A stretch of DNA of 64,000 bases, taken from NCBI RefSeq assembly GCF_039542385.1, contig NZ_BAABIA010000006.1, forward strand, positions 62,001 through 126,000. The letters run 5' to 3'. Positions within the stretch are counted from its first letter, which is position 1; every line of letters begins with the position of its first letter. The position numbers were made by a program, and so were the translations under genes. Source of the stretch: Prosthecobacter algae (GTDB lineage: Bacteria; Verrucomicrobiota; Verrucomicrobiia; Verrucomicrobiales; Verrucomicrobiaceae). The notes under the pieces were generated by a model that searched no databases, had not been told where the DNA came from, and was given only the letters and a program-made list of their open reading frames with translations. Shown here piece by piece: positions 1 through 64,000 of this stretch.

Positions 1-3000
1 TTTCCGTGAAGCTGAACGAGGCATCAGCCGCACCATCGGGCAGCAGACGCAGCAGCCCGAAAGGAGATGCATTGCGAGCAACAAGAATGCGGCCCAAAGC
101 ATCCACCGCCGTGGTAGCGATCGGGCCAGCTGGCAAGGCCGGAGCAAAGGTATTGTCAAGCGTGCCATCAGCATTCAGACGAATGAGGCTCGGGATCGTC
201 GTGGTCGCACCGGATGGACCGTAGCTGTTGAAGTTGCCCGCCACCAGAATCTTCCCATTCGGCAGCAACTGCATCGCATTCACATCGTCGCTCAATTCGA
301 GTTTGAACGTGGTGTCCAGACTGCCGTCCGGATTCAGGCGGACGAGGTAGTTGTAGCCGAAGTTGCCGCCGTACCCCCCGAAACTACCCGCCACATAGAT
401 ACGACCCAGGCCATCGGCAATCACCGCCACAGGCGCGCTGGAAGGTCCAACCGGCAAGAAAGAGGTATCCAGAGAGAGATCTGCATTTAGACGGGACAGG
501 CGCGTGCGCCCAGCGCCCTCGACGGTGGCGACACTGGTGAAATTGCCAAACACCAGAATCTTGCCATCGGGCTGGCGGAAGAATCCGTTCACGCTGGAAT
601 TGCTGCCGCTGAAATTGCCTGCAGCAGGTCCTGTGGCACGACCCTCCGCATCAATCACGACCAATTGATTCCCAACATTTGTGGGGCCGCCATTGAGAGG
701 ATTCCCGGCGATGCTACCTCGGGCACCGATGAGCGTGCGCCCATCGGGAAGATGCAGAAAGGCATTCACATAATTGCTCGAGTTTGTACTCGTCGTGCCC
801 AGTGCCACCAGTGCAGGATCGCGGTCGGCTGCCACCTGGTTCACCGCCACAGAGGTGGGGGTGGTGCTGGCCGTGCCTTGGCTATTTGTCACGGTAAGTG
901 TGTAAAGGCCATCGTCGGCATTGTTCACCCCAGCGATCACCAGGGTGGCCGTATTGGCTCCCGAATAACGTCCGCCATTCTGGATCAAGACGCCATCGCG
1001 CCGCCATTCATAGGAAGCCGGAGTCGCTGCCAAAACCTCAGCGGACAACGTCAGCGTTGCCCCTCGTTCTGGCGTTGCATTGGCGGGGCTGCTGACCACC
1101 ACAGGAGCATAAAGCACATTCAGCTTTGCGGGAGTGCTAGTGACGGTGTTCGTCGGTGTCCCGCCAGTCACCTCCACGGTGTAAAAGTCATCATCTGCCA
1201 CACCGGCGTTGGTGATGGTGAGGATGGCCGTCGTAACGCCCGAGATGCGTCCACCATCCGCCAGCGGCACTCCGTTCTTCAACCACTGGTAGGTGAGACT
1301 GGTCCCTATCGCACCCACACTCATCTGGGCCGTGGTGCCGCCGTTGACACCCACCTTGGCGGGTTGATTGACAATAGCAGGATCTGTAGGATCTCCCTCC
1401 AGTCGCACCACACCGCCCGTCGTCACGCCATTGAAAGCCGTGAATTCTCCGGCGATCCAGATGGAGCCATCTGGGCCATGTGTCACCACCCTCACATCTG
1501 CATTCGGCCCCGTGCCTACAGTGAAGGAGGCATCGCCATCATTGGACCCCGGCGAAGGCAGCGGATTGCTGGCCTTGATCCGGTAAACCGAGCCGCTGCC
1601 ACCGATGCTGGCTCGAATCACCATCACCTTGCCATTCGGTGCCTGAGAGAGTTCATAAACCTGGTTACCAGAACCGAGGTTGGACACCACAGCGCCCGTG
1701 TTACTGATCTCAGCAAACACCAGGCTTCCCAAGGAACCCGCCGCGAAGATTCGGCCATCTTTCAGCACCAGCAGATCATTGTAAGTGGAGCTACCGGAGG
1801 CCCCGGAAAGGGTAAAGGTGGTGTCCAGTGTTCCATTCGTGTTAAGCCGCCCAAAACGGCTGACCGTAGAACCCGCAAGCTGGCTAAACAACCCACTAAC
1901 CAAAAGCTTATCATCATTCTGCACGGCAATGTTGGTCACCTGCTGGTTCACTGCCGGTGCAAAAGCGGCATCCAGCACCCCGGCTGAACTGAAGCGGGAA
2001 ATCTGCCCAGTAGGACTCGTAAACATCCCCACATACACACGTCCGGCGGAGTCCAGGGCGATGTCATTCACCTGGCCTGCACTGAGGTTGCTGCCCACAT
2101 TCGTGTTAAAATTCGTGTCCAGAGTCAGGTCGGCATTCAGCCGCATCAAGCGCGTGGCTGGACTGGTAAAACTGCCTCCCACCAGGATCTTCCCGTCCGG
2201 CTGCCTCAGCAGCGCAAGGACACTGTTGTTCAGAGTCAGAGGAAATGCTGTGTCCGTCGAGCCATCAGGACGAATGCGGATGAGGTAGGGTTTGTTGATA
2301 TTGGTCCCCACATTCGCACTGAAGCCGCCGCCGATGAGCACGCCGCCATCGTCCGTGGCCACGATGGCCTGGGGAGCGCCACTGGTGAAGGAAGGCCGCC
2401 CCGCAGTGGCCTGCCCAGCGAAGATGCCGCCCGACCGCGCTGTCACGATGACTTGCGCGGCCGCGCTGCTGAAGCTGCCCGCTGCATTCGTGGCCACCAG
2501 CACATACAGCCCGGCCTGGGCCTGGGTGAGGGCCGCGATGTTCAGATTCGTCCCCGTCGCACCTGTCACAGGCGCGCCATTAAGATACCATTGATAGCTG
2601 ATCGGCGTCGGGCTCGTCGCTGCAGCCGTCAGGGTCAGGGCTTCACCGACCAGCCGCGCTGTATTGGCCGCAGGCTGGACGGTGAAGGTCACCGGAGTGT
2701 CAGAATCCAGCAGCGTCACGATAGCATCCGCACCGGTGGTCACCGGCCCCTGCGGATCGCTGAGGAGCACACGGAAGCTTTCGGTGGACTCCTGCGTGCC
2801 ATCCGCCAACAGCGTGAGCGTGATGAACTTGCTTTCGGAATCTCCAGGTGCCCAGCTCAGGGTACCTGTCGCTGCTGTGTAATCCGTGCCCGCCGTCGCT
2901 GTCGTGCCAGTGAGCGCATCTGCCGTGGTCCATTGCACAGAAAGCGGGTTCAGGACGGAGCCATACCGCCTAACCAACAGCGTAATCGTTCGTGCAGCCT

Positions 3001-6000
3001 CCGTGTAGGTCACACGCGCGGGCTCAAAGCCCACGGTTCCCACCTGAGAATTCCCCAAAAGCACAGCGGCATAATTTTTCGTCACACCGTTCACCAAAGT
3101 AAAATTACCCGCAATGAACACATCGCGTGAAGGCGTGAAATGCAGGCTGTTCACGCTGCCATTCGTGCCCCCGCCCACAACAAAGGAGGAATCAATGCTG
3201 CCATCCAGTTTCAAGCGGGCCACGCCCCGAAGATTGCTGCCACCGATGGTCAAAAACTCTCCGGCGATTACCAGCTTGCCATCCTGGTCAAGGATTCCTG
3301 AAACCTTGCCTTCTGTGTTATTGAATGGACTGACGAAAGAGCTGTCCGCAGTACCCGCTGCATCCAGCACCGCCATGCGCGGGCCTGGATTGTGGGCACC
3401 ATTGAGTCCAGAGAAACGCCCACCAATCGCGATCTTCTGGCCGAAGGCATACAGACCGATGGTCTCGATTTCTCCACCGATGGCGGAGACTGGCGAAAAG
3501 CTGGAATCTACCGTGCCATTGGCATTCAGGCGGGAGAGGTTGTAGGTGAAGCCCTGGCCATTTCGCCCAATCATGTGGGCCACCAGGATCTTGCCGGAAA
3601 TCCCCTGCTCCACCACGGCATCTACCTTGCCCTGGAGGTCGCTGCCCAGAGTCACTGGGGCGGTGAAACTGCTATCCAGCGTGCCATTGGCCAAGTAGCG
3701 GCGAAGCCCGCCGCCGGAACCAAAACCGACATAAAACGTGCCATCGGCCCCCGGGGCAATTGTCTCCACATACAGGTTATTTCCCGCAGGCAGCGAGGGC
3801 GTGTAAGTCGTGTCCAAAGCACCATTGGCTTGGAATCGCGCCAAGTCGGGACGACTCACCGCCGAACCTCCAGCAGGGCTGGTGACAGTGTCAAAGAAAC
3901 CGCCCGCCAAAATGCTGCCGTCTTGCAGCACATGCAGCGCAGAGACCCCATTGTCGAAGGTGGACTCGGTAAAGGAGGTATCCACTGTGCCATTGGCTAA
4001 TAAACGCTGGAGCGTCCGCACGGATGGTGCCCCATTCTGGGTGGTAACCACGATCCAACGGCCCTGGAGATCTGGGGCAGCCGCTGAAATCGCTCGATTG
4101 TTGCCCAAGCTAGGGGTGAAGGTGGTAACGACCGAACCCGCAGGCGTGAGCACATTCACCGTCGCCGCTGCTGAAGGCACGGACCCGTTTGCACTGGTGA
4201 CCACCACCCGATACTGCCCGGCATGGTTCTGCGGATTCACTTGGCTGATCTGCAAGTTTCGGAACGTCGCCCCCGGGATGTTCGCAAAGCCGCTGCCGCT
4301 GTTGTATTGCCATTGGAAAGTCACAGGCACGGTGCTGTTGACCGTGACGCTCAGGTTCAGATTCGCCCCCTGGTTCAAGGTCACGCTGGCTGGGGGTGTG
4401 ACGATTTCAGGCGGTGAATCATCATCCAAAATGGAGACCTGCGTCACCGCCACACTGCCCAGGGTGGCTCCTCCGGTCGGCCCTGTAAGGGTGACCTGAA
4501 AAGTCCTCGTCGCATTGGCCGGCACATTGTCCGTCAAAGGAATGGTGATGCTCTTGGCGCCGCCTTCACCATCGGCCCAGTTCAGGCTGCCGCTGCTGCT
4601 GGTGTAGTGGGTTCCGGCCACCGCATTGCCACCGCCCGTGGCGTAGTTCACACTCACAGCCCCGGCGATGCCTGCCGTGCGGGCCACCTGTACCGTCACA
4701 CTGCCGCCGTCTTCCAAGGCGGAGTAAACAGGGCTGCTGAATTTCAGTGTGCCCGCTCCTGTTGTGCCATCGCCCTCGAAGGCCACCAGATTGTTGATTT
4801 CCAGTTCAGGGTCCGTCACGCGGGAAAACCACCCGCCCGCGACGATGCGGCCATCATTCAAGGGCACCGCGCTGTAAATGTGCGTGAGGTAGCTGTTGCG
4901 ATCAGTCGAGTAAGGAGCCGGAGTGAAAGTGGTGTCGCGGGTGCCATCCGGATTCAGGATGACCAGAGAGGCCACCGATGTCTCATTGAAGACATTGAAG
5001 ATGCCCCCGGCCAGGATGCGACCATCCGGCAGCAATTGCAGCAGGCCGCCCACCCAACCATTGGTGCCCTTGCCCAGGTTGGCATTGAAGGCTGCATCCG
5101 GCGCACCGCTGGCAGTCAGTCCCGTGAGGAAGTCCCCATCCGGCTGACCCACAAGAGTGTGGCTTCCACCGATGATCACCTGGCCACTAGGCAGTGCCAG
5201 CACCCGGTTTACCCGGCCATACTCGTTTGCAAAAGGCACATAAAAGGAGGTATCCTCCTGCCCTCCTGGTAGGAGCCGAAAAACATATGGGTAACCGCCA
5301 AAATTGCCCGCGCTACCGGACACATAAATCCGGCCATCCTGGGCGAGGCTGATGCAGTCCACCACTCGGGAGCTCCCCGCCATGGCGCTGGAGTCAAAGG
5401 TCAGGTCCTGCACGCCCGTCTGGGCATCCACCCGAATGAGGTTGGCCCGGCCTCCGGCGGCAAAAGCCCCTCCGATAAGTAGGCCACCATTCTTGTCCAA
5501 AGCCAGGCTCTGCACATAACGGCCAGCCCCATTCGATGCCAGCGTGGGCGGCACAAACGTTGGGTCCAGCGTGCCATCGGCATTCACCTTCGCCACCAAG
5601 GCCCGTACGGTGCTAGCCGGGCCATAATTTTCAAATACACCGCCGATGAAAAAGGAGCCGTCCGCATTCACCAGGATGGCATTCACTTCCGAAACCTGGC
5701 CCATCACCGTCGTGTGCGGTCCCTGGGTAAAGGCCCCATTCGGCGCAAAAGATGGATCCAGGCTACCGTCTGGCAGGAGCCGCTTCAGGGCCGTCAGCTC
5801 TCCTAGATTGTTGTGCCTGCCCATGCCTCCCCCACCTCCCACCAGGATGGCACCGCTGGGCTGTATTCCCAACGCCTGCACTGCCCCTGTCGGCCCTTGA
5901 TCGGGATAGGTAGGCCCTGTGATGCCCAGACCGACTCCATTCAGGAAAACAGGGTCCAAATCTGCCGGCGCGGCCATGGCCGTCGTAAGAAGAGAAAACC

Positions 6001-6040
6001 CGAGGCAAGAAATAGTGCTAAATGCACGGATTAGGTTCAT
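1..6040 (-). CDS. Giant exported delta-60/Calx-beta/Ig-like repeat protein (C-terminus beyond window)
   Basis: An uninterrupted minus-strand frame opens with ATG at 6038-6040 and stays open to base 1, so at least 2,013 residues are present and the C-terminus is missing. Residues 1-24 form a signal peptide (MNLIRAFSTISC start, cleavage near AMA-AP). Repeats of the delta-60 type (DGSLDPSFAP, DGTLDPTFVP, NGTVDTSFTE) occupy about residues 30-420, 640-1000, 1205-1550 and 1735-2010. Calx-beta-like stretches lie near 430-540 and 1000-1113. Ig-like domains with the YQW...NG signature lie near 545-635, 1117-1205, 1555-1640 and 1640-1730. Delta-60 repeats are thought to fold as beta-propellers; Calx-beta and Ig folds are common in adhesins. 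A surface or secreted adhesive role is inferred. No catalytic motif was seen. It is divergent from the M48 protease gene at 6214. Confidence 0.88.
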   Translation of the reverse strand, partial: MNLIRAFSTISCLGFSLLTTAMAAPADLDPVFLNGVGLGITGPTYPDQGPTGAVQALGIQPSGAILVGGGGGMGRHNNLGELTALKRLLPDGSLDPSFAPNGAFTQGPHTTVMGQVSEVNAILVNADGSFFIGGVFENYGPASTVRALVAKVNADGTLDPTFVPPTLASNGAGRYVQSLALDKNGGLLIGGAFAAGGRANLIRVDAQTGVQDLTFDSSAMAGSSRVVDCISLAQDGRIYVSGSAGNFGGYPYVFRLLPGGQEDTSFYVPFANEYGRVNRVLALPSGQVIIGGSHTLVGQPDGDFLTGLTASGAPDAAFNANLGKGTNGWVGGLLQLLPDGRILAGGIFNVFNETSVASLVILNPDGTRDTTFTPAPYSTDRNSYLTHIYSAVPLNDGRIVAGGWFSRVTDPELEINNLVAFEGDGTTGAGTLKFSSPVYSALEDGGSVTVQVARTAGIAGAVSVNYATGGGNAVAGTHYTSSSGSLNWADGEGGAKSITIPLTDNVPANATRTFQVTLTGPTGGATLGSVAVTQVSILDDDSPPEIVTPPASVTLNQGANLNLSVTVNSTVPVTFQWQYNSGSGFANIPGATFRNLQISQVNPQNHAGQYRVVVTSANGSVPSAAATVNVLTPAGSVVTTFTPSLGNNRAISAAAPDLQGRWIVVTTQNGAPSVRTLQRLLANGTVDTSFTESTFDNGVSALHVLQDGSILAGGFFDTVTSPAGGSAVSRPDLARFQANGALDTTYTPSLPAGNNLYVETIAPGADGTFYVGFGSGGGLRRYLANGTLDSSFTAPVTLGSDLQGKVDAVVEQGISGKILVAHMIGRNGQGFTYNLSRLNANGTVDSSFSPVSAIGGEIETIGLYAFGQKIAIGGRFSGLNGAHNPGPRMAVLDAAGTADSSFVSPFNNTEGKVSGILDQDGKLVIAGEFLTIGGSNLRGVARLKLDGSIDSSFVVGGGTNGSVNSLHFTPSRDVFIAGNFTLVNGVTKNYAAVLLGNSQVGTVGFEPARVTYTEAARTITLLVRRYGSVLNPLSVQWTTADALTGTTATAGTDYTAATGTLSWAPGDSESKFITLTLLADGTQESTESFRVLLSDPQGPVTTGADAIVTLLDSDTPVTFTVQPAANTARLVGEALTLTAAATSPTPISYQWYLNGAPVTGATGTNLNIAALTQAQAGLYVLVATNAAGSFSSAAAQVIVTARSGGIFAGQATAGRPSFTSGAPQAIVATDDGGVLIGGGFSANVGTNINKPYLIRIRPDGSTDTAFPLTLNNSVLALLRQPDGKILVGGSFTSPATRLMRLNADLTLDTNFNTNVGSNLSAGQVNDIALDSAGRVYVGMFTSPTGQISRFSSAGVLDAAFAPAVNQQVTNIAVQNDDKLLVSGLFSQLAGSTVSRFGRLNTNGTLDTTFTLSGASGSSTYNDLLVLKDGRIFAAGSLGSLVFAEISNTGAVVSNLGSGNQVYELSQAPNGKVMVIRASIGGSGSVYRIKASNPLPSPGSNDGDASFTVGTGPNADVRVVTHGPDGSIWIAGEFTAFNGVTTGGVVRLEGDPTDPAIVNQPAKVGVNGGTTAQMSVGAIGTSLTYQWLKNGVPLADGGRISGVTTAILTITNAGVADDDFYTVEVTGGTPTNTVTSTPAKLNVLYAPVVVSSPANATPERGATLTLSAEVLAATPASYEWRRDGVLIQNGGRYSGANTATLVIAGVNNADDGLYTLTVTNSQGTASTTPTSVAVNQVAADRDPALVALGTTSTNSSNYVNAFLHLPDGRTLIGARGSIAGNPLNGGPTNVGNQLVVIDAEGRATGPAAGNFSGSNSSVNGFFRQPDGKILVFGNFTSVATVEGAGRTRLSRLNADLSLDTSFLPVGPSSAPVAVIADGLGRIYVAGSFGGYGGNFGYNYLVRLNPDGSLDTTFKLELSDDVNAMQLLPNGKILVAGNFNSYGPSGATTTIPSLIRLNADGTLDNTFAPALPAGPIATTAVDALGRILVARNASPFGLLRLLPDGAADASFSFTE

Positions 6041-6072
6041 AGGCAATGCAAATTGAGGTCTGCTATATCGTA

Positions 6073-6116
6073 GTAACTCCTTTTGCAACGGGGAGTTACC
6101 TTTAGTCTTACTAAAG
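6073..6116. promoter_or_regulatory. Two adjacent inverted repeats upstream of the giant delta-60 gene
   Basis: GTAACTCC at 6073-6080 pairs with GGAGTTAC at 6092-6099 across an 11-base loop. Immediately after it, CTTTAGT at 6100-6106 pairs with ACTAAAG at 6110-6116 across three bases. Both lie between two divergent genes, 33-76 bases upstream of the minus-strand start. They could be operators or hairpins in the 5' leader of the giant gene. A shorter palindrome, GTCACAGTGAC, follows at 6125-6135. No convincing sigma-70 promoter was found beside them. Confidence 0.4.
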
Positions 6117-6213
6117 AGCCAGATGTCACAGTGACTTCATACTCGCGCCATCTGCCAGTGAAGACCTGCGGTCGACAGATACTCCTCCCGTGACAGTGGC
6201 TAAGTAAACGTCT

Positions 6214-7077
6214 ATGATCCGGTTCATGGGACGTTTTTTTACCCGCTTTTTTCGCAACATGGCCCCTTCGTTTGATGGTGATGGGCGGCGTGGCATCGGC
6301 TGCCATCCACGCATCATCCTCGCCCTTCTCATCATGGGCGGTACCCTGGCTTATCACTACCTGGGCACCACCGAATACGAAAACGAATTCACTGGCCGTA
6401 CCCAGCGCCTAGCCTTTGCCACAGCCGAAGAAGAAATCGCCCTGGGACTGCAATCCGCCCCGCTGATGATCCGGCAGATGGGCGGCCAGTCACGCGACAT
6501 GCAGGCCCAGGCCCTGGTGGACCGCGTGGGGGCCAAGCTGGTGCAGAGCACGCTCGCAAGACAGACCCCATACCGCTTTGAATTTCACCTCCTCGCGGAC
6601 CGTGAAACCGTCAATGCCTTTGCCCTCCCCGGTGGCCAAATCTTCATCACGGAAGCCTTGTTCCGCTTGTTTAAAAATGAGGACCAGCTCGCCGGAGTCC
6701 TGGGCCATGAGATCGGCCATGTTGTGGGCCGCCATTCCAATGAGCAGATGGCCACCAGCAAACTCTGGCAGGGACTGGCCCAGGGAGCTGGCGTACTGCT
6801 TTCCGATGGGCAAGGCAACACGGGGGCGCAGATCGCAGGCATGGTCGCCAACATGCGTGTCATGAAATACGGCCGTGATGATGAACTGGAGTCCGACTCC
6901 CTTGGCGTGCGTTTTCTCATCGAAGCCGGGTACAATCCAGAGGCCATGATCGGCGTGATGGAGATCCTGGCCAAGTCGTCCAAAGGCAGCAGCCAACCTG
7001 AATTCATGAGTACCCACCCGGCCCCGGAAAACCGCGTGGAACGCATCCGCGAGGCCATCGCCAAATACCGCAAGTGA
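6214..7077 (+). CDS. M48-family membrane-anchored zinc metalloprotease
   Basis: This 287-residue protein has one N-terminal membrane segment at about residues 33-51 (IILALLIMGGTLAYHYL) and then a soluble peptidase domain, so the catalytic part probably faces the periplasm. The zinc-binding HEIGH motif is at 165-169. The third ligand is probably E224 in the ExxxD pattern ELESD (224-228). The end of the domain carries STHPAPENRVERI, typical of M48 proteins of the BepA/Oma1/LoiP type, which do quality control of envelope proteins. Its substrate cannot be read from the sequence. A second in-frame ATG at 6226 (MGRFFTRFF) is a possible true start. The DJ-1 gene follows after 55 bases and may be cotranscribed. 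Confidence 0.88.
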   Translation: MIRFMGRFFTRFFRNMAPSFDGDGRRGIGCHPRIILALLIMGGTLAYHYLGTTEYENEFTGRTQRLAFATAEEEIALGLQSAPLMIRQMGGQSRDMQAQALVDRVGAKLVQSTLARQTPYRFEFHLLADRETVNAFALPGGQIFITEALFRLFKNEDQLAGVLGHEIGHVVGRHSNEQMATSKLWQGLAQGAGVLLSDGQGNTGAQIAGMVANMRVMKYGRDDELESDSLGVRFLIEAGYNPEAMIGVMEILAKSSKGSSQPEFMSTHPAPENRVERIREAIAKYRK

Positions 7078-7132
7078 AGCCCGGCCCCTGCCCCCTGTCG
7101 TAGCTTTCTCAATCCTCCCTTACCACTGCCTC

Positions 7133-7675
7133 ATGTCCAAGCGCGTCCTCTGCCTGTTGGCCGACGGTTTTGAAGAAATCGAAACCATCACTCCTGTGGA
7201 CCTCCTGCGCCGCGCCGGGGCGGAGGTCGTCATGGCGGCCCTGGGCGAGAGCATGCACGTCACAGGTCGCAGCGGCATCGTGATCCATGCGGATGCCCTT
7301 CTGGCCAACCTGGAGGCAGACTCCTTTGATCTTCTTTTCATCCCCGGTGGTCCTGCCGTGAAAAGCCTGCGCGCAGACGGTCGTCCGGCAGCGCTAGCCC
7401 GGCATTTCCTCACCGCCGGGAAAACCGTGGCCGCCATCTGTGCCGCCCCGCTGGTCTTGCACGATGCTGGCCTCCTGGAAGGACGCCGCTACACCGCCCA
7501 CGACTCTACCTATGCTGAGCTGACACGGGCGGAGCCTGCCCAGGCCGTGATCGAGGATGGCCAGATCATCACCTCACGCGGCGCAGGCACCGCCCTTCCT
7601 TTCGGCCTCAGTCTGATCACCCGCCTCTACGATGAAGCCACAGCCGCCCAAGTGGCTGCGGCGGTGATGGCCTAA
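7133..7675 (+). CDS. DJ-1/PfpI family protein (YajL/ThiJ-like)
   Basis: This 180-residue, single-domain cytoplasmic protein has the DJ-1/PfpI fold markers. The nucleophile-elbow motif AAICAAP places the reactive cysteine at C103. The acidic partner residue lies in DGFEEIE at the N-terminus (E15). IPGG at 70-73 supplies the oxyanion-side loop. Length matches DJ-1/YajL, about 180-196 residues. Family members act as stress chaperones, glyoxalases or proposed protein deglycases; which applies here cannot be told from sequence. It follows the M48 protease by 55 bases on the same strand, so a shared protein-damage role is possible but inferred. Confidence 0.88.
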   Translation: MSKRVLCLLADGFEEIETITPVDLLRRAGAEVVMAALGESMHVTGRSGIVIHADALLANLEADSFDLLFIPGGPAVKSLRADGRPAALARHFLTAGKTVAAICAAPLVLHDAGLLEGRRYTAHDSTYAELTRAEPAQAVIEDGQIITSRGAGTALPFGLSLITRLYDEATAAQVAAAVMA

Positions 7676-7709
7676 CTATTTTTGCATCGGGTCAGAAATT
7701 CAACCCGAA

Positions 7710-7732
7710 GGGAACCCGTTTGCACGGGTCCC
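7710..7732. terminator. Hairpin between two convergent genes, possible terminator
   Basis: GGGAACCCG at 7710-7718 pairs, with one bulge, with CGGGTCCC at 7725-7732 across a six-base loop. It lies in the 88-base gap between the DJ-1 gene (+) and the giant repeat gene (-). Neither side has a clear T-tract, so terminator function is uncertain. Confidence 0.3.
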
Positions 7733-7763
7733 TCCACTCGCATCCACAAACCCCCGGCCCGGA

Positions 7764-10700
7764 TCAACGACGGCGGCGGAAGTGCAGTCCCAGAAGTCCG
7801 ATGAAGAGCAGCAGCAGGCGGCTGGGTTCTGGCACGACCACGATCAGGCCGTGGCTGTTAAACAGCCCCGTATCCCAGCTCAGACTGCCAGTGAGCGTTG
7901 GCAGGTTGAAAGTTGGCGTACCCGTGGCTGCAGCCGTGCCCAGGCTGGTCCAGTCCAGGATCTGGAAGACATGCCCGTAGTCCGGCACAAAGCCGTTCAG
8001 GAAGATGTTGGATACCTGAATCGTCGTCAGCAGGCTCGGGGCGCTCGGATCATTGATGTTGAGCTGGTCATGCTGGGTCGTTCCCGGTTCATAGTTCGTC
8101 CAGGAGGCCGGGACACTGAAGCCGGAAGGATTAGCCTGATATGCCAGCACATTGGCCAGATCGAGTGTCGTCGCCCCGCCAAGCTGGAACAGCAGGATGG
8201 ATTCCGAAGTGGAACTGAGGCTGCCAATGTTCAACTGGCCGAGAGTGCTGACACCGCTGCTGTTCACGGAGCCAGGGGCGATGATGCCACTGTTGGCCAC
8301 CAGGCCAGAGATGCGGCCCGTGCCAGCCAGGGTGCTGCCAATGCCGACAGTCACCGTGCCGGTACCAGTGCCGGAACCCGTGAGGTTGTTCACCACCAGC
8401 GTGCCTGCGCTGACCATGCTGCCGCCTACGTAAGTGTTGGCGTTGGTGAGGAACAAGGTGCCTGTGCCCGTTTTGGTCAGCACCGCGCAATCGGTTCCAG
8501 AGATGATGCCGGAGGCCGTGAGCTGGTTCGGAGAAACCACCTCCAGGCTGCCGCCCGAGCCTCCCAGGGAAATGCTGCGGTTCACACCCAGGTCCACCGT
8601 GGCCCCGGTGCTGCGCAGCACGCCGCCATTGTTGAGCGCGAGGGTGTTCGTCACCGAGCCATCGCCCAGATTCGTTGCACTGGCGATGCTGATGCGGCCC
8701 TGGTTGATCGTGGTCGCTCCGGCATACGTGTTGTCAGCGCGGAGATAAAGAGTGCGCGAGCCTTCCTTGATAATGCCCCCGTTGCGGACAACCGTCTCGA
8801 TCACGGCGTCGTTGCGGAAGTTTGGATCCGTTTGGCTTGTCTCCACCACGATACGACGATCCGCCCCCCCCAGATCAAGGGTGCCGGTGACACTGCGGGT
8901 GCCGGCACTCGCCGTGCCTGTCCCAGTGATCAGGAGCTGGAACTCCGTCGTGCCGCCATCAGTCACGCGGTTGTTGTTCAGGATGATGTCGCCCATCACC
9001 GTCAGCACGCCAGTCGCTCCAGTGGCCACAATGGTGCCCCCGGAGGAGGTGGTTAGGAGAATCAGCCCGCCGATGGTCTCGCTGAAGTTATTCAGGTCAA
9101 AGCGCTGGGAGGTCCCCGTTCCATGGCGGATTTCCACCTTGGCCGTGTCGGCGATCTGGTCGCTGGCCAACAGTCGGACGATTGGAGTGGCCCCGCTGAT
9201 GAGCAGGCCGCCGGTGCCGATGGCATTGCCGCCCGTAACATTCAGTTCTAGAGCGCCTGCGGTAACGGTGAACAGCCCGGTGTGCGTGCTGGCGGTGGTA
9301 CCTGTCAGAGTCAGCGTTCCGGTGCCGAGCTTGCGCAATTCCGCATTGCCTGTGAGCATGAGATTGGTGGCCGTGGCGTTGATGGCATTCAAGTTGATGG
9401 TGCCACCACCCGTCCCCACATTCCACATACGGCTGCCCAGATCCCCTGTGTAACCCGCGCCCAGATTGAGCTGGCCACCAGCAAAATTGATCGCTCCTGT
9501 GCCGAGAGCGGCGATGTTGGAAATCTCAAGGTTCCCCTGGTTCAGGTAAACGCTGGTGAAAGCGTTCAGCACGTTGGTGAGGCGGAGAGTGCCTGCACCC
9601 GATTTCACCAACGGCACAGCCGAAGTCAGCGCCGGATCCAGCGTCACTGTGCCAGTCCCGGTGGTGAAGATGGAGTAATCGCGGCCACCACCTGCGGTGA
9701 GGCCGGAGATGCCGCTGATGCTGTGGTTGCCATTGCCTGCAAACAACAAGGTGCCGCTGGTGACTTCCATCGAGGAGGATGTGCCACTGAGCGCAATGGC
9801 CGTGGCAGAATCAAACACCAGCGCATTGATGGCCGTCGGCGTCGCCACAAGGGTGGAGGAGGCCGTGTAGCGGATGTTGTTATTCAGCGTGCCCGTGATG
9901 GCCGCGGAGTCATTGATGTACTCCGTCGAGGCCAGCGGGCGGAGGCCCAGCGCGGCAGACTCATGAGTCACCAAAGTATTGCCAGCGCCGGAGGCATCCG
10001 AATGGCCGATGATCCAGGGGATGATGGAAATGTTGGACGATGTGATGAGGCCGCCGCCGCCCACTTCATAACCTTCCAGTGTCGCCGTGGCCCCCGTATC
10101 AAAGCGGATGAGGCCGCGCTGGGTGGCCGTGGTGGTGCCCAGCGCCGGTCCGCGAACCAAAAGTGTCGAACGCTGTGTGCCGCGTGTCAGGGTGTCCGCC
10201 ACCAAGTCGGCGATGGTGGAGGTCCCCGTGCCTGTCCCGTTGTTCCCCTGCGAGAGGATGAGGTTATGCCCGTAGCCTAAATTGATGGGGCCGACGTTTT
10301 CCGTGCGAGTAGCATTCTGGTTCTGGTTGTAGCTCCAAAGACCGTTGCGCGGAGACACGGTGACGGTTCCAGCCGTATTGTTCAGCGTGATCGGTGCAGA
10401 ATCACTGAGACGGTTGATGGTGCTTGTCTGATCCTGACGGAAGATGAGTTCAGCTCCGGCATTCACCGTGTAGGAAGTGGCCGAACTCAGGCGACCGGCC
10501 CCTCCCTGAAGATCGATGCGTCCCAGATCCGCCACCACAGCACCTGTGAAGTCGGCGCTCAGGCCGGTGATGGTCAGGTAGTCAATGTTGGTTTTCACCA
10601 GGGTGCCGCTGCCGGAGAAGGCACCGCCAAAGATGAAGTTTTCGTTGGCCGTGCCATCGCCATCGCTCTGATTCAGCGTGAGCTGGGAGCCTGCATTCAG

Positions 10701-13700
10701 CAGCACCGTGCCATTCGCATTTTCCCCGCCTTGCAGCAGGCCGATGGTTTCAGTCTGGCCTGCGGGAAGTTCCAGCACGGTTGCCCCGGAGCCCAGGGCA
10801 CCAATGATGTTCACGGGAGAGAGATCGCCGATGGCGTTGCCTCCGGTCAGCACCAGACGGCCTTCGTTCAGCGTCACCGCCGCCGTGTTGGAAAGCGCGC
10901 GGCCAGAGAGGATCAGGGTGCCTTCACCGCTCTTGGTCAAAGTACCGTCGCGGTCCGAGCTGATTTCAAAAGTGCCGCCCGTGTTGTTCTGGTGAACCAC
11001 CAGCGGACCGATGAGGCGACCACCGGTGATGGCGGTATTGTTCGCGCCTACATTGGAGGTCAGCAGAATGCCACCGCTGCTGATGGCCAGGGAGCGGAAA
11101 TTGTTAATCGCCAGCGTGCTCGCCGCATTGGCATTGAAGGTCAGTGAGGCAATGTTAGGCACACACTGGTCCACCACATTGGTTAAGACCGCTGTATTGA
11201 TCACATGCTGGCCTGCCGTCCAGGCATCCACATCATTTCCTGGAGTGCTGACTAGGGAGGTGATCTTACCACCACTGACCGTGGCAAAAGCCGAACTGTT
11301 CACCGTCGCCCAGCCGCCGATGATGCCATCCGTGAGCGTGGTGGTACCGATCTTCACCTCCGTGCCGGAGCCGATCTCAAAGTTCAGGGTGGAGTTGTTC
11401 GTGCGAGTGAGGGTGCCGATGATATCGAGCGTCACAGCCGCGCCATTGTTGACGAGGGCGATCTCCCCCGCCCCGCGAGCCACCGCCAAACTGGCGACTG
11501 CCTGCGAGGCTGGCACCGTGCCATGACCATTGAGCGACAGCCGAGGGTTGGCCTCCGCGACGGTGCCCCCCAGTGTAAGGATCCCAGTGCCGATCTTATT
11601 GTCGGTGCCGGACTGGGTGCCAAAGTCGAGCGCCAGCTCTCCTTCACGCACCAGCGTGTTGCCCGTGCCAAAGGCGTTGTTGCCAGAGAGCACCACCGTT
11701 CCCACACTGTCTTTGTTGATGCTGTTGGCCCCAGTCACCGTGCTCGCCAGATTCGCGCTGACGCTGCCCGCGTAACCATTCAGGACGGTCCCAATGTTCA
11801 CCGTGCCTGTCCCGATGACATTGCCGATGCGGTCTGCCGTATTGCTCGCACCGCCCACATCCAGCCTCGGTGTGGTGAAGGAGAAGCTATTCAAATTCAG
11901 CGTGGAGGTGCCGGCGGCGTTTTCATTCACCAGCACAAACTCCATCGCGCTGCCGAGGATGTTGTGGGCCAGGAGGTTGATGGTGCCGCCCGTTCTCACA
12001 TAGAGGCCGTTGCTGGTTGTGTCTGCAATGAGGGACCCATCAATGGTGCCGCTGATGTTCAGCACGCTCGTGGCTCCTGTCACAATGACATCGTTCTGCA
12101 CCGAGGTACCGTCCAGGTTGAGGGTGCCATTGTTGATCGCCAGGGTATCCCCAATGTTGATCGCGCCCGTCAGCGTCCACGTTCCCGTGCCCGCTTTGTT
12201 GAGGTCGCGCCCCGTTTCCAGGGTTGCCACTCCGTCGGAGGTGACGTCGCCAGAAAACACGTTGTTGCCGGTGCCATCGAGGGTCAGCGCATGGTTGGAG
12301 GCAATGAGGTAGTCGCCCGAGACCGTCAGGTCCGTCGTTGCCGAGGTGGAATCATTGCCGATGATCGTGCGGCTCGTTCCCGTGCCCACCAGGTTCACGC
12401 TCACCGTGGAGCCCAGCGGATTATTCACTGCGTCATAAGTGATGTTGCCGCCCAGAGTCAGGCTGCCGCCCGTGGCCGTATCCAGAAGATTGGCCTGGGA
12501 GGTGCTGCTGGCACCGCCGAGGGTGATGGCCCCGGTAAGGGTCATCGTGCGGCCATTGATTTCCATCACGGCTGCCTGGCCAGCATCGGCATTGATAAAC
12601 AATCCCGTGCTGCCCGTGCTGCTGCCACTCGCACCCAGTTGCACTGTGCCCTGGTTGATGGTCGTCGTGCCGACATAAGTGTTGGCACCGTCGAGGATCA
12701 GCGTGCCCGCCCCCTTCTTCACCAGGCTCACATTGTTTTCATTCGTGCCTGCACCGCCGATGCCAAAGCCCAGCGTCAGCGGTGTCGCCTGATTCAGAGT
12801 CAGGGTGGAAAGCGCCGCCGCCCCGCCCACGATGCCATGGCTGCCAAAGCTGCCCAGCACCAGACTGCCAAGCGTCACATTCGCCGCACCTTGTGCCGTG
12901 CCCAGTTGCAAAATAGCACCGCTAGTGGCCGACCCCAGGGTCAATGCGGAACCATTCGGCAGCGAATCCGTGCCGGTCAGCCCCAGCCGCCCTGCGCGGA
13001 TGCTAGTGCTGCCTGTGTAGGTGGAGGTACCACCCAAAATGACTGTCCCTGTCGCCGTCGGGCTGGCATTGAGATCCAGCGATCCCGTGCCGCTCACCCC
13101 GCCCAGCACGGCCAGTGTCCCCGCCGCATCTTCCACATTCCAGGCCTGCGTAGCCCCAATGCCCACGGGCGCACTCACGGTGACTGTCCCTGCATTGCCG
13201 CTGGCAAGCGTGAAACCGATGCCCGAGGCACCTGTGAGCGTCAGTTTGTCAGTGCCGCCGACGGTGACTCCGTTGGTTACTGAACCGGCTTCAAACGTCA
13301 CCTGCTTCACCGTCAGGTCAGCCCCCAGGCTGGTGGTGAAATTAGCCGAGCCATTGGCACTGAAGTGCACGTGCGAATTGCTGTCTGGCGGGACGGAGGC
13401 ATCCACACCACCCGCTTGGGAGGAATCCCAGTTGGTGTTGCCACCGATTCCGGAGCCACTCCACACCCCGGTACCAGTACCGCTCAGATCGCCCTTCCAC
13501 CAAACATCCGGCGGTGCCGCCTGCGCGGTCAGCGTCAGGATAAGGCGGTCGTTATTGCCCAGGTCTGGGCTCTCACGGGTGACGTTATAAATGAAGTTAC
13601 CGGGATTGAAGATTGTCCCGGCGACAAAGCTACCGGAGCCCAGGAAGCTTCCATCGGCAGCGCTGTTGATCAGTGTGTAAGAAGTCAACGTCGGTGTACC

Positions 13701-16700
13701 CACCACATAGATGTCCGCGCTCGTCGTCCCGTTCCGCGTCAGGGTCTGCCCCGCCGTGAGATTGATCTGGTCATTGGTCGCCCCATTGATGCCAAAACCC
13801 AGGATGGCTCCGGTCGTGTTGCCCAGCGTCAGCACATTGCCGGTGCCGGCAAAGGTCTGCGTGCTGTTGCCATGCTGGAAGAACAGCTTGGCACCATCGG
13901 CCACCGTGGCGCGCTGCACATTGCTGCCCAGCAGGCCCGCGCCGCTGACGATCAATTCACCTGCATTCACCGCCACTGTGCCGTTCAGAGAATTGCTGCC
14001 TGCGACCGTGAGGCTGCCTGCACCATTTTTGACAAAATTCAGGTTATTCTGGAAAGTGCCCGCACCGCCCAGACCACCATTGAAGGTCGTTGTCGTGGCC
14101 TGATTCACCGTGAAGGTGGACCGGGTGCCATTGCCGCCTAGGATCGCATTCGCCGTGCCGGTACCGGAGGAGGAAAGCTCCGCCACCGTCTGGTTCAGCG
14201 CCCCGGAAGGACCACCAATCTGCAACTGGCCGGAGAATGCCCCCTGCCCCAGGATCACCGGCACGTTGGCGGCAAAGCGGTTGTCCTGGAAAGTCTGCCC
14301 GCTGGTATTCGTGATGCCACCATCCAGCACCATCCGGCCCTGTTGCACCGCAACGGTCCCCGTCGCCGTGCTCACTCCGGCCGCACCGGAAAAAATCTGC
14401 GTGCCAGGTCCCTTTTTCACAAGAGCGAGAGACATCGCTGCACCATCGCGGAGGATACCGTTGAAGGTGAATTCATCTCCCGCTCCATCCGTGTTGATCG
14501 TCAGTGTGCGCACCAAGGTCGCGCTGAAGCTTTCGATGAAACCCGTCCCCTGCAGGCCGCCCACTTCCTGGCTACCGCCAAACAGGCGCAGGGCCCCGTT
14601 GCCATTGGCCGTCAACACCCCGCCGATGGGCATGTAGTTATCACCGCCGGAGATTTCAATGCGGCCCGAGTTGATGACCGTGTTGCCCGTGTAAAGCTGC
14701 GGCACCGTGTAGTAAACTTCGCCATCAGCGGTGATGGAGACAGCGTTGGGACCATTGTCCACAATCGGAGCATTGATCTCGATCCGGCGCGCGCCATGGA
14801 TGCGTCCCTCATATCCCGTAACGGCATTGTTGCCAAAGGTGATAGACCCACCAGCCCCCCCGGCAGAGATGGTGTTCGTCTGGGTGCCTGTGGAAAGGAT
14901 GATGCCGCCGCTGACGGTCAGCAGATTTCCTTGCAGGAAAAGGTCCGCGCCCGTGCCACCGGTATTGTCAATCACCAGACCGCCAATGATGGCAGGCCCG
15001 TCCAGGAGTGGATCGGAATTGTTCGCCGTGATGTCCAAATAAACATTCTGCCCGGTGATGCTCGCCGAGCTAAGGGCCGCATTCGCCGCAAAGGCCTGGA
15101 AGAAATAGTCCGTCGTCGTCGGGCTGAAATCCAGCAGGCGGAAGCCATTGCCTGCGGCATACGTCACAAGGCTGGAGCCCGTGCTGCTTGAGGAGACGCC
15201 GCCCGTCAGATACGGCACGATGCCAATCGCACTGCCCGTGCCTGCGGAGCTCAGCGTGATGCCGTTCGTCACGATGAAGTTCGCTTCCGCACCGCCCGGG
15301 TCGCCCGCATTGCCACCCGTCGTATTCGCAGCCGTTGCATCATCTGCCAGACCGTTGATGGCAAAGCCCAGGTTGTCCCCGCGCACCAACCCCGTAGCAA
15401 AGTTCGTGCGCAGCAGGCGCGAGGCCGTCAGCACCACATCGCCATGGGTGTTGTTCGCGTCAGTGTTGGAGCCAAAGTCCGCATCCAGCGTGATGGTGTT
15501 GAAGCCACCAGACATCGTGATGTCACCCACCACTTCAGCGGGGCGAGCGCTGTTAGATCCAGTAATGAGGAAGCTACCCCGGTTCAGAGTGATCGGCGCC
15601 GTGTCGCCGATGCGGTTGCTGATTGCGCGGCTGTCCGCACCATTTTGGTTGTCCAGCGTCAGCGTCCCCCCGGTCTCCACCAGGAAGGACTTGGCTCCAG
15701 TCAGCGTCCCGGCCAGCAGGCTGGTGGCACTGTTCGTGTCTCCCAAAATGCGGAAGGTGCCGCCACGGATAATCACCTCCCCCAAAAAGGCCGTGTTCAG
15801 CGAGCGGTGTCCGTAAGTGTTTGTGCCCGACTTGATCAGCTTCGAATCTGCCGTGCCCGTCAACTGGCCATAATAATCCACGCTCGCACCACCGGCCATT
15901 TCCAGCGTGTTGCCATTCAGGTTCACCGTCGCCAGGTTGCTGCCACTCAGGTGCTGCACCCGGTTGTAGTTGCCTGAGCCACTGAAGTTCAGCACACCAT
16001 TCACATTCAGCCGGCTGGCAGGCAGGATGAAGGAACCACCAACCGTCACCGTACCGCCATTGATGGAGGTGGGCCCCGTGTAGGTCTGCGGCTGGTTGAT
16101 GGTCAGCGTGCCGGGTCCCGTCTTGGCCAAGCCCGTATCACCCGTGATGGTGGCATTCAACGTTAGATCATTCACCGTGTAGATGAAGCCTTCCGTCGCC
16201 GCGCCAAAGTTGATGGTTCCATTGGCGATCGTTGCCGGTGCCGTGCCGCTGCTCAGGATGCTGGCCCCGGCCAGCGACAGCACATTTCCACCCAGGTCCA
16301 GCGTCACTCCCGCACCCGCCAGATTCGCCGTGAGATCATTCGTATTAGCCGCCAGCGTCTGGTTGGCTTCCAGCTTCACGTTCTGCCCCAGCCCGGCAAA
16401 GGAGGACACCATTTCCGAAGCCTGCAGCAGGCGGAGCCCGTTGACATCGTAGGTCACAAATCCTGTCCCCTGTCCCGTCAGGGAATGATCCCCCAATATT
16501 CCCGGCACAATGCCCGCCGTCGGCGTCCCCAGCGTCCCCGTGATGGTCGGTGCCGTCACATCAAAAAGCAGCCGGGCCACCCCAGCTCCCGCAGGTCCGG
16601 TCCCCAGATTGCTGCCACGAAGCAAAAGCGTGGAACCTGCCGAACGAATGAGACTGTCCGCAGTCAAGGTAAGCCCGGCACCGCCATCTTCCAGCGTGAT

Positions 16701-17897
16701 GACGGCATTCGAATCTACCCCGTTCATTTCCGCGATGTTCAGCGGCCCAGTCACCTCCGTCGTCGCCGCCAGTGCATTGCCGATCATGTGCAAATGTGCC
16801 GTGGAGCGGAACTGCAGCTCTTCGTCATCATGCAGACGGTTCTGCGCCACATGGTTAGCCACGGAGCTGTCCAGGCGAAGCGTGGAATAGGGCACCGCCA
16901 CATCTTTCACCGTGGAAGTATCGGATCGACCGAGCAAAATCATGCCCACGATCTGGTTCGCCGCACCATTCGCATTCGCCAGCGACAGCGTGCCGGAATA
17001 CACCAGCAACTGGTCTTGAAAATTCACATCTCCGGCGATCACCTGCGTGCCCAGGTTTGCCTGCCCCTGCTTCGCCAAATCTCCCGTAGTTGGGCCTGTC
17101 ACAGACCCAGAAAAGGTCAGCGTCTCACCCGTGAGCGTGCGGAAATCCAGGTTACCTGCATTGATCACCGACCCTGTTCCCGTGAGGCCACGAAAGGCAT
17201 CGCCAAAGCCGCCTTTGTCCCAGGTCGTGCCGCTGGTCATGTTGATGATCGTCGTCGTATCACCAAAAGCATTGTCCTGAGTGTTCAGCAGTGTCGCCCC
17301 GTTTTGCAGCGTGATGATGCCGATCCCATACGAGTTGTCCGTCGTGTTGCCCAGGCTCAGGGTCCCTGCACCGTCCACGATAAGGTCGTCCGTTCCATCC
17401 GCAGTGAAGGAACCAATCGTCAATGTCCGCCCCGTCCCCAGCAGCCAGGTTTGGTCAGCCCCCAGGGTGACCGCTGAAGTGATGCTCACATCGGCCCCAG
17501 CACCCGTCATGTCGATAGCCACACCCGTCGCCGTCTGCCCCGTCCCCGTCGGAGTAAGCGTCAGCGTGTTTCCACTGATCGCCAATGCCGAAGTGATTCC
17601 CGAACCAAAAGTTAGACTGCGCGCCGTACGGCTGGCTCCCAGCGTCTGTGTGGTGGTGTTCAACGCCCCGGTAGCAAAAAAGAACAAGTCATCTGTGGCC
17701 GTCGTGGTGTTTGCAGGCGCCGCACCCGTTCCGTTCGCTGCCAAGTTCCAATTCGTCGTGACATTCCAGGCGCCCGAAGTGCTGCCATCCCAATACAGTG
17801 TGACGGCCTGCAAAGGCTGACTGATCTGCCAACTGCTCAGCAAAGCTACCAGGGCAAGACTCACGTGTCGGCGATGACGACGAAGGGTATGGATCAT
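7764..17897 (-). CDS. Giant autotransporter-associated beta-strand-repeat protein with PEP-CTERM tail
   Basis: The frame is open from 17918, but the ATG at 17897 begins a better signal peptide (MIHTLRRHRRHVSLALVALL, cleavage near QPLQA), giving about 3,377 residues. The body is Gly/Thr/Asn/Ala rich and built from many copies of the beta-strand repeat of autotransporter passenger domains (PF12951-like), for example GAGTLILDGANTYVGTTTI and TGTGTLFLTNANTYVGG. Such passengers fold as long beta-helices. No C-terminal translocator barrel is present. The end is instead VPEPS, a hydrophobic stretch and RRRR, which is the PEP-CTERM sorting signal recognised by exosortase. A surface-anchored or secreted adhesin is the best guess. 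No exosortase gene is in the window. Long plus-strand frames inside it are antisense shadows. Confidence 0.93.
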   Translation of the reverse strand: MIHTLRRHRRHVSLALVALLSSWQISQPLQAVTLYWDGSTSGAWNVTTNWNLAANGTGAAPANTTTATDDLFFFATGALNTTTQTLGASRTARSLTFGSGITSALAISGNTLTLTPTGTGQTATGVAIDMTGAGADVSITSAVTLGADQTWLLGTGRTLTIGSFTADGTDDLIVDGAGTLSLGNTTDNSYGIGIITLQNGATLLNTQDNAFGDTTTIINMTSGTTWDKGGFGDAFRGLTGTGSVINAGNLDFRTLTGETLTFSGSVTGPTTGDLAKQGQANLGTQVIAGDVNFQDQLLVYSGTLSLANANGAANQIVGMILLGRSDTSTVKDVAVPYSTLRLDSSVANHVAQNRLHDDEELQFRSTAHLHMIGNALAATTEVTGPLNIAEMNGVDSNAVITLEDGGAGLTLTADSLIRSAGSTLLLRGSNLGTGPAGAGVARLLFDVTAPTITGTLGTPTAGIVPGILGDHSLTGQGTGFVTYDVNGLRLLQASEMVSSFAGLGQNVKLEANQTLAANTNDLTANLAGAGVTLDLGGNVLSLAGASILSSGTAPATIANGTINFGAATEGFIYTVNDLTLNATITGDTGLAKTGPGTLTINQPQTYTGPTSINGGTVTVGGSFILPASRLNVNGVLNFSGSGNYNRVQHLSGSNLATVNLNGNTLEMAGGASVDYYGQLTGTADSKLIKSGTNTYGHRSLNTAFLGEVIIRGGTFRILGDTNSATSLLAGTLTGAKSFLVETGGTLTLDNQNGADSRAISNRIGDTAPITLNRGSFLITGSNSARPAEVVGDITMSGGFNTITLDADFGSNTDANNTHGDVVLTASRLLRTNFATGLVRGDNLGFAINGLADDATAANTTGGNAGDPGGAEANFIVTNGITLSSAGTGSAIGIVPYLTGGVSSSSTGSSLVTYAAGNGFRLLDFSPTTTDYFFQAFAANAALSSASITGQNVYLDITANNSDPLLDGPAIIGGLVIDNTGGTGADLFLQGNLLTVSGGIILSTGTQTNTISAGGAGGSITFGNNAVTGYEGRIHGARRIEINAPIVDNGPNAVSITADGEVYYTVPQLYTGNTVINSGRIEISGGDNYMPIGGVLTANGNGALRLFGGSQEVGGLQGTGFIESFSATLVRTLTINTDGAGDEFTFNGILRDGAAMSLALVKKGPGTQIFSGAAGVSTATGTVAVQQGRMVLDGGITNTSGQTFQDNRFAANVPVILGQGAFSGQLQIGGPSGALNQTVAELSSSGTGTANAILGGNGTRSTFTVNQATTTTFNGGLGGAGTFQNNLNFVKNGAGSLTVAGSNSLNGTVAVNAGELIVSGAGLLGSNVQRATVADGAKLFFQHGNSTQTFAGTGNVLTLGNTTGAILGFGINGATNDQINLTAGQTLTRNGTTSADIYVVGTPTLTSYTLINSAADGSFLGSGSFVAGTIFNPGNFIYNVTRESPDLGNNDRLILTLTAQAAPPDVWWKGDLSGTGTGVWSGSGIGGNTNWDSSQAGGVDASVPPDSNSHVHFSANGSANFTTSLGADLTVKQVTFEAGSVTNGVTVGGTDKLTLTGASGIGFTLASGNAGTVTVSAPVGIGATQAWNVEDAAGTLAVLGGVSGTGSLDLNASPTATGTVILGGTSTYTGSTSIRAGRLGLTGTDSLPNGSALTLGSATSGAILQLGTAQGAANVTLGSLVLGSFGSHGIVGGAAALSTLTLNQATPLTLGFGIGGAGTNENNVSLVKKGAGTLILDGANTYVGTTTINQGTVQLGASGSSTGSTGLFINADAGQAAVMEINGRTMTLTGAITLGGASSTSQANLLDTATGGSLTLGGNITYDAVNNPLGSTVSVNLVGTGTSRTIIGNDSTSATTDLTVSGDYLIASNHALTLDGTGNNVFSGDVTSDGVATLETGRDLNKAGTGTWTLTGAINIGDTLAINNGTLNLDGTSVQNDVIVTGATSVLNISGTIDGSLIADTTSNGLYVRTGGTINLLAHNILGSAMEFVLVNENAAGTSTLNLNSFSFTTPRLDVGGASNTADRIGNVIGTGTVNIGTVLNGYAGSVSANLASTVTGANSINKDSVGTVVLSGNNAFGTGNTLVREGELALDFGTQSGTDNKIGTGILTLGGTVAEANPRLSLNGHGTVPASQAVASLAVARGAGEIALVNNGAAVTLDIIGTLTRTNNSTLNFEIGSGTEVKIGTTTLTDGIIGGWATVNSSAFATVSGGKITSLVSTPGNDVDAWTAGQHVINTAVLTNVVDQCVPNIASLTFNANAASTLAINNFRSLAISSGGILLTSNVGANNTAITGGRLIGPLVVHQNNTGGTFEISSDRDGTLTKSGEGTLILSGRALSNTAAVTLNEGRLVLTGGNAIGDLSPVNIIGALGSGATVLELPAGQTETIGLLQGGENANGTVLLNAGSQLTLNQSDGDGTANENFIFGGAFSGSGTLVKTNIDYLTITGLSADFTGAVVADLGRIDLQGGAGRLSSATSYTVNAGAELIFRQDQTSTINRLSDSAPITLNNTAGTVTVSPRNGLWSYNQNQNATRTENVGPINLGYGHNLILSQGNNGTGTGTSTIADLVADTLTRGTQRSTLLVRGPALGTTTATQRGLIRFDTGATATLEGYEVGGGGLITSSNISIIPWIIGHSDASGAGNTLVTHESAALGLRPLASTEYINDSAAITGTLNNNIRYTASSTLVATPTAINALVFDSATAIALSGTSSSMEVTSGTLLFAGNGNHSISGISGLTAGGGRDYSIFTTGTGTVTLDPALTSAVPLVKSGAGTLRLTNVLNAFTSVYLNQGNLEISNIAALGTGAINFAGGQLNLGAGYTGDLGSRMWNVGTGGGTINLNAINATATNLMLTGNAELRKLGTGTLTLTGTTASTHTGLFTVTAGALELNVTGGNAIGTGGLLISGATPIVRLLASDQIADTAKVEIRHGTGTSQRFDLNNFSETIGGLILLTTSSGGTIVATGATGVLTVMGDIILNNNRVTDGGTTEFQLLITGTGTASAGTRSVTGTLDLGGADRRIVVETSQTDPNFRNDAVIETVVRNGGIIKEGSRTLYLRADNTYAGATTINQGRISIASATNLGDGSVTNTLALNNGGVLRSTGATVDLGVNRSISLGGSGGSLEVVSPNQLTASGIISGTDCAVLTKTGTGTLFLTNANTYVGGSMVSAGTLVVNNLTGSGTGTGTVTVGIGSTLAGTGRISGLVANSGIIAPGSVNSSGVSTLGQLNIGSLSSTSESILLFQLGGATTLDLANVLAYQANPSGFSVPASWTNYEPGTTQHDQLNINDPSAPSLLTTIQVSNIFLNGFVPDYGHVFQILDWTSLGTAAATGTPTFNLPTLTGSLSWDTGLFNSHGLIVVVPEPSRLLLLFIGLLGLHFRRRR

Positions 17898-17918
17898 AGA
17901 AGTTGGGGTTGGTACCAA

Positions 17919-18161
17919 AAGGCTCCGCCTGAGAGTGGCCTAACCAGACATGGCAACTCTAGGACATCCTGGAAGTGCTTTGCTGAAGAGACCGGGGTTG
18001 GGGGTTGGGCTCAGGCAGGGCCTAATAAAAACACCTGAGTTTCCGAGAAAAGTGAGTCGCGAGTAAAGACATTTTTCGATTCCATATCAAAATACTCAAA
18101 AGGACCCGTAGCCCGTCCTTAGCTGTTGAGGCTTAACCATTTATTCTCAAAAATGATTCAC
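17919..18161. other. Non-coding region with direct and inverted repeats
   Basis: No coding frame was found in the ~445 bases between the giant repeat gene and the ceramidase gene. The segment has an inverted repeat AAGGAC/GTCCTT at 18100-18120. An AT-rich element at 18071-18087 (core TTTTTCGATTCCATAT) is imperfectly repeated at 18172-18188. The gap probably carries the promoters of both divergent genes. Confidence 0.45.
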
Positions 18162-18191
18162 TTGGATCGGCGTTTTTCGATCCACTATAAT
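18162..18191 (+). promoter_or_regulatory. Sigma-70-like promoter with an inverted repeat in the spacer
   Basis: TTGGAT at 18162-18167 and TATAAT at 18186-18191 are separated by 18 bases and point toward the ceramidase gene 170 bases downstream. TGGATCG at 18163-18169 is mirrored by CGATCCA at 18178-18184, overlapping the -35 box and spacer, where a repressor could bind. A second inverted pair, GGCGTTTT at 18169-18176 and AAAACGCC at 18199-18206, brackets the -10 box. Confidence 0.45.
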
Positions 18192-18363
18192 TTCATGCAA
18201 AACGCCTTTTTGAATAGCCAGTTTGGTTAGGCCCTCTCTCCGGCTGAAAGCTCACGAAACAGCCCTTCGTCCACCCGAGGTCAGTCGCTTCCCCGCTCAC
18301 TTTTTAACGCTCCTCTGATTTACCAACGCAGAAACCAGGCTTTACCACCGTAGGTCTCTGACT

Positions 18364-19812
18364 ATGCGCCGCCGCCTCTTCTCCGGTTGTCTTCTTGCCC
18401 TGCTCCTGCCCGCGTTTTCGGCCCAGGCTGAATTTAAGGCCGGAGCCTTTGCCCAGGACATCTCGCCCACCCAATTCCCCACCCCCGTCAATGGCAGCAT
18501 GAAGGGCAACTTTGCCCAGGGAATCACCGATCCCATGCACGCCCGCTGCTTGGCCCTGCATGATGGCCAGCGCGCCCTGGTTTATGTCGTGGTGGATGCC
18601 TGCATGATCCCGCGCGAGATCTGCGAAGACGCCAAGGCCCTCGCCGCCAAGGAAACCGGCATCCCCGCCGCGCACATCCTCATCTCCGCCACCCACACCC
18701 ACTCTGCCGCCACCCTCGCCGGCGTATTTCAGAGCGACCCCGATCCCGAGTATGTCAAAACCGTGGCCCCGCGCATCGCCGCCGGTATCGCCCAGGCCGT
18801 GAAAAATCTGGAGCCCGCCGAGTTCGGCTGGGCCTTTGGCAGCGATCCCGCCCACGTCTTCAACCGCCGCTGGCACATGAAGGAAGGCCAGTACTACGAA
18901 AATCCTTTCGGCATCACGACCGACCGCGCCAAGATGAACCCCGGTAACGTCAGCACTAGCGTCTCCGTTCCCACTTCCGCCGTGGATCAGGACGTCGCCG
19001 TCATCGCCGTCCGCGCCCTTGCCGACAAACGTCCCATCGGCCTGTTGGCCAACTACAGCCTCCACTACGTCGGCGGCAACACCGCCATCAGTGCCGACTA
19101 CTTCGGCGCTTTTGCCCGTGAAATCGGCAGCCGCCTGGGCGCTGGAGATCCCCGCTACACTGGCAAGCCCGCCTTTGTCGGCATCCTGTCCAACGGCACC
19201 AGCGGCAACATCAACAACATCAACTTCGGCTCCTCCATCCGCTACAAGCGCAACCCCGGAGAGCAGATCAACATCGTCGCCCGCAGCGTCGCCGATGCCA
19301 CTCAGGGGGCCTATGACACCATCAAGTGGGAGTCCAAAATCACCCTCGATTCCGAAGAGACCGATCTCCAGTTAGGCGTTCGCAAAGGCAACGCGCAGGA
19401 CCTCGCCCAGGCCAAAGAATGGCTGGCCACCATCCCCAAAGACAAGGACGGCCAGTGGGCCGACAAAAAAGCCATTTACGCCCGCGAAACCCTGCTGCTG
19501 GCCGACTACCCGGACACCGTCCCCGTGAAGCTCCAGGCCCACCGCATCGGCACCCTCAGCGTCGCCTCCATCCCCTGCGAAGTCTTTGTGCAGATCGGCC
19601 TCCGGCTGAAGCAGACCACCCCCTTCCTCCGCCACTTCACCATCTCCCTCGCCAATGGCTACAACGGCTACCTCCCCACGGAGGAAGACCATGCCATGGG
19701 CGGTTATGAAACCTGGCGTGCCCGCAGCAGCTACCTGGAAGTCCCCGCCTCCACCAAAGTCACCGAAAAGCTGGAAGACATGCTCGCTACCCTGAAACGC
19801 CGGGCTCAATAA
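18364..19812 (+). CDS. Neutral/alkaline non-lysosomal ceramidase N-terminal domain protein
   Basis: This 482-residue exported protein starts with a signal peptide (MRRRLFSGCLLALLLPAFSAQA). The rest matches the N-terminal catalytic domain of neutral ceramidases (PF04734): a GAFAQDISP-type opening, the SATHTHSA metal-site motif at 108-115 with H111 and H113, the SLHYVGGN segment, and SNGTSGNINNI around 279-289. Neutral ceramidases release fatty acid from ceramide by a zinc-dependent amide hydrolysis. Bacterial and PVC proteins with only this domain are common, and many have no tested substrate, so amidohydrolase activity on a lipid or other amide is inferred. The C-terminal Ig-like domain of full ceramidases is absent. 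It appears monocistronic. Confidence 0.85.
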   Translation: MRRRLFSGCLLALLLPAFSAQAEFKAGAFAQDISPTQFPTPVNGSMKGNFAQGITDPMHARCLALHDGQRALVYVVVDACMIPREICEDAKALAAKETGIPAAHILISATHTHSAATLAGVFQSDPDPEYVKTVAPRIAAGIAQAVKNLEPAEFGWAFGSDPAHVFNRRWHMKEGQYYENPFGITTDRAKMNPGNVSTSVSVPTSAVDQDVAVIAVRALADKRPIGLLANYSLHYVGGNTAISADYFGAFAREIGSRLGAGDPRYTGKPAFVGILSNGTSGNINNINFGSSIRYKRNPGEQINIVARSVADATQGAYDTIKWESKITLDSEETDLQLGVRKGNAQDLAQAKEWLATIPKDKDGQWADKKAIYARETLLLADYPDTVPVKLQAHRIGTLSVASIPCEVFVQIGLRLKQTTPFLRHFTISLANGYNGYLPTEEDHAMGGYETWRARSSYLEVPASTKVTEKLEDMLATLKRRAQ

Positions 19813-20061
19813 CAAATCATCAAACAAAGGTCCGCCTGCGCACCTCCAGTACACCTCGCCCGTTCTGTTGGTGTATAGCCTTTAGGCGATTTCAAAGACT
19901 TCCCCTTTTCTCAGAATCGCCCAATTCTACCCGCCACAAGAATGAACCCGCTCCGCGATTAGCTTTGCACAAGTCGTCCTTGGGAAGCTCTGAATTTAAG
20001 AGCAACGAATGCTTCAAAAATCGCGCAATGGTATTGGTTAGGCCAAGCCAAAAAAACGTCC

Positions 20062-20155
20062 TCCCTCGCCCCGCTTGCGGAAGCGGGTTGGGGGTGAGGG
20101 GCCGTCGAAAGCTTTTCGAGGTGGAGCCTGGACACGTTTCCCAAACGAGGTCTGG
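20062..20155. repeat. Intergenic repeat copy 1
   Basis: This copy starts with CCCTCGCCCCGCTTG, runs through GGGGGTGAGGG, and has the core GCTTTTCGAGGTGGAG followed by GCCTGGACACGTTTC and AACGAGGTCTG. The core and flanks recur at 20289-20408 in the same orientation with scattered substitutions and an insertion. It resembles the family-type intergenic repeats seen in many large genomes. Whether it is mobile cannot be judged from two copies. Confidence 0.65.
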
Positions 20156-20288
20156 CGTGCTGCGCCCCCCTCACCTTGGCCTCTCCCAGGGGAGAGGGAA
20201 CGCACGTTGGCAGATCTAGAATTGTGAGCGAACGAGAATTTGGAAAGGGTACGTGTGGTCTTCATTACTCGAAGACCAAACGGCGTCC

Positions 20289-20408
20289 CCCCTCGCCCGC
20301 TTGTAGGGTTGCGAAGCCGCGAAGCGAAAGGGCTGGGGTGAGGGTCGGTCGAATGCTTTTCGAGGTGGAGACTGGAGAGCCTGGACACGTTTCTCCAACG
20401 AGGTCTGT
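20289..20408. repeat. Intergenic repeat copy 2
   Basis: Direct repeat of 20062-20155. It shares CCCCTCGCCCGCTTG, GGGGTGAGGG, GCTTTTCGAGGTGGAG, GCCTGGACACGTTTC and AACGAGGTCTG. It differs by a longer central segment (about 20293-20335) and an extra nine or so bases (ACTGGAGA region near 20371). Confidence 0.65.
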
Positions 20409-20463
20409 GGTGGAGCCGTCGCGTCACGCTGGGCACCTGCTCTCCCCGACCGCCACATCACAT

Positions 20464-21351
20464 TCACATCGCAAAGATGCGGTCCATGCGCTCCGTCAGC
20501 ATCTTCAGGCCGTTCGGGTTCAGGCCGCCGCGCTGCTCGCTGATCGCCCAGCCTGTGTAGCCAACATCGTCGAGGGCCTTCATGATGGCGGGCCAGTTGT
20601 TGTCCCCTTCCGTCAGGTCACAGTCAAAGCCCTTCCACACCCCTTCTTCCTTCATCTTCTTCGTGCTGTATTCCTTCACGTGGATGCGGTTGATGCGCTT
20701 GCCCAGCACCTTGATCCACTGCTCCGGCCAGCCATAGCGCAGCACATTGCCGATGTCGAAATGCCAGCCCACGATAGGATCGCCGATCTCTTCCAGAAAG
20801 CGCACGGCCTCCAGCGGGCTGAGAATGAAATTGTTCCAGACGTTCTCGATGGAGATCTTCACGTCCAGTTCCTTGGCCAGGGGCACGGCTTTTTTCAGTT
20901 CCGTGATGGAACGTTCCCAGGCCACATCATAAGGCACCTCTTCATTGCAGACGCCGGGAACGACAAGGATGGAGCCCGCCCCATAGGTCTTGGCATCGCG
21001 CAGCGTCGTCAGCACGCCTTGCAAGCCCGCCTCACGTTCCGCCGCATCATTGTGGGTGAGGGTCTGCTTCCAGTGTGTGTGGCAGCAGACGCTGGCAGCC
21101 TCCAGACCGCTGGCCCCGAGGGCGTCCAGCACTTCCTGCTGGTTCATCCCGCCAGACGGTTCCACCCCTTCATAACCAACCGCCTTCGCAGCCGCATACT
21201 TCTCCATCAGCGTGCCTTTGATGCCCAGGGTCCCGCCCATGATGGCCTTGCGCAGCTTGCGTGGGGCAGCAGCGGCGTTGGACACATTCGGGACGAGGCT
21301 GAGAGCGGCAGCCCCGAGAGTTTGACGGAAAAAGGTACGGCGGGAGGACAT
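20464..21351 (-). CDS. Tat-exported sugar phosphate isomerase/epimerase-like TIM-barrel protein
   Basis: The ATG at 21351 gives a 295-residue protein with a twin-arginine signal (SSRRTFFRQTLGAAALSL); an ATG six codons upstream is less likely. The mature part matches the xylose-isomerase-like TIM barrel (AP endonuclease family 2). Likely metal ligands sit in SIENVWNN, GWHFDIGN, IHVKEY and AISEQRGG. Relatives isomerise or epimerise sugars, inositols or keto acids. Export by Tat suggests the metal-bearing enzyme is folded in the cytoplasm and works in the periplasm. In PVC bacteria such enzymes usually accompany exported Gfo/Idh/MocA oxidoreductases, one of which lies at 26771. The substrate is unknown. 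Confidence 0.85.
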   Translation of the reverse strand: MSSRRTFFRQTLGAAALSLVPNVSNAAAAPRKLRKAIMGGTLGIKGTLMEKYAAAKAVGYEGVEPSGGMNQQEVLDALGASGLEAASVCCHTHWKQTLTHNDAAEREAGLQGVLTTLRDAKTYGAGSILVVPGVCNEEVPYDVAWERSITELKKAVPLAKELDVKISIENVWNNFILSPLEAVRFLEEIGDPIVGWHFDIGNVLRYGWPEQWIKVLGKRINRIHVKEYSTKKMKEEGVWKGFDCDLTEGDNNWPAIMKALDDVGYTGWAISEQRGGLNPNGLKMLTERMDRIFAM

Positions 21352-21416
21352 GGCGTGAATGGGAAGCAAACGATACGGCAGTTCTCACCACACCCTGTCG
21401 CCGATTCCAAGCAAAA

Positions 21417-21445
21417 ACGGCAACCTGCGGAAAGCAGGTTGCCGT
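21417..21445 (-). terminator. Rho-independent terminator of the ABC transporter operon
   Basis: A perfect 12-bp stem (ACGGCAACCTGC at 21417-21428, GCAGGTTGCCGT at 21434-21445) encloses a five-base loop. Read on the minus strand it is followed by TTTTGCTT. It lies 37 bases after the stop codon of the DUF4340 gene. Confidence 0.85.
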
Positions 21446-21481
21446 TGAGAGGTTCCAAAACAGATCCGCAGACCCGCCTTC

Positions 21482-22816
21482 TTATTCCTTCGCAGGGGCT
21501 GGGGCAGCCGCTGGCTGAGGTGCCGCTGGAGCAGCGACAGGCGGTGTCGCTGCCGAAGCCGGTGCTGGTGCAGCAGCCGGGGCTGGTGCGGGGGCAGACG
21601 GAGCGGTCGGGAAAGGCAGCGATGCGCCAGCAGGTGCCGGGGCTCCAGGTGCCGCAGGGGCAGGAGTTGCCTTGGCGGCCACTTTCACGATTTCACTGCG
21701 CTTCTTGAAGAGGTTGTTCACCGTGTATTCGGAGACTTCAAAGGCCCATCCGGCGAACTTCTGCTCTCTGGCCAGCTTGGCTTCCAGTTCCTTGGTCTTC
21801 GCGGCAAAGGCTTCATCGGCCTTCTTCTTGTCCTCTTCCTTCTCGTCCTTCACAGGCGGGCGTGATTTGGGGAAGTTGCCCTTCACATTCACGCTCAGGT
21901 AAAAGCGCCCCACACCATCAGCGGAAGGCTGCTTGACCACCTCAAGATCGTAAACAAAACCGTCAAAGGTGACGATGTTCACTTTCGAGGCACCCTTCAG
22001 CACCTTGGCACTTTCTTCCTTTGTCACCACGTCGTTGAAGACCGGGGTGGAAAGCAGGTTGCCCACGGGCAGCTTGGCAGCATCCAGGGCTTCGCCGGGC
22101 TTGGCATCCATGAGCGCGAACTCCATGGCCGCATCATTCGGGCGGTCCACTTTCCAGCCTTCGTCGGCCTGCGGCGGCACCAGGGTGATTTCCTTGATGC
22201 GCTGAATGTCAATGAAGGCCTTGTCCAGCCAGGTTTCCGGCTTGGGCTCCAGGTCCGTGAACGGATTGCTGACGACCCAGATGGTGTCTCCATCATCTGG
22301 GATGCGCACGAAGCGCTGGCCGCTGCCACCGAACTGGTTGCTGGCACGGCCGCCTGCCGTGTCAATGGTCTTGCCGAGGATCAGGGACTTGATGATCTTG
22401 CCCCCTTCACCGATCAGCTCCACTTGCGTGCCCACGCCTTCACTGCCTTCTCCGGGAGGCTGCACCTGGATTTCGGCCCAGGCGCCCTTGCGGACCTGCT
22501 GCTTGTTGGCGATGCGCTGCTCATACAGCTCCTGGATCACCGTGCTGATGCGGTCCATGCTGGCTGGATAACCGCCGCGCTGCTCGATGCTGGCGCTTTT
22601 GCCATCCTCAGCAAGGCTGACGGTGGCTTCCGATTTCGCGTCTTTCACACGGATCTTTTTCACCGCCAGGATGTCGAGGTCGGGCAGCAGTTGCTCGCGC
22701 ACTTTCACACCCGTATTGGCGGCGGTGTTGAGCACGGAGTTCTGCTGTTTCTGGTAGACAATGCCGGCTCCGACCAGCCCGCCGAGGATGATGAGGAGAA
22801 TGAGAATCTTCTTCAT
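21482..22816 (-). CDS. DUF4340-domain protein of a Gld-like ABC transporter operon
   Basis: This 444-residue protein has one N-terminal membrane segment (ILILLIILGGLVGAGIVY) and a long extracytoplasmic part matching DUF4340, a domain commonly encoded next to GldG-like ABC transporter genes. A charged stretch (KDEKEEDKKKADEAF) is followed by about 60 C-terminal residues made almost only of Ala and Pro. It is the last gene of the minus-strand operon and is followed directly by a strong terminator. The function is not established. From its position it is probably an accessory subunit of the transporter. The A/P-rich tail resembles the linker inside the upstream GldG-like protein. Confidence 0.82.
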   Translation of the reverse strand: MKKILILLIILGGLVGAGIVYQKQQNSVLNTAANTGVKVREQLLPDLDILAVKKIRVKDAKSEATVSLAEDGKSASIEQRGGYPASMDRISTVIQELYEQRIANKQQVRKGAWAEIQVQPPGEGSEGVGTQVELIGEGGKIIKSLILGKTIDTAGGRASNQFGGSGQRFVRIPDDGDTIWVVSNPFTDLEPKPETWLDKAFIDIQRIKEITLVPPQADEGWKVDRPNDAAMEFALMDAKPGEALDAAKLPVGNLLSTPVFNDVVTKEESAKVLKGASKVNIVTFDGFVYDLEVVKQPSADGVGRFYLSVNVKGNFPKSRPPVKDEKEEDKKKADEAFAAKTKELEAKLAREQKFAGWAFEVSEYTVNNLFKKRSEIVKVAAKATPAPAAPGAPAPAGASLPFPTAPSAPAPAPAAAPAPASAATPPVAAPAAPQPAAAPAPAKE

Positions 22817-22852
22817 GGATGAATATGGAATCGAAGAGTTTGAAGGAACAAA

Positions 22853-24955
22853 TCAGACGGCAGCGGTAACCGCACGACGACGCATGGCCAGCAGCAGGCC
22901 AAGACTGATGACGAGCAACGGCACGGCCAAGAAGTTGAGAAGGACGATCATGGACTTCGTGAACTCGATCTCCTTGTTCTGTTCCCGCTTCACTTCGCGA
23001 ATCTGGCGGTTGATGTCAGACTGGGTCTTCATCAGCTCGTTCAGTTCCTTGATCTGACGTGGGTCGGCCAACTGGCCGTCCTTCACGCGCAGGGGGCCCA
23101 TCTTCTGGGCGGTTTCGTCCAGTTTCGCCTGGAGGGCCTGGCGCTGTGGGCGGTACTTCTGGTCCACCTTCTCACGCAGTTCAGCCATTTTCAGGAAGGG
23201 GCGCTGGGTGGCAGCACGGCCACGCACCTGCAGGAGGTCACCACCGCCGCTGAGGACTTCGATGGCGTTGAGCATCAGAGGCAGGTTGGCATTCGCAGCC
23301 ACCATCTCACCCGTGACGCGGTCACGGCCCACGCAGAGCTCGTCATACATCATGTCAGCGTCGCCGAAGAGGACGACCACGCCTTCATTGCTGACGGATT
23401 CCTTGATGGTGCCGTCGCTGATGTTGAACTCTTCCTTCTTCGCTGGAGCATTGGGGGCAGCAGGAGCTTCAGCCTTCGGCGCAGCCGGGGCCGAAACAAC
23501 GGGCGTTGCGGGTGCCGTGACAGGAGCCGTAGGTGCGGGGGCCGCAGGAGCAGCGGCGGCAGTTGGTGCTGGCGCAGGGGCCGGTGCTGGAGCGGCTGTG
23601 GGCGCATCGGCAGGTTTAGGTGCCGTGGCATCTTCCTGTGCGCCGCCGGATTCAGGGCTGGCTGCAGGGCCTTTCGGGCGACCACCTGGGAAGGCGGTCT
23701 TGAACTTGCCGCTCAGACGCACCGCGAGGATCTGTGGGCGGCCCGTGGCGCTGAAGGTGTTCATGCGTTCCGGGGTCAGAGACTCGGCTTCAGAAACGTC
23801 CAACAGTTCATTGGCCTTAGAGCTGCTGGCCAGGATGGTGGACTGGATGCCATCACGGGGATCAATGGTGAAGGCTCCGCTCACCAGCATGCGCAAGGGC
23901 TGCAGGTTGGAGGTCATGCGGTCGGTCTGGTCCAGCGCCTCAGCCGGAAGCTCCAGGTCGAGGGGATTCTGGCCACCCTGTGGACTGCGATAGTTCACAT
24001 CGGCCACGACCTGGTTCTTGGTGAAGGAGACGCCCCAGGCCTTGAACAGGTTGGCCAGGTCAGACGCCGGATTGATGACACCGCCGGGCTGGCCGGTCAT
24101 CGGGTTCGGCTGGTTGCTGTACACACGCTTGGCCACAATGCTCTGCGGATCCACCAGGGCGATCACCTTGCCACCCTTGAGCAGGTATTGGTCAATCGCG
24201 TACTCGGCAGTCTCCGTGATGTCCGCCGGGTGGATGACCACCAGCGTGTTGATGTCCGAATCAATCTTGTCGGAGCTCATCGGCACGTCACGCACTTCAT
24301 AGTCCATGCGCAGGCGCTGAATGAGGATCCACGGCTGCTGGCTGCGCTGCTGCTGTTGAAAGGGGAACATCGGGGAGCCCATGATCGGCATGGAGGTCAT
24401 CACACCAATGACGGTCTTGGAGGTCTGGGAGACCTTCTGGATGGCGCGGGTGATGTTGTATTCCAGCGAGGTTTCCTGTTCCGGGCTCAGGAAGGGCAGC
24501 ACTTCCTTGTTGGCGGCCGACTGAATGGCCATGCCAAAGTAAAGCATGTCGCCATCCTGGTTCACAGGCAGACCTTGGATGTCGTCCTCGCGGGCGCGGT
24601 CTTCATCTTCGGTGTTCGGATTGGGGTTCAGCCTTTCCAGGATGAGCTTGCCCTTGGCCGCCGTCTGGAACTCCAGCAGGAGATCGCGCACCACCGTGGC
24701 GCGCATCTTGAGCTGGGGCGGCATGATGCGGTCATCCGTCGTTTCGTAGTAGCGGATGGTCACCGGCTTGTCTGGGTTCAGCCGGTCCAGGATGTTACGC
24801 GTGCCTTCGGTCAGCGTGTAGAGCTTGTTCTGGGTGAGGTCCACGCGGGCATTGCCCAGGCCGAGGCCGCCAACCAGGAAGTTCACGGCAAAAACGATGG
24901 CGATAACCAGCAGGGCCGTGATGCCCGCGGTGCCTTCTTTGCTGTTCAAATTCAT
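22853..24955 (-). CDS. GldG-like ABC transporter auxiliary protein
   Basis: This 700-residue membrane protein matches the ABC_transp_aux/GldG family. An N-terminal membrane segment (ITALLVIAIVFAVNFLVGG) is followed by the typical DLTQNKLYTLTEGTRNIL opening, a large extracytoplasmic domain, and a C-terminal membrane segment (MIVLLNFLAVPLLVISLGLLLA). Between about residues 430 and 510 lies a low-complexity Ala/Pro/Thr linker that is unusual for the family. In Flavobacterium, GldG works with GldA and GldF as an ABC transporter needed for gliding. Outside gliding bacteria the transported substrate is unknown. The gene is 37 bases after the permease gene and 36 bases before the DUF4340 gene. Confidence 0.88.
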   Translation of the reverse strand: MNLNSKEGTAGITALLVIAIVFAVNFLVGGLGLGNARVDLTQNKLYTLTEGTRNILDRLNPDKPVTIRYYETTDDRIMPPQLKMRATVVRDLLLEFQTAAKGKLILERLNPNPNTEDEDRAREDDIQGLPVNQDGDMLYFGMAIQSAANKEVLPFLSPEQETSLEYNITRAIQKVSQTSKTVIGVMTSMPIMGSPMFPFQQQQRSQQPWILIQRLRMDYEVRDVPMSSDKIDSDINTLVVIHPADITETAEYAIDQYLLKGGKVIALVDPQSIVAKRVYSNQPNPMTGQPGGVINPASDLANLFKAWGVSFTKNQVVADVNYRSPQGGQNPLDLELPAEALDQTDRMTSNLQPLRMLVSGAFTIDPRDGIQSTILASSSKANELLDVSEAESLTPERMNTFSATGRPQILAVRLSGKFKTAFPGGRPKGPAASPESGGAQEDATAPKPADAPTAAPAPAPAPAPTAAAAPAAPAPTAPVTAPATPVVSAPAAPKAEAPAAPNAPAKKEEFNISDGTIKESVSNEGVVVLFGDADMMYDELCVGRDRVTGEMVAANANLPLMLNAIEVLSGGGDLLQVRGRAATQRPFLKMAELREKVDQKYRPQRQALQAKLDETAQKMGPLRVKDGQLADPRQIKELNELMKTQSDINRQIREVKREQNKEIEFTKSMIVLLNFLAVPLLVISLGLLLAMRRRAVTAAV

Positions 24956-24992
24956 AAGAGGATTCTGAAAGGGATAAGGGTAACGTCAGGTC

Positions 24993-25754
24993 TCAGGCGC
25001 GCTTGGAGCGCAGGCCCATGTGGGTGATGATGAGGGCGACGGCGATCACGGAAACGAAGTACAGCACGTCACGCAGGACGAAGATGCCGCGGGTCATTTC
25101 AAAGAAGTGATCCATGAAGCTGAGGTAGCTGATGAAACGGACCACAGGCTCGAGGGCGGCAGGAACGGTGCTGAGCACGGTGTTCAAGATCCCGGGGTGG
25201 CCGATCAGCGTCAGCGTGATGCAGAGGGCCACGGAGACGATGAAGCAGACCACCTGACTGCGGGTGTAAGCACTGGCGGCGCTGGTGACGGCGAGACAAC
25301 CGAGGGCATACAGGTAGCTCGCGGCATAACCAGTGATCATCGGGCCCGGATCCGGATTGCCCAACCAGCAGACGGTGATCACCACCGGGAAGGTTAGGGC
25401 CAGACCGATGAGCCAGACCATCGCTGCGGCAAAGAACTTGCCAATGATGGCCTGCCAGGGAGACAGGGGCATGGTCATCAACAGTTCGAAGGTGCCCAGG
25501 CGGTGCTCCTCAGACCACAGGCGCATGCCCACGGCAGGGGCCAGCACGATGTAGATCCAGGGATGCCAGGCAAAGAAGGTTTCGGTCAGCGAGGCATTGT
25601 TCGTCTCCAGCAGCATCTGGCCGAAGAAGAAGGTGAAAGCCATCGTGGCCAGGAGGTAGATCACGACAATGACGTAAAGCACCGGCGAATTGAAGTAGGA
25701 GAGGAACTCCCGCTTAAAGATCGCCAGAGTGTTTTCCAGGTCTCTGCTTTTCAT
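24993..25754 (-). CDS. ABC-2 type permease, GldF-like
   Basis: This 253-residue integral membrane protein has about six hydrophobic segments, including VLYVIVVIYLLATMAFTFFF and IIGKFFAAAMVWLIGLALTF. It carries the LWSEEHRLGTFELLMTMPLS loop that is characteristic of GldF/ABC-2 permeases. It would pair with the ATPase encoded 42 bases upstream and with the GldG-like protein downstream to form the membrane channel. The first residues (MKSRDLENTLAIFKREFLSYF) are the usual amphipathic entry helix. Substrate and direction of transport are not known; export is usual for this class. Confidence 0.88.
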   Translation of the reverse strand: MKSRDLENTLAIFKREFLSYFNSPVLYVIVVIYLLATMAFTFFFGQMLLETNNASLTETFFAWHPWIYIVLAPAVGMRLWSEEHRLGTFELLMTMPLSPWQAIIGKFFAAAMVWLIGLALTFPVVITVCWLGNPDPGPMITGYAASYLYALGCLAVTSAASAYTRSQVVCFIVSVALCITLTLIGHPGILNTVLSTVPAALEPVVRFISYLSFMDHFFEMTRGIFVLRDVLYFVSVIAVALIITHMGLRSKRA

Positions 25755-25796
25755 GAGGTTGTTAGAAGGGGTCGGAAGAGGGTTGGAACGAGGCTG

Positions 25797-26525
25797 TTAC
25801 TTCACCGTATCGGGACGGGTGATAGCGCGGAACACTTCATCCAGCGAGTTGACGCCGGGGACGAGCTTCTTGAGCTGGTCCGGTGTGCCGTCCGCGACGA
25901 CTTTGCCACGGTCAATGATGATGGCGCGGGAGCAGGCGGCCTCCACTTCTTCCAGAATGTGGGTGGAGAAGATGATAGCCTTGGTTTCGCCCATGCGCTT
26001 GATGAGGCCGCGCACTTCATGCTTCTGGTTGGGGTCCAGACCGTCGGTCGGCTCGTCGAGAATGAGCACTTCCGGATCGTGAATGATGCTTTGGGCAAAG
26101 CAGGTGCGGTGGCGGTAGCCCTTGGAAAGGGTGTCCACGCTCTGATTGCGCACGCTTTCCAGGAAGCAGAGTTCCAGGACGCGGTCGATGGCCTTGCTCT
26201 TGGCAGCGCCGGTGACGCCGCGAATCTCAGCACAGAAGCCGAGGAAGCTCGCCACGGTCATGTCGGAATACAGGGGGGCGTTTTCTGGCAGGTAGCCGAT
26301 GGACCGCTTGGCCAGTTCCGGCTCTTCCAGCATGTTGACGCCACCAATGCTGATGTTGCCGGAGGTCGGGCGGAAGTAGCCGGTGACCATGCGCATGGAG
26401 GTGGATTTGCCAGCGCCGTTGGGCCCGAGGAAGCCGAGGACCTGACCCTTTTCGACAGAGAAGGAGACGTCGTCCACCGCCACCTTGCTGCCGAACACTT
26501 TTCGGAGGTTTTGCACTTGGATCAT
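25797..26525 (-). CDS. ABC transporter ATP-binding protein, GldA-like
   Basis: The chosen ATG at 26525 gives 242 residues starting MIQVQNLRKVFG, the normal start of this family; a further upstream ATG adds 21 unrelated residues. Walker A is GPNGAGKST at 34-42, the signature is LSKGYRHR at 133-140 in place of LSGGQ, and Walker B is VLILDEPTDGLD at 153-164, followed by the switch histidine in STHI. The LSKGYR signature is typical of GldA and related drug/lipid exporters. It is the first gene of the four-gene minus-strand operon and is divergent from the oxidoreductase gene at 26771. Confidence 0.92.
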   Translation of the reverse strand: MIQVQNLRKVFGSKVAVDDVSFSVEKGQVLGFLGPNGAGKSTSMRMVTGYFRPTSGNISIGGVNMLEEPELAKRSIGYLPENAPLYSDMTVASFLGFCAEIRGVTGAAKSKAIDRVLELCFLESVRNQSVDTLSKGYRHRTCFAQSIIHDPEVLILDEPTDGLDPNQKHEVRGLIKRMGETKAIIFSTHILEEVEAACSRAIIIDRGKVVADGTPDQLKKLVPGVNSLDEVFRAITRPDTVK

Positions 26526-26770
26526 ACTGTCACTATCATGGTTGTTTGGGGTTGTCTTAACAGGGAGAGCTGTGTGACACACAGACACTCTGCCGCGTTC
26601 AAAAACACGCGGGGCGCTTTATGGTTGCCTCCGCCGGATTTGCAAACGGATTTTACGCCGAGAATCAACAGCCTTAGTGGCAAACCGCAGGCGTGGCGAG
26701 AAAACTCGGTGGAATGACCCGAAATGATTCTCGACAGGCCGGGGCAACTTTGGCTAAAACCAAGTCCCCA

Positions 26771-28132
26771 ATGAAACGTGTTCCCCTTTCTTCTCGCCGT
26801 CAGTTCCTGGCCAAGTCGGCCGGTGTGCTCGGATTTCCGGCCATCATCCCGGCCAGTGTGCTGGGACAAAACGCCCCCTCCAATAAGATCACCATGGCCG
26901 TGCTGGGATGGGGTATGATGGGCCCCAGCAACACCAACAAGTTCCTGGCTGAGGCCGACTGCCAGATCGTGGCCGCCTGTGATATTGACAAGCGCAACCT
27001 GGAAAAGGCCGTGGGCACCGTCAATGCCGCCTACAAAAACACCGACTGCAAAGGCTATCACGACTACCGCGAGGTGATGGCCCGCAAGGACATTGACACC
27101 GTCATGCTGGCCCTGCCGGACAACTGGCATGCGCTGACCTCCATCGAAGCCGCCAAGAACGGCAAGGACATCTATGGTGAAAAGCCCCTGGCCCGTACCA
27201 TTGCCGAGCAGCAGGCTATCGTGAATGCCGTCAAACGTTATGGCCGCATCTGGCAGACGGGCTCCTGGCAGCGCAGCGAGAACAATTTCCGCATCGGCGC
27301 GGAGGTCGTGCGCAACGGACTCATCGGCAAGCTTACCCATGTGGAAGTGGGCCTGCCCGCAGGGCACAACGACTTTGCCAAAACCGGCGACAAGCGCAGC
27401 GTCACCCCGCCACCGGCGGAGCTGGACTATGAGATGTGGATCGGGCCTGCGGCGATGCAGGACTACATCGAGTGCCGCGTGCACAAGAACTGGCGCTGGG
27501 ACTACAACATCGGCGGGGGCCAGCTTCTTGATTGGATCGGCCACCACTGCGACATCGCCCACTGGGGCATGGACATGGACAGCAGCGGCCCTTCCCTCAT
27601 CAAGCCTTTGCAGGTGGACATGCCACCGCGCACGGACATCTGGAACACGGCGACCAAGTACCGCGCCGAAGCGAGCTATGCAGGTGACATCGTGATGACC
27701 ATCGCTGGCGGTCATGAGGACATCAAGATGGGCACCAAGTGGATCGGCACGGATGGCTGGGTGCATGTGAACCGGGGCTCCTACGATGCCTCCAAGCCTG
27801 AGCTGAAGAAGGTCATCAAGAAGCGTGAGGGAGACAAGGTGGTGGAAGCGGCCACGGCCCCGAAACTGGGAGATGATGTCATCAGGACCCGTCTCTATGA
27901 AACCCCAGGCCATCATCGCAACTTCCTGGACTGTGTGAAGAACCGCAAGCCAACGGTGACCCCTGTGGAGACGGCCCACCGCAGCGCCACACCGGGTCAC
28001 TTGGCCCTGATCGCATTCCTGGTGAATCGTCCGATCAAGTGGGATCCGGTGAAGGAGATCATCCTGGACGATCCGGAAGCCAGCAAGCTGCTGACCCGCG
28101 AGTATCGCGGTCCCTGGAAGCTGGAAGCTTAA
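26771..28132 (+). CDS. Tat-exported Gfo/Idh/MocA family oxidoreductase
   Basis: The ATG at 26771 gives 453 residues with a twin-arginine signal (SSRRQFLAKSAGVLGFPAII); the open frame continues upstream to 26693 without a family-like sequence. The Rossmann motif GWGMMG is at 46-51, and the substrate-domain motif GEKPL at 136-140 contains the conserved EKP lysine. C-terminal features (PGHHRNFLDCVKNRKPTVTP) are typical of the large exported PVC subfamily. These enzymes carry a bound NAD(P) and oxidise or reduce sugars and sugar derivatives; export by Tat fits a cofactor loaded in the cytoplasm. The exact substrate is unknown. It converges with the sulfatase gene at 28164. Confidence 0.92.
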   Translation: MKRVPLSSRRQFLAKSAGVLGFPAIIPASVLGQNAPSNKITMAVLGWGMMGPSNTNKFLAEADCQIVAACDIDKRNLEKAVGTVNAAYKNTDCKGYHDYREVMARKDIDTVMLALPDNWHALTSIEAAKNGKDIYGEKPLARTIAEQQAIVNAVKRYGRIWQTGSWQRSENNFRIGAEVVRNGLIGKLTHVEVGLPAGHNDFAKTGDKRSVTPPPAELDYEMWIGPAAMQDYIECRVHKNWRWDYNIGGGQLLDWIGHHCDIAHWGMDMDSSGPSLIKPLQVDMPPRTDIWNTATKYRAEASYAGDIVMTIAGGHEDIKMGTKWIGTDGWVHVNRGSYDASKPELKKVIKKREGDKVVEAATAPKLGDDVIRTRLYETPGHHRNFLDCVKNRKPTVTPVETAHRSATPGHLALIAFLVNRPIKWDPVKEIILDDPEASKLLTREYRGPWKLEA

Positions 28133-28144
28133 ACGAATGATGAA

Positions 28145-28182
28145 GCTTTCTGAGCGACGCCGATCAGCGTTGCTCAGGAAGC
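28145..28182. terminator. Long hairpin between convergent genes
   Basis: GCTTTCTGAGCGACGC (28145-28160) pairs with GCGTTGCTCAGGAAGC (28167-28182) over 16 positions with two wobble-type mismatches and a six-base loop. It overlaps the last codons and stop of the sulfatase gene and begins 12 bases after the oxidoreductase stop. There is no clear T-tract. It may act on both converging transcripts. Confidence 0.45.
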
Positions 28183-29570
28183 GCCATCGGCGGAAGTTGT
28201 TGGGCGAGCAAGGCACGCAGTTCTTTCAAAATGGAGGCATGCTCCGGGGCCTGGGCGAGATTGGTGTATTCATGCGGATCGGCCTCGTGATCGTAGAGTT
28301 CGATGCCGTTGCGGCCCTCGTCCCACTCCGTACAGCGCCAGCGGGCGGTGCGCACGCTGCGGCCCCAATGCTGCGCGTCTTTGCCACGGCGGGCCTGAGT
28401 GAAGGCGGCCTCATGGACAGATGAGGCAGGGTCGTTCAGCACAGGGCGGAGGCTTTTGCCCTGCAAGTGAGAAGGGGCCGGAATGCCGCAGAGGTCGCAG
28501 AGCGTGGGATAGAGATCGGTAAGCTCCGCGAGGCCCAGGGCGGTGCGGCCATTGCCCTTCATGCCGGGCGCGGAGACGATGAGCGGAACGCGGGCGCTTT
28601 CCTCAAAGAGGCTGCGTTTGTGCCAGAGGCCATGCTCACCGAGATGCCAGCCGTGGTCACTGGTGAAGATGACGATGGTATTCTCCAACAGGCCCTGTTC
28701 CTTCAGCGAGGCCAGCAGACGACCAGCCTGCGTATCCACATAACTGACACAGGCGAGGTAAGCGCGGATGGAGGCGCGGCGCTGTTCGGGCGTGGAGGTC
28801 ATGGCATAACCGGGCACGGAACCATTGCGAGCCGGGGCGGGGATGTCCTCGACATCATTGGCGGGAGCGTCAGGCAGAGTGATCTTATCCAGAGGATAGA
28901 GGTCAAAGTACTTGGCCGGAGCAACGAGGGGCAGATGCGGACGGTGAAAGCCGACGGCGAGGAAGAAGGGCTTGTCGGCATCGCGCTTCTTCAGCCAGCC
29001 GATGGCGGTGGTGGCAAAGGCACCGTCGCAGAGCTGGTCGTCATCCCCCGGGATTTCCTGCCAGACGAGACCCTGCTTCTTGCCGGTCTGGACGGTGACG
29101 GCAGAGCTACGTTTGGGCGGATAGGGGCGCTCATCCTTGAAGGGCGTGCCGAAGTCCCAGGCCTGAGGATCGTCCATGCTTTCCAGGCCCGTGGGAATGC
29201 CGAGGTGGAAGAGCTTGCCACAGCGGGCGGTGGCGTAGCCTTGCTGGCGGAAGTGATGCGGCAGGGTGAGGACGTCTGGGATGTTGACGTAAAGGCTGTC
29301 GGCATTGTCCGTGACACGTGTCTGGTTAGGCCGCAGGCCGCTAAGGAAAGAGGAGCGGGAGGGATTGCAGTGAGGGAACTGGCAGTAGGCCCGGCTGAAG
29401 AGCACCCCTTCCCTGGCCAAGGCATCCAGATGCGGAGTCTGCGCCTGAGGATGGCCGTAGCTGCCAAGCGTGGCGGCGAGATCGTCCGACACCATGAGCA
29501 GGACATTCGGCCGGGTGTCCGCAGCCCAGGTGTGGACGGCGAAGACAAAGAGGAGAAGGAAATGCTTCAT
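28164..29570 (-). CDS. Exported sulfatase, iduronate-2-sulfatase-like
   Basis: This 468-residue protein has a signal peptide (MKHFLLLFVFAVHTWAA) and an alkaline-phosphatase-fold sulfatase domain. The metal-site opening is PNVLLMVSDD (21-30). The formylglycine motif CNPSR begins at C68 within CNPSRSSFLSG, and the second metal cluster is SDHGWHLGEHGLWHKRS. These features match the iduronate-2-sulfatase branch. The catalytic cysteine must be oxidised to formylglycine by a maturase, which is not in the window. The gene is 33 bases after the propeller gene, so it is probably the last gene of the 33484-28164 operon and desulfates a glycan used by it. Confidence 0.93.
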   Translation of the reverse strand: MKHFLLLFVFAVHTWAADTRPNVLLMVSDDLAATLGSYGHPQAQTPHLDALAREGVLFSRAYCQFPHCNPSRSSFLSGLRPNQTRVTDNADSLYVNIPDVLTLPHHFRQQGYATARCGKLFHLGIPTGLESMDDPQAWDFGTPFKDERPYPPKRSSAVTVQTGKKQGLVWQEIPGDDDQLCDGAFATTAIGWLKKRDADKPFFLAVGFHRPHLPLVAPAKYFDLYPLDKITLPDAPANDVEDIPAPARNGSVPGYAMTSTPEQRRASIRAYLACVSYVDTQAGRLLASLKEQGLLENTIVIFTSDHGWHLGEHGLWHKRSLFEESARVPLIVSAPGMKGNGRTALGLAELTDLYPTLCDLCGIPAPSHLQGKSLRPVLNDPASSVHEAAFTQARRGKDAQHWGRSVRTARWRCTEWDEGRNGIELYDHEADPHEYTNLAQAPEHASILKELRALLAQQLPPMALPEQR

Positions 29571-29603
29571 AGGCGGGCCTGATAACGCAGGCCTGCTGCC
29601 GCT

Positions 29604-31115
29604 CTATCGTTTGGGAATTTCGTTGAGCGTGTAGTAGGCCACGGAATGGAGCAAAGGCTGGCTTTTGGCGTTCTTTACCCCATCGAGGTGGAGTTCATGC
29701 ACGTGCCCCTGGGTGAGGGGAGTGAGGGTGAGGCGCACGCTTTTGCCATCGGCACTGACTTTGGCGGAAGTGATTTTGGGAAGGATCTCATCCACCTCGG
29801 GACCGCCGTAGTCTTCGCGGTAGGCATAGGTGAACTCGCGCATCGAGTAGCTGGCCACGTCGCTGGCGGATTTGGCATCCACAGGCTCGGTGAAGGTCAG
29901 CTCAAAACCATCGGGCGTGGCGCGCATCTCATGGATTTCAAAAGGCAGCTTGCCGGTCCATTCGAGTTTCTCAAAGCAGAAGGGCTTGCCACCACGGGCA
30001 CCCCAGCCACGGTCACTGCCGCCGGTGTAAAGGTGACCTTCGGCATCCATACGCCCGCCGATGAGGCCGCTGGCGAAGCCGGTGCGGAAGGGAATGACGG
30101 CGCCCTGTTTGATACCGTTGACGGTTTCGAGAAAGACGCGGCTGACGTTGCTGTGGCTCTGGTCGGCAATGAAGAGCTGCTTCTGGAAGGGGCCAAACTT
30201 GCCGCCGGATTCATCGCAGAGGATGAAAGTGGGGGAGTTGCCGATCTTGCCGTGGACGAGATACACGGCGGGAGGAAGCAGCTCCTTGATGCGTTTGCGC
30301 TCGGCGACGATGCGGTCGGGATCGCCATTCGGATTGGCCTCGCCGCGCTTGCGATTGCCCTTGAAAGCTTCAGGGATGGGATCGAGCGGACGGGGGCCCA
30401 TGTTGGGGGCGAGGGAGTACCAGATGTTGCCAGCGGGGTGGCCCTGGAAGCTGCCGGGGACGAGGTGCTGGAGGGTGGAAGAACCGTGCCAGGGGCCCTG
30501 GTTGTCCACGTAATAGACTTCGCCATCGGCATCGAAGCCGACACCACCTGGGCTGCGGATGCCGCTGCAAGTGGGGACGAGGGTGCCATCTGGCTTGATG
30601 CGAAGGGCCCAGCCACGGAAGGGCACCTTGCTGTCGAATGAACCGGTGAGGCAGAGGGTGACCCAGAGGTCGCCCTGTTTGTCAAAGCGGCTGCCTAAGG
30701 CATATTCATGGTAGTCGCCGGAGACACCCCACTGGTCATTGACGTTTTCAAACACATCGGCCCGGCCATCGCCATCTTCATCCCTGAGGCGGGTGATTTC
30801 ATAACGGGTGGTGGCGTAAAGAGCACCGTCCTTGTAACCGAGGCCGAGGACTTCATGAAGACCGGAGGCAAACAGCTTGTAGCTGACTTTTGAGGGATCG
30901 GACTGCTGGGCGTTGGAGACGATCCAGATCTCACCTCGGCGGGTGCCGAGGGCGAGTTTGCCTTCAGGCAAAAGCTCGATGGAACCCACTTCCAGCGCGG
31001 TTTCAGCCGGGGTGGTGTAAGTGGTGATCTTGTAAAAATCGGCTTCGACGGGATCGGCGGCGGAAAGCGTGCTGCCGAGAGAGGCCAGGAGGGAGAGCAA
31101 GACAAAACGGTTCAT
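29604..31115 (-). CDS. Exported beta-propeller protein, sugar-dehydrogenase-like
   Basis: The ATG at 31115 gives 503 residues with a signal peptide (MNRFVLLSLLASLGSTLSAA); 13 extra upstream residues overlap the previous gene and are unlikely. The body resembles the six-bladed propeller of PQQ/quinoprotein glucose dehydrogenase-like proteins (GTRRGEIWIVSNA, LGLGYKDGALYATTRYEITRL, CSGIRSPGGVGFDADGEVYY). A C-terminal beta domain contains FEIHEMRATPDGFELTFTEP. No CxxCH heme site is present. Related PVC proteins are annotated as heme-binding or dehydrogenase-like without tested substrates. It follows the cupredoxin-bearing protein by 35 bases, so the two could exchange electrons; this is inference. 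Confidence 0.78.
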   Translation of the reverse strand: MNRFVLLSLLASLGSTLSAADPVEADFYKITTYTTPAETALEVGSIELLPEGKLALGTRRGEIWIVSNAQQSDPSKVSYKLFASGLHEVLGLGYKDGALYATTRYEITRLRDEDGDGRADVFENVNDQWGVSGDYHEYALGSRFDKQGDLWVTLCLTGSFDSKVPFRGWALRIKPDGTLVPTCSGIRSPGGVGFDADGEVYYVDNQGPWHGSSTLQHLVPGSFQGHPAGNIWYSLAPNMGPRPLDPIPEAFKGNRKRGEANPNGDPDRIVAERKRIKELLPPAVYLVHGKIGNSPTFILCDESGGKFGPFQKQLFIADQSHSNVSRVFLETVNGIKQGAVIPFRTGFASGLIGGRMDAEGHLYTGGSDRGWGARGGKPFCFEKLEWTGKLPFEIHEMRATPDGFELTFTEPVDAKSASDVASYSMREFTYAYREDYGGPEVDEILPKITSAKVSADGKSVRLTLTPLTQGHVHELHLDGVKNAKSQPLLHSVAYYTLNEIPKR

Positions 31116-31150
31116 GAGAACGAAAGAGAAGACGTGGGACCGAGGGCGGA

Positions 31151-33484
31151 TCACTGAGGCCAGGAATAGGTGATGGTGACCTCTGGGCCGGTGACGGGGA
31201 GGAGGAGGTTTTCACCCACGATGCGAGCGCCTGCGGCGGTGATGCGGAGTTTGTTTTCAAAAGCGCGGCCTTCGAAATTGAGCTTGCCTGCGTCAATGAG
31301 GAAGCCGCCATCTTTGGACTCGATCTTGCCGGAAGCGAGGCGCAGCCAGGTGTTCGAGGGGACCTTGCCATCGAGCTTCAGCGTACGCTTCAATTGGTTA
31401 GGCGCGGCGGTGCTGCGATCGGCCACTTTCAAGCCATTCCATTCATAGAGAAAGGTGGGATGGCGGGAGGCATCAAGCCGATAACCTTTCCAGGCGTAAC
31501 CTGGAGCGCGTTCCTGCTTTTCAGGCCAGGCGGTCTCCGGTGTGGCGAGGATGGCGAAGGGCTGGCCTTGGGCAGGGCTGAGGACATCGTAGCCCAAGGG
31601 GGGCTCATGACCGCCGCCACGGCTGTTCCAGTGTTTGGAAGCATCCATGAAGGCTCCGCGCCAGATGAGGGCGAGGTTCATCTGCTCGGCACTCCAGGCG
31701 AGGCTGATGCCGCCAGGATAACCGACAGCGATGCCGCGATTGCCAGCACCGGCGATGAAGTTGCGGTAGATGACTGGCTCGTTTTTGACCACGAGGGGGA
31801 TGGGATCGAAGTCCTTCTTCTGCTTGGGCTTGGCACCTTTTTCCCAGCCTTTGGGGGTCCAGGTGGAGAGCGGGGTGATGTCGAAGTTGCTGCCCTTCCA
31901 GGCGGCAAAGACGGCGATGTCGCCGCCGTCCTGGAAGTATTCCAGGCGGAACTCATGGGGCCCCTGCTCCAACTGAGTGGAGCCTTCCTTGATGTCGCCT
32001 GCGGGATGGATGCCGTCATACTCGACGACTGTTTTGCCATCCACCAAGAGGCGAACGCCATCATCCCCGGTGATGTAAAAACGGTAGCTGCCTTTGCGGG
32101 GGGCGTGAAGCTGGCCGGTGAAAACGACGCCGAACTCGTTCTTATAGTCGTCGAGCTTGATCTGGATGAGGTTGTCTGCCACTACGCCTTCACGGTGAGG
32201 TTTCAATTTAGAGAAGTCGGGAAGGCTTTTCCAGGCTCCCTGATAAAGGGCGAACTTGAGGTCTTTGAGGCCTTCACCAAGGGGCAGAACTTTCATCTTG
32301 CCGTTCATGGTGAGGGCATGGCCTGGGAAGGTGCAGACGAAGGGATAGTCGCCGGGCTTTTCAGGGGCGGTGAAGGTGAGGGTCTCCTCCTCGTGAGGAT
32401 TGAGCATTTTGGAATGCAGCCAGACGCGCTTGTCATCCGGCACCCAGTTGCGCTTGAGGGCGGCCTCGACGTTTTCCATCTGCTTTAGGGCCATGGCGGC
32501 GGTATCGGTGCCGGGCTGGCAGAAGACGATGTTGTGCGGGAGGTCATCGCCGTTTTCAAAGATGACCTTCACGGGCTGGCCGGGGCGGACGACGAACTCG
32601 GCCTGGTCGTACTTCATCTGCGCGGTCATCGTCTTGATGCGGATGGCCTTGAGAGCTGCTGGGGACGGAGCGGCCTGGGCAGCCGGTTTGGCAGCGGCGT
32701 TTTTGGCAGGAGCCGGAGTGCCAGCTTTGTCGGAATCTACGCGAAGCGGGCGTAACCAAATGTTGCGAAAGCGGACGGGGTTCAGGTGGTCCTGAAGCAT
32801 GAGGTCGCCCTCCTGGGCGGCACTGTCGAACTCGCGATGGAAGTGTACGACGATGCCGTTGTGGATGACGGTGAGCTTGGCCTTGCTGCCGGGTTTGGCG
32901 CGCTCGAAGAGGATGTCGTAGGTCTGCCACTCGCCGGGTTTGCGGCTGGCATTGACCATGGGCGGGTAGCTGCTGTAGAGGCCGGAAGCCTGGCCATCGG
33001 GGTAGGTGTCGTTCTGGTAGGAGTCGAGGACCTGGATTTCGGGAAAGCCGCCGATGAAGACGCCGCTGTTGCCACGGCCCTGGCCATTGCCAACGACGGT
33101 GGCCGGGGTGGCCCATTCCAGGTGGAGGTGGCCATCGCCCTTGAAGGATTCACGGGTGCGGATGCTGCCGCTTCGGCCGACAATTTCGAAGTAGCCGTTT
33201 TCGACTTTCCAGAGGGGTTTGTCATCGCCGGGAGGGGAATCTTTGCGAGGCTCGCGCTTCCATTTGGAGAGGTCCTTGCCATCGAAAAGGATGGTGGCAT
33301 CGGAGGGGGCGGCACCCGCTTTTTCCTGGGTGCTGAAACCGGGCGGGGTGATGACCTGCGGGCGAGGCCGCTGCATGTCATGCGCACGATAGACGCCCCC
33401 CGGGGTCATGGGCTGTTCTTTCTTGATATCGGCAGCGTGAAGGCTGCTGGTCAAACCGAGGGCCAGGAGAAACGAAAAACGCAT
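31151..33484 (-). CDS. Exported DUF1080 - cupredoxin - PA14 fusion protein
   Basis: The ATG at 33484 gives 777 residues with a signal peptide (MRFSFLLALGLTSSLHAAD); 64 upstream in-frame residues are not protein-like. Residues about 63-248 match DUF1080 (3-keto-disaccharide hydrolase/GH16-like fold: ILFDGKDLSKWKRE, RGNSGVFIGGFPEIQVLDSY). After an Ala/Pro linker, about 280-400 form a blue-copper domain with candidate ligands H317 (DLPHN), C384, H389 and M393 in CTFPGHALTM. About 415-535 match PA14 (YRFYITGDDGVRLLVDGKTV). The last 240 residues are unassigned and resemble extensions seen in PVC cytochrome proteins. It heads the operon with the propeller and sulfatase genes. Carbohydrate binding or cleavage coupled to electron transfer is inferred. 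Confidence 0.85.
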   Translation of the reverse strand: MRFSFLLALGLTSSLHAADIKKEQPMTPGGVYRAHDMQRPRPQVITPPGFSTQEKAGAAPSDATILFDGKDLSKWKREPRKDSPPGDDKPLWKVENGYFEIVGRSGSIRTRESFKGDGHLHLEWATPATVVGNGQGRGNSGVFIGGFPEIQVLDSYQNDTYPDGQASGLYSSYPPMVNASRKPGEWQTYDILFERAKPGSKAKLTVIHNGIVVHFHREFDSAAQEGDLMLQDHLNPVRFRNIWLRPLRVDSDKAGTPAPAKNAAAKPAAQAAPSPAALKAIRIKTMTAQMKYDQAEFVVRPGQPVKVIFENGDDLPHNIVFCQPGTDTAAMALKQMENVEAALKRNWVPDDKRVWLHSKMLNPHEEETLTFTAPEKPGDYPFVCTFPGHALTMNGKMKVLPLGEGLKDLKFALYQGAWKSLPDFSKLKPHREGVVADNLIQIKLDDYKNEFGVVFTGQLHAPRKGSYRFYITGDDGVRLLVDGKTVVEYDGIHPAGDIKEGSTQLEQGPHEFRLEYFQDGGDIAVFAAWKGSNFDITPLSTWTPKGWEKGAKPKQKKDFDPIPLVVKNEPVIYRNFIAGAGNRGIAVGYPGGISLAWSAEQMNLALIWRGAFMDASKHWNSRGGGHEPPLGYDVLSPAQGQPFAILATPETAWPEKQERAPGYAWKGYRLDASRHPTFLYEWNGLKVADRSTAAPNQLKRTLKLDGKVPSNTWLRLASGKIESKDGGFLIDAGKLNFEGRAFENKLRITAAGARIVGENLLLPVTGPEVTITYSWPQ

Positions 33485-33848
33485 GGTGAATGAGGGCGCA
33501 GTTAACGGGAGGGGATGGGGGCTTCTATCGGCGGAAGAGGCCAGGGACTTCAGAGCTGGGGGATGGGGAGAGATTGCAAATTTTCCCCATTTGGGGATTT
33601 TTGGCTCCAATGCCTTGAGGATGAGGCGCTTGCGATGGGGATTTGATGGGGAAGAAGATCCCCAAAGGCTCCCCATGGGGAAAATTTCCCCACAGCACTC
33701 TCCCGAAAAAGCGGGGTGGAAAAAGAAGCCTGCCGGGAGTGAATCCGGGATGGGGAGAGAGCAACGGAATACCTGGACACTCTAGAATATCCGGCCTGCG
33801 ACAGGGTATGCAAGGTGCGGAAAGGGCACTTTGAGCCCCCGAATGTGC
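33485..33848. other. Non-coding region with dense CCCCA/TGGGG palindromes
   Basis: No gene was recognised in these 364 bases upstream of the DUF1080 fusion gene. AAATTTTCCCCAT at 33578-33590 is matched by its exact reverse complement at 33675-33687. Smaller palindromes are CCCCATTTGGGG at 33585-33596 and CCCCATGGGG at 33671-33680. Further TGGGGA words occur at about 33553, 33635 and 33647. The stretch likely holds the operon promoter and possibly a protein-binding array or the terminator of the Gre-like gene. Confidence 0.5.
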
Positions 33849-34316
33849 TCAGAGAACTGAGGTGATGCGGAAGGTGGGGCCGGCGGGGAGTTGGAGGGTC
33901 TCCCCTGCCCCTTTGCCCATGAGGCGCTGGCCCAAGGGGGAAGCGGGGGTGATGACGAGAATTTCTTTTCCCTCCAAGATGACCTCGGTGCCGCCAGCAC
34001 CAGGGCCCATGAAGTAATATTGATCCTCATCCAGGAGGATGAACGAGCCAAGGCGGACGGTGGGGCTGGCGGTGAGGTCCTGGGCGAGTGCCTGGAACAG
34101 ATGGACGGCTGCCTGGAGTTCCTGCACGCGCTGGGCCTGGCCACGGGCGACGTAGGACGCCTCGAGGGTGCGGGTGTCGTATTTATTCTCGGCGCGGCTG
34201 TCGGGATCGGTGGCGGCAGCGAAGGAGGCCCGGGCTCCCCGGGTGAGGGCGGCCAGTTCGTCATCCAGGGTTTTCTGGATGGCAGTGAGGACGGCGGATT
34301 TTGAGAGGGGGGCCAT
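33849..34316 (-). CDS. GreA/GreB-family transcription elongation factor-like protein
   Basis: The ATG at 34316 gives 155 residues (MAPLSKSAVLTAIQ); an upstream in-frame ATG adds 25 residues with no family resemblance. The N-terminal half is a predicted coiled coil with ENKYDTR near residues 43-49, like the DKYETG segment of GreA/GreB-like proteins. The C-terminal half has the FKBP-like Gre domain, including ITPASPLGQRLMGKGAGETL at 122-141. Classic Gre factors rescue backtracked RNA polymerase through acidic residues at the coiled-coil tip. Whether this short variant does so, or competes for the secondary channel, cannot be told. It is divergent from the M48-like gene at 34455. Confidence 0.82.
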   Translation of the reverse strand: MAPLSKSAVLTAIQKTLDDELAALTRGARASFAAATDPDSRAENKYDTRTLEASYVARGQAQRVQELQAAVHLFQALAQDLTASPTVRLGSFILLDEDQYYFMGPGAGGTEVILEGKEILVITPASPLGQRLMGKGAGETLQLPAGPTFRITSVL

Positions 34317-34395
34317 GAGACGAGGGGGAGGCAATGAAGGAACGAATCCAGGGATTCGCAACCTGGAGCCTGAATTTGGCCAAAACTTCATTTTC

Positions 34396-34423
34396 TTGAT
34401 GAGTTTACTTTAATTTCCATAAT
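34396..34423 (+). promoter_or_regulatory. Sigma-70-like promoter for the M48-like gene
   Basis: TTGATG at 34396-34401 and CATAAT at 34418-34423 are 16 bases apart inside a conspicuously AT-rich stretch (34385-34445). The start codon of the M48-like gene is 32 bases downstream of the -10 box. The same stretch probably serves the divergent Gre-like gene. Confidence 0.4.
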
Positions 34424-34454
34424 TTTAAGATATTTTCATTGGTTTTACACCTCC

Positions 34455-36692
34455 ATGCCCGAATCACCAGCCCCCCAGCCGATGAAGCGCGTGCGCCTGA
34501 CTCCCTGGCGCGGGCCGTTTCATTTTGTGCTGTTGCTGGTGACGAGCAGTCTGACGCTGCTGCTGCCGCTGGCTTATGCGGTGCTGGTGATGGCGGGTGG
34601 CCTTTACCTGGGATGGCGGGGCTTTGAGTGGGTGACGGCCCTGGCGCTGGCGGAAAGCTGGCGATGGCAGGATGTGCTGCCGCTGGCCTGGCTTTTGGCG
34701 GGGGCGGTGACATGGATTTTCATGCTGAGGCCGCTGAGGGGCAGGCCCCGATCTGTGACGGTGGCGCTGCAAATCACGCCCTCCAACCAGCCGCGTGTGT
34801 TTGAACTGGTGGATGAGATCTGCTGGCACCTGAAGCTGGATGCGCCGCAGGAAATCTGGCTGGACACGTCCATCGGCATCCGCTCATCGGTGCGCGGCGG
34901 GGTGCGGGGAGTGGTCGGTGGGGAGCTGATTTTGCACATCGGGCTGCCGATCGTCTCGGTGATGAGTGCGAGGGAGTTTGCGGCGATGCTGGTGAGGGAG
35001 CTGGCGATGAACGCGGGGGGGATGGGAACGACTTTTTCGCATCTGGTGAGAGAATTGAACGCGTGGTTTTATCGTGCGCTGCATGAGCGGGACCCATGGG
35101 AGCCTGCACTGCGGGCACGGCGGGAGAAAGAAGGCCCCCTGCAACGAGGAGTGAGGCTGACGGCGTGGCTGTGGATGACGGTGGCGAAGCTGCCCTTTGG
35201 TCTGTTCGTGATGGCGGCGCGGATGATCAGTGCGGTGGCGCTGCTGAGTCTGGGAGCGGGCGCGGACCGGGCTGGAGCGAAGGTGCTGGGCAAGGGAGCA
35301 TGGAAGCGGCTGCAGGCGAAGATGGAACTGCTGCAGGGAGCCTGGGAGGCGACGCGCAAGGAGATCCAGCGGGGGCTGGGCCAGCAAAGGCTGCCCGACA
35401 ATCTGGCCCTGCTGCTGGCGCGACATGTGGCGGGCGCGGCGCGGACAAAGGAGTCTGCCGAGCAGGATGCGCCGCCGGTGCCCGAGGACGCGAAGAGACT
35501 TTTTCAAGAGCTGCCCAATGATGTGCCAGCGGCCTCGCTGGTGCGGGGGTTTGTGGATCTGGCGCGGCAGGTGACGTGCTTTTACTACCAGCATGAGCTG
35601 GGGATAGGCCTGCATGAGAACCGGCTGGTGGCGGATGAGGAGGTGATCCACCAAAACCGGCGGGAAGATGAATCGCTGGTGATCATCCGGCGCTACTTCA
35701 GCGGGCTGGCCCACCCGGAACGGGCGATGTGCGGGCTGGGGGCAACGCACCCGGTTTCGCCAGGGCTGGAGCAGCTCAAGGAAGAGATCCTACGGGTGCG
35801 GCGGGAGACCCGTGAATGGGGCTGCCGGCTGAAGCTGGCGCTGCAAGAATGGAACCTGGCGTGGCAGCGGCGGCGCGACCTGGAGGCGGCGGCGGTGCTG
35901 AGCCAGGCGGGATTCACGGTCTCGCGCATCCAGTTTGGAACGGATGACACGACGCCGCAGTCCCTGCGAAGCGAGGCGGCGCGGCAGCGGATGCTGATGG
36001 AGCACATGGAATCTGCGCTGGTGGCCTATGAAATGAAGATGGAGAGCCGCTTTGCCGCGGCACTGGGGCTGCTGTGGTGGAGCCCAAAGGAGATGATGGA
36101 CGACCGGCTGGCAGAGCGGCGGAAAGACCTTGCGGCGTGGGTTTCCATCTATGAAGCGATGGCAGGGGCGCTGCCGTGTTTTCGCGAACTACTGACGACG
36201 TTTTTTGCCTTTCAGACGCTGGGGGCGCGGCATGCGAACCTGGAAGACCGAGGCAGCTTTTTCACCGCGCTGCAATCGGTGGTGCCGAAGATGACAAACC
36301 TGGTAAAGCAGATCCTTTCGACGATGGACGGGGCAATGTACCCCTTTGCCCCAAACAAAAGGGCGGTGAGACTGAACGAGCACCTGCTGCAAGGCAAGCT
36401 GCCGGAGCCGATCAACATCTCGATGAATCCAGGGTCGGCGGTGGACATCAAGGCGCTGTCGGCCAAGATGGCGGCGGATGCGGGTGAGGTGATCGCGCCG
36501 TTTGTGGATCGTTTTTTAAACTTGTACCATCAGTCCTATGCGTGGCTGGCGGAATCTGCGGAGCTGACGGAAGCGCAATTTCTGGGGCCAAACAGTCTGG
36601 GCGCCGAGGTGGAAATGCTGATGCCGGAAGAATTTGCACGGATGCAGGAGGCGAAGCCACAGGGCAGCAAGTCACGACTGCCTGCAAAATAA
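34455..36692 (+). CDS. M48-like integral membrane protein lacking the zinc-binding motif (probable pseudoprotease)
   Basis: This 745-residue protein has hydrophobic segments at about 23-52, 74-92 and 236-270. Residues 100-220 follow a subgroup of large M48 membrane peptidases (VFELVDEICWHLKLDAP, ELILHIGLPIVSVMSAREFAAMLV, FSHLVRELNAWFYRALHERD). Where that subgroup has HEFGH or HELGH, this protein has RELAM at 181-185, so both zinc histidines are gone while E182 stays. The gene is long, intact and free of frameshifts, which argues against decay. An HELGI at 380-384 lies outside the expected site and lacks the second histidine. A non-catalytic scaffold or regulatory role is inferred. The phosphatase gene follows after 37 bases. 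Confidence 0.75.
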   Translation: MPESPAPQPMKRVRLTPWRGPFHFVLLLVTSSLTLLLPLAYAVLVMAGGLYLGWRGFEWVTALALAESWRWQDVLPLAWLLAGAVTWIFMLRPLRGRPRSVTVALQITPSNQPRVFELVDEICWHLKLDAPQEIWLDTSIGIRSSVRGGVRGVVGGELILHIGLPIVSVMSAREFAAMLVRELAMNAGGMGTTFSHLVRELNAWFYRALHERDPWEPALRARREKEGPLQRGVRLTAWLWMTVAKLPFGLFVMAARMISAVALLSLGAGADRAGAKVLGKGAWKRLQAKMELLQGAWEATRKEIQRGLGQQRLPDNLALLLARHVAGAARTKESAEQDAPPVPEDAKRLFQELPNDVPAASLVRGFVDLARQVTCFYYQHELGIGLHENRLVADEEVIHQNRREDESLVIIRRYFSGLAHPERAMCGLGATHPVSPGLEQLKEEILRVRRETREWGCRLKLALQEWNLAWQRRRDLEAAAVLSQAGFTVSRIQFGTDDTTPQSLRSEAARQRMLMEHMESALVAYEMKMESRFAAALGLLWWSPKEMMDDRLAERRKDLAAWVSIYEAMAGALPCFRELLTTFFAFQTLGARHANLEDRGSFFTALQSVVPKMTNLVKQILSTMDGAMYPFAPNKRAVRLNEHLLQGKLPEPINISMNPGSAVDIKALSAKMAADAGEVIAPFVDRFLNLYHQSYAWLAESAELTEAQFLGPNSLGAEVEMLMPEEFARMQEAKPQGSKSRLPAK

Positions 36693-36729
36693 TGTTTACG
36701 CCTGAGCCTGGACGCGCAAAGGTGGGCCG

Positions 36730-37458
36730 ATGCGAATCCTGGCTATCGGAGACATCCACGGCTGTTCCATCGCTCTGCGGGCACTGCTGGATGCGGTGAA
36801 GCCTGGGAGCGATGATGTCTTGATCACCCTGGGTGATTACGTGGACCGAGGACCGGACTCGAAGGGGGTGATCGATATCCTGCTAGGACTGGAAGAAACG
36901 ACGCAGTTGAAGCCGCTGATGGGCAACCATGAGATCCTATTTATGGATGCGATGGCGGAGCAACTGGATGTGGAGGCCTGGCTGAGGGTGGGCGGGAGGG
37001 AAACGCTGCTTTCCTACGCGCCAGACCACAGCACCCTGTCGTGGAACAACATCCCGCAGGCGCATGTGGAATTTTTAAAAGAGCGCTGCCTGCGCCACTG
37101 GGAGACGGAGTATCACCTCTTTGTGCATGCGAATGCGAATGCGGTCTTTCCCCTGGCGGATCAGAGCGATGACTGGCTTTTCTGGACGCGGTTTGACGAT
37201 AGCTACCCGCATGTTTCCGGCAAGACGATGGTGTGCGGCCACACGGCACAGAAGAGCGGGATGCCTGCCCTGCGGACGAAAGCGATGTGCCTGGACACGT
37301 GGGCCTATGGCGAAGGCTGGCTGACGTGCCTGGACATTCAAAGCGGTGAATTCACCCAGGCGAACCAGGCGGGGGAGGTGAAAAGATTCACCCTGGCGGA
37401 TCTGGAAGGTCACGGCGGTGAAAAAACCACGCAACTGCCAGTAAGCCCGCCCAACTGA
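36730..37458 (+). CDS. PP2A-like serine/threonine protein phosphatase (metallophosphoesterase)
   Basis: This 242-residue cytoplasmic protein carries the full phosphoprotein-phosphatase metal site: GDIHG at 7-11, GDYVDRG at 35-41, GNHE at 65-68, the histidine of FVHANAN and CGHT before the C-terminal third. This order and length match bacterial PrpA/PrpB and ApaH-like phosphatases that use two metals, often Mn. Substrates could be phosphoproteins or dinucleoside polyphosphates. The start is supported by an AGGTGG-like ribosome site a few bases upstream. It follows the inactive M48-like gene by 37 bases on the same strand and may be cotranscribed with it. Confidence 0.9.
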   Translation: MRILAIGDIHGCSIALRALLDAVKPGSDDVLITLGDYVDRGPDSKGVIDILLGLEETTQLKPLMGNHEILFMDAMAEQLDVEAWLRVGGRETLLSYAPDHSTLSWNNIPQAHVEFLKERCLRHWETEYHLFVHANANAVFPLADQSDDWLFWTRFDDSYPHVSGKTMVCGHTAQKSGMPALRTKAMCLDTWAYGEGWLTCLDIQSGEFTQANQAGEVKRFTLADLEGHGGEKTTQLPVSPPN

Positions 37459-37545
37459 CATTTAGACCTTGCGAGGCTGTTGCCTGCGTACAAGTGTCAG
37501 CCGTCGGGCCATCGCCCTTTTACAACCCAGGAATTTTCTATCATC

Positions 37546-38556
37546 GTGTCATCAGCTCGCTCGATTCTCGTCACCGGAGGCACCGGTTCGTTCGGTCAAA
37601 AATGCATCGCCACCCTGCTTACGGATCCGGAGGTGAAACGCATCGTGATTTACTCCCGCGATGAGTTGAAGCAGTTCGAAATGGGGCAGAAATTCACGGA
37701 CCCAAGGCTGCGTTATTTCATCGGCGACGTGCGTGACAAGGACCGCCTGCAGCGTGCGCTGGAAGGGGTGGACACCGTGATCCACGCAGCGGCGCTGAAG
37801 CAGGTGCCTGCGGCGGAGTACAACCCGATGGAGTTCATCAAAACGAACGTCCTGGGGGCGGAAAACCTCATCGAAGCCTGCCTGGACAACGATGTGCAGA
37901 ACGTGGTGGCCCTTTCCACCGACAAGGCGGCGGCGCCGATCAATCTTTATGGCGCGACGAAGCTGTGCTCGGACAAGCTTTTCATCGCGGCAAACAACGT
38001 GCGCGGGGACCGGAAGATCAAATTCAGCGTGGTGCGTTACGGCAATGTGATGGGATCACGCGGATCGGTGATTCCCTTTTTCCTGGATAAGCGCAAGACT
38101 GGGGTGCTGCCGATCACGGACCCTGAGATGACGCGCTTTAACATCACGCTCGAAGAGGGTGTGGAGCTGGTGATGCACGCGCTGAAGCATGCGATCGGCG
38201 GGGAGATCTTTGTGCCGAAGATCCCGAGCTACCGGATCACGGATGTGGCGGAAGCCATCGGGCCGGAATGTGAGAAGCCGGTGGTGGGCATCCGCCCGGG
38301 CGAGAAGATCCACGAAGAGATGGTGACCTCCACGGATGCGCTGCAGACGATTTCGACGGACAAGCACTACATCATCGTGCCGAACAAGCACCGGCAGCCG
38401 CTGGAGGTGACGATCAAGGCTTTCTGTGATCACCACGGCGCGACGCCGGTATCCTCCGGGCTGGCCTACAACTCCGGCACCAACACGGAATGGATGACCG
38501 TGGAAGAAATCCGGAAACTGATCCAGTCCCACGTGGACCCGACCTTCACTGTCTAA
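37546..38556 (+). CDS. pseB: UDP-N-acetylglucosamine 4,6-dehydratase, PseB-like
   Basis: The frame is open from 37480, but a GTG at 37546 starts the family-like sequence SSARSILVTGGTGSFG, giving 336 residues. The nucleotide motif GGTGSFG is at 11-17. The catalytic set is T125-D126-K127 (STDKA) and YxxxK at Y135/K139, the inverting-dehydratase pattern of PseB/FlaA1. This enzyme makes the 4-keto-6-deoxy sugar that starts pseudaminic acid and related nonulosonate or diamino-sugar pathways. A methyltransferase gene and a pseC-like gene follow at 24 bases and with overlap, so the three form an operon for surface glycan synthesis. Later pathway enzymes are not in the window. Confidence 0.88.
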   Translation: MSSARSILVTGGTGSFGQKCIATLLTDPEVKRIVIYSRDELKQFEMGQKFTDPRLRYFIGDVRDKDRLQRALEGVDTVIHAAALKQVPAAEYNPMEFIKTNVLGAENLIEACLDNDVQNVVALSTDKAAAPINLYGATKLCSDKLFIAANNVRGDRKIKFSVVRYGNVMGSRGSVIPFFLDKRKTGVLPITDPEMTRFNITLEEGVELVMHALKHAIGGEIFVPKIPSYRITDVAEAIGPECEKPVVGIRPGEKIHEEMVTSTDALQTISTDKHYIIVPNKHRQPLEVTIKAFCDHHGATPVSSGLAYNSGTNTEWMTVEEIRKLIQSHVDPTFTV

Positions 38557-38580
38557 TTCCCTTTTATCCGACTTGCTGAC

Positions 38581-39501
38581 ATGAGTTCCGCCATTACTCC
38601 CTGGGATCTAAAAAGAGCTTATCAGGAGGGGCAAAATCTGATGAAGATTCTTCGTCAGGAGGCAGGTGCCACCGGCAATGACGAGAAGATGATCGAGCTG
38701 TCGTACGACCTGCAATCGGGATCGTACGTGGGGGCGCTGGCGGACCCGGTGCTGCTGGCACACAAGCGTGAATATTGCCGGCATGTGGCGGCGCTGCTGG
38801 AAAGCCTGGGGCCAGTGAGCAGCCTGCTGGATGCGGGGATGGGCGAGGGCAACATGCTGTGGCTGACGCTTTCCCAAATGGTGAACCCGCCGCTGCAGGT
38901 GCATGGCTTTGACCTGTGCTGGTCGCGCATGGCGGTGGCCCGCGAGTGGCTGGAGAAGCAGGAGCCGTGCTTTGAGATCCAGATCAGCACGGGCAGCCTG
39001 ACGGAGATCCCGTACATGGACAACAGCGTGGATGTGGTGTGGACGAACCATTCCATCGAGCCGAACCACGGACGCGAGGCGGCGATCCTTTCCGAGCTGC
39101 ACCGGGTGTGCCGCCGCTATGTGGTGATGCTGGAGCCTGCCTATGAACTGGGCAGCGATGAGGCGAGGAAGCGCATGGATGAGCATGGCTACTGTCGCAA
39201 CCTGGCAGGAACGGCCAAGGAGCTGGGCTTTCGAGTGCACCGACATGAGATCTTTGCGGGCAACCGCAATCCGCGGAACCCGACGGCGGTGCTGATTTTG
39301 GCGAAGGATGAAAACGCTACCCCGGTGACGCCGCGCCGCTGCTGCCCGGTGTACAAGACCGAGCTGACCCCGATGCGGGACTGCTGGTACAGCAAGGAAT
39401 CCATGCGGGCCTATCCAATTCTCAACGGCATCCCCTGCCTGAGAAGCAGCCAGAGCATCGTGGCGAGCAAATTGGCCGAGACTTTTCCCACTGATTCATG
39501 A
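38581..39501 (+). CDS. SAM-dependent methyltransferase with C-terminal Trm112-like cysteine module
   Basis: This 306-residue protein has a class I methyltransferase core with the SAM loop DAGMGEG at 84-90 and the acidic strand end GFDLCWSRM. WTNHSIEPNHGREAAILSEL occupies the usual position of motifs IV-V. The last 60 residues have CC, C and C spaced as RRCCPVYKTELTPMRDCWYS...YPILNGIPCL, resembling the Trm112/zinc-ribbon module found in small methyltransferase partners. It sits between pseB and pseC and its stop overlaps the pseC start by four bases (ATGA). That position points to methylation of a sugar or of the glycan product. The exact acceptor is unknown. Confidence 0.8.
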   Translation: MSSAITPWDLKRAYQEGQNLMKILRQEAGATGNDEKMIELSYDLQSGSYVGALADPVLLAHKREYCRHVAALLESLGPVSSLLDAGMGEGNMLWLTLSQMVNPPLQVHGFDLCWSRMAVAREWLEKQEPCFEIQISTGSLTEIPYMDNSVDVVWTNHSIEPNHGREAAILSELHRVCRRYVVMLEPAYELGSDEARKRMDEHGYCRNLAGTAKELGFRVHRHEIFAGNRNPRNPTAVLILAKDENATPVTPRRCCPVYKTELTPMRDCWYSKESMRAYPILNGIPCLRSSQSIVASKLAETFPTDS

Positions 39502-40667
39502 GTTCCTTTTTACCCTATGGCCGCCAGTCTTTGGACGCAGAAGACCTGCAGGCGGTGATGGATGTGCTGAAGTCCGACTTTCTGACCCAGGGCCCTGCCA
39601 TCGGCCGTTTTGAAAAGGCAGTGACGGACTGGTGCGGGGCAAAGCATGGCATTGCGATGTCCAACGGCACGGCGACGCTGCATCTGGCGGCGAAGGCGAT
39701 GGGGCTGAAACATGGCGACTGGCTGTGGACGAGCCCGATCACGTTTGTGGCCTCGGCCAATGCGGGGCGGTACTGCGGGGCGAATGTGGACTTTGTGGAT
39801 GTGGATCCGGGAACGGTGAACCTGTGCCCGGAGCGGCTGGAAGCGAAACTGCAGCAGGCTGAAAAAGACGGGAAGCTGCCGAAGATCGTGGTGCCGGTGC
39901 ACTTCGCCGGGCAGCCCTGTGCGATGGACCGCATCCATGCGCTGGGGCAGAAGTATGGCTTTAAGATCCTGGAAGATGGTGCCCATGCGCTGGGCGGCAG
40001 CTATGAGGATGAACGGATCGGCAACTGCCGGTGGTCGGATGCGGTATCGCACAGCTTTCACCCGGTGAAGATCGTGACGAGCGGCGAGGGCGGGATGATC
40101 ACGACCAACGACGACGAACTGGCCTGGAAGATCGGCATGCTGCGCACGCACGGCATCACGCGCGATGCCGACCGGATGGTGGGCGAATCCGAAGGGCCGT
40201 GGTATTATCAGCAACTGGAGCTGGGCTACAACTTCCGCATGACGGACATCCAGGCCGCGCTGGGGGCGAGCCAGATGACGAAGCTGGATGCCTTTGCCGC
40301 GAGGCGGCGGGAGATTGCGGCCTTGTACGATCAGGCGTTAGGCGGGTTGCCGCTGCGACCGCTGGCAAGGGACCCGAAGGGCATCAGCGGCTGGCACCTT
40401 TACATGATCCGGCTGAACCTGGCCGAGATCTCGCAGACACGCAGGCAGGTCTTTGAAAGCCTGCGCGCGCAAGGCATCGGGGTGAATGTGCATTACATCC
40501 CGGTGCATTTGCAGCCTGACTATGTGAGGCTGGGCTTTCATGCGGGGATGTTCCCAGAGGCGGAGCAGTATTACCAGGAAGCGATCACGCTGCCGATGTT
40601 CCCTGCGATGAAGGACGAGGACATCCTGCGGGTGCGTGATGCGCTGGCGGTAGCGACGGGTGTTTAG
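39498..40667 (+). CDS. pseC: UDP-4-keto-sugar aminotransferase, PseC-like
   Basis: This 389-residue protein is a DegT/DnrJ/EryC1-type PLP aminotransferase. The PLP lysine is K191 in SFHPVKIVTSGEGG, and the ring-contacting aspartate is D160 in EDGAHALGG. Its opening (FLPYGRQSLDAEDLQAVMDVL) and TQGPAIGRFEKA match PseC, which converts the PseB product to a 4-amino-4,6-dideoxy sugar. Related aminotransferases act on other 4-keto sugars, so the precise product is inferred from the pseB partner. It overlaps the upstream methyltransferase by four bases and converges with the SMUG1-type gene ten bases away. No pseG, pseH, pseI or pseF follows. Confidence 0.88.
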   Translation: MSSFLPYGRQSLDAEDLQAVMDVLKSDFLTQGPAIGRFEKAVTDWCGAKHGIAMSNGTATLHLAAKAMGLKHGDWLWTSPITFVASANAGRYCGANVDFVDVDPGTVNLCPERLEAKLQQAEKDGKLPKIVVPVHFAGQPCAMDRIHALGQKYGFKILEDGAHALGGSYEDERIGNCRWSDAVSHSFHPVKIVTSGEGGMITTNDDELAWKIGMLRTHGITRDADRMVGESEGPWYYQQLELGYNFRMTDIQAALGASQMTKLDAFAARRREIAALYDQALGGLPLRPLARDPKGISGWHLYMIRLNLAEISQTRRQVFESLRAQGIGVNVHYIPVHLQPDYVRLGFHAGMFPEAEQYYQEAITLPMFPAMKDEDILRVRDALAVATGV

Positions 40668-40677
40668 ATACTTTCGG

Positions 40678-41409
40678 TTAGGCCTCCCAGACACCCTGCC
40701 TGATGAGTTGCTTGGTGGCTTCGCCGGGCCAGTCGCGGTTGGCGAGCGGGCTGGCGGGACTGGGGTGGAGGACACGACCGACTTTGAAGGGGGTGCCGAG
40801 GTTGTCTTTGGCACGCTGGGCGCGGGCCTCGGCAAAGGCACCGACGCCGATGACCCATTCGGGATCGAGGGTGGCGATGACTTGGCAGAGGTGGGCGTCG
40901 CAGAGCTTTTCCATGGCCTCGGATTCACTGGCGGGGAGCTTGTCCGGGGTGCGGTTGCGGCCACCTTCCTCCATGAAGACGAGGGGGCAGTAATTGGCCA
41001 CAAAATGCTCCTTGAAGAAGTTTTCAGCCGCGCCAAAACGCTGGGCGAAGAGTCCCCAGAGGCGGCGACCACTGACTTCGGAGTTTTTGCAGGCAAACCC
41101 GGTGACGCGGCGTTTGGGGTGCTCGTGCTCGGGATGTCCTACTTCCGTTTCGATCTTCATCCAGTCGCGGACGGCGGCGATTTCGCCAAAGGGAACACCA
41201 GTCTGGGTCATGCCGAAGGGGCCAGGGTTCATGCCGACGAGGACGACGCGTTTTTTGCCTTCGCCGTAACGGCTGAGGTAGAGTTCATGAGGAACGCGGG
41301 CGTATTCGAGGGGATTGTAAACGTAGGCCGTGGGCGGGGCGAAGGTGAGGGAGGCGAGGCTGCTGCTGAGATCACGCGCAGCCTGGATGAGTCGGGAAGA
41401 GGTGGACAT
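40678..41409 (-). CDS. SMUG1-type uracil-DNA glycosylase
   Basis: This 243-residue protein matches the SMUG1 branch of uracil-DNA glycosylases. Motif 1 is GMNPGPFGMTQTGVPFGE at 59-76, with N61 in the position of the catalytic-site asparagine of SMUG1. Motif 2 is HPSPASP, with H215. SMUG1 removes uracil and oxidised pyrimidines from DNA to start base-excision repair. SMUG1 enzymes are best known in animals but also occur in some bacteria. The start codon is two bases after the hemB stop, so it is translated from the hemB transcript. Nothing in the sequence links its role to heme synthesis. Confidence 0.88.
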   Translation of the reverse strand: MSTSSRLIQAARDLSSSLASLTFAPPTAYVYNPLEYARVPHELYLSRYGEGKKRVVLVGMNPGPFGMTQTGVPFGEIAAVRDWMKIETEVGHPEHEHPKRRVTGFACKNSEVSGRRLWGLFAQRFGAAENFFKEHFVANYCPLVFMEEGGRNRTPDKLPASESEAMEKLCDAHLCQVIATLDPEWVIGVGAFAEARAQRAKDNLGTPFKVGRVLHPSPASPLANRDWPGEATKQLIRQGVWEA

Positions 41410-41411
41410 GA

Positions 41412-42383
41412 TTACAGGACGGCGGCGATCTTTTTGGCAAAGTAGGTTAGGATCATGTTGGCCCCGGCACGGCGGATGCCGAGGAGGGATTCCATGGCCA
41501 CTTTGTCCTCATCAAGCCAGCCTGCGGCGGCTCCAGCCTTGATCATGAGATACTCGCCACTGACCTGATAGGCGGCGATGGGAAGGGTGCTGGCATCACG
41601 GATACGGGCGATGATGTCGAGGTAAGGTCCTGCGGGCTTGACCATGAGGATGTCGGCCCCTTCGGATTCATCGAGGGCGGCTTCACGAAGGGCCTCGATG
41701 GTGTTGGCGGGGTCCATCTGATAGGTCTTTTTGTCGCCCGCCTTGGGGGCGGAATCAAGCGCACCACGGAAGGGGCCATAGTAGGCGCTGGCGTACTTGG
41801 CGGTGTAGCTCATGATGGAGACCTGGGTGAAGTCGGCATGGTCCAGGGCTGCACGGAGGGCAGCAACACGGCCATCCATCATGTCGCTGGGAGCCACGAT
41901 GTCTGCCCCGGCGCGGGCATGGCAGAGGGCCTGCTGGCAGAGGACTGCGACGGTTTCGTCATTGAGGATGCGGCCATCGGCAGCGACGAGGCCATCGTGG
42001 CCGTCGCTGTTGTAGGGATCCAGGGCCACATCGGTGATGACCATGAGCGTGGGGTGGGCGGCCTTGAGCGCACGGATGGCGCGAGGGACGAGGCCATCAT
42101 CATTGTAGCATTCCTCGGCACCGGGAGTTTTCAGCTCATCGGGGATGCGGGGAAACAGAACGACACCGGGAATGCCGAGGGCGTGGGCTTCACCCGCCTC
42201 CTGGACGAGATCTGCCAGGCACCAGCGCTGGCAGCCGGGCATGGCGCTGATGGGGGTGTTTTCATCGCCTTCCTGAAGGAAGAGCGGGTAGATCAGGTTT
42301 CCGGGGGTGAGCACGGTTTCGCGCACCATGTCCCGGATGGCGGGAGACTGGCGGTTGCGGCGCGGGCGGATGGAAAGATTCAT
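41412..42383 (-). CDS. hemB: Porphobilinogen synthase (5-aminolevulinate dehydratase)
   Basis: This 323-residue enzyme condenses two 5-aminolevulinate molecules to porphobilinogen in tetrapyrrole synthesis. The two catalytic lysines are K196 (YTAKYASAYYGPFR) and K249 (MVKPAGPYLD). At the metal site the sequence is DVALDPYNSDGHDG at 118-131, with Ala and two Asp replacing the three cysteines of zinc-dependent enzymes. It therefore belongs to the magnesium-dependent type known from Pseudomonas. Length is normal. The SMUG1-type gene follows with a two-base gap. The heme-binding propeller gene ends 78 bases upstream, so heme supply and heme use may be linked. Confidence 0.95.
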   Translation of the reverse strand: MNLSIRPRRNRQSPAIRDMVRETVLTPGNLIYPLFLQEGDENTPISAMPGCQRWCLADLVQEAGEAHALGIPGVVLFPRIPDELKTPGAEECYNDDGLVPRAIRALKAAHPTLMVITDVALDPYNSDGHDGLVAADGRILNDETVAVLCQQALCHARAGADIVAPSDMMDGRVAALRAALDHADFTQVSIMSYTAKYASAYYGPFRGALDSAPKAGDKKTYQMDPANTIEALREAALDESEGADILMVKPAGPYLDIIARIRDASTLPIAAYQVSGEYLMIKAGAAAGWLDEDKVAMESLLGIRRAGANMILTYFAKKIAAVL

Positions 42384-42461
42384 CCTTCCAAGATGGGCAG
42401 CGCAGCGGGGAGGTCAAATTGAGGCGCGATGTTCTGAACGAAGCCTCCTGGAGGCGGATGG

Positions 42462-45400
42462 CTATTCAACGGCCTCGATGAAGCTGATGAGATCGGCCAT
42501 GTCCTGCTCGGTCATCCCCTGCTCCAGGCCTTCTGGCATGAGGCTTTGGCCGGAGGAACTGCTGCCGAGGATGTTGGAACGCTGGACGGTGATTTCGGCC
42601 CCGCCCATCATTTTGAGCGTCATGCTGCTGGCGTCGTCCTTGGCGATGATGCCGCTGAGGGTCTGGCCGTCTTTGGTATTGACGGTGTAGGCGATGTATT
42701 GGGAGGCGACTTCCTTATGCGGCTCGACAATGGCGGTGAGGAGGCCGTCTTTGCCACGGGTTTTCACGGTGGTGACATTGGGACCGACCTCAATCCCCTG
42801 CCCGTTGGCCACGTGGCAGGCGAGACAGCGGGACATGAAAACGGCACCGCCTGCGGTGGCGTCGCCTTTGAGGGAGAGGGCCGCCTGGAATTTCTTCACC
42901 ACTTCCTCACGCGATGGAGGAATGACGGTGGCCAGGGCGGTGCGGGCGAGAGCGGCCACTTTGCCATTTTTATGCTTGGCGAGATCCTGGACCTGGGAGG
43001 CGGAGAGATCTGCCGCTGTGGGAGCGCCTTCGGTTTTACCCAGGGCCGTCAGCAGAGCCGTGGCGCGATCATCGCGGGAAACGAGGGCTGCCAGGGCAGC
43101 GGTGCGGGCCTGGGAGGCGAGGTGAGGCCAGGAGGTGATGAGAGCCTGCGTGACCTCTGGCTGGCTGAAGGTGGCGAGATAGCGGATGGCAGCAGCCTGC
43201 AGGGCTTCCGACTGGCCTGCGGCCAAGCAGACCTGCAAGCTGGGGATGGCGGAGGCGGGGCGGGAAAGGGCCACCAGTTCCATGGCGGCGAGGCGGTCTT
43301 TGTCGGAAGCTTTCAGATTGGCCACGGTCTCGGTGGCGGCGGCAAAGGCGGGGGTGAGTTTTTTCTCTTTATCCACGGCCTCAAGGGTGGTGCCGGAGCG
43401 GCGAAGACCTTCGGCCAGGGCACGAATGGCTTTGGGGGATGGCGAGGCCCCGAGAGACTGGATGAGGGCCGTCACTTCCTTTGTATTGTTGCGGGCGGCG
43501 ATGGTTTCAATGAGGCCCAGGGACAGGGCTTCGTCAGTTTCCGTCTTGCCGGAGGAGCGGGTCTGATAGACCGCGAAGGCCTGTTCCGGCGGGGCGGAAA
43601 GGAGGGCATGACGGAGCCAGTCCTCGCGAGGAGCGATGGAGGCGAGGGCCTGAGCTTGCCCTGAATGGGAAACTTGGCCGAGGGTGAGGGCGAGCTGGAA
43701 GCGGACACGAGCACTCGGATCTGCCGTCAAGGTAAGCAGCTTCTGCCAAAGGGCCTCTGGGGATGATGCAGCCTGAAGAAGGGGCTCGGCCAGGAAGATG
43801 GCGTGCTCGCGGACATGAGCGTCGTCGTTGTTCAAAGCGATCATGAGGGTATCCGGGCGGAGGGACTTGAGACCCTGAAGGGCATTGAGCCGATGGATGA
43901 CGGCGAGAGGTTCCTTGAGCTCTGCGAGGTCTTTTTCTAGAAGGGCCACGGCGGCCTTGTCCTGACGCTCATAGAGGAGCCGGGCGGCAGTATCGCGGTG
44001 CCAGCCATTGGGATGGGCGAGGGCGGCCACCAACTCTTCCAGACTGGCTTTGTCCAAGGCAGGACGGGTGCGGTAGGGGGCAGCCTTTGTTTCGCCACTT
44101 TTGGTTATTCTCCAGATGCGGCCACGATCATTGCCACTGTTGAGGTCGAGGTGTTTCTTGATCTCATCGGGCACGCTCCAGGGGTGCTCGATGACTTCGC
44201 GATACATGTCGCAGATGTAGAGGTGGCCATCGGGGGCATTGGCAAAATTGACCACGCGCACCCAGGTGTCCTTGCTGGCGGCGAATTCGTAACCATGTTC
44301 ATCGGCGGGACGTTCGCCCAGGAGGTCAATGCCGTTGTCGGCATAACGGATCTGTTTGCGATGGATGAGCTGGCCGCCGGCATCGCCGCTGAAGCTGTTG
44401 TTCACGAAGTCCGGGCCGTATGCATCGCCACGGTAGATGGTGGTGCCGGTGGCGCCGGTGAAGTAACCGCTAACGCGGCCCCCGCCCTCGACCGAACCTT
44501 TGACGACCCCGGCGATGCGCCAGCGGGTGCGGATGATGCGCCAAGGTTCATCCGGGCTGAGGCGGAAGACCTCGGCCGCGCCGCCATCTACCGCGATGCT
44601 TTTGCGTGCGGCGGGCATGGAGTAGAGCGGATTCCGGGAGGCATAACGGCCGTCATAGACCCAGTACTGGAGGTGGTCTGAATTTGAGCAGCCGAACTTG
44701 CGACCGTAGTTGTCAAAGCTCATGCCATACTGGGCACCGCCGCCCTCAAGACCGAACTCATGGGTGAGCGGATCAAACCAGAAGTCCTTGCCACCGATCT
44801 CGATGCCGGGCAGGTCGGGACGTTTGAGGCAGGTGACGATGCCCCGGTTCCCACCACCGGCGAGGATGTGGACGCGGTTGTCCTGGCCCCACTGAAAGCT
44901 GTTCATCAGGCCCTGGACATTGAGGATCTTCAGGCCGGTGCCAAAACCGCTGAAGGCCTTTTCGCGGACCTCGGCCTTGCCATCACCATCCTTGTCCTCG
45001 AAGCGCCAGATATCGGGCGTGGCACCCACGTAGAGGCCGCCATTGGCCCAGATGAGTCCGGTGGGCCAGGGAAGGTTATCGGCAAAAACATGGCTGGTTT
45101 CAAAGAAACCGTCGCCGTCCTTGTCCTCCAGCATGGAGACGCGTCCCAGATGGGGGGTGACGTCACGCATCTCGGAGTAATCAATCATTTCGCAGACGAA
45201 CATGCGGCCGCGTTCATCAAAGCAGACGGCGATGGGGTCGCGGACGAGAGGTTCATGGGTGGCCAGTTCCAGATCGAAGCCTTTTTTCACCTGCCAGGTG
45301 GTGCGGGCGTCCTTGGGCTCCACGGCGGGATAGCGGGGCAGGTCTTTAGCGGGATCCACCTGGACGGCATTTTGGGTGGGACCGTAGGCCTCCGCATGGG

Positions 45401-45488
45401 TGGTCCTGGACTTGATGCCATTGGCAGGCGGCGGGACTGCCAAGGCGAATCCGGAGAATCCGAGGGTGAGAAGGAGGAACGGCTTCAT
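42462..45488 (-). CDS. PVC-type heme-binding propeller/HEAT-repeat protein with CxxCH
   Basis: The ATG at 45488 gives 1,008 residues with a signal peptide (MKPFLLLTLGFSGFALAVP); the 61 residues upstream in frame are not protein-like. The N-terminal half is a propeller of the PVC membrane-bound dehydrogenase type (FDLELATHEPLVRDPIAVCF, GLIWANGGLYVGATPDIWRF, DMYREVIEHPWSVP). The middle is alpha-helical HEAT-like repeats (AHPNGWHRDTAARLLYE, NNDDAHVREHAIFLAEPLL). The C-terminal cytochrome-like domain has CLACH at 888-892 and a possible distal ligand in a Met-rich end (SLMPEGLEQGMTEQDMADL). Such proteins are abundant in Planctomycetes and Verrucomicrobia and are thought to oxidise sugars outside the cytoplasm. 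The substrate is unknown. Confidence 0.9.
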   Translation of the reverse strand: MKPFLLLTLGFSGFALAVPPPANGIKSRTTHAEAYGPTQNAVQVDPAKDLPRYPAVEPKDARTTWQVKKGFDLELATHEPLVRDPIAVCFDERGRMFVCEMIDYSEMRDVTPHLGRVSMLEDKDGDGFFETSHVFADNLPWPTGLIWANGGLYVGATPDIWRFEDKDGDGKAEVREKAFSGFGTGLKILNVQGLMNSFQWGQDNRVHILAGGGNRGIVTCLKRPDLPGIEIGGKDFWFDPLTHEFGLEGGGAQYGMSFDNYGRKFGCSNSDHLQYWVYDGRYASRNPLYSMPAARKSIAVDGGAAEVFRLSPDEPWRIIRTRWRIAGVVKGSVEGGGRVSGYFTGATGTTIYRGDAYGPDFVNNSFSGDAGGQLIHRKQIRYADNGIDLLGERPADEHGYEFAASKDTWVRVVNFANAPDGHLYICDMYREVIEHPWSVPDEIKKHLDLNSGNDRGRIWRITKSGETKAAPYRTRPALDKASLEELVAALAHPNGWHRDTAARLLYERQDKAAVALLEKDLAELKEPLAVIHRLNALQGLKSLRPDTLMIALNNDDAHVREHAIFLAEPLLQAASSPEALWQKLLTLTADPSARVRFQLALTLGQVSHSGQAQALASIAPREDWLRHALLSAPPEQAFAVYQTRSSGKTETDEALSLGLIETIAARNNTKEVTALIQSLGASPSPKAIRALAEGLRRSGTTLEAVDKEKKLTPAFAAATETVANLKASDKDRLAAMELVALSRPASAIPSLQVCLAAGQSEALQAAAIRYLATFSQPEVTQALITSWPHLASQARTAALAALVSRDDRATALLTALGKTEGAPTAADLSASQVQDLAKHKNGKVAALARTALATVIPPSREEVVKKFQAALSLKGDATAGGAVFMSRCLACHVANGQGIEVGPNVTTVKTRGKDGLLTAIVEPHKEVASQYIAYTVNTKDGQTLSGIIAKDDASSMTLKMMGGAEITVQRSNILGSSSSGQSLMPEGLEQGMTEQDMADLISFIEAVE

Positions 45489-45645
45489 GAGAGGAAATAC
45501 CCTGAAACCAACGGTGCAGCGAGCATGGTCTGTGCTCGGCGCATCACAGGAACAGGTACTTTTATCGCGGGTGATGAAAACCAGATGAATCCGCCGCGCC
45601 TCGCCAGTCGAAGAACTGAGGAATTTAGACAGCCATCTTCGACAA

Positions 45646-46923
45646 ATGTCACTTCCCCGCCTCGCCATCATCGGAACCGGTATTTCCGGACTGGGCTGTG
45701 CTCACTTTTTGCACAAGCTCTATGACCTGACGATGTACGAGGCGGCCGACTACATCGGAGGGCATACAAACACGGTGACGGTGACCGAGGATGGCCAGGA
45801 GCTGCCGATTGATACGGGGTTCATGGTCTTCAATCACCAGACTTATCCCCTGCTCTGCCGTCTGTTCAAAGAGCTGGGGGTGGAGACGAAACGGACGGAC
45901 ATGTCCTTCAGCCTGCGGCATGTGCCGACGGGCTATGAATACAATGGCAAGAACCTGGACACGATCTTTGGCCAGCGAAGCAACCTGCTGAGCCCGAGGT
46001 TTTGGAAATTTCTGCTGAAGATCAAACGCTTCAACGAAGAGACGGTGGCGGCGATGAATGATCCACAGTTCGAGCACATGACGCTGCGGGAGTATGCGAA
46101 GGCGCGGAACTATGGGCAGGATTTTCTGGACCTGTATGTCATCCCCATGGGCAGTGCGGTGTGGTCCACCCCACCAGAGCTGATGATGGAGTTTCCAGCG
46201 CGGACGCTGATGCACTTTTGGTTCAACCATGGCTTTCTGGGCATGGAGACACGGCACCCCTGGTGGACGGTGGTGGACGGATCCCGCCAGTATGTGCGGA
46301 AGCTGGTGCCGCCATTCTGGGACCGCATCCGCCTGAACACGCCGGTGGAAAAGATCGAGCGGCAGGGGGGCAAGGTGATCATCCATGCCAAGGGCCACGC
46401 GCCCGAGACTTATGACAAGGTGATCCTGGCGACGCATGCGCCCACCTCGCTGAGGATGCTGGCCGAGCCGACGGCGCTGGAGCAGGAGCTGCTGCCGCAT
46501 TTTAAGTACCAGGCCAACATGGCGACGCTGCACACAGATGATCGCTTTCTGCCGACGACGCGCAAATGCTGGGCGGCCTGGAACTACCACATCGAATTCG
46601 ACAAGAGCGGAGCCATCCAGCCGAGCACGCACTACTGGATGAACCTGCTGCAAGGGGTGTCTGAAAAGACGAATTACTTTGTCAGCATCAATGGAGAGGA
46701 TGCGATTGATCCGGCGAAGGTGATCCGCCGCATTGCCTATGAGCATCCTTTGTTTGACGTGAAGGCGACGGCTGCGCAAAAGCGGCTACCGGAACTGAAC
46801 CGGATCTCGCGAGACCAGACGACGTATTACTGCGGGGCGTGGTTCCGCTATGGTTTTCACGAGGATGGCTTCATGTCTGCGGTGAACCTGTGCCGTGACC
46901 TTCTGGGGGAGGAGCCGTGGTGA
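45646..46923 (+). CDS. FAD-dependent oxidoreductase of the lipid-modification operon (COG2907-type)
   Basis: This 425-residue flavoprotein opens with the dinucleotide fold LAIIGTGISGLGCAHFL and continues with YEAADYIGGHTNTV and LPIDTGFMVFN, the hallmark of COG2907-type amine-oxidase-related flavoproteins. These are regularly encoded beside DUF1365 and cyclopropane fatty acid synthase genes in proteobacteria. A role in dehydrogenation or ring formation on a methylated acyl chain has been proposed for relatives; here it is inferred. It is the first gene of an operon that continues to 52492. Its stop overlaps the GTG start of the DUF1365 gene. It is divergent from the heme-binding propeller gene. 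Confidence 0.88.
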   Translation: MSLPRLAIIGTGISGLGCAHFLHKLYDLTMYEAADYIGGHTNTVTVTEDGQELPIDTGFMVFNHQTYPLLCRLFKELGVETKRTDMSFSLRHVPTGYEYNGKNLDTIFGQRSNLLSPRFWKFLLKIKRFNEETVAAMNDPQFEHMTLREYAKARNYGQDFLDLYVIPMGSAVWSTPPELMMEFPARTLMHFWFNHGFLGMETRHPWWTVVDGSRQYVRKLVPPFWDRIRLNTPVEKIERQGGKVIIHAKGHAPETYDKVILATHAPTSLRMLAEPTALEQELLPHFKYQANMATLHTDDRFLPTTRKCWAAWNYHIEFDKSGAIQPSTHYWMNLLQGVSEKTNYFVSINGEDAIDPAKVIRRIAYEHPLFDVKATAAQKRLPELNRISRDQTTYYCGAWFRYGFHEDGFMSAVNLCRDLLGEEPW

Positions 46924-47717
46924 CCGCAAAATCCGCCATCTATGAATGCGAGGTGATGCACCATCGGCTAAGCCCGAAGGAGCACCGCTTCAGCTACAAT
47001 CTGTTTTATCTTTGGTTAGACCTGGACGAGCTGGATGCGCTTTCGGATGGCTTGCGTTTGTTCAAACGGAACCGTTGGGCACTCTTCTCGTTCTTTGATG
47101 CGGACCACATTGTGAAAGGGCAGGCCGGAGCACGGGAAAATGTGCTGCAGGTGGCCCGTGAAGCCGGGGTGGATACTTCGGCAATCGCCAAGGTGCGGCT
47201 GCTGACCTTCCCAAGGGTGCTGGGATACATCTTCAATCCGGTGTGCTTTTACTACTGCTTTGATGCGGATGAACAGCCGGTCTGCGCGGTGGCGGAGGTG
47301 ACCAACACGTATCACGAGCAGAAGCCGTATGTGATGACGCAGCAGGAGGGGGATCGGTTTCGGCTGATCACGCCGAAGCATTTTTATGTCTCGCCGTTCT
47401 TTGGGCTGGAGCTGAATTTTGACTTCAAGCTGCGGCTGCCCACCGAGCGGCTGGAGATCCATGTGGATGACCGGGACGGGGATGAACGGGTTATGCTGAC
47501 GAGCCTGACCGGCAAACGCCGGGACCTGAGCGATGCGGCCCTGCTGGCCTGCGCCTTCAAATACCCGCTGCTGACCCTGAGAGTGATTTTTCTGATTCAC
47601 TGGCATGCTTTCCGCCTTTGGCTTAAGGGTCTACGTGTTCACCGGAAAGCGGACCAAGCCGAACTGCAACGCGGTGTGTACCGCCCCCACCGCTCCATTT
47701 CTCCCATCAAGCCATGA
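46917..47717 (+). CDS. DUF1365-domain protein of the lipid-modification operon
   Basis: This 266-residue protein starts at GTG 46917, overlapping the upstream gene by seven bases. It shows DUF1365 landmarks: AIYECEVMHHRLSPKEHRFSY at the N-terminus, FPRVLGYIFNPVCFYYCFD, and AEVTNTYHEQKPYV. The domain has no established reaction. It is almost always found between the COG2907 flavoprotein and a cyclopropane-fatty-acid-synthase-type methyltransferase, exactly as here. A function on the same lipid product is therefore likely. It overlaps the next gene by four bases, consistent with coupled translation. Confidence 0.88.
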   Translation: MVTAKSAIYECEVMHHRLSPKEHRFSYNLFYLWLDLDELDALSDGLRLFKRNRWALFSFFDADHIVKGQAGARENVLQVAREAGVDTSAIAKVRLLTFPRVLGYIFNPVCFYYCFDADEQPVCAVAEVTNTYHEQKPYVMTQQEGDRFRLITPKHFYVSPFFGLELNFDFKLRLPTERLEIHVDDRDGDERVMLTSLTGKRRDLSDAALLACAFKYPLLTLRVIFLIHWHAFRLWLKGLRVHRKADQAELQRGVYRPHRSISPIKP

Positions 47718-49003
47718 ACTCGACCACGCTGAGCCTCGAAGAAGACGAAGTCGTCTCACCCGCACGTACCACCTGGCAAGGAGCGGGCTTTTATGAACGG
47801 CTAGTGATGAGCACGCTGAAGCAGTTCCCGGCCGGAGCGCTGACCATGACGCTACCTGACGGGCGTGAGCATCGCCTGGGCCAGCGGGACGCCTCGCAGG
47901 TGCTGGAGATGAAAATCCACAATCTGGAGTTCTTCCGTCACTGTGCGCTGTATGGGAACATCGGTTTTGGAGAATCCTATGTGCATGGAGACTGGGATGC
48001 GGAGGATGTGGCGGGAGTGATCGCCTGGTTCATCCAAAACATCCATCAGACGCAGGGCAGCCGGGCATCCTCGACCAAGCTAAAGGGGATGAACCTGCTG
48101 AAGACCTACAACCGGCTGCTGCACCGACTGCGCCCGAACAGCCTGAAGACAAGCCGCCGAAACATCGCGGAACATTATGACCTGGGGAATGACTTTTACT
48201 CGCTGTGGCTGGACCGAACGATGACGTATTCGGCGGCCCGGTTTGAGCATGAAGGACAGCCGCTGGAGGAGGCCCAGTACAGCAAGTATGAGGCGCTGTG
48301 CCAGAAGCTGGAGCTGAAGCCCACGGATCATGTGCTGGAGATCGGCTGCGGGTGGGGCGGCTTTTGTACGCATGCAGCCCGTGAACATGGCTGCCGGGTG
48401 ACGGCGGTGACGATCTCGCAGGAGCAACACAAGTATGCGACGGAAAGGGTGAAGCGGGAGGGGCTGGACCATCTCATCGAGATCCGCCTGCAGGATTACC
48501 GGCTGGTGACGGGCCAGTTTGACAAGATCGCCTCAATTGAAATGCTGGAGGCAGTGGGCGATGCTTATGTGGAAGGCTACTTTGCCAAGTGCCATGAAGT
48601 GCTGAAGCCGGAAGGTCTGCTGGCTTTCCAGGTGATCACGGTGCCGGACTGCCGCTACAAGAATCTGGTGCAGGGGGTGGACTGGATCCAGAAACACATC
48701 TTCCCGGGTTCTCTGCTGCTGAGCATGGCGCGGGTGAATGGGGCCATCAATAAAACGGGGGACCTATTTTTGCACGGGCTAGAGGATCTGGGGGCCGGGT
48801 ATGCCAAGACGCTGCGGCTGTGGTTTGAACGATTCAATGCGCGGCTGGATGAGGTGAAGGCGCTGGGCTTTGACGAGACCTTTGTGAGGAAGTGGAATTT
48901 CTACCTGCAATACTGCGAGGCGGCCTTTGCCACACGTAACATCAGTGTGGTGCAGGCGGTGTATACCCGGCCTAACAATGGCAGCCTGCACCGGACATGG
49001 TGA
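47714..49003 (+). CDS. cfa: Cyclopropane-fatty-acyl-phospholipid synthase family methyltransferase
   Basis: This 429-residue protein has the Cfa layout: an N-terminal lipid-binding part (FGESYVHGDWDAEDV) and a SAM methyltransferase core. The SAM loop is VLEIGCGWGGFCTHAA near residue 210, preceded by the conserved YDLGNDFYSLWLD segment. ASIEMLEAVGDAY carries the conserved glutamate, and GLLAFQVITV follows. Cfa enzymes transfer a methylene from SAM to the double bond of unsaturated phospholipid acyl chains. Relatives make methyl-branched chains instead. The gene overlaps DUF1365 by four bases, and a second methyltransferase of another type is encoded at 50700 in the same operon, so the product may be more than simple cyclopropane lipid. 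Confidence 0.9.
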   Translation: MNSTTLSLEEDEVVSPARTTWQGAGFYERLVMSTLKQFPAGALTMTLPDGREHRLGQRDASQVLEMKIHNLEFFRHCALYGNIGFGESYVHGDWDAEDVAGVIAWFIQNIHQTQGSRASSTKLKGMNLLKTYNRLLHRLRPNSLKTSRRNIAEHYDLGNDFYSLWLDRTMTYSAARFEHEGQPLEEAQYSKYEALCQKLELKPTDHVLEIGCGWGGFCTHAAREHGCRVTAVTISQEQHKYATERVKREGLDHLIEIRLQDYRLVTGQFDKIASIEMLEAVGDAYVEGYFAKCHEVLKPEGLLAFQVITVPDCRYKNLVQGVDWIQKHIFPGSLLLSMARVNGAINKTGDLFLHGLEDLGAGYAKTLRLWFERFNARLDEVKALGFDETFVRKWNFYLQYCEAAFATRNISVVQAVYTRPNNGSLHRTW

Positions 49004-49035
49004 GTGCTGTCCCAATCTGATCCCCCTTCCCACCC

Positions 49036-49374
49036 ATGATCGTCTTTCTCCGTGTCTTTTTCATCGTCGTCCTGATCTCCATGCTGGCGGTCACGACCTG
49101 GGCGAGCAAGCAGGTGCCGCTGTGGAAGATCCCGTATGAGACGTGGACCCACCCGTGGTGGATCGCGACCCTGTTTGATGCGTATTGGGGGTTCCTGACG
49201 TTTTACTGCTGGGTCGTTTACAAGGAGACCTCCGTGCTAGCGCGTGCATTGTGGCTGGTGGCGATCCTGCTTCTGGGGAACATTGCGATGGCGGTGTATG
49301 CGCTGATCCAGCTTTTCCGGGTGCCTGCAAACGGGTCCATCGAAACGGTGCTGCTGAGGAGGAAACGGGCATGA
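49036..49374 (+). CDS. DUF1475-like small membrane protein
   Basis: This 112-residue protein has three hydrophobic segments (VFLRVFFIVVLISMLAV, IATLFDAYWGFLTFYCWVVY, ALWLVAILLLGNIAMAVYAL). The motif WIATLFDAYWGFLTFY resembles the DUF1475 family, whose members occur in the same kind of lipid operon. No biochemical role is known. It begins 32 bases after the cfa gene and overlaps the next gene by four bases (ATGA). Confidence 0.78.
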   Translation: MIVFLRVFFIVVLISMLAVTTWASKQVPLWKIPYETWTHPWWIATLFDAYWGFLTFYCWVVYKETSVLARALWLVAILLLGNIAMAVYALIQLFRVPANGSIETVLLRRKRA

Positions 49375-49877
49375 CGGAAGCCCGGCCCTCCTTTTGGCGG
49401 CGACGGGTGGTGAACCCGATCGTGCAGCAACTGACGCAAGGCACGAGCCCCGGCAAGATCGCCCAGGCCATCGGCTGGGGAGTGGTCGTGGGGGTGTTTC
49501 CCATCATTGGATCGAACACCCTGCTGGCCTTGCTGGTGGGCATCCCGCTGAAGCTGAACCAACCGGTGCTGCATGTATTCAAAACTCTGGCCTATCCCCT
49601 GCAGTGGGCGATGCTGCTGGGATTTTACCGGGCTGGGGAGTGGCTGTTCCATGCGCCGCATGTGAGCATTCACATCCCGACGATGATGGAACGTTTCTTC
49701 GCGGAGCCCGGGCCGTTTTTCCGCGATTACGGGATGACGGCGCTGTATGGCATCGCGGTGTGGTGCCTGGTGGCCCCGGCGATCCTGGCGGCGATCTATT
49801 TAACCACGAAACCGCTGATCGAGCGGCTGGACAAACTCAGGCAGTCGCGCAGCCAAGCGGCGACGGCCACCACCTGA
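49371..49877 (+). CDS. DUF2062-domain membrane protein
   Basis: The ATG at 49371 gives 168 residues; it overlaps the DUF1475-like stop. The domain signature is the glycine-rich re-entrant segment AIGWGVVVGVFPIIGSNTLL followed by IPLKLNQPVLHVFKTLAYPL, typical of DUF2062 (COG3216). Further hydrophobic segments (YGIAVWCLVAPAILAAIYL) make it an integral membrane protein. The function of the family is unknown. Its place inside the operon suggests help with lipid handling at the membrane. Longer open frame upstream of 49371 is antisense-free but reads out of frame with DUF1475 and is not used. Confidence 0.82.
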   Translation: MTEARPSFWRRRVVNPIVQQLTQGTSPGKIAQAIGWGVVVGVFPIIGSNTLLALLVGIPLKLNQPVLHVFKTLAYPLQWAMLLGFYRAGEWLFHAPHVSIHIPTMMERFFAEPGPFFRDYGMTALYGIAVWCLVAPAILAAIYLTTKPLIERLDKLRQSRSQAATATT

Positions 49878-49884
49878 ACCTGCC

Positions 49885-50652
49885 ATGTTGATCGCCGCCC
49901 TGATTCTCCTGATGCTCTTTGTGCTGACCTGGGCACTGAGCGTAAAACTGAACAACTACTCCTTTGTGGATGTCACCTGGGCGCTGGCCTTTGCGCCTGT
50001 GGCGGCCTGGTATGCGGTGAGCGGTGAGGGCTGGATGCCGCGCCGGGCGGCCATTGCCGTGCTGGTGGGAGCGTGGAGCCTGCGGCTGGGCATTCACCTG
50101 TGGCGACGGGTGGCCAGCCATCATCCGAAGGAGGATGTACGCTATGCGGTGCTGAGGGAAAAGTGGAAAGCAAATCCACCGAAAGCTTTCTTTTGGTTCT
50201 TCCTCGCGCAGGCGGTGCTCGTTTGGCTGCTGATGCTGCCCGTGCACCTGATCTGCCAGCAGGCCATGGAGCCCTTTCATATACTGGAGTATGTGGGGCT
50301 GGGGATCTGGTTTGTGGCCCTGATCGGCGAAGGGATCTCCGATGCACAACTGGCGCATTTCAAGAGAACCCAAACAGACTCGAAAGGCATCTGCGAGGTG
50401 GGTCTGTGGCATTACAGCCGGCATCCGAACTATTTTTTTCAATCGCTGCTGTGGTGGGGGCTGTTTCTCATGGCGCTGCCTGCCGCGTGGGGCTGGACGG
50501 CGATCGTGGCCCCGCTGGCGATGCTACACTTTTTGTTAAACGTCACGGGCATCCCGCTGACGGAGAAGCTGTCGGTGGAGAAGCGCGGTGATGCGTACCG
50601 TGACTATCAGCGGCGCACCTCCGCCTTTGTGCCCTGGTTTCCGAAGAAGTGA
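49885..50652 (+). CDS. DUF1295/steroid 5-alpha-reductase-like membrane protein
   Basis: This 255-residue integral membrane protein has six or so hydrophobic segments. It shows the DUF1295 motifs NNYSFVDVTWALAF near the N-terminus, RLGIHLWRR, and the C-terminal signature GLWHYSRHPNYFFQSLLWWG with LTEKLSVEKRGDAYRDYQRR. The C-terminal half is related to steroid 5-alpha-reductases and isoprenylcysteine methyltransferases. DUF1295 genes are regular members of COG2907/DUF1365/Cfa clusters. A reductase or transferase acting on the modified acyl chain is possible. It begins seven bases after the DUF2062 gene. Confidence 0.86.
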   Translation: MLIAALILLMLFVLTWALSVKLNNYSFVDVTWALAFAPVAAWYAVSGEGWMPRRAAIAVLVGAWSLRLGIHLWRRVASHHPKEDVRYAVLREKWKANPPKAFFWFFLAQAVLVWLLMLPVHLICQQAMEPFHILEYVGLGIWFVALIGEGISDAQLAHFKRTQTDSKGICEVGLWHYSRHPNYFFQSLLWWGLFLMALPAAWGWTAIVAPLAMLHFLLNVTGIPLTEKLSVEKRGDAYRDYQRRTSAFVPWFPKK

Positions 50653-50699
50653 ATCCAGATGCCCCCTGACAAACGCATTTCCGATACCCCCTCCAAGTC

Positions 50700-51740
50700 A
50701 TGCTGAACCTCAACGACCTCCTGGCCAAAGACATCCTGCCCGATGCGGCTATCCGATTTGGCATCCGCCAACGGCTGGCCAACACGCTGCGCAAGCAGAA
50801 GCAGCCCACGATTGAAGCGCAGAAGGCCGCACTGCTGAAGCACATCGAAGGCCTGAAGAAGAGCCCGGTGGCCATCGCCACGGATGAGGCCAATGAGCAG
50901 CACTACGAGGTGCCGACGCGGTTTTACCAGCTCTGCCTAGGCAAGCACCTGAAGTACAGCAGCGGCTACTGGCCGGAGCCTAGCACGACCTTTGACGAGT
51001 CCGAGGCGATCATGCTGAAGATGACCTGCGAGCGGGCCGAACTGAAGGACGGACAGCGCATCCTGGAACTGGGCTGCGGGTGGGGTTCGCTCTCGCTGTG
51101 GATGGCGGAACACTACCCGAAGGCGCAGATCACGAGCGTGTCCAACTCACGCACGCAGAAGGAATTCATCGATGCTGAGGCGAGAAAGCGAGGGCTGGAC
51201 AACCTGACCATCATCACGGCGAACATGATCCATTTTGAAGGCGTGGGCGAGGGTGTCTTTGACCGCTGCGTCTCGGTGGAAATGTTCGAGCACATGAAGA
51301 ACTACCAGGAACTGCTGCGGCGGGTTTCGACCTGGCTGAAACCGGGCGGCAAGCTTTTTGTTCACATCTTCACCCATCGCGAATACGCGTATCACTATGA
51401 GGTGACGAGCGATGAGGACTGGATGGCGAAATACTTTTTCACGGGTGGCCAGATGCCGTCGGACGACCTGCTGCTGTACTTTCAGGATGATCTCAAAATC
51501 GAGGATCACTGGTGTGTGAGCGGCATGCACTACAGCAAGACTTCAGAAGCTTGGCTATCCAAGATGGACGCGAACAAGGCGGAGATCATGCCGCTTTTTG
51601 CAGACACCTACGGCAAGGACCAAGCGGTGAAATGGTGGGCCTACTGGCGCATCTTTTACATGGCCTGCGCGGAGCTGTGGGGATACCGCGACGGCGAGGA
51701 GTGGATTGTCTCCCATTATCGGTTCATCAAACCCAACTAA
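50700..51740 (+). CDS. Second cyclopropane-synthase-type methyltransferase, coclaurine N-methyltransferase-like
   Basis: This 346-residue protein has a SAM methyltransferase core with [20 protein letters not shown], the SAM loop [20 protein letters not shown] near residue 122, and [20 protein letters not shown]. The C-terminal half ([25 protein letters not shown]) matches the coclaurine-N-methyltransferase-like branch of the Cfa superfamily that also occurs in bacteria. The true substrate is unlikely to be an alkaloid; a fatty acyl chain or lipid headgroup is inferred from the operon. It lies 47 bases after the DUF1295 gene and eight bases before the TPR gene. It lacks the N-terminal Cfa lipid-binding part. 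Confidence 0.87.
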
Positions 51741-51748
51741 CCCACTTT

Positions 51749-52492
51749 ATGAAACGCCCCCTCATTCTGAGTCTTGCTGTTTTGATGCTGGCCGTGCACG
51801 GACAGGCGAACGACCTCATCCGCCAAGGCGACCTCTATGACCAGGAGTTCAAGCCGGACGAGGCGTTGAAATATTACCTGCCTGCGGAAAAGCAAAACCC
51901 AAACGATGCGGCGCTGCTGGTGAAAATCGCCCGGCAGCATGTCTTCCGCATGGACGGGCTGAAGACGAATGCCGAAAAGTTGGCGGAGGCCCAGACGGCG
52001 CTGGCCTATGCAGAACGGGCGGTGCTGGCCGACCCCAGGAGTAGTGATGCGCACCTTTCCATCGCCATCGTGCATGGCAAGATGACGCCGCTGCTGGGGA
52101 ACCGGGGAAAGATAGAGGCCTCCAAGAAGATCAAAGAATCTGCGGAGAAAGCGGCGAAACTGAACCCGAAGGATGACTACGCCTGGCATCTGCTGGGGCG
52201 CTGGCATCAGGCCCTGGCGGGCATGGGCAGCCTGACACGGGGCATTGCCCAACTGGTGTATGGGGAGCTGCCTGCGGCGACGAACGAGGAGGCGGTGACG
52301 TATTTCAAAAAGGCCATCGCCCTGAAGCCGGACCGTCTTTTGCACCACATTGAGTTAGGCCGTACGTATGCCCAGATGGGCAAGACGGAGGAGGCCAAGG
52401 CGGCCATCAACAAAGGCCTGGCCATGCCGAACCGGGAGAAGGATGATCCTGAAACCAAGCGCCGCGGACGGGCGACGCTGGCGGGGCTATGA
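51749..52492 (+). CDS. Exported TPR-repeat protein
   Basis: The ATG at 51749 gives 247 residues with a signal peptide (MKRPLILSLAVLMLAVHGQAND). The rest is tetratricopeptide-like helices (DEALKYYLPAEKQNPNDAAL, LAYAERAVLADPRSSDAHL, LNPKDDYAWHLLGRWHQALA, AVTYFKKAIALKPDRLLHHI). The GRWHQALAGM-type segment resembles RMD1-like TPR proteins. No enzymatic motif is present. It closes the lipid operon, eight bases after the second methyltransferase. Its last six bases overlap the end of the convergent small membrane protein gene. Confidence 0.82.
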   Translation: MKRPLILSLAVLMLAVHGQANDLIRQGDLYDQEFKPDEALKYYLPAEKQNPNDAALLVKIARQHVFRMDGLKTNAEKLAEAQTALAYAERAVLADPRSSDAHLSIAIVHGKMTPLLGNRGKIEASKKIKESAEKAAKLNPKDDYAWHLLGRWHQALAGMGSLTRGIAQLVYGELPAATNEEAVTYFKKAIALKPDRLLHHIELGRTYAQMGKTEEAKAAINKGLAMPNREKDDPETKRRGRATLAGL

Positions 52493-52789
52493 CAGGAGCT
52501 TTCCCAGAAGCAAGCGGCCAACCAAGATTAGGGTGAGGATAACTAGAAAGCCGAAGCTGATGGCCATGAGGTCTCCGAGAGTGGCCTTGCGCCGGGCTAG
52601 CCCCATGATAAGGAGCATGGCCCACCAGGCCGCCATGGACAGGATGACACACTGAGTAAAGTAGCCACCATTCAGCATGACTAAGCTGAGGAGAAGAAGG
52701 AAGAGCTGGAAACCGAGGCCTACAACGACGGCCTTAAGCAGGTCTTTTCGAGAAGTGGAATGAGGCAGCGGAGGCGTGGCAGCGGGCAT
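52487..52789 (-). CDS. Small hypothetical membrane protein
   Basis: From the ATG at 52789 the product has 100 residues with three hydrophobic segments (AVVVGLGFQLFLLLLSLVML, CVILSMAAWWAMLLIMGLA, LMAISFGFLVILTLILVG). An upstream ATG at 52843 would add 18 residues but overlaps the cimA terminator region. I do not recognise a family. The stop codon overlaps the convergent TPR gene by six bases. It lies downstream of the cimA terminator, so it probably has its own promoter. Confidence 0.6.
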   Translation of the reverse strand: MPAATPPLPHSTSRKDLLKAVVVGLGFQLFLLLLSLVMLNGGYFTQCVILSMAAWWAMLLIMGLARRKATLGDLMAISFGFLVILTLILVGRLLLGKLLS

Positions 52790-52845
52790 CCAAATGAGAC
52801 CTGGGGTGGAAGCCGATCTGTCAAAATGAGTCCGCGCAGGCACAA

Positions 52846-52874
52846 AAAAGGCAGAGGGGATACCTCTGCCTTTT
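52846..52874 (-). terminator. Rho-independent terminator of cimA
   Basis: A perfect 12-bp stem (AAAAGGCAGAGG at 52846-52857, CCTCTGCCTTTT at 52863-52874) encloses a five-base loop. On the minus strand it is followed by TTTTTTGTG-like sequence. It lies 17 bases after the cimA stop codon. Confidence 0.88.
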
Positions 52875-52891
52875 CTCCGAGCGAACCGATT

Positions 52892-54454
52892 TTAGGGCTG
52901 CTTGAAGAGGTAGTGTTCCAGGCTGTCCACCAGGGCCTGCCAGGAGGCGTCAATGACGTTCGTGGAGACACCGACGGTGCCCCAGGTGCGGGTGCCGTCA
53001 CTGCTGACGACGAGGACGCGGGTCTTGGCGGCGGTGCCGCTGCCGCTATCGATGATGCGGACCTTGTAGTCCTCCAAACGCACCTGAGCGATGGCGGGGA
53101 AGTGCGGCAGCAGGGCCTTGCGCAGGGCTTTGTCCAGCGCGTTCACGGGGCCGTCGCCTTCATCCACGGTGTATTCGTCGTTGCCGTTCACGTGGATCTT
53201 CACCGTGGCCTCGGTGGTCTCGGTGGAGGAACCGGAATGGTAACGATGGGTGGTGTGATACTCGATGAGATCAAAGCAGCGGGTCTGCTGGCCGAGCTGC
53301 TTGCGGATGAGGAGTTCAAAGCTGGCTTCAGCGGCTTCGAATTCGAAACCTTCGCTCTCCATGTGCTTGACTGTGGCGAGGATCTTCTGAACCTCGGGGC
53401 TGCCTTTGGTGAGGGCGACGCCCATGGCCTCGGCCTTCATGAGGACGTTCGACTGGCCGGACATGTCGGAGATGGTGATGACGCGCTCATTGCCGACGAG
53501 GGAGGGATCCACGTGCTCGTAGGTGCGGGCCAGCTTTTGCACGGCATGGACATGAAGGCCGCCTTTGTGCGTGAAGGCGGCGAGGCCGACGTATGGGGCG
53601 CGGATGTCGTGGGGGACGTTGGCCAGCTCATCCACAAAGAAGGCGAGGTCGCGGAGGCGGGTGAGGTCCAGCCCGAGGTCAAAGCCCATTTTCAACTGAA
53701 GGTTAGGCATGACGGTGATGAGGTTGCAGTTCCCCACACGTTCGCCGTAACCATTGATGGTGCCCTGGACCTGATTGGCCCCGGCACGGACTGCGGCGAG
53801 CGCATTGGCGACACCGACGCCGCCGTCATTGTGCGTATGGATGCCCACGGGACCGCCGAGATGGGCGATGACCTTGCGTGTGACTTCCTCCACCCACTCC
53901 GGCAGGGCGCCGCCATTGGTCTCACAAAGCACAACGAGGTCTGCGCCGGCATCCTTGGCGGCCTTGACGGTCTTCAAGGAGTATTCGGGATCTTCACGGA
54001 AGCTGTCGAAGAAGTGTTCGGCATCGTAGAGCACCTCACGGCCATGCTTTTTCAAGTAGGCGACGGTGTCTGCGATCATGGCGAGGTTTTCTTCCAGGCT
54101 GACCTGGAAGACTTCGGTGACGTGGAGGGGCCAGGTCTTGCCGACGATGGTGACGGCAGGGGTCTGGGCATCGAGCAGCATCTGGACCTGGGCGTCGTCC
54201 TCGACCTTCACCTTGCCTCGGCGGGTCATTCCAAAGGCAGTGATCTTGGCGTTTTTCCAGGTGCGCTTGGCGGCCTCCTGGAAGAAGGCGGCGTCCTTGG
54301 GATTGGAGCCGGGCCAGCCGCCCTCAATGTAGTGGACGCCGAAGTCATCGAGCTTTTCAGCGACGCGGATTTTATCGAGGGTGCTGAAGGAAATGCCGGT
54401 GCCCTGGGTGCCGTCGCGCAGGGTGGTATCGTAAATGGTCACTGGAACTGACAT
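52892..54454 (-). CDS. cimA: (R)-citramalate synthase
   Basis: The ATG at 54454 gives 520 residues (MSVPVTIYDTTLRDGTQGTG); seven residues upstream in frame are unlikely. The HMGL-like TIM barrel has the substrate/metal motif DTTLRDG, the GGWPGSNPKD segment, HTHNDGGVGVANALAA with the metal histidines, and QGTINGYGERVGNCNL. The C-terminal part matches the regulatory LeuA dimer domain. GWPGSNPKD and overall length point to citramalate synthase of the CimA group rather than 2-isopropylmalate synthase. CimA makes citramalate from pyruvate and acetyl-CoA for isoleucine synthesis by a threonine-independent route. A 5' leader with hairpins lies upstream, and a strong terminator follows. Confidence 0.92.
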   Translation of the reverse strand: MSVPVTIYDTTLRDGTQGTGISFSTLDKIRVAEKLDDFGVHYIEGGWPGSNPKDAAFFQEAAKRTWKNAKITAFGMTRRGKVKVEDDAQVQMLLDAQTPAVTIVGKTWPLHVTEVFQVSLEENLAMIADTVAYLKKHGREVLYDAEHFFDSFREDPEYSLKTVKAAKDAGADLVVLCETNGGALPEWVEEVTRKVIAHLGGPVGIHTHNDGGVGVANALAAVRAGANQVQGTINGYGERVGNCNLITVMPNLQLKMGFDLGLDLTRLRDLAFFVDELANVPHDIRAPYVGLAAFTHKGGLHVHAVQKLARTYEHVDPSLVGNERVITISDMSGQSNVLMKAEAMGVALTKGSPEVQKILATVKHMESEGFEFEAAEASFELLIRKQLGQQTRCFDLIEYHTTHRYHSGSSTETTEATVKIHVNGNDEYTVDEGDGPVNALDKALRKALLPHFPAIAQVRLEDYKVRIIDSGSGTAAKTRVLVVSSDGTRTWGTVGVSTNVIDASWQALVDSLEHYLFKQP

Positions 54455-54571
54455 GGAAGGAGAGAGGGAGGTCAAAAAGAGGGTCTAAACAATGGGAAGC
54501 GATGGCAGGACATGGGAGTGAAGCGGAGGGCACAATCCCGATGAACGCGGGGGACACTTTTGCCGCTGGAG

Positions 54572-54634
54572 GCACCCCTTGGGTGCGGCGACAACAGGCC
54601 GTGACGGACTCCTGCGGCTGCGTTACGCGCAGAG
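54572..54634 (-). promoter_or_regulatory. Structured leader upstream of cimA, or an intergenic repeat
   Basis: GCACCC at 54572-54577 pairs with GGGTGC at 54581-54586 across three bases. CTGCG (54618-54622) pairs with CGCAG (54628-54632) across five bases and is flanked by complementary CTCC and GGAG. Both lie 115-180 bases before the cimA start, within a 290-base gap that holds no recognised gene. Attenuation of a branched-chain amino acid gene is possible; no leader peptide rich in Ile, Leu or Val was found. A genome-wide repeat is an alternative. Confidence 0.3.
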
Positions 54635-54744
54635 GAGCCCGCTGATAATTCGAATCGCAAAGATGGCTGGTTGGGTGGCCATGAGGGTCGGCAAATTAAC
54701 GCGGCGTGCCGGGTAGGCAAGCAGAGGTTTGAGGAAATGGGTGG

Positions 54745-55095
54745 TTAGGCAGCCTTTTGCCGAGGGGCCCGTTTATGAAACAGCATGACAAGCAGGCCCA
54801 AGACCAGTGGCAGACACGGTATCCACAGGGCTTCCCAAAGCGGCCCCTGAGGGGTGGGATCGTTAGCAGCCGCAAAATCAAGATGGTAAATATGCGCGAT
54901 AAAGAGGACCGGATACCACCCCGAAACAAAAGCTGCCAAGCCCAGCCAAGTGGAAATCCACCTTTGAGACTTCAAGAACAAACGGATCAAGACAGCCAGC
55001 AATGCCGAGCCTGAAGCGAAACCAAAACAGATGAAATAAAGGGTAAAAAGCCCTTCAGGCATTTCGTCCAATGGACTGGCTGTGGCTAGCATCAT
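54745..55095 (-). CDS. Small hypothetical membrane protein
   Basis: This 116-residue protein has three hydrophobic segments (GLFTLYFICFGFASGSALLAVLI, WLGLAAFVSGWYPVLFIAHIY, IPCLPLVLGLLVMLF) and ends with a basic tail (HKRAPRQKAA). No family was recognised. It lies between the cimA leader and the terminator of the Bax-inhibitor gene, so it is probably transcribed alone on the minus strand. The start at the double Met is uncertain; Met2 is equally possible. Confidence 0.55.
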   Translation of the reverse strand: MMLATASPLDEMPEGLFTLYFICFGFASGSALLAVLIRLFLKSQRWISTWLGLAAFVSGWYPVLFIAHIYHLDFAAANDPTPQGPLWEALWIPCLPLVLGLLVMLFHKRAPRQKAA

Positions 55096-55126
55096 CTTTG
55101 TTCCAGAATAAGAGAGGGTAAAAGAA

Positions 55127-55157
55127 AACCGCCATGTCCTAAAGGACGATGGCGGTT
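55127..55157 (-). terminator. Rho-independent terminator of the Bax-inhibitor-1 gene
   Basis: AACCGCCATGTCC (55127-55139) pairs with GGACGATGGCGGTT (55144-55157), leaving one bulged base and a four-base loop. On the minus strand it is followed by TTTCTTTTACC. It lies 19 bases after the stop codon of the gene. Confidence 0.75.
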
Positions 55158-55176
55158 CTGCAAAGGGGCGGTCAGA

Positions 55177-55911
55177 TCAATCCCGGCGGGCCAGTTTGGA
55201 CAGCAGGCGGAGGATTTCCACGTAGAGCCAGACGAGGGTGACCAGGAGGCCGAAGGCGGCATACCACTCCATGTATTTCGGGGCACCGTGGGCGCAGCCG
55301 TTTTCGATGAAGTCGAAGTCCAGGACGAGGTTCAGCGCGGCGATGATAACCACAGCGATGCTGAAGCCGATGCCGATCATGCCGCTGCCATGAATGTAGG
55401 GGATCTGGATGCCGAACATGCCCAGCACGATGGTGACGAGGTAAACGAGGGCGATGCCGCCGGTGGCAGCGAAGATGCCGAGCTTGAAGTTTTCCGTGGC
55501 ACGGATGAGACGCATGGAATAGGCGGCCAGCAGGGCGAGGAGGACGCCGCCGGTGAGCAGGATGGCCTGAAGGGCGATGCCGTGGAACTGCATCTCATAA
55601 CGGGCGGAGAGACCGCCGAGGAAGAGGCCTTCGGCAAGGGCGTAAAGGCTGCCGGTGACGGGGGACCAGACGGGCTTGAAGCTGGTGATGAGGGCCAGGA
55701 TAAAACCGGCGATAGCCCCACCAATGACCCAGGTCATGGCGGCGGCGGGATCGGTCATGGCCATGTTCCAGGTATAAATGGCCGTGGCGAAGGTGAGGAA
55801 GAGGAGGAAAGCCGTCTTGTTCACCGTGCCCTGGAGGGTCATCTGGCCGTGACCGGCGTGGGCGGGTGACTGGAAGGTGGATTCGTTGAGCAGTGGGTTC
55901 GACGTGCGCAT
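55177..55911 (-). CDS. Bax inhibitor-1/YccA family membrane protein
   Basis: This 244-residue protein has seven hydrophobic segments after a polar N-terminus of about 30 residues. Family landmarks are TLQGTVNKTAFLLFLTFATA, PVTGSLYALAEGLFLGGLSA, the conserved LVLDFDFIENGCAHGAPKYM loop, and YVEILRLLSKLARRD at the end. Bacterial members of the TMBIM/YccA group are pH-sensitive cation-leak channels or interact with membrane proteases such as FtsH; the local role is unknown. A terminator follows it. It is divergent from the cupin gene at 56072. Confidence 0.93.
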   Translation of the reverse strand: MRTSNPLLNESTFQSPAHAGHGQMTLQGTVNKTAFLLFLTFATAIYTWNMAMTDPAAAMTWVIGGAIAGFILALITSFKPVWSPVTGSLYALAEGLFLGGLSARYEMQFHGIALQAILLTGGVLLALLAAYSMRLIRATENFKLGIFAATGGIALVYLVTIVLGMFGIQIPYIHGSGMIGIGFSIAVVIIAALNLVLDFDFIENGCAHGAPKYMEWYAAFGLLVTLVWLYVEILRLLSKLARRD

Positions 55912-56071
55912 GGCAGGGAGATAACGTCTAGGGTTTCCTTTGACTAGCCTTTTTTTGCTGCGGGTTTGGCACGACTTGCCAGGAAAAAAGGTTGGTATCG
56001 GATAGGCGGAGGTGGGCGGCGGGCGGAGGAGGAGGATTGATTTAAAAAGCGGGGCTGGCTAGGGTGACTGC

Positions 56072-56521
56072 ATGCCTGACTCCCCTGCCCGTTTCATCCA
56101 GATCAATGATGCTGCCCGCGAGACCAATCCCTGGACGAACAATGAATGGCTGTGCCGACCTGATCTGGTGGAGGCGGAGAAACTGCTGCTGGTGAGGGCG
56201 AACATGGCACCGATGCACTGCCACCCGTTTCACTGCCACCCGCACCGCGAAGAAATCATCTATGTGGTGCATGGGCGTGCGGAGCAGTGGGTGGGAGATG
56301 AATGCCGCATCCTGAGCGCAGGTGAAATGGCACACATCCCGCCAGGGGTGGTGCATGCGACCTACAATCCGCATCAGGAGCCGCTGGTGTTTCTGGCGAT
56401 CCTGTCTCCAGCGAAACTGCCGGATGAACTGGCGGCGGTGCAAGATCCGCAAGATGTCTCCGATCAAGCCCCCTGGGCCACACTGCGCCAGGGACGGCCT
56501 GAGTGCCAGACGCTGGCCTGA
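56072..56521 (+). CDS. Small single-domain cupin protein
   Basis: This 149-residue protein has a classic cupin-2 barrel. Motif 1 is HPFHCHPHREEIIYVVHGRAE, with likely metal ligands H54, H56 and E60 or E61. Motif 2 is GEMAHIPPGVVHATYNP, with H95. No partner domain is present, so the reaction cannot be told: cupins of this type can be isomerases, dioxygenases or simple sensors. It is monocistronic and convergent with the LysM gene, with a hairpin terminator between. Confidence 0.85.
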   Translation: MPDSPARFIQINDAARETNPWTNNEWLCRPDLVEAEKLLLVRANMAPMHCHPFHCHPHREEIIYVVHGRAEQWVGDECRILSAGEMAHIPPGVVHATYNPHQEPLVFLAILSPAKLPDELAAVQDPQDVSDQAPWATLRQGRPECQTLA

Positions 56522-56539
56522 GGACGATGACAGAAAAAA

Positions 56540-56570
56540 GCCGGGCTGCCTTTTTCAAGACCAGCCCGGC
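56540..56570 (-). terminator. Rho-independent terminator of the LysM gene, between convergent genes
   Basis: GCCGGGCTG (56540-56548) pairs perfectly with CAGCCCGGC (56562-56570) across a 13-base loop. Read on the minus strand it is followed by TTTTTTCTG. It lies 18 bases after the LysM gene stop and also 18 bases after the cupin stop. Confidence 0.8.
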
Positions 56571-56588
56571 CGCAGAAACCTGTGAGGA

Positions 56589-57080
56589 TCAGCGGGGGAT
56601 CTTCAATGTCTTGCCAGCGCGGATCATGTCCGATTTCAGGCCGTTGGCGGCTTTGATCTTGGCGACGGTGGTGTTGTTCTTCCGGGCGATGGCGCCCAGG
56701 TTGTCACCCGCCTTGATGGTGTAGCTGGAGCTTCCGCCTTTGGACTTGCTGGCGGTGGTTTTCTTTTTCGAAGACACCTTTACCACAGGGGAAGGCTGGC
56801 GGCGGGAGACGCTGCCACCATGAGAGGCCTGCCAGCGAGCGACATCGTCGTCAGAGGCGGCCCGTTCGCCTTCGGCAGCCCAGGCGGTGACGTAGTTGCC
56901 GTTCGGGTCGAAGGGGTAGTCCTTCTTTTCCATGGCGTGCGGCGGAGTCTGCGGGGAGCCGGTCAGATTGATGACGGGAAGCTTGCGCGGAAGACCGCGG
57001 GGCGCAGAGCTTCCGCAGGAGGCCATGAGCAGAGGCAGCACCACGGCACCAAGTATGGAAAAAACACGGAGGGGAGACAT
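56589..57080 (-). CDS. LysM-domain lipoprotein
   Basis: The ATG at 57080 gives 163 residues with a lipoprotein signal (MSPLRVFSILGAVVLPLLMASC); the lipobox LMASC gives the lipidated cysteine. A polar linker (PVVKVSSKKKTTASKSKGG) leads to one C-terminal LysM domain (SYTIKAGDNLGAIARKNNTT...KTLKIPR), which binds peptidoglycan. The combination suggests an outer-membrane or inner-membrane lipoprotein tethered to the wall. The gene lies 55 bases after the BamE-like gene and ends with a strong terminator, so it may be the last gene of the minus-strand run of sulfatase genes. Confidence 0.86.
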   Translation of the reverse strand: MSPLRVFSILGAVVLPLLMASCGSSAPRGLPRKLPVINLTGSPQTPPHAMEKKDYPFDPNGNYVTAWAAEGERAASDDDVARWQASHGGSVSRRQPSPVVKVSSKKKTTASKSKGGSSSYTIKAGDNLGAIARKNNTTVAKIKAANGLKSDMIRAGKTLKIPR

Positions 57081-57135
57081 CGTGATGCAGAGTGGACGCA
57101 ATGGGGCGGCCCCGCAACTGGGAGCCGTCGGGAGT

Positions 57136-57528
57136 TTACTCACCCGGGGTATGAAAACGACGTACCAGTTCCTTCACCCGAGGGACGTTTTGTTTATCGC
57201 GCTCCATGATGACGACACGTTCGTGGTAGGCCTTGGAGCCGGGCTTGGCCAGGGAATATACCCAGCGGGTGTCGTTATCGAGCCGCTCGGAGGGCTGCTT
57301 GCCCATGATCTGATAAACCTGGCGGCCATCCATGCCGGGCTGCAGGCGGTTGAAGTTCACCTCATTGTATTCCATGGCATAACGGGTGCCGGAGACAAGA
57401 AAGTACTTGGTGGCATTCATCGAGTCCGTGCTGCTGTAGCCCATGCTGGAGGCATAATAGAGGTAAATGGCCGCAGGGATGGCGAGCAGGAGGAGAGGGG
57501 TGAAGAAGTACCAGTTTTTCTTGAACAT
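57136..57528 (-). CDS. Membrane-anchored BamE/SmpA-like small protein
   Basis: The ATG at 57528 gives 130 residues (MFKKNWYFFTPLLLLAIPAAI), a single N-terminal membrane segment followed by an extracytoplasmic domain. The segment NRLQPGMDGRQVYQIMGKQP with DTRWVYSLAKPGSKAYHERV resembles the beta-alpha core of BamE/SmpA/OmlA, where LxxGMxxxxVxxxxGxP is typical. No lipobox is present, unlike true BamE. A role in envelope assembly is inferred, not shown. It sits between the third sulfatase gene, 71 bases upstream, and the LysM lipoprotein gene. Confidence 0.6.
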   Translation of the reverse strand: MFKKNWYFFTPLLLLAIPAAIYLYYASSMGYSSTDSMNATKYFLVSGTRYAMEYNEVNFNRLQPGMDGRQVYQIMGKQPSERLDNDTRWVYSLAKPGSKAYHERVVIMERDKQNVPRVKELVRRFHTPGE

Positions 57529-57599
57529 GCGAGGGGTGGGGAAAGGCGGCGATGCTGGAGCAAAGGGCCACGGACGGCAAGACAAAAGCGAGAGATGGA

Positions 57600-59009
57600 T
57601 CAACGGGCGGGAAAAAGATGCTCGCCACGCTTGGCGGCCTGATGAGCTTCCTTCGTATCTTGCGGGATGCCCGGATCGCCCTGTTCTGCCAGCCAGCGGT
57701 CCAGCTCGCCCGAGAGGCGGGCGCGTGTGGCGGCGTGCTGAGGATCAGCCGCGAGATTGGTCATTTCATACGGATCGCTGGCTGTGTGGTAAAGTTGCTC
57801 CGCCGGGCGGGTGATGTAGCGTTTCACCAAAGCGTAGGTATCGGGATGGTCCGCGGCAAAGTTGACCCAGGTGGGCCAGTAGGGGTTGTTCAGCGCGCCA
57901 TTGCCCTGGATACCCATGACATGTTTTTCGATGTAGATCTCATCGGGGGTCAGGTTCCGGATGTAGCGGTACTGGCCATCCGTGAGGGTGCGGATGGGGT
58001 AGGCCGGGCCTTCGGGGATGTTGTTATGCAGGCCATAGGCGAACTGGCGGTGGTCGGTCACTTCACCCCGAAGAACGGTGGCAAAGCTGCGGCCATCGAA
58101 GGCGGCAGCCGTCCCCTTCCCGCCTGCCACCTCCATGAGAGTGGGAGCCACATCTGCATACTGGACGAGGGCATCGGTACGTTTGCCTGCGGTGATCTTG
58201 CCAGGCCAGCGGGCGATAAGGGCCGTGTGCAGGCCGGTATCCCAATTGGTCCATTTGTTGCCGGGGAACTGGGAGCCTTGCTCCGAGGAGAAAAGCACGA
58301 GTGTGTTTTCATCCTGGCCAGATTCTTTGAGCAACGCGAGGATCTCGCCCACCTGGCCATCCATGTAGGTGATCTCGGCGAGGTAGCGCCCGAAGTCCTC
58401 GCGGGTTTTGGGGGTATCGGCGATGTTGGGCGGGAGCTGGATTTTTTTGGGCGGATACTTCGTGGCATCTCCCATGACCCAGGGCACATGCGGATCCACC
58501 AGGGCGATGACGAGGCAGAAAGGCTCGTCCGGCTTGCGCCCGATGAATTCGCGGGCCCCGGCGAGATCATGTCCCTGGGTGGGATTGCGCACGCAGTTAG
58601 GATCAAAACCCGGCACGGATTCAAAAGGAAAGGAGGCCTCCGGCAGCACATGGGACTTGCCGGCCAAACCGACACGGTAGCCCAAAGGAGCAAGGTGATG
58701 TGGCAGGCTGCGGGTGCCAGGGCGGCTGGCGCTGTGGTTCCAGGCGCAGCCATTGCGCATGGGATACTGGCCGGTGTACAGCTCTGCCCGGCAGGGCTGG
58801 CAGATGGCCTCGCTGACGTAGGCGCGATTGAAGGTGAGGCCCTGGGCGGCCAGGGTATCAATGTGGGGTGTCTTTGCATTCACACCGCCATACACAGGCA
58901 GGTCATTGTAGGTGCAGTCATCCGCCAGGATGATGAGGACATTTGGTCTGGCCTGGGCCGAGACAATGCCCGTGGCGAGAAGCAGGAGGAAAAGGGCGAT
59001 GAATTTCAC
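57600..59009 (-). CDS. Exported sulfatase with a CQPCR active-site motif
   Basis: This 469-residue protein has a signal peptide (MKFIALFLLLLATGIVSAQA). The sulfatase domain shows RPNVLIILADD (metal site) and the formylglycine motif as C70-Q-P-C-R within ICQPCRAELYTG. The fourth position is Cys instead of the usual Ser/Thr/Ala, while the required CxPxR frame is kept. The second metal cluster is SEQGSQFPGNKWTNWDTG, with Glu-Gln in place of the common Asp-His, as in heparan-N-sulfatase-like enzymes. The substrate is probably a sulfated sugar; which one is not known. It follows the previous sulfatase gene by six bases in the same operon. Confidence 0.9.
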   Translation of the reverse strand: MKFIALFLLLLATGIVSAQARPNVLIILADDCTYNDLPVYGGVNAKTPHIDTLAAQGLTFNRAYVSEAICQPCRAELYTGQYPMRNGCAWNHSASRPGTRSLPHHLAPLGYRVGLAGKSHVLPEASFPFESVPGFDPNCVRNPTQGHDLAGAREFIGRKPDEPFCLVIALVDPHVPWVMGDATKYPPKKIQLPPNIADTPKTREDFGRYLAEITYMDGQVGEILALLKESGQDENTLVLFSSEQGSQFPGNKWTNWDTGLHTALIARWPGKITAGKRTDALVQYADVAPTLMEVAGGKGTAAAFDGRSFATVLRGEVTDHRQFAYGLHNNIPEGPAYPIRTLTDGQYRYIRNLTPDEIYIEKHVMGIQGNGALNNPYWPTWVNFAADHPDTYALVKRYITRPAEQLYHTASDPYEMTNLAADPQHAATRARLSGELDRWLAEQGDPGIPQDTKEAHQAAKRGEHLFPAR

Positions 59010-59015
59010 AGGTCT

Positions 59016-60515
59016 CTATTTCTTCTTTTGGTTAGGCTTGGCGAGGGCTTCCGGCTGGCGATCCAGCAGGGCGCGCAGTTCGGCCACCACCTGCGGCTGC
59101 GATGCGGCGAGGTTGCGGGTTTCCAGTGGATCTTCCTGGTAGTCGTAGAGCTCCAGATCGGCGGTGTCCGATGCGGCATCTGGTTTTTTCCATTCGACGA
59201 GGCGATAGCGCTCGGTGCGGATGGCACGGCCGATGACGGGCTTTCCCTCACGCTGGCGGGGAAAGGCGTGGGTGGCATGGCTGCGGATACGGCGGGCCGG
59301 ATCGCGCAGCACGGGGACGAGGCTGGTGCCATCCAGAGGCTGAGGACCGGGGTGGGCAGGCAGCCCGGCGAGCTCCACCAAGGTAGGCAGCACGTCCACC
59401 GTCTCGGCGGGTTGACGAGTGGAGGAGCCTGGAGCAGCGATGCCCGGAGCGACGACAATGAGGGGGATGCGGTTGGCCTGCTCGTAGTTGGTGTGTTTTG
59501 TCCACATGCCATGGTCGCCCAGATGCCAGCCGTGGTCGCCCCAGAGCACGATGATGGTTTGATCCGCAAGGCCCTGGGCATCCAGTTCATCCAGCACCCG
59601 ACCCAGCTGGGCATCCATGAAGCTCACAGCGGCATAGTAACCATGAATGAGAGTGCGCTTCATTTCCGGGGTCAGCGGAGGGCTTTCGGGGATGGGGGTG
59701 TAGTTGTTCAGTTCCCCCAGGGTCTTGCCCGCATAGGAGGGTGCGCCGTCAGGGGGCGTGACACGTGTGGGCAGAGGGAAAGCGGCGCGGTCATGCATGT
59801 CCCAGTATTTTTTGGGTGCGGTGAATGGCAGGTGAGGTTTCACAAAACCCAGGGCTAGAAATAGGGGCTGATCCGGCTTCTCCTTCGCAGCACGCAGACG
59901 CCCGATGGCAGCATCGGCGATGCGACCATCGGCATAGGCATTGTCCGGCACGTTGCTGTTTTCCCAGGCGGCTCCGCGAGGAAGATCGCGAATTTTGCCG
60001 AGCTGCTGATTGGTGAAGTAGGCTTCTTCGCGGGTCAGCTTGCCATCCGCCGAATTGGCGGGGTTCAGGTATTCGATCACCTTTTCTTTGATCGGCGGAA
60101 GGCTCCAGGAGGCCTCGTCGTCGTGATTGCCATGGCCTGTGTGGAGGATCTTGCCGATGGCTTCGGTGCGCCAGCCGTGGGATTTGAAATACTGAGGCAG
60201 GGTGACTGCATCGGGCACGGCTAGGCGGAAGTTGTCTGTGAGGTTGTAAATGCCCAGGGAGGTGGAGCGTGAGCCTAACAACAGATTGTTTCTGGAGGGG
60301 GCGCAGACCGCCTGATTGCAATAAGCGAGGTCAAAGCGCATGCCGCGTGCGGCGAGGCGGTCGAGATTGGGTGTCCTGGCCAGAGGATCGCCATAACAGC
60401 CGATGGCGGGCTTGAGATCGTCCACACAAATCATCAGCACATGCGGGCGGGAAGGTGCGGCTGCAGCCAGCGGCAGTGTGACGGCGAGAAAGAGGAAGCT
60501 GAGGAAGGCGCGCAT
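59016..60515 (-). CDS. Exported sulfatase, iduronate-2-sulfatase-like
   Basis: This 499-residue protein has a signal peptide (MRAFLSFLFLAVTLPLAAAA), the metal opening PHVLMICVDDLKPAIGCYG, and the formylglycine motif C71-APSR within VCAPSRNNLLLGSR. The second metal cluster is WGDHGWHLGDHGMWTKHTNYE. KPHLPFTAPKKYWDMHD and the length match the iduronate-2-sulfatase branch, like the protein at 28164. It needs a formylglycine-generating enzyme that is not in the window. The gene begins two bases after the stop of the arylsulfatase gene and ends six bases before the next sulfatase gene, so the three are cotranscribed. Confidence 0.92.
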   Translation of the reverse strand: MRAFLSFLFLAVTLPLAAAAPSRPHVLMICVDDLKPAIGCYGDPLARTPNLDRLAARGMRFDLAYCNQAVCAPSRNNLLLGSRSTSLGIYNLTDNFRLAVPDAVTLPQYFKSHGWRTEAIGKILHTGHGNHDDEASWSLPPIKEKVIEYLNPANSADGKLTREEAYFTNQQLGKIRDLPRGAAWENSNVPDNAYADGRIADAAIGRLRAAKEKPDQPLFLALGFVKPHLPFTAPKKYWDMHDRAAFPLPTRVTPPDGAPSYAGKTLGELNNYTPIPESPPLTPEMKRTLIHGYYAAVSFMDAQLGRVLDELDAQGLADQTIIVLWGDHGWHLGDHGMWTKHTNYEQANRIPLIVVAPGIAAPGSSTRQPAETVDVLPTLVELAGLPAHPGPQPLDGTSLVPVLRDPARRIRSHATHAFPRQREGKPVIGRAIRTERYRLVEWKKPDAASDTADLELYDYQEDPLETRNLAASQPQVVAELRALLDRQPEALAKPNQKKK

Positions 60516-60517
60516 GA

Positions 60518-62251
60518 TCAGGCTTTCTTTTTACCCTTCTTGCCCTTTTTGTTAGGCAGAGGATCGCCATGCGGCAGCCCCCAGATCCAGGGAATGACCT
60601 GGGCGCGTTTGGCCCAGATCTCCCACTGGGCGGCCATGGCTTTCAAACGCTCTGGTTCGTTGGCGGCGAGATTGTGCTGTTCGGTGCGGTCGGCCTCCAT
60701 GTTGTAAAGTTCCCAGGCTCCCTGCGGGCCTTTGGCAACGAGTTTCCAGATGCCATCGCGGACGGCGCGGTTGCCTTCATGCTCAAAGAAGATGGGTTCC
60801 TGGCGGCCGATGGATTCGCCTTTGAGGGCAGGCCGCAGGCTGACGCCTTCGACAGGCTTGATCTTCAGCCCCGCATGTTCGGCCGGATAGCTAGCCCCGG
60901 CGACATCCAGGCAGGTGGCCATAAGATCAATGAGATGGGCGGGCTGGGGCTCCAAGGAATCATGACGAGCAGCGGGGATTCCTTTGGGCCAATGGGCCAC
61001 CAACGGGGTGCTGATGCCACCTTCATGCACCCAGTGTTTGTACTCGCGGAAGGGGGTGTTGCTGACATTGGCCCAGGCCTCGCCGTAACCATGATAAGTG
61101 TCTGCACCGCCCGGAAGAATGCCGTACCCCTGGCGCATGGGGTGGCCATCGCGGGTCTGTTTGGGAATCATGTCCGGTTGCAAATCGGTAGCCGCCATGG
61201 CTGGCAGCGTGGGTTTTTCCGCCCTGGGTTTGAAGGGACCGTTGCGCCCCATACCTTCGGCGCAGCCGCCATTGTCCTGGAAGAAAAGGATGAGGGTGTT
61301 GTCGTATTGCCCCTGTTTTTTCAGCTCGGCGACGAGACGGCCAATGCTCTGGTCCATGCTGTCAATCATGGCCGCAAAAACCTCCATGCAGCGGGTTTCG
61401 AACTCGCGATTCTTCACCTCGCTCCAGGCACCACCGGCCTGCGGGGCGACCTGCCAGCTAGGCGGCAAAAGGCCGAGCTTTTTCATCTTCTCCACACGGG
61501 CGGCGCGGATGGCATCGTAACCGGCATCATACTTACCCTTGTATTTGGCGATGTCCTCCGGCTTCGCATGCATGGGCCAGTGCGGGGCCGTCATGGCCAC
61601 ATACATGAAGAAAGGTTGCGCCTGATGATCGCGTGCATGGTCCGCTACAAAGCGGGTGGCGTGGTCTGCAATGGCATCGGTGTAGTAGAAGGATTTGGGC
61701 TGATACTGCGCATCGGCAAAGGGGGAGATGAACTCGTTGTCGCGAGTGAGGGTGTTCGGATCAAAGTAGCTGCCCGCGCCATGGATGGTGCCATAAAAGC
61801 GATCGAACCCACGCTGGAGCGGCCAGTTGGCCTTGGCATCGGCATCCTGGGGATTGACCTTTTTGGTGACGTGCCATTTTCCGGCCATGTAGGTACGGTA
61901 ACCCGCAGGCTTGAGCACCTCGGCAATGGTCACGGAGTCGCGGCTGAGCTCGCCCCGGTAACCAGGCAGGCCTTTGTCATCCATCATGTGACCGATGCCT
62001 GCCTGATGCGGATAAAGCCCTGTAAGCAAGGCTGCGCGGGTGGGGCAGCAGCGGGCGGTATTGTAAAACTGGGTGAAGCGCACGCCGCCCTTGGCCAGGG
62101 CATCCAGGTTCGGCGTGCTGATCTCACTGCCAAAGCAGCCGAGGTCCGAATAGCCCATGTCATCCGCCATGATGAGGATGATGTTAGGCCGATCCGCCGC
62201 GTGGGCGGAGAGGAGGGTCAAAAGGAAGCCGATGAGCAAGAACGAACGCAT
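60518..62251 (-). CDS. Exported arylsulfatase (AtsA-like)
   Basis: The ATG at 62251 gives 577 residues with a signal peptide (MRSFLLIGFLLTLLSAHAAD). Motifs are RPNIILIMADDMGYSDLGCF, the formylglycine motif C68-CPTR within CCPTRAALLTGLYPHQAGIG, the catalytic lysine and histidine in TYMAGKWHV, and FFQDNGGCAEGMGRNG for the second metal cluster. This set is typical of bacterial arylsulfatases that hydrolyse aromatic or carbohydrate sulfate esters. The C-terminus ends in a very basic tail (NKKGKKGKKKA), which could bind anionic polymer or lipid. It is the first of three overlapping-to-adjacent sulfatase genes. Confidence 0.93.
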   Translation of the reverse strand: MRSFLLIGFLLTLLSAHAADRPNIILIMADDMGYSDLGCFGSEISTPNLDALAKGGVRFTQFYNTARCCPTRAALLTGLYPHQAGIGHMMDDKGLPGYRGELSRDSVTIAEVLKPAGYRTYMAGKWHVTKKVNPQDADAKANWPLQRGFDRFYGTIHGAGSYFDPNTLTRDNEFISPFADAQYQPKSFYYTDAIADHATRFVADHARDHQAQPFFMYVAMTAPHWPMHAKPEDIAKYKGKYDAGYDAIRAARVEKMKKLGLLPPSWQVAPQAGGAWSEVKNREFETRCMEVFAAMIDSMDQSIGRLVAELKKQGQYDNTLILFFQDNGGCAEGMGRNGPFKPRAEKPTLPAMAATDLQPDMIPKQTRDGHPMRQGYGILPGGADTYHGYGEAWANVSNTPFREYKHWVHEGGISTPLVAHWPKGIPAARHDSLEPQPAHLIDLMATCLDVAGASYPAEHAGLKIKPVEGVSLRPALKGESIGRQEPIFFEHEGNRAVRDGIWKLVAKGPQGAWELYNMEADRTEQHNLAANEPERLKAMAAQWEIWAKRAQVIPWIWGLPHGDPLPNKKGKKGKKKA

Positions 62252-62345
62252 TCCCCTATCACGTAGTAACCCTTGCCATCTTGCCAGTGAAAAAGCCACC
62301 GCTGCCTATCTGGAATGCAAGTGGTGGGAGAAACGGAGGGGCGAC

Positions 62346-63365
62346 CTATGGTGCCGCTGGAGATGACTGCACGAGGTACTTCTTTTGAAACTCTGCCGCT
62401 GCGTCCAGGCCAGCAGCGATCCATTTCATTTCATCCTGGCGGACGGATTCGTGGTAGGCGGCCCCTTTCAGCAAGGCGGTCTTGAGGCTGGCCTCCACCT
62501 TGGTCATATCAAAACCCATGGAGGTGCGGCCGCTCTCTTTGCACTTCTCGGTGAGGCGATTTTTCTCCTTTTCATTGGGGGCCTTCAAGGCGGCGTGCAT
62601 GTAGCATATACCAGCAAGGTTTGCGGCATTGTCCCGGAGGTCGCCCGCCATCAGAAGGTCACCCAAAGCCTCCTGCAGCAGCGGGTTGTCAAAGTCTGCA
62701 AAGAAGATCATGCCTGTCACGCCACGGATGGCATCGGCCCGCTGTTTGGTGGTGAGTGTGAGCTGCTGAGTGGCGCTGGCCGGCAGGCCGCCTGCTTCCT
62801 GGCGCGCGACATACCTGGCGAAGCCCGGGGTCATCCAATTGATTTCGCGCGAATCCCCCGGCAAGGCTGCGGGCAAGGTCTGTTTTTCGAGGACCCATTC
62901 CACCAGCCACTTTTGATATTTTTCACGTCCGAAGTGGGCATAGGCATTGATGGCGAGGGCTTTTTCAATCCAGCGCAGGGCTTCCTGAAGATCGCCTGTG
63001 TAGATGTAAAAGGTGCCAAGATTTGAACAGGTTTCATACAGGCCTGGGACCAGCTTGTCTTTGCGCAGCATCGTCTGGATGGCCGCCCGATGGTCGCCAA
63101 GCTTATGCTGGGAAACCGCCAGGTCATCGAAGTGCCAGGGAAGAGATTTGTCAGAGGCGATGTCTTTCTCCCGCTGCTGGATGCGCCACTGGTGGAACTC
63201 CTTGGAATGGCGGGCAAAACTGCCGCTGATGAGCACCCCGATGCCGGGAAAGCGGGCGCGTTCGGAATTCAAGGTGTCACTGTCCCAGATGCAACCATAG
63301 GCTGCCTGTGACAGCAGCGCAGCGAAGAGGATGACCTTGATGCCCGGCAGATTCATGAATGACAT
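62346..63365 (-). CDS. Exported TPR-like protein of unknown function
   Basis: This 339-residue protein opens with MSFMNLPGIKVILFAALLSQAAYGC, a signal peptide whose end (AAYGC) could be a lipobox. It has TPR-like helices (DDLAVSQHKLGDHRAAIQTM, CSNLGTFYIYTGDLQEALRW, IEKALAINAYAHFGREKYQK). The C-terminal half is alpha-helical without a recognised domain. It lies between two sulfatase genes, 46 bases after one and 94 before the next, on the same strand. A role as an adaptor in the sulfatase locus is possible only by position. Confidence 0.75.
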   Translation of the reverse strand: MSFMNLPGIKVILFAALLSQAAYGCIWDSDTLNSERARFPGIGVLISGSFARHSKEFHQWRIQQREKDIASDKSLPWHFDDLAVSQHKLGDHRAAIQTMLRKDKLVPGLYETCSNLGTFYIYTGDLQEALRWIEKALAINAYAHFGREKYQKWLVEWVLEKQTLPAALPGDSREINWMTPGFARYVARQEAGGLPASATQQLTLTTKQRADAIRGVTGMIFFADFDNPLLQEALGDLLMAGDLRDNAANLAGICYMHAALKAPNEKEKNRLTEKCKESGRTSMGFDMTKVEASLKTALLKGAAYHESVRQDEMKWIAAGLDAAAEFQKKYLVQSSPAAP

Positions 63366-63411
63366 GATGCCATGCGTGGGGTGCCGCCGAAAAGAACTTT
63401 ATTGCTCCGAA

Positions 63412-64000
63412 TCACTCTGGCTGCTGCCAGGGCACGGTGCCGCCACGCTGGATGTGCTGGCGAAGCTCGGCGGAAAGTTCATTGAAGATCTTCGGGGCCT
63501 TCATGCGGAGATTGGTTTTCTCCTGAGGATCGTTCTTCAAATTGTAAAGTTCCAAGGGGCTGAAGGGATCGTTCTGCATCAGCTTCCAATCTCCGCGAAT
63601 GAGGGCCTCGTAGCTTTTGCCACCGTAGGCGGCACCGCCTTCGCGACGCACGAAGTAAAGGCTGCGTTCAGTGACGACATCTTTCCCCATGAGCACGGGA
63701 ACGAGGCTGACGGCATCGAGTCCTGAGCGAGGCGTGGCTCCAGCGAGTTCGAGAAAGGTGGGAAAGACATCGAAATTCAGGCCTGCATAATCGCTGCGAG
63801 ATCCGGCCTGGATGTGGCCGGGCCAGCGCACCATGAAGGGCACCCGCAGAGCGCCATCGTAGTGGCTTTGTTTGCCATCACGCCAAGGGTCGTTGTTCTG
63901 ACCGTGAGGCAGGGAACCACCGTTGTCCGCAGAGAAAACGACCACGGTGTTTTCCTCCAAACCCGTTTCCTTCAGGGTGGCGAGGACCTGACCGATGCGG
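63412..64000 (-). CDS. Sulfatase, C-terminal part (N-terminus beyond window)
   Basis: The frame enters at base 64000 and ends at 63412, giving the last 196 residues of a sulfatase. The apparent start at 63960 is an internal TTG; the frame continues to the edge with the family-like RIGQVLATLKETGLEENTVV. Visible markers are FSADNGGSLPHGQNNDPWRD for the second metal cluster, GALRVPFMVRWPGHI, and LYNLKNDPQEKTNL near the end. The formylglycine motif and signal peptide lie outside the window. It is upstream of the TPR gene on the same strand and would start the sulfatase run. Confidence 0.88.
   Translation of the reverse strand, partial: RIGQVLATLKETGLEENTVVVFSADNGGSLPHGQNNDPWRDGKQSHYDGALRVPFMVRWPGHIQAGSRSDYAGLNFDVFPTFLELAGATPRSGLDAVSLVPVLMGKDVVTERSLYFVRREGGAAYGGKSYEALIRGDWKLMQNDPFSPLELYNLKNDPQEKTNLRMKAPKIFNELSAELRQHIQRGGTVPWQQPE

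Follow-up and report, generated by a model that had tools for sequence, protein, structure and literature searches.

A putative pseudopeptidase derived from large membrane M48 peptidases in Prosthecobacter algae and other Verrucomicrobiaceae

Organization of the locus

The window analysed here, i.e., the whole stretch of 64,000 nucleotides of Prosthecobacter algae DNA, belongs to a genome of 6.12 Mb and harbors an ORF encoding a protein of 745 amino acids (Table 1). In agreement with the preliminary description, the frame is full length, starting with ATG and containing neither stop codons nor frameshifts. The two N-terminal hydrophobic segments represent a probable membrane anchor, and helices are found at residues 21-64 and 71-94 in an AlphaFold model of low confidence; the third hydrophobic stretch is possibly a hairpin. 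The charge pattern, evaluated by eye, and the analogy with HtpX suggest that the protein may reside in the inner membrane and expose its soluble portions to the cytoplasm.

Table 1. Features of the putative pseudopeptidase gene and its downstream neighbour (positions in the window).
Feature	Position	Strand	Evidence
Pseudopeptidase gene, homologue of large membrane M48 peptidases	34455..36692	+	Intact ORF, orthologs, hhalign
Two hydrophobic segments, residues 25-43 and 73-91	34527..34727	+	Hydropathy scan
RELAM replacing HExxH, residues 181-185	34995..35009	+	Alignments; R/Q-E-L-A-M/L in 13/13 members of the R/QELAM clade
Third hydrophobic stretch, residues 237-266	35163..35252	+	Hydropathy scan
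Gly267 at the third-zinc-ligand position (Glu in active relatives)	35253..35255	+	Alignment
Linker without HPx4R motif, where active relatives carry the active-site plug	35442..35534	+	Clade alignment
C-terminal helical domain, residues 355-735	35517..36659	+	Highest conservation in the family
Clade signature round HPxRxxC (RYFSGLAHPERAMCGLG, residues 413-429)	35691..35741	+	44/44 clade rows
Clade signature WxxxWxxxR (EWNLAWQRRRDLEAA, residues 465-479)	35847..35891	+	44/44 clade rows
Neighbouring PPP-type phosphatase gene	36730..37458	+	PF00149

The active M48 peptidase that had been noticed elsewhere in the window (6214) was recognized as BepA-like: it matches PF01435 above the cut-off, with the motifs HEIGH and HPAPENR, and the NCBIfam BepA model below the cut-off; with its 287 residues, it lies outside the large M48 subgroup discussed below. 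On the reverse strand, one uninterrupted frame of 3384 codons spans positions 7764-17918.

Relationship with M48 peptidases

The Pfam scan of the window protein returned no PF01435 match at E 1, the gathering score not being reached, and no ATPase domain; NCBIfam gave no match whatever, and no Pfam family was found above the cut-off in the clade members scanned. For this reason, the M48 descent needed to be demonstrated by profile comparison. When the alignment of 24 orthologs was compared with that of 11 active large M48 proteins using hhalign, a probability of 100 and an E-value of 7.7e-50 over 651 columns were obtained, which supports the proposed membership of the large M48 membrane group. 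The comparison excludes an unrelated membrane protein resembling M48 by chance and, as far as sequence profiles can tell, points unambiguously to a homologue of large membrane M48 peptidases. The active peptidases of this kind in Verrucomicrobiota (PF01435, e.g., L043) share with the window protein full-length homology, the N-terminal hydrophobic segments and the domain order; unlike the clade to which the window protein belongs, they possess HPx4R, the HExxH motif and a third-ligand Glu of the MEFDAD type, whereas the HPxRxxC and WxxxWxxxR signature is missing from them. Further PF01435 frames of 620-710 residues (e.g., in genomes G005, G025, G060 and G061) are missed by the ortholog profile and would represent a different large M48 subgroup.

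Structural comparisons were performed as well. The PDB sequence search with the active group retrieved HtpX (3cqb, E 0.0047), and the one with a mixed alignment gave six unrelated matches (E 0.011-0.79), regarded as due to chance. Two AlphaFold models, each built on a 10-row alignment, were of poor confidence (mean pLDDT 55.7 and 59.0), and Foldseek, run with the second model (mean pLDDT 59.0), yielded no match at E 0.001.

Loss of the catalytic set

The replacement of HExxH by RELAM, with the loss of both zinc-binding histidines, was confirmed by the profile alignment, in which R181, E182 and M185 align with the first His, the Glu and the second His of HEFGH in the active paralogs. The loss extends beyond the histidines: Gly267 occupies the position of the third zinc ligand, a Glu on a downstream helix in active M48 peptidases, and the HPx4R plug, which is reported in excerpts of PMC7950410 as conserved throughout PF01435, is missing too. 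This suggests that the window protein would be unable to hydrolyse peptides.

The same holds, to a different extent, for the whole clade. Among the 46 clade rows that include the motif region (some of them near-duplicates from sister genomes), the combination of the two histidines, the glutamate and a third-ligand Glu/Asp never occurs, whereas it is complete in 12/12 active rows outside the clade. HExxH is missing from 37 of the 46 rows, with the first His retained in 13, the Glu in 41 and the second His in 17. The third-ligand column contains Glu in six rows, none of which has both histidines, and Asp in four, i.e., three R-E-L-G orthologs and L106, compared with Glu in 12/12 active rows. As for the HPx4R plug, counting the rows that cover it, it was found in 0/46 clade rows vs 13/13 active rows.

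Within the genus, where one row per genome was considered (n = 35), R/QELAM or RELAL occurs in 13 genomes, RELGH or RELGY in three, HELSH in nine, and QELSH, QELSC, QELSY, GELSP or YELSH in the remaining ten. E182 is retained in all of them (35/35) and is lost in 5/46 clade rows. The HELSH proteins hardly appear to be active enzymes that have survived in the clade; this possibility was rejected, both the third ligand and HPx4R being missing. The persistence of E182 in 35/35 and of HELSH in 9/35 could nonetheless mean that some clade members still bind metal or retain some chemistry.

In the phylogenetic trees, constructed after removing the motif columns and containing several long branches, the split between the clade and the active proteins receives 100/100 support (careful tree, thinned to 42 rows) and an SH-aLRT of 99 (quick tree of 58 rows). 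The minimum number of changes is three for the first His, six for the second His, two for the Glu, three for the third-ligand Glu and five when either Glu or Asp is allowed at that position. If it is assumed that the histidines were never regained, the loss of the plug and of the third ligand would have preceded that of the histidines, which would have taken place several times.

Distribution of the pseudopeptidase gene

A search with the ortholog profile (E 1e-10) gave matches in 37 of the 48 genomes of the genus, 35 of which remain after the removal of two remnants: only a fragment, embedded in an 84-residue frame, is present in G068 (L122:4335-4586), and only broken pieces are present in G006 (L073). 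These remnants illustrate how genuine decay of the gene appears in the genus. Among the 35 carriers, four (G012, G024, G026 and G032) have a gene that is truncated or spread over more than one contig, and in G013 it is interrupted by one stop codon; in G033 (L067:5163-7366), a frameshift splits it at the linker joining the M48-like part to the C-terminal one, with a TGATG stop-start overlap, which might be either a natural split of the gene or a fault in the assembly. The 11 genomes lacking a match tend to be smaller (median 4.3 Mb vs about 6.5 Mb for the 35 carriers, tallied by hand), and several of them are incomplete assemblies. Together with the two remnants, they indicate that the gene is dispensable, even though some of the assemblies are incomplete. 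A second, diverged clade member with the motif NQMAR, 28% identical to the window protein, accompanies the ortholog in G025 (L040:2635-4821).

Among 288 sampled genomes of the order, the clade is also represented in five further genera of the same family (g17, g20, g21, g22 and g24). The orthologs distributed across the genus and these genera exclude a strain-specific loss of the histidines. Close orthologs occur in records named Prosthecobacter, Brevifollis and Verrucomicrobiaceae, including that of Brevifollis gellanilyticus NBRC 108608 (L034), whose motif is QELAM. In another family (f3), the matches are weaker; L114, L115 and L120 are active forms, a reading that does not extend to the matches of G129, G158 and one of those of G223. 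Lastly, 387 sampled genomes of the phylum provided nine matches outside the family, with HExxH in 8/9 and HPx4R in 9/9. The ninth, a large M48 homologue (G494, L138:1310-3685), has HELCR in place of HExxH and retains HPx4R, suggesting an independent inactivation, perhaps at an earlier stage.

Selective constraint and the C-terminal domain

The preliminary description had interpreted the gene as a maintained pseudoprotease rather than a decaying gene, as opposed to a situation where all the close relatives have HExxH or dN/dS is near 1. Neither of these two situations was found, and the interpretation agrees with the existence of 12 other members of the R/QELAM clade equally devoid of both histidines (R/QELAM or RELAL) and with computable dN/dS values well below 1; yet, HELSH is present in 9/35 orthologs.

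The dN/dS values were calculated on 11 pairs picked by hand out of the 276 possible ones, dS being saturated for at least one region in five of them, including pairs with the window sequence (the window-L002 pair is saturated except for the N-terminal part). They range from 0.03 to 0.22 for residues 100-345 (9/11 pairs computable) and from 0.02 to 0.18 for residues 355-735 (7/11 pairs computable). Overall, the computable values fall between 0.02 and 0.32, with the exception of two obtained on short regions, 0.645 (N-terminal region, L018-L020) and 0.411 (33 codons, L009-L013). Moreover, E182, L183 and A184 are conserved in 13/13 members of the R/QELAM clade and M185 in 12/13, with synonymous codon variation. 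These data indicate that the gene is under purifying selection. Column 267, i.e., the old third ligand, drifts, 93-94% of the M48-like columns being at least as conserved.

The strongest constraint concerns the C-terminal domain, where the mean pairwise identity of 24 sequences is 0.705 (residues 355-735) vs 0.559 for residues 100-345, and which holds 58 of the 68 columns conserved across the genus and the outgroup rows. The HPxRxxC and WxxxWxxxR patterns, defined after inspection of the clade alignment, occur in every clade row holding the C-terminal part, spanning six genera, vs 0/12 full-length active rows (two further active rows are truncated) and 0/9 phylum-level relatives; taken one by one, some of the residues (e.g., H420 and R423) are common to about half of the active rows.

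Neighbouring genes

The PP2A-like phosphatase gene described 37 bases downstream is indeed present, on the same strand, and its product is calcineurin-like (PF00149, E 4.7e-15). The idea that the two genes form a signalling or quality-control unit was not supported by the comparison of genomes: the phosphatase is present in 46 of the 48 genomes of the genus, including some without the pseudoprotease, and adjoins it at six loci belonging to one subclade (the window, G018, G019, G034, G056 and G064; in some other genomes, a contig ends near the gene, so that adjacency is not always judgeable). A nearly ubiquitous phosphatase with six cases of adjacency does not support a dedicated unit; the arrangement looks like local synteny, and the phosphatase is probably not part of the pseudoprotease system. 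After the phosphatase, the window (37480-40667) contains genes for a PF02719 dehydratase, a methyltransferase and a DegT aminotransferase, which we take to resemble the start of a nonulosonic acid pathway.

No partner linked throughout the clade was found in the flanks compared, those of the outgroup having been searched with the window genes and with two proteins of the HELSH-type loci. A more restricted association was observed in the HELSH/QELSH-type clade (19 genomes), where 13 loci have the gene of a tandem kinase-like protein of about 760 residues (e.g., L054:8020-10290 and L060:7894-10182) downstream of the pseudoprotease gene and in the same orientation, one gene intervening at L064 and L069. 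On the basis of the coordinates, it is also located downstream in G032. It is not adjacent in G013, in G026, in the three R-E-L-G genomes or at any R/QELAM locus compared; other loci are cut short by contig ends. The protein itself matches in 47 of the 48 genomes of the genus (in 45 with E below 1e-100), and the genome of P. algae encodes it at a different site (L131:2340-4538). In Pfam, it gives no kinase match over the cut-off, and two distant paralogs match Pkinase just below it (E 2.7e-7 and 7.6e-7); by eye, it appears to possess a membrane segment and no catalytic motifs. It might be imagined that two dead enzymes, the pseudoprotease and this protein devoid of kinase motifs, build a signalling or assembly platform in which the C-terminal domain with HPxRxxC/WxxxWxxxR would offer the docking surface, even though we regard such an arrangement as quite unlikely.

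Possible function and alternative explanations

The product of the gene is probably a neofunctionalised pseudopeptidase acting as a membrane-anchored binding platform or scaffold. According to this model, an ancestor in Verrucomicrobiaceae would have possessed a large M48 zinc peptidase anchored in the membrane. One lineage would then have lost the third zinc ligand together with the HPx4R plug, and subsequently, in several branches, the two histidines, the overall architecture and the hydrophobic segments being retained. The C-terminal domain would have gained new, strongly conserved motifs, and, together with the old substrate groove, it would bind clients or partners and leave them uncut.

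Pseudo-subunits often regulate active partners, and the protein might similarly control an active M48 peptidase, either within a complex or as a competitor for substrates. The pseudo form is present in all nine genomes of the genus where the ortholog profile also detected an active large paralog, and at least one PF01435 match exists in each of the 48 genomes, so that other M48 targets are available; nevertheless, 26 of the 35 carriers, including the window genome, lack an active large paralog according to the ortholog-profile search (E 1e-10), which argues for independence from the active paralog of that subgroup, and the three PF01435 matches of the window genome lie in frames of 289-483 residues. 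On the whole, such a regulatory role seems unlikely. A different enzymatic activity, residing in the C-terminal block (HPxRxxC, WxxxWxxxRDLE) or in Glu182 as a new active site, is in our opinion rather unlikely: the near-invariant polar and aromatic residues of that block in six genera, in a pattern missing from the active paralogs, and the presence of E182 in all the genus members would fit it, but such residues equally suit protein-protein contacts, E182 is missing from the five clade rows mentioned above, and neither a Pfam family over the cut-off (members scanned) nor an NCBIfam match (window protein) was obtained.

The persistence of metallopeptidase activity by means of substitute ligands appears very improbable. 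Even though HELSH is maintained in nine orthologs and the third-ligand column contains Asp in the three R-E-L-G orthologs and L106 and Glu in six rows, no row has the whole set, the plug is missing from all the rows covering it, and the window protein has lost both histidines as well as the third ligand. Still less credible is a decaying gene that has yet to acquire stop codons. The 11 genomes without a match, the remnants of G006 and G068, the frameshift of G033 and the stop codon of G013 would be in keeping with it; on the other hand, most carriers have long open frames, the computable dN/dS values are well below 1, RELAM is kept through synonymous changes, and the C-terminal domain has a mean identity of 70.5% among 24 orthologs. 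Decay is largely refuted by the dN/dS values and the codon variation, to the extent that these reflect selection. The neofunctionalised pseudopeptidase, acting as a non-cutting membrane-anchored platform, is therefore the reading that we consider most likely.

Comparison with known pseudoproteases

Some known proteins can be compared with this putative platform. BepA is periplasmic and has a C-terminal TPR domain; iRhoms are eukaryotic members of the rhomboid family, with a fold different from that of M48. In the excerpts of PMC7950410, BepA, an M48 protein of E. coli, displays chaperone activities beside proteolysis and, like the window protein, combines an M48 domain with a helical C-terminal domain, but, unlike it, possesses H136, H140, E201 and H246. 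iRhoms are inactive members of a membrane protease family, which bind transmembrane clients without cutting them (PMC11266112, in part). FtsHi1-5 of plant chloroplasts are membrane-bound M41 pseudoproteases whose HExxH has decayed to, e.g., REAAV or NEAAM, and null mutants of FtsHi1, 2, 4 and 5 are embryo-lethal, as reported in excerpts of PMC11266112 and PMC8197885. FtsHi proteins belong to M41 and have an intact AAA+ domain, whereas the window protein derives from M48 and no ATPase domain was found in it; by analogy, they may be the closest functional precedents, and, like FtsHi and iRhoms, the window protein might hold clients or partners as a binding platform that does not cut.

The pseudo-metallopeptidases tabulated in the review PMC11266112 (table 1) come from other families, none of them being M48, a term found nowhere in its text. 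Among the bacterial pseudoproteases already in print are the pseudo-orthocaspases, cited in the excerpts of PMC8197885. In the titles and abstract openings of published works on pseudoproteases, M48, Verrucomicrobia and Prosthecobacter, subscription papers excluded, the family is undescribed.

One clade displays a series of inactivation states (HELSH, QELSH, RELGH, RELAM, HELAF and NQMAR), and some of the same genomes hold active paralogs. Given this series, the active paralogs and the availability of an ortholog in a named strain, the order in which the parts of a zinc protease are lost, and the residual use of what is left, can be tested.
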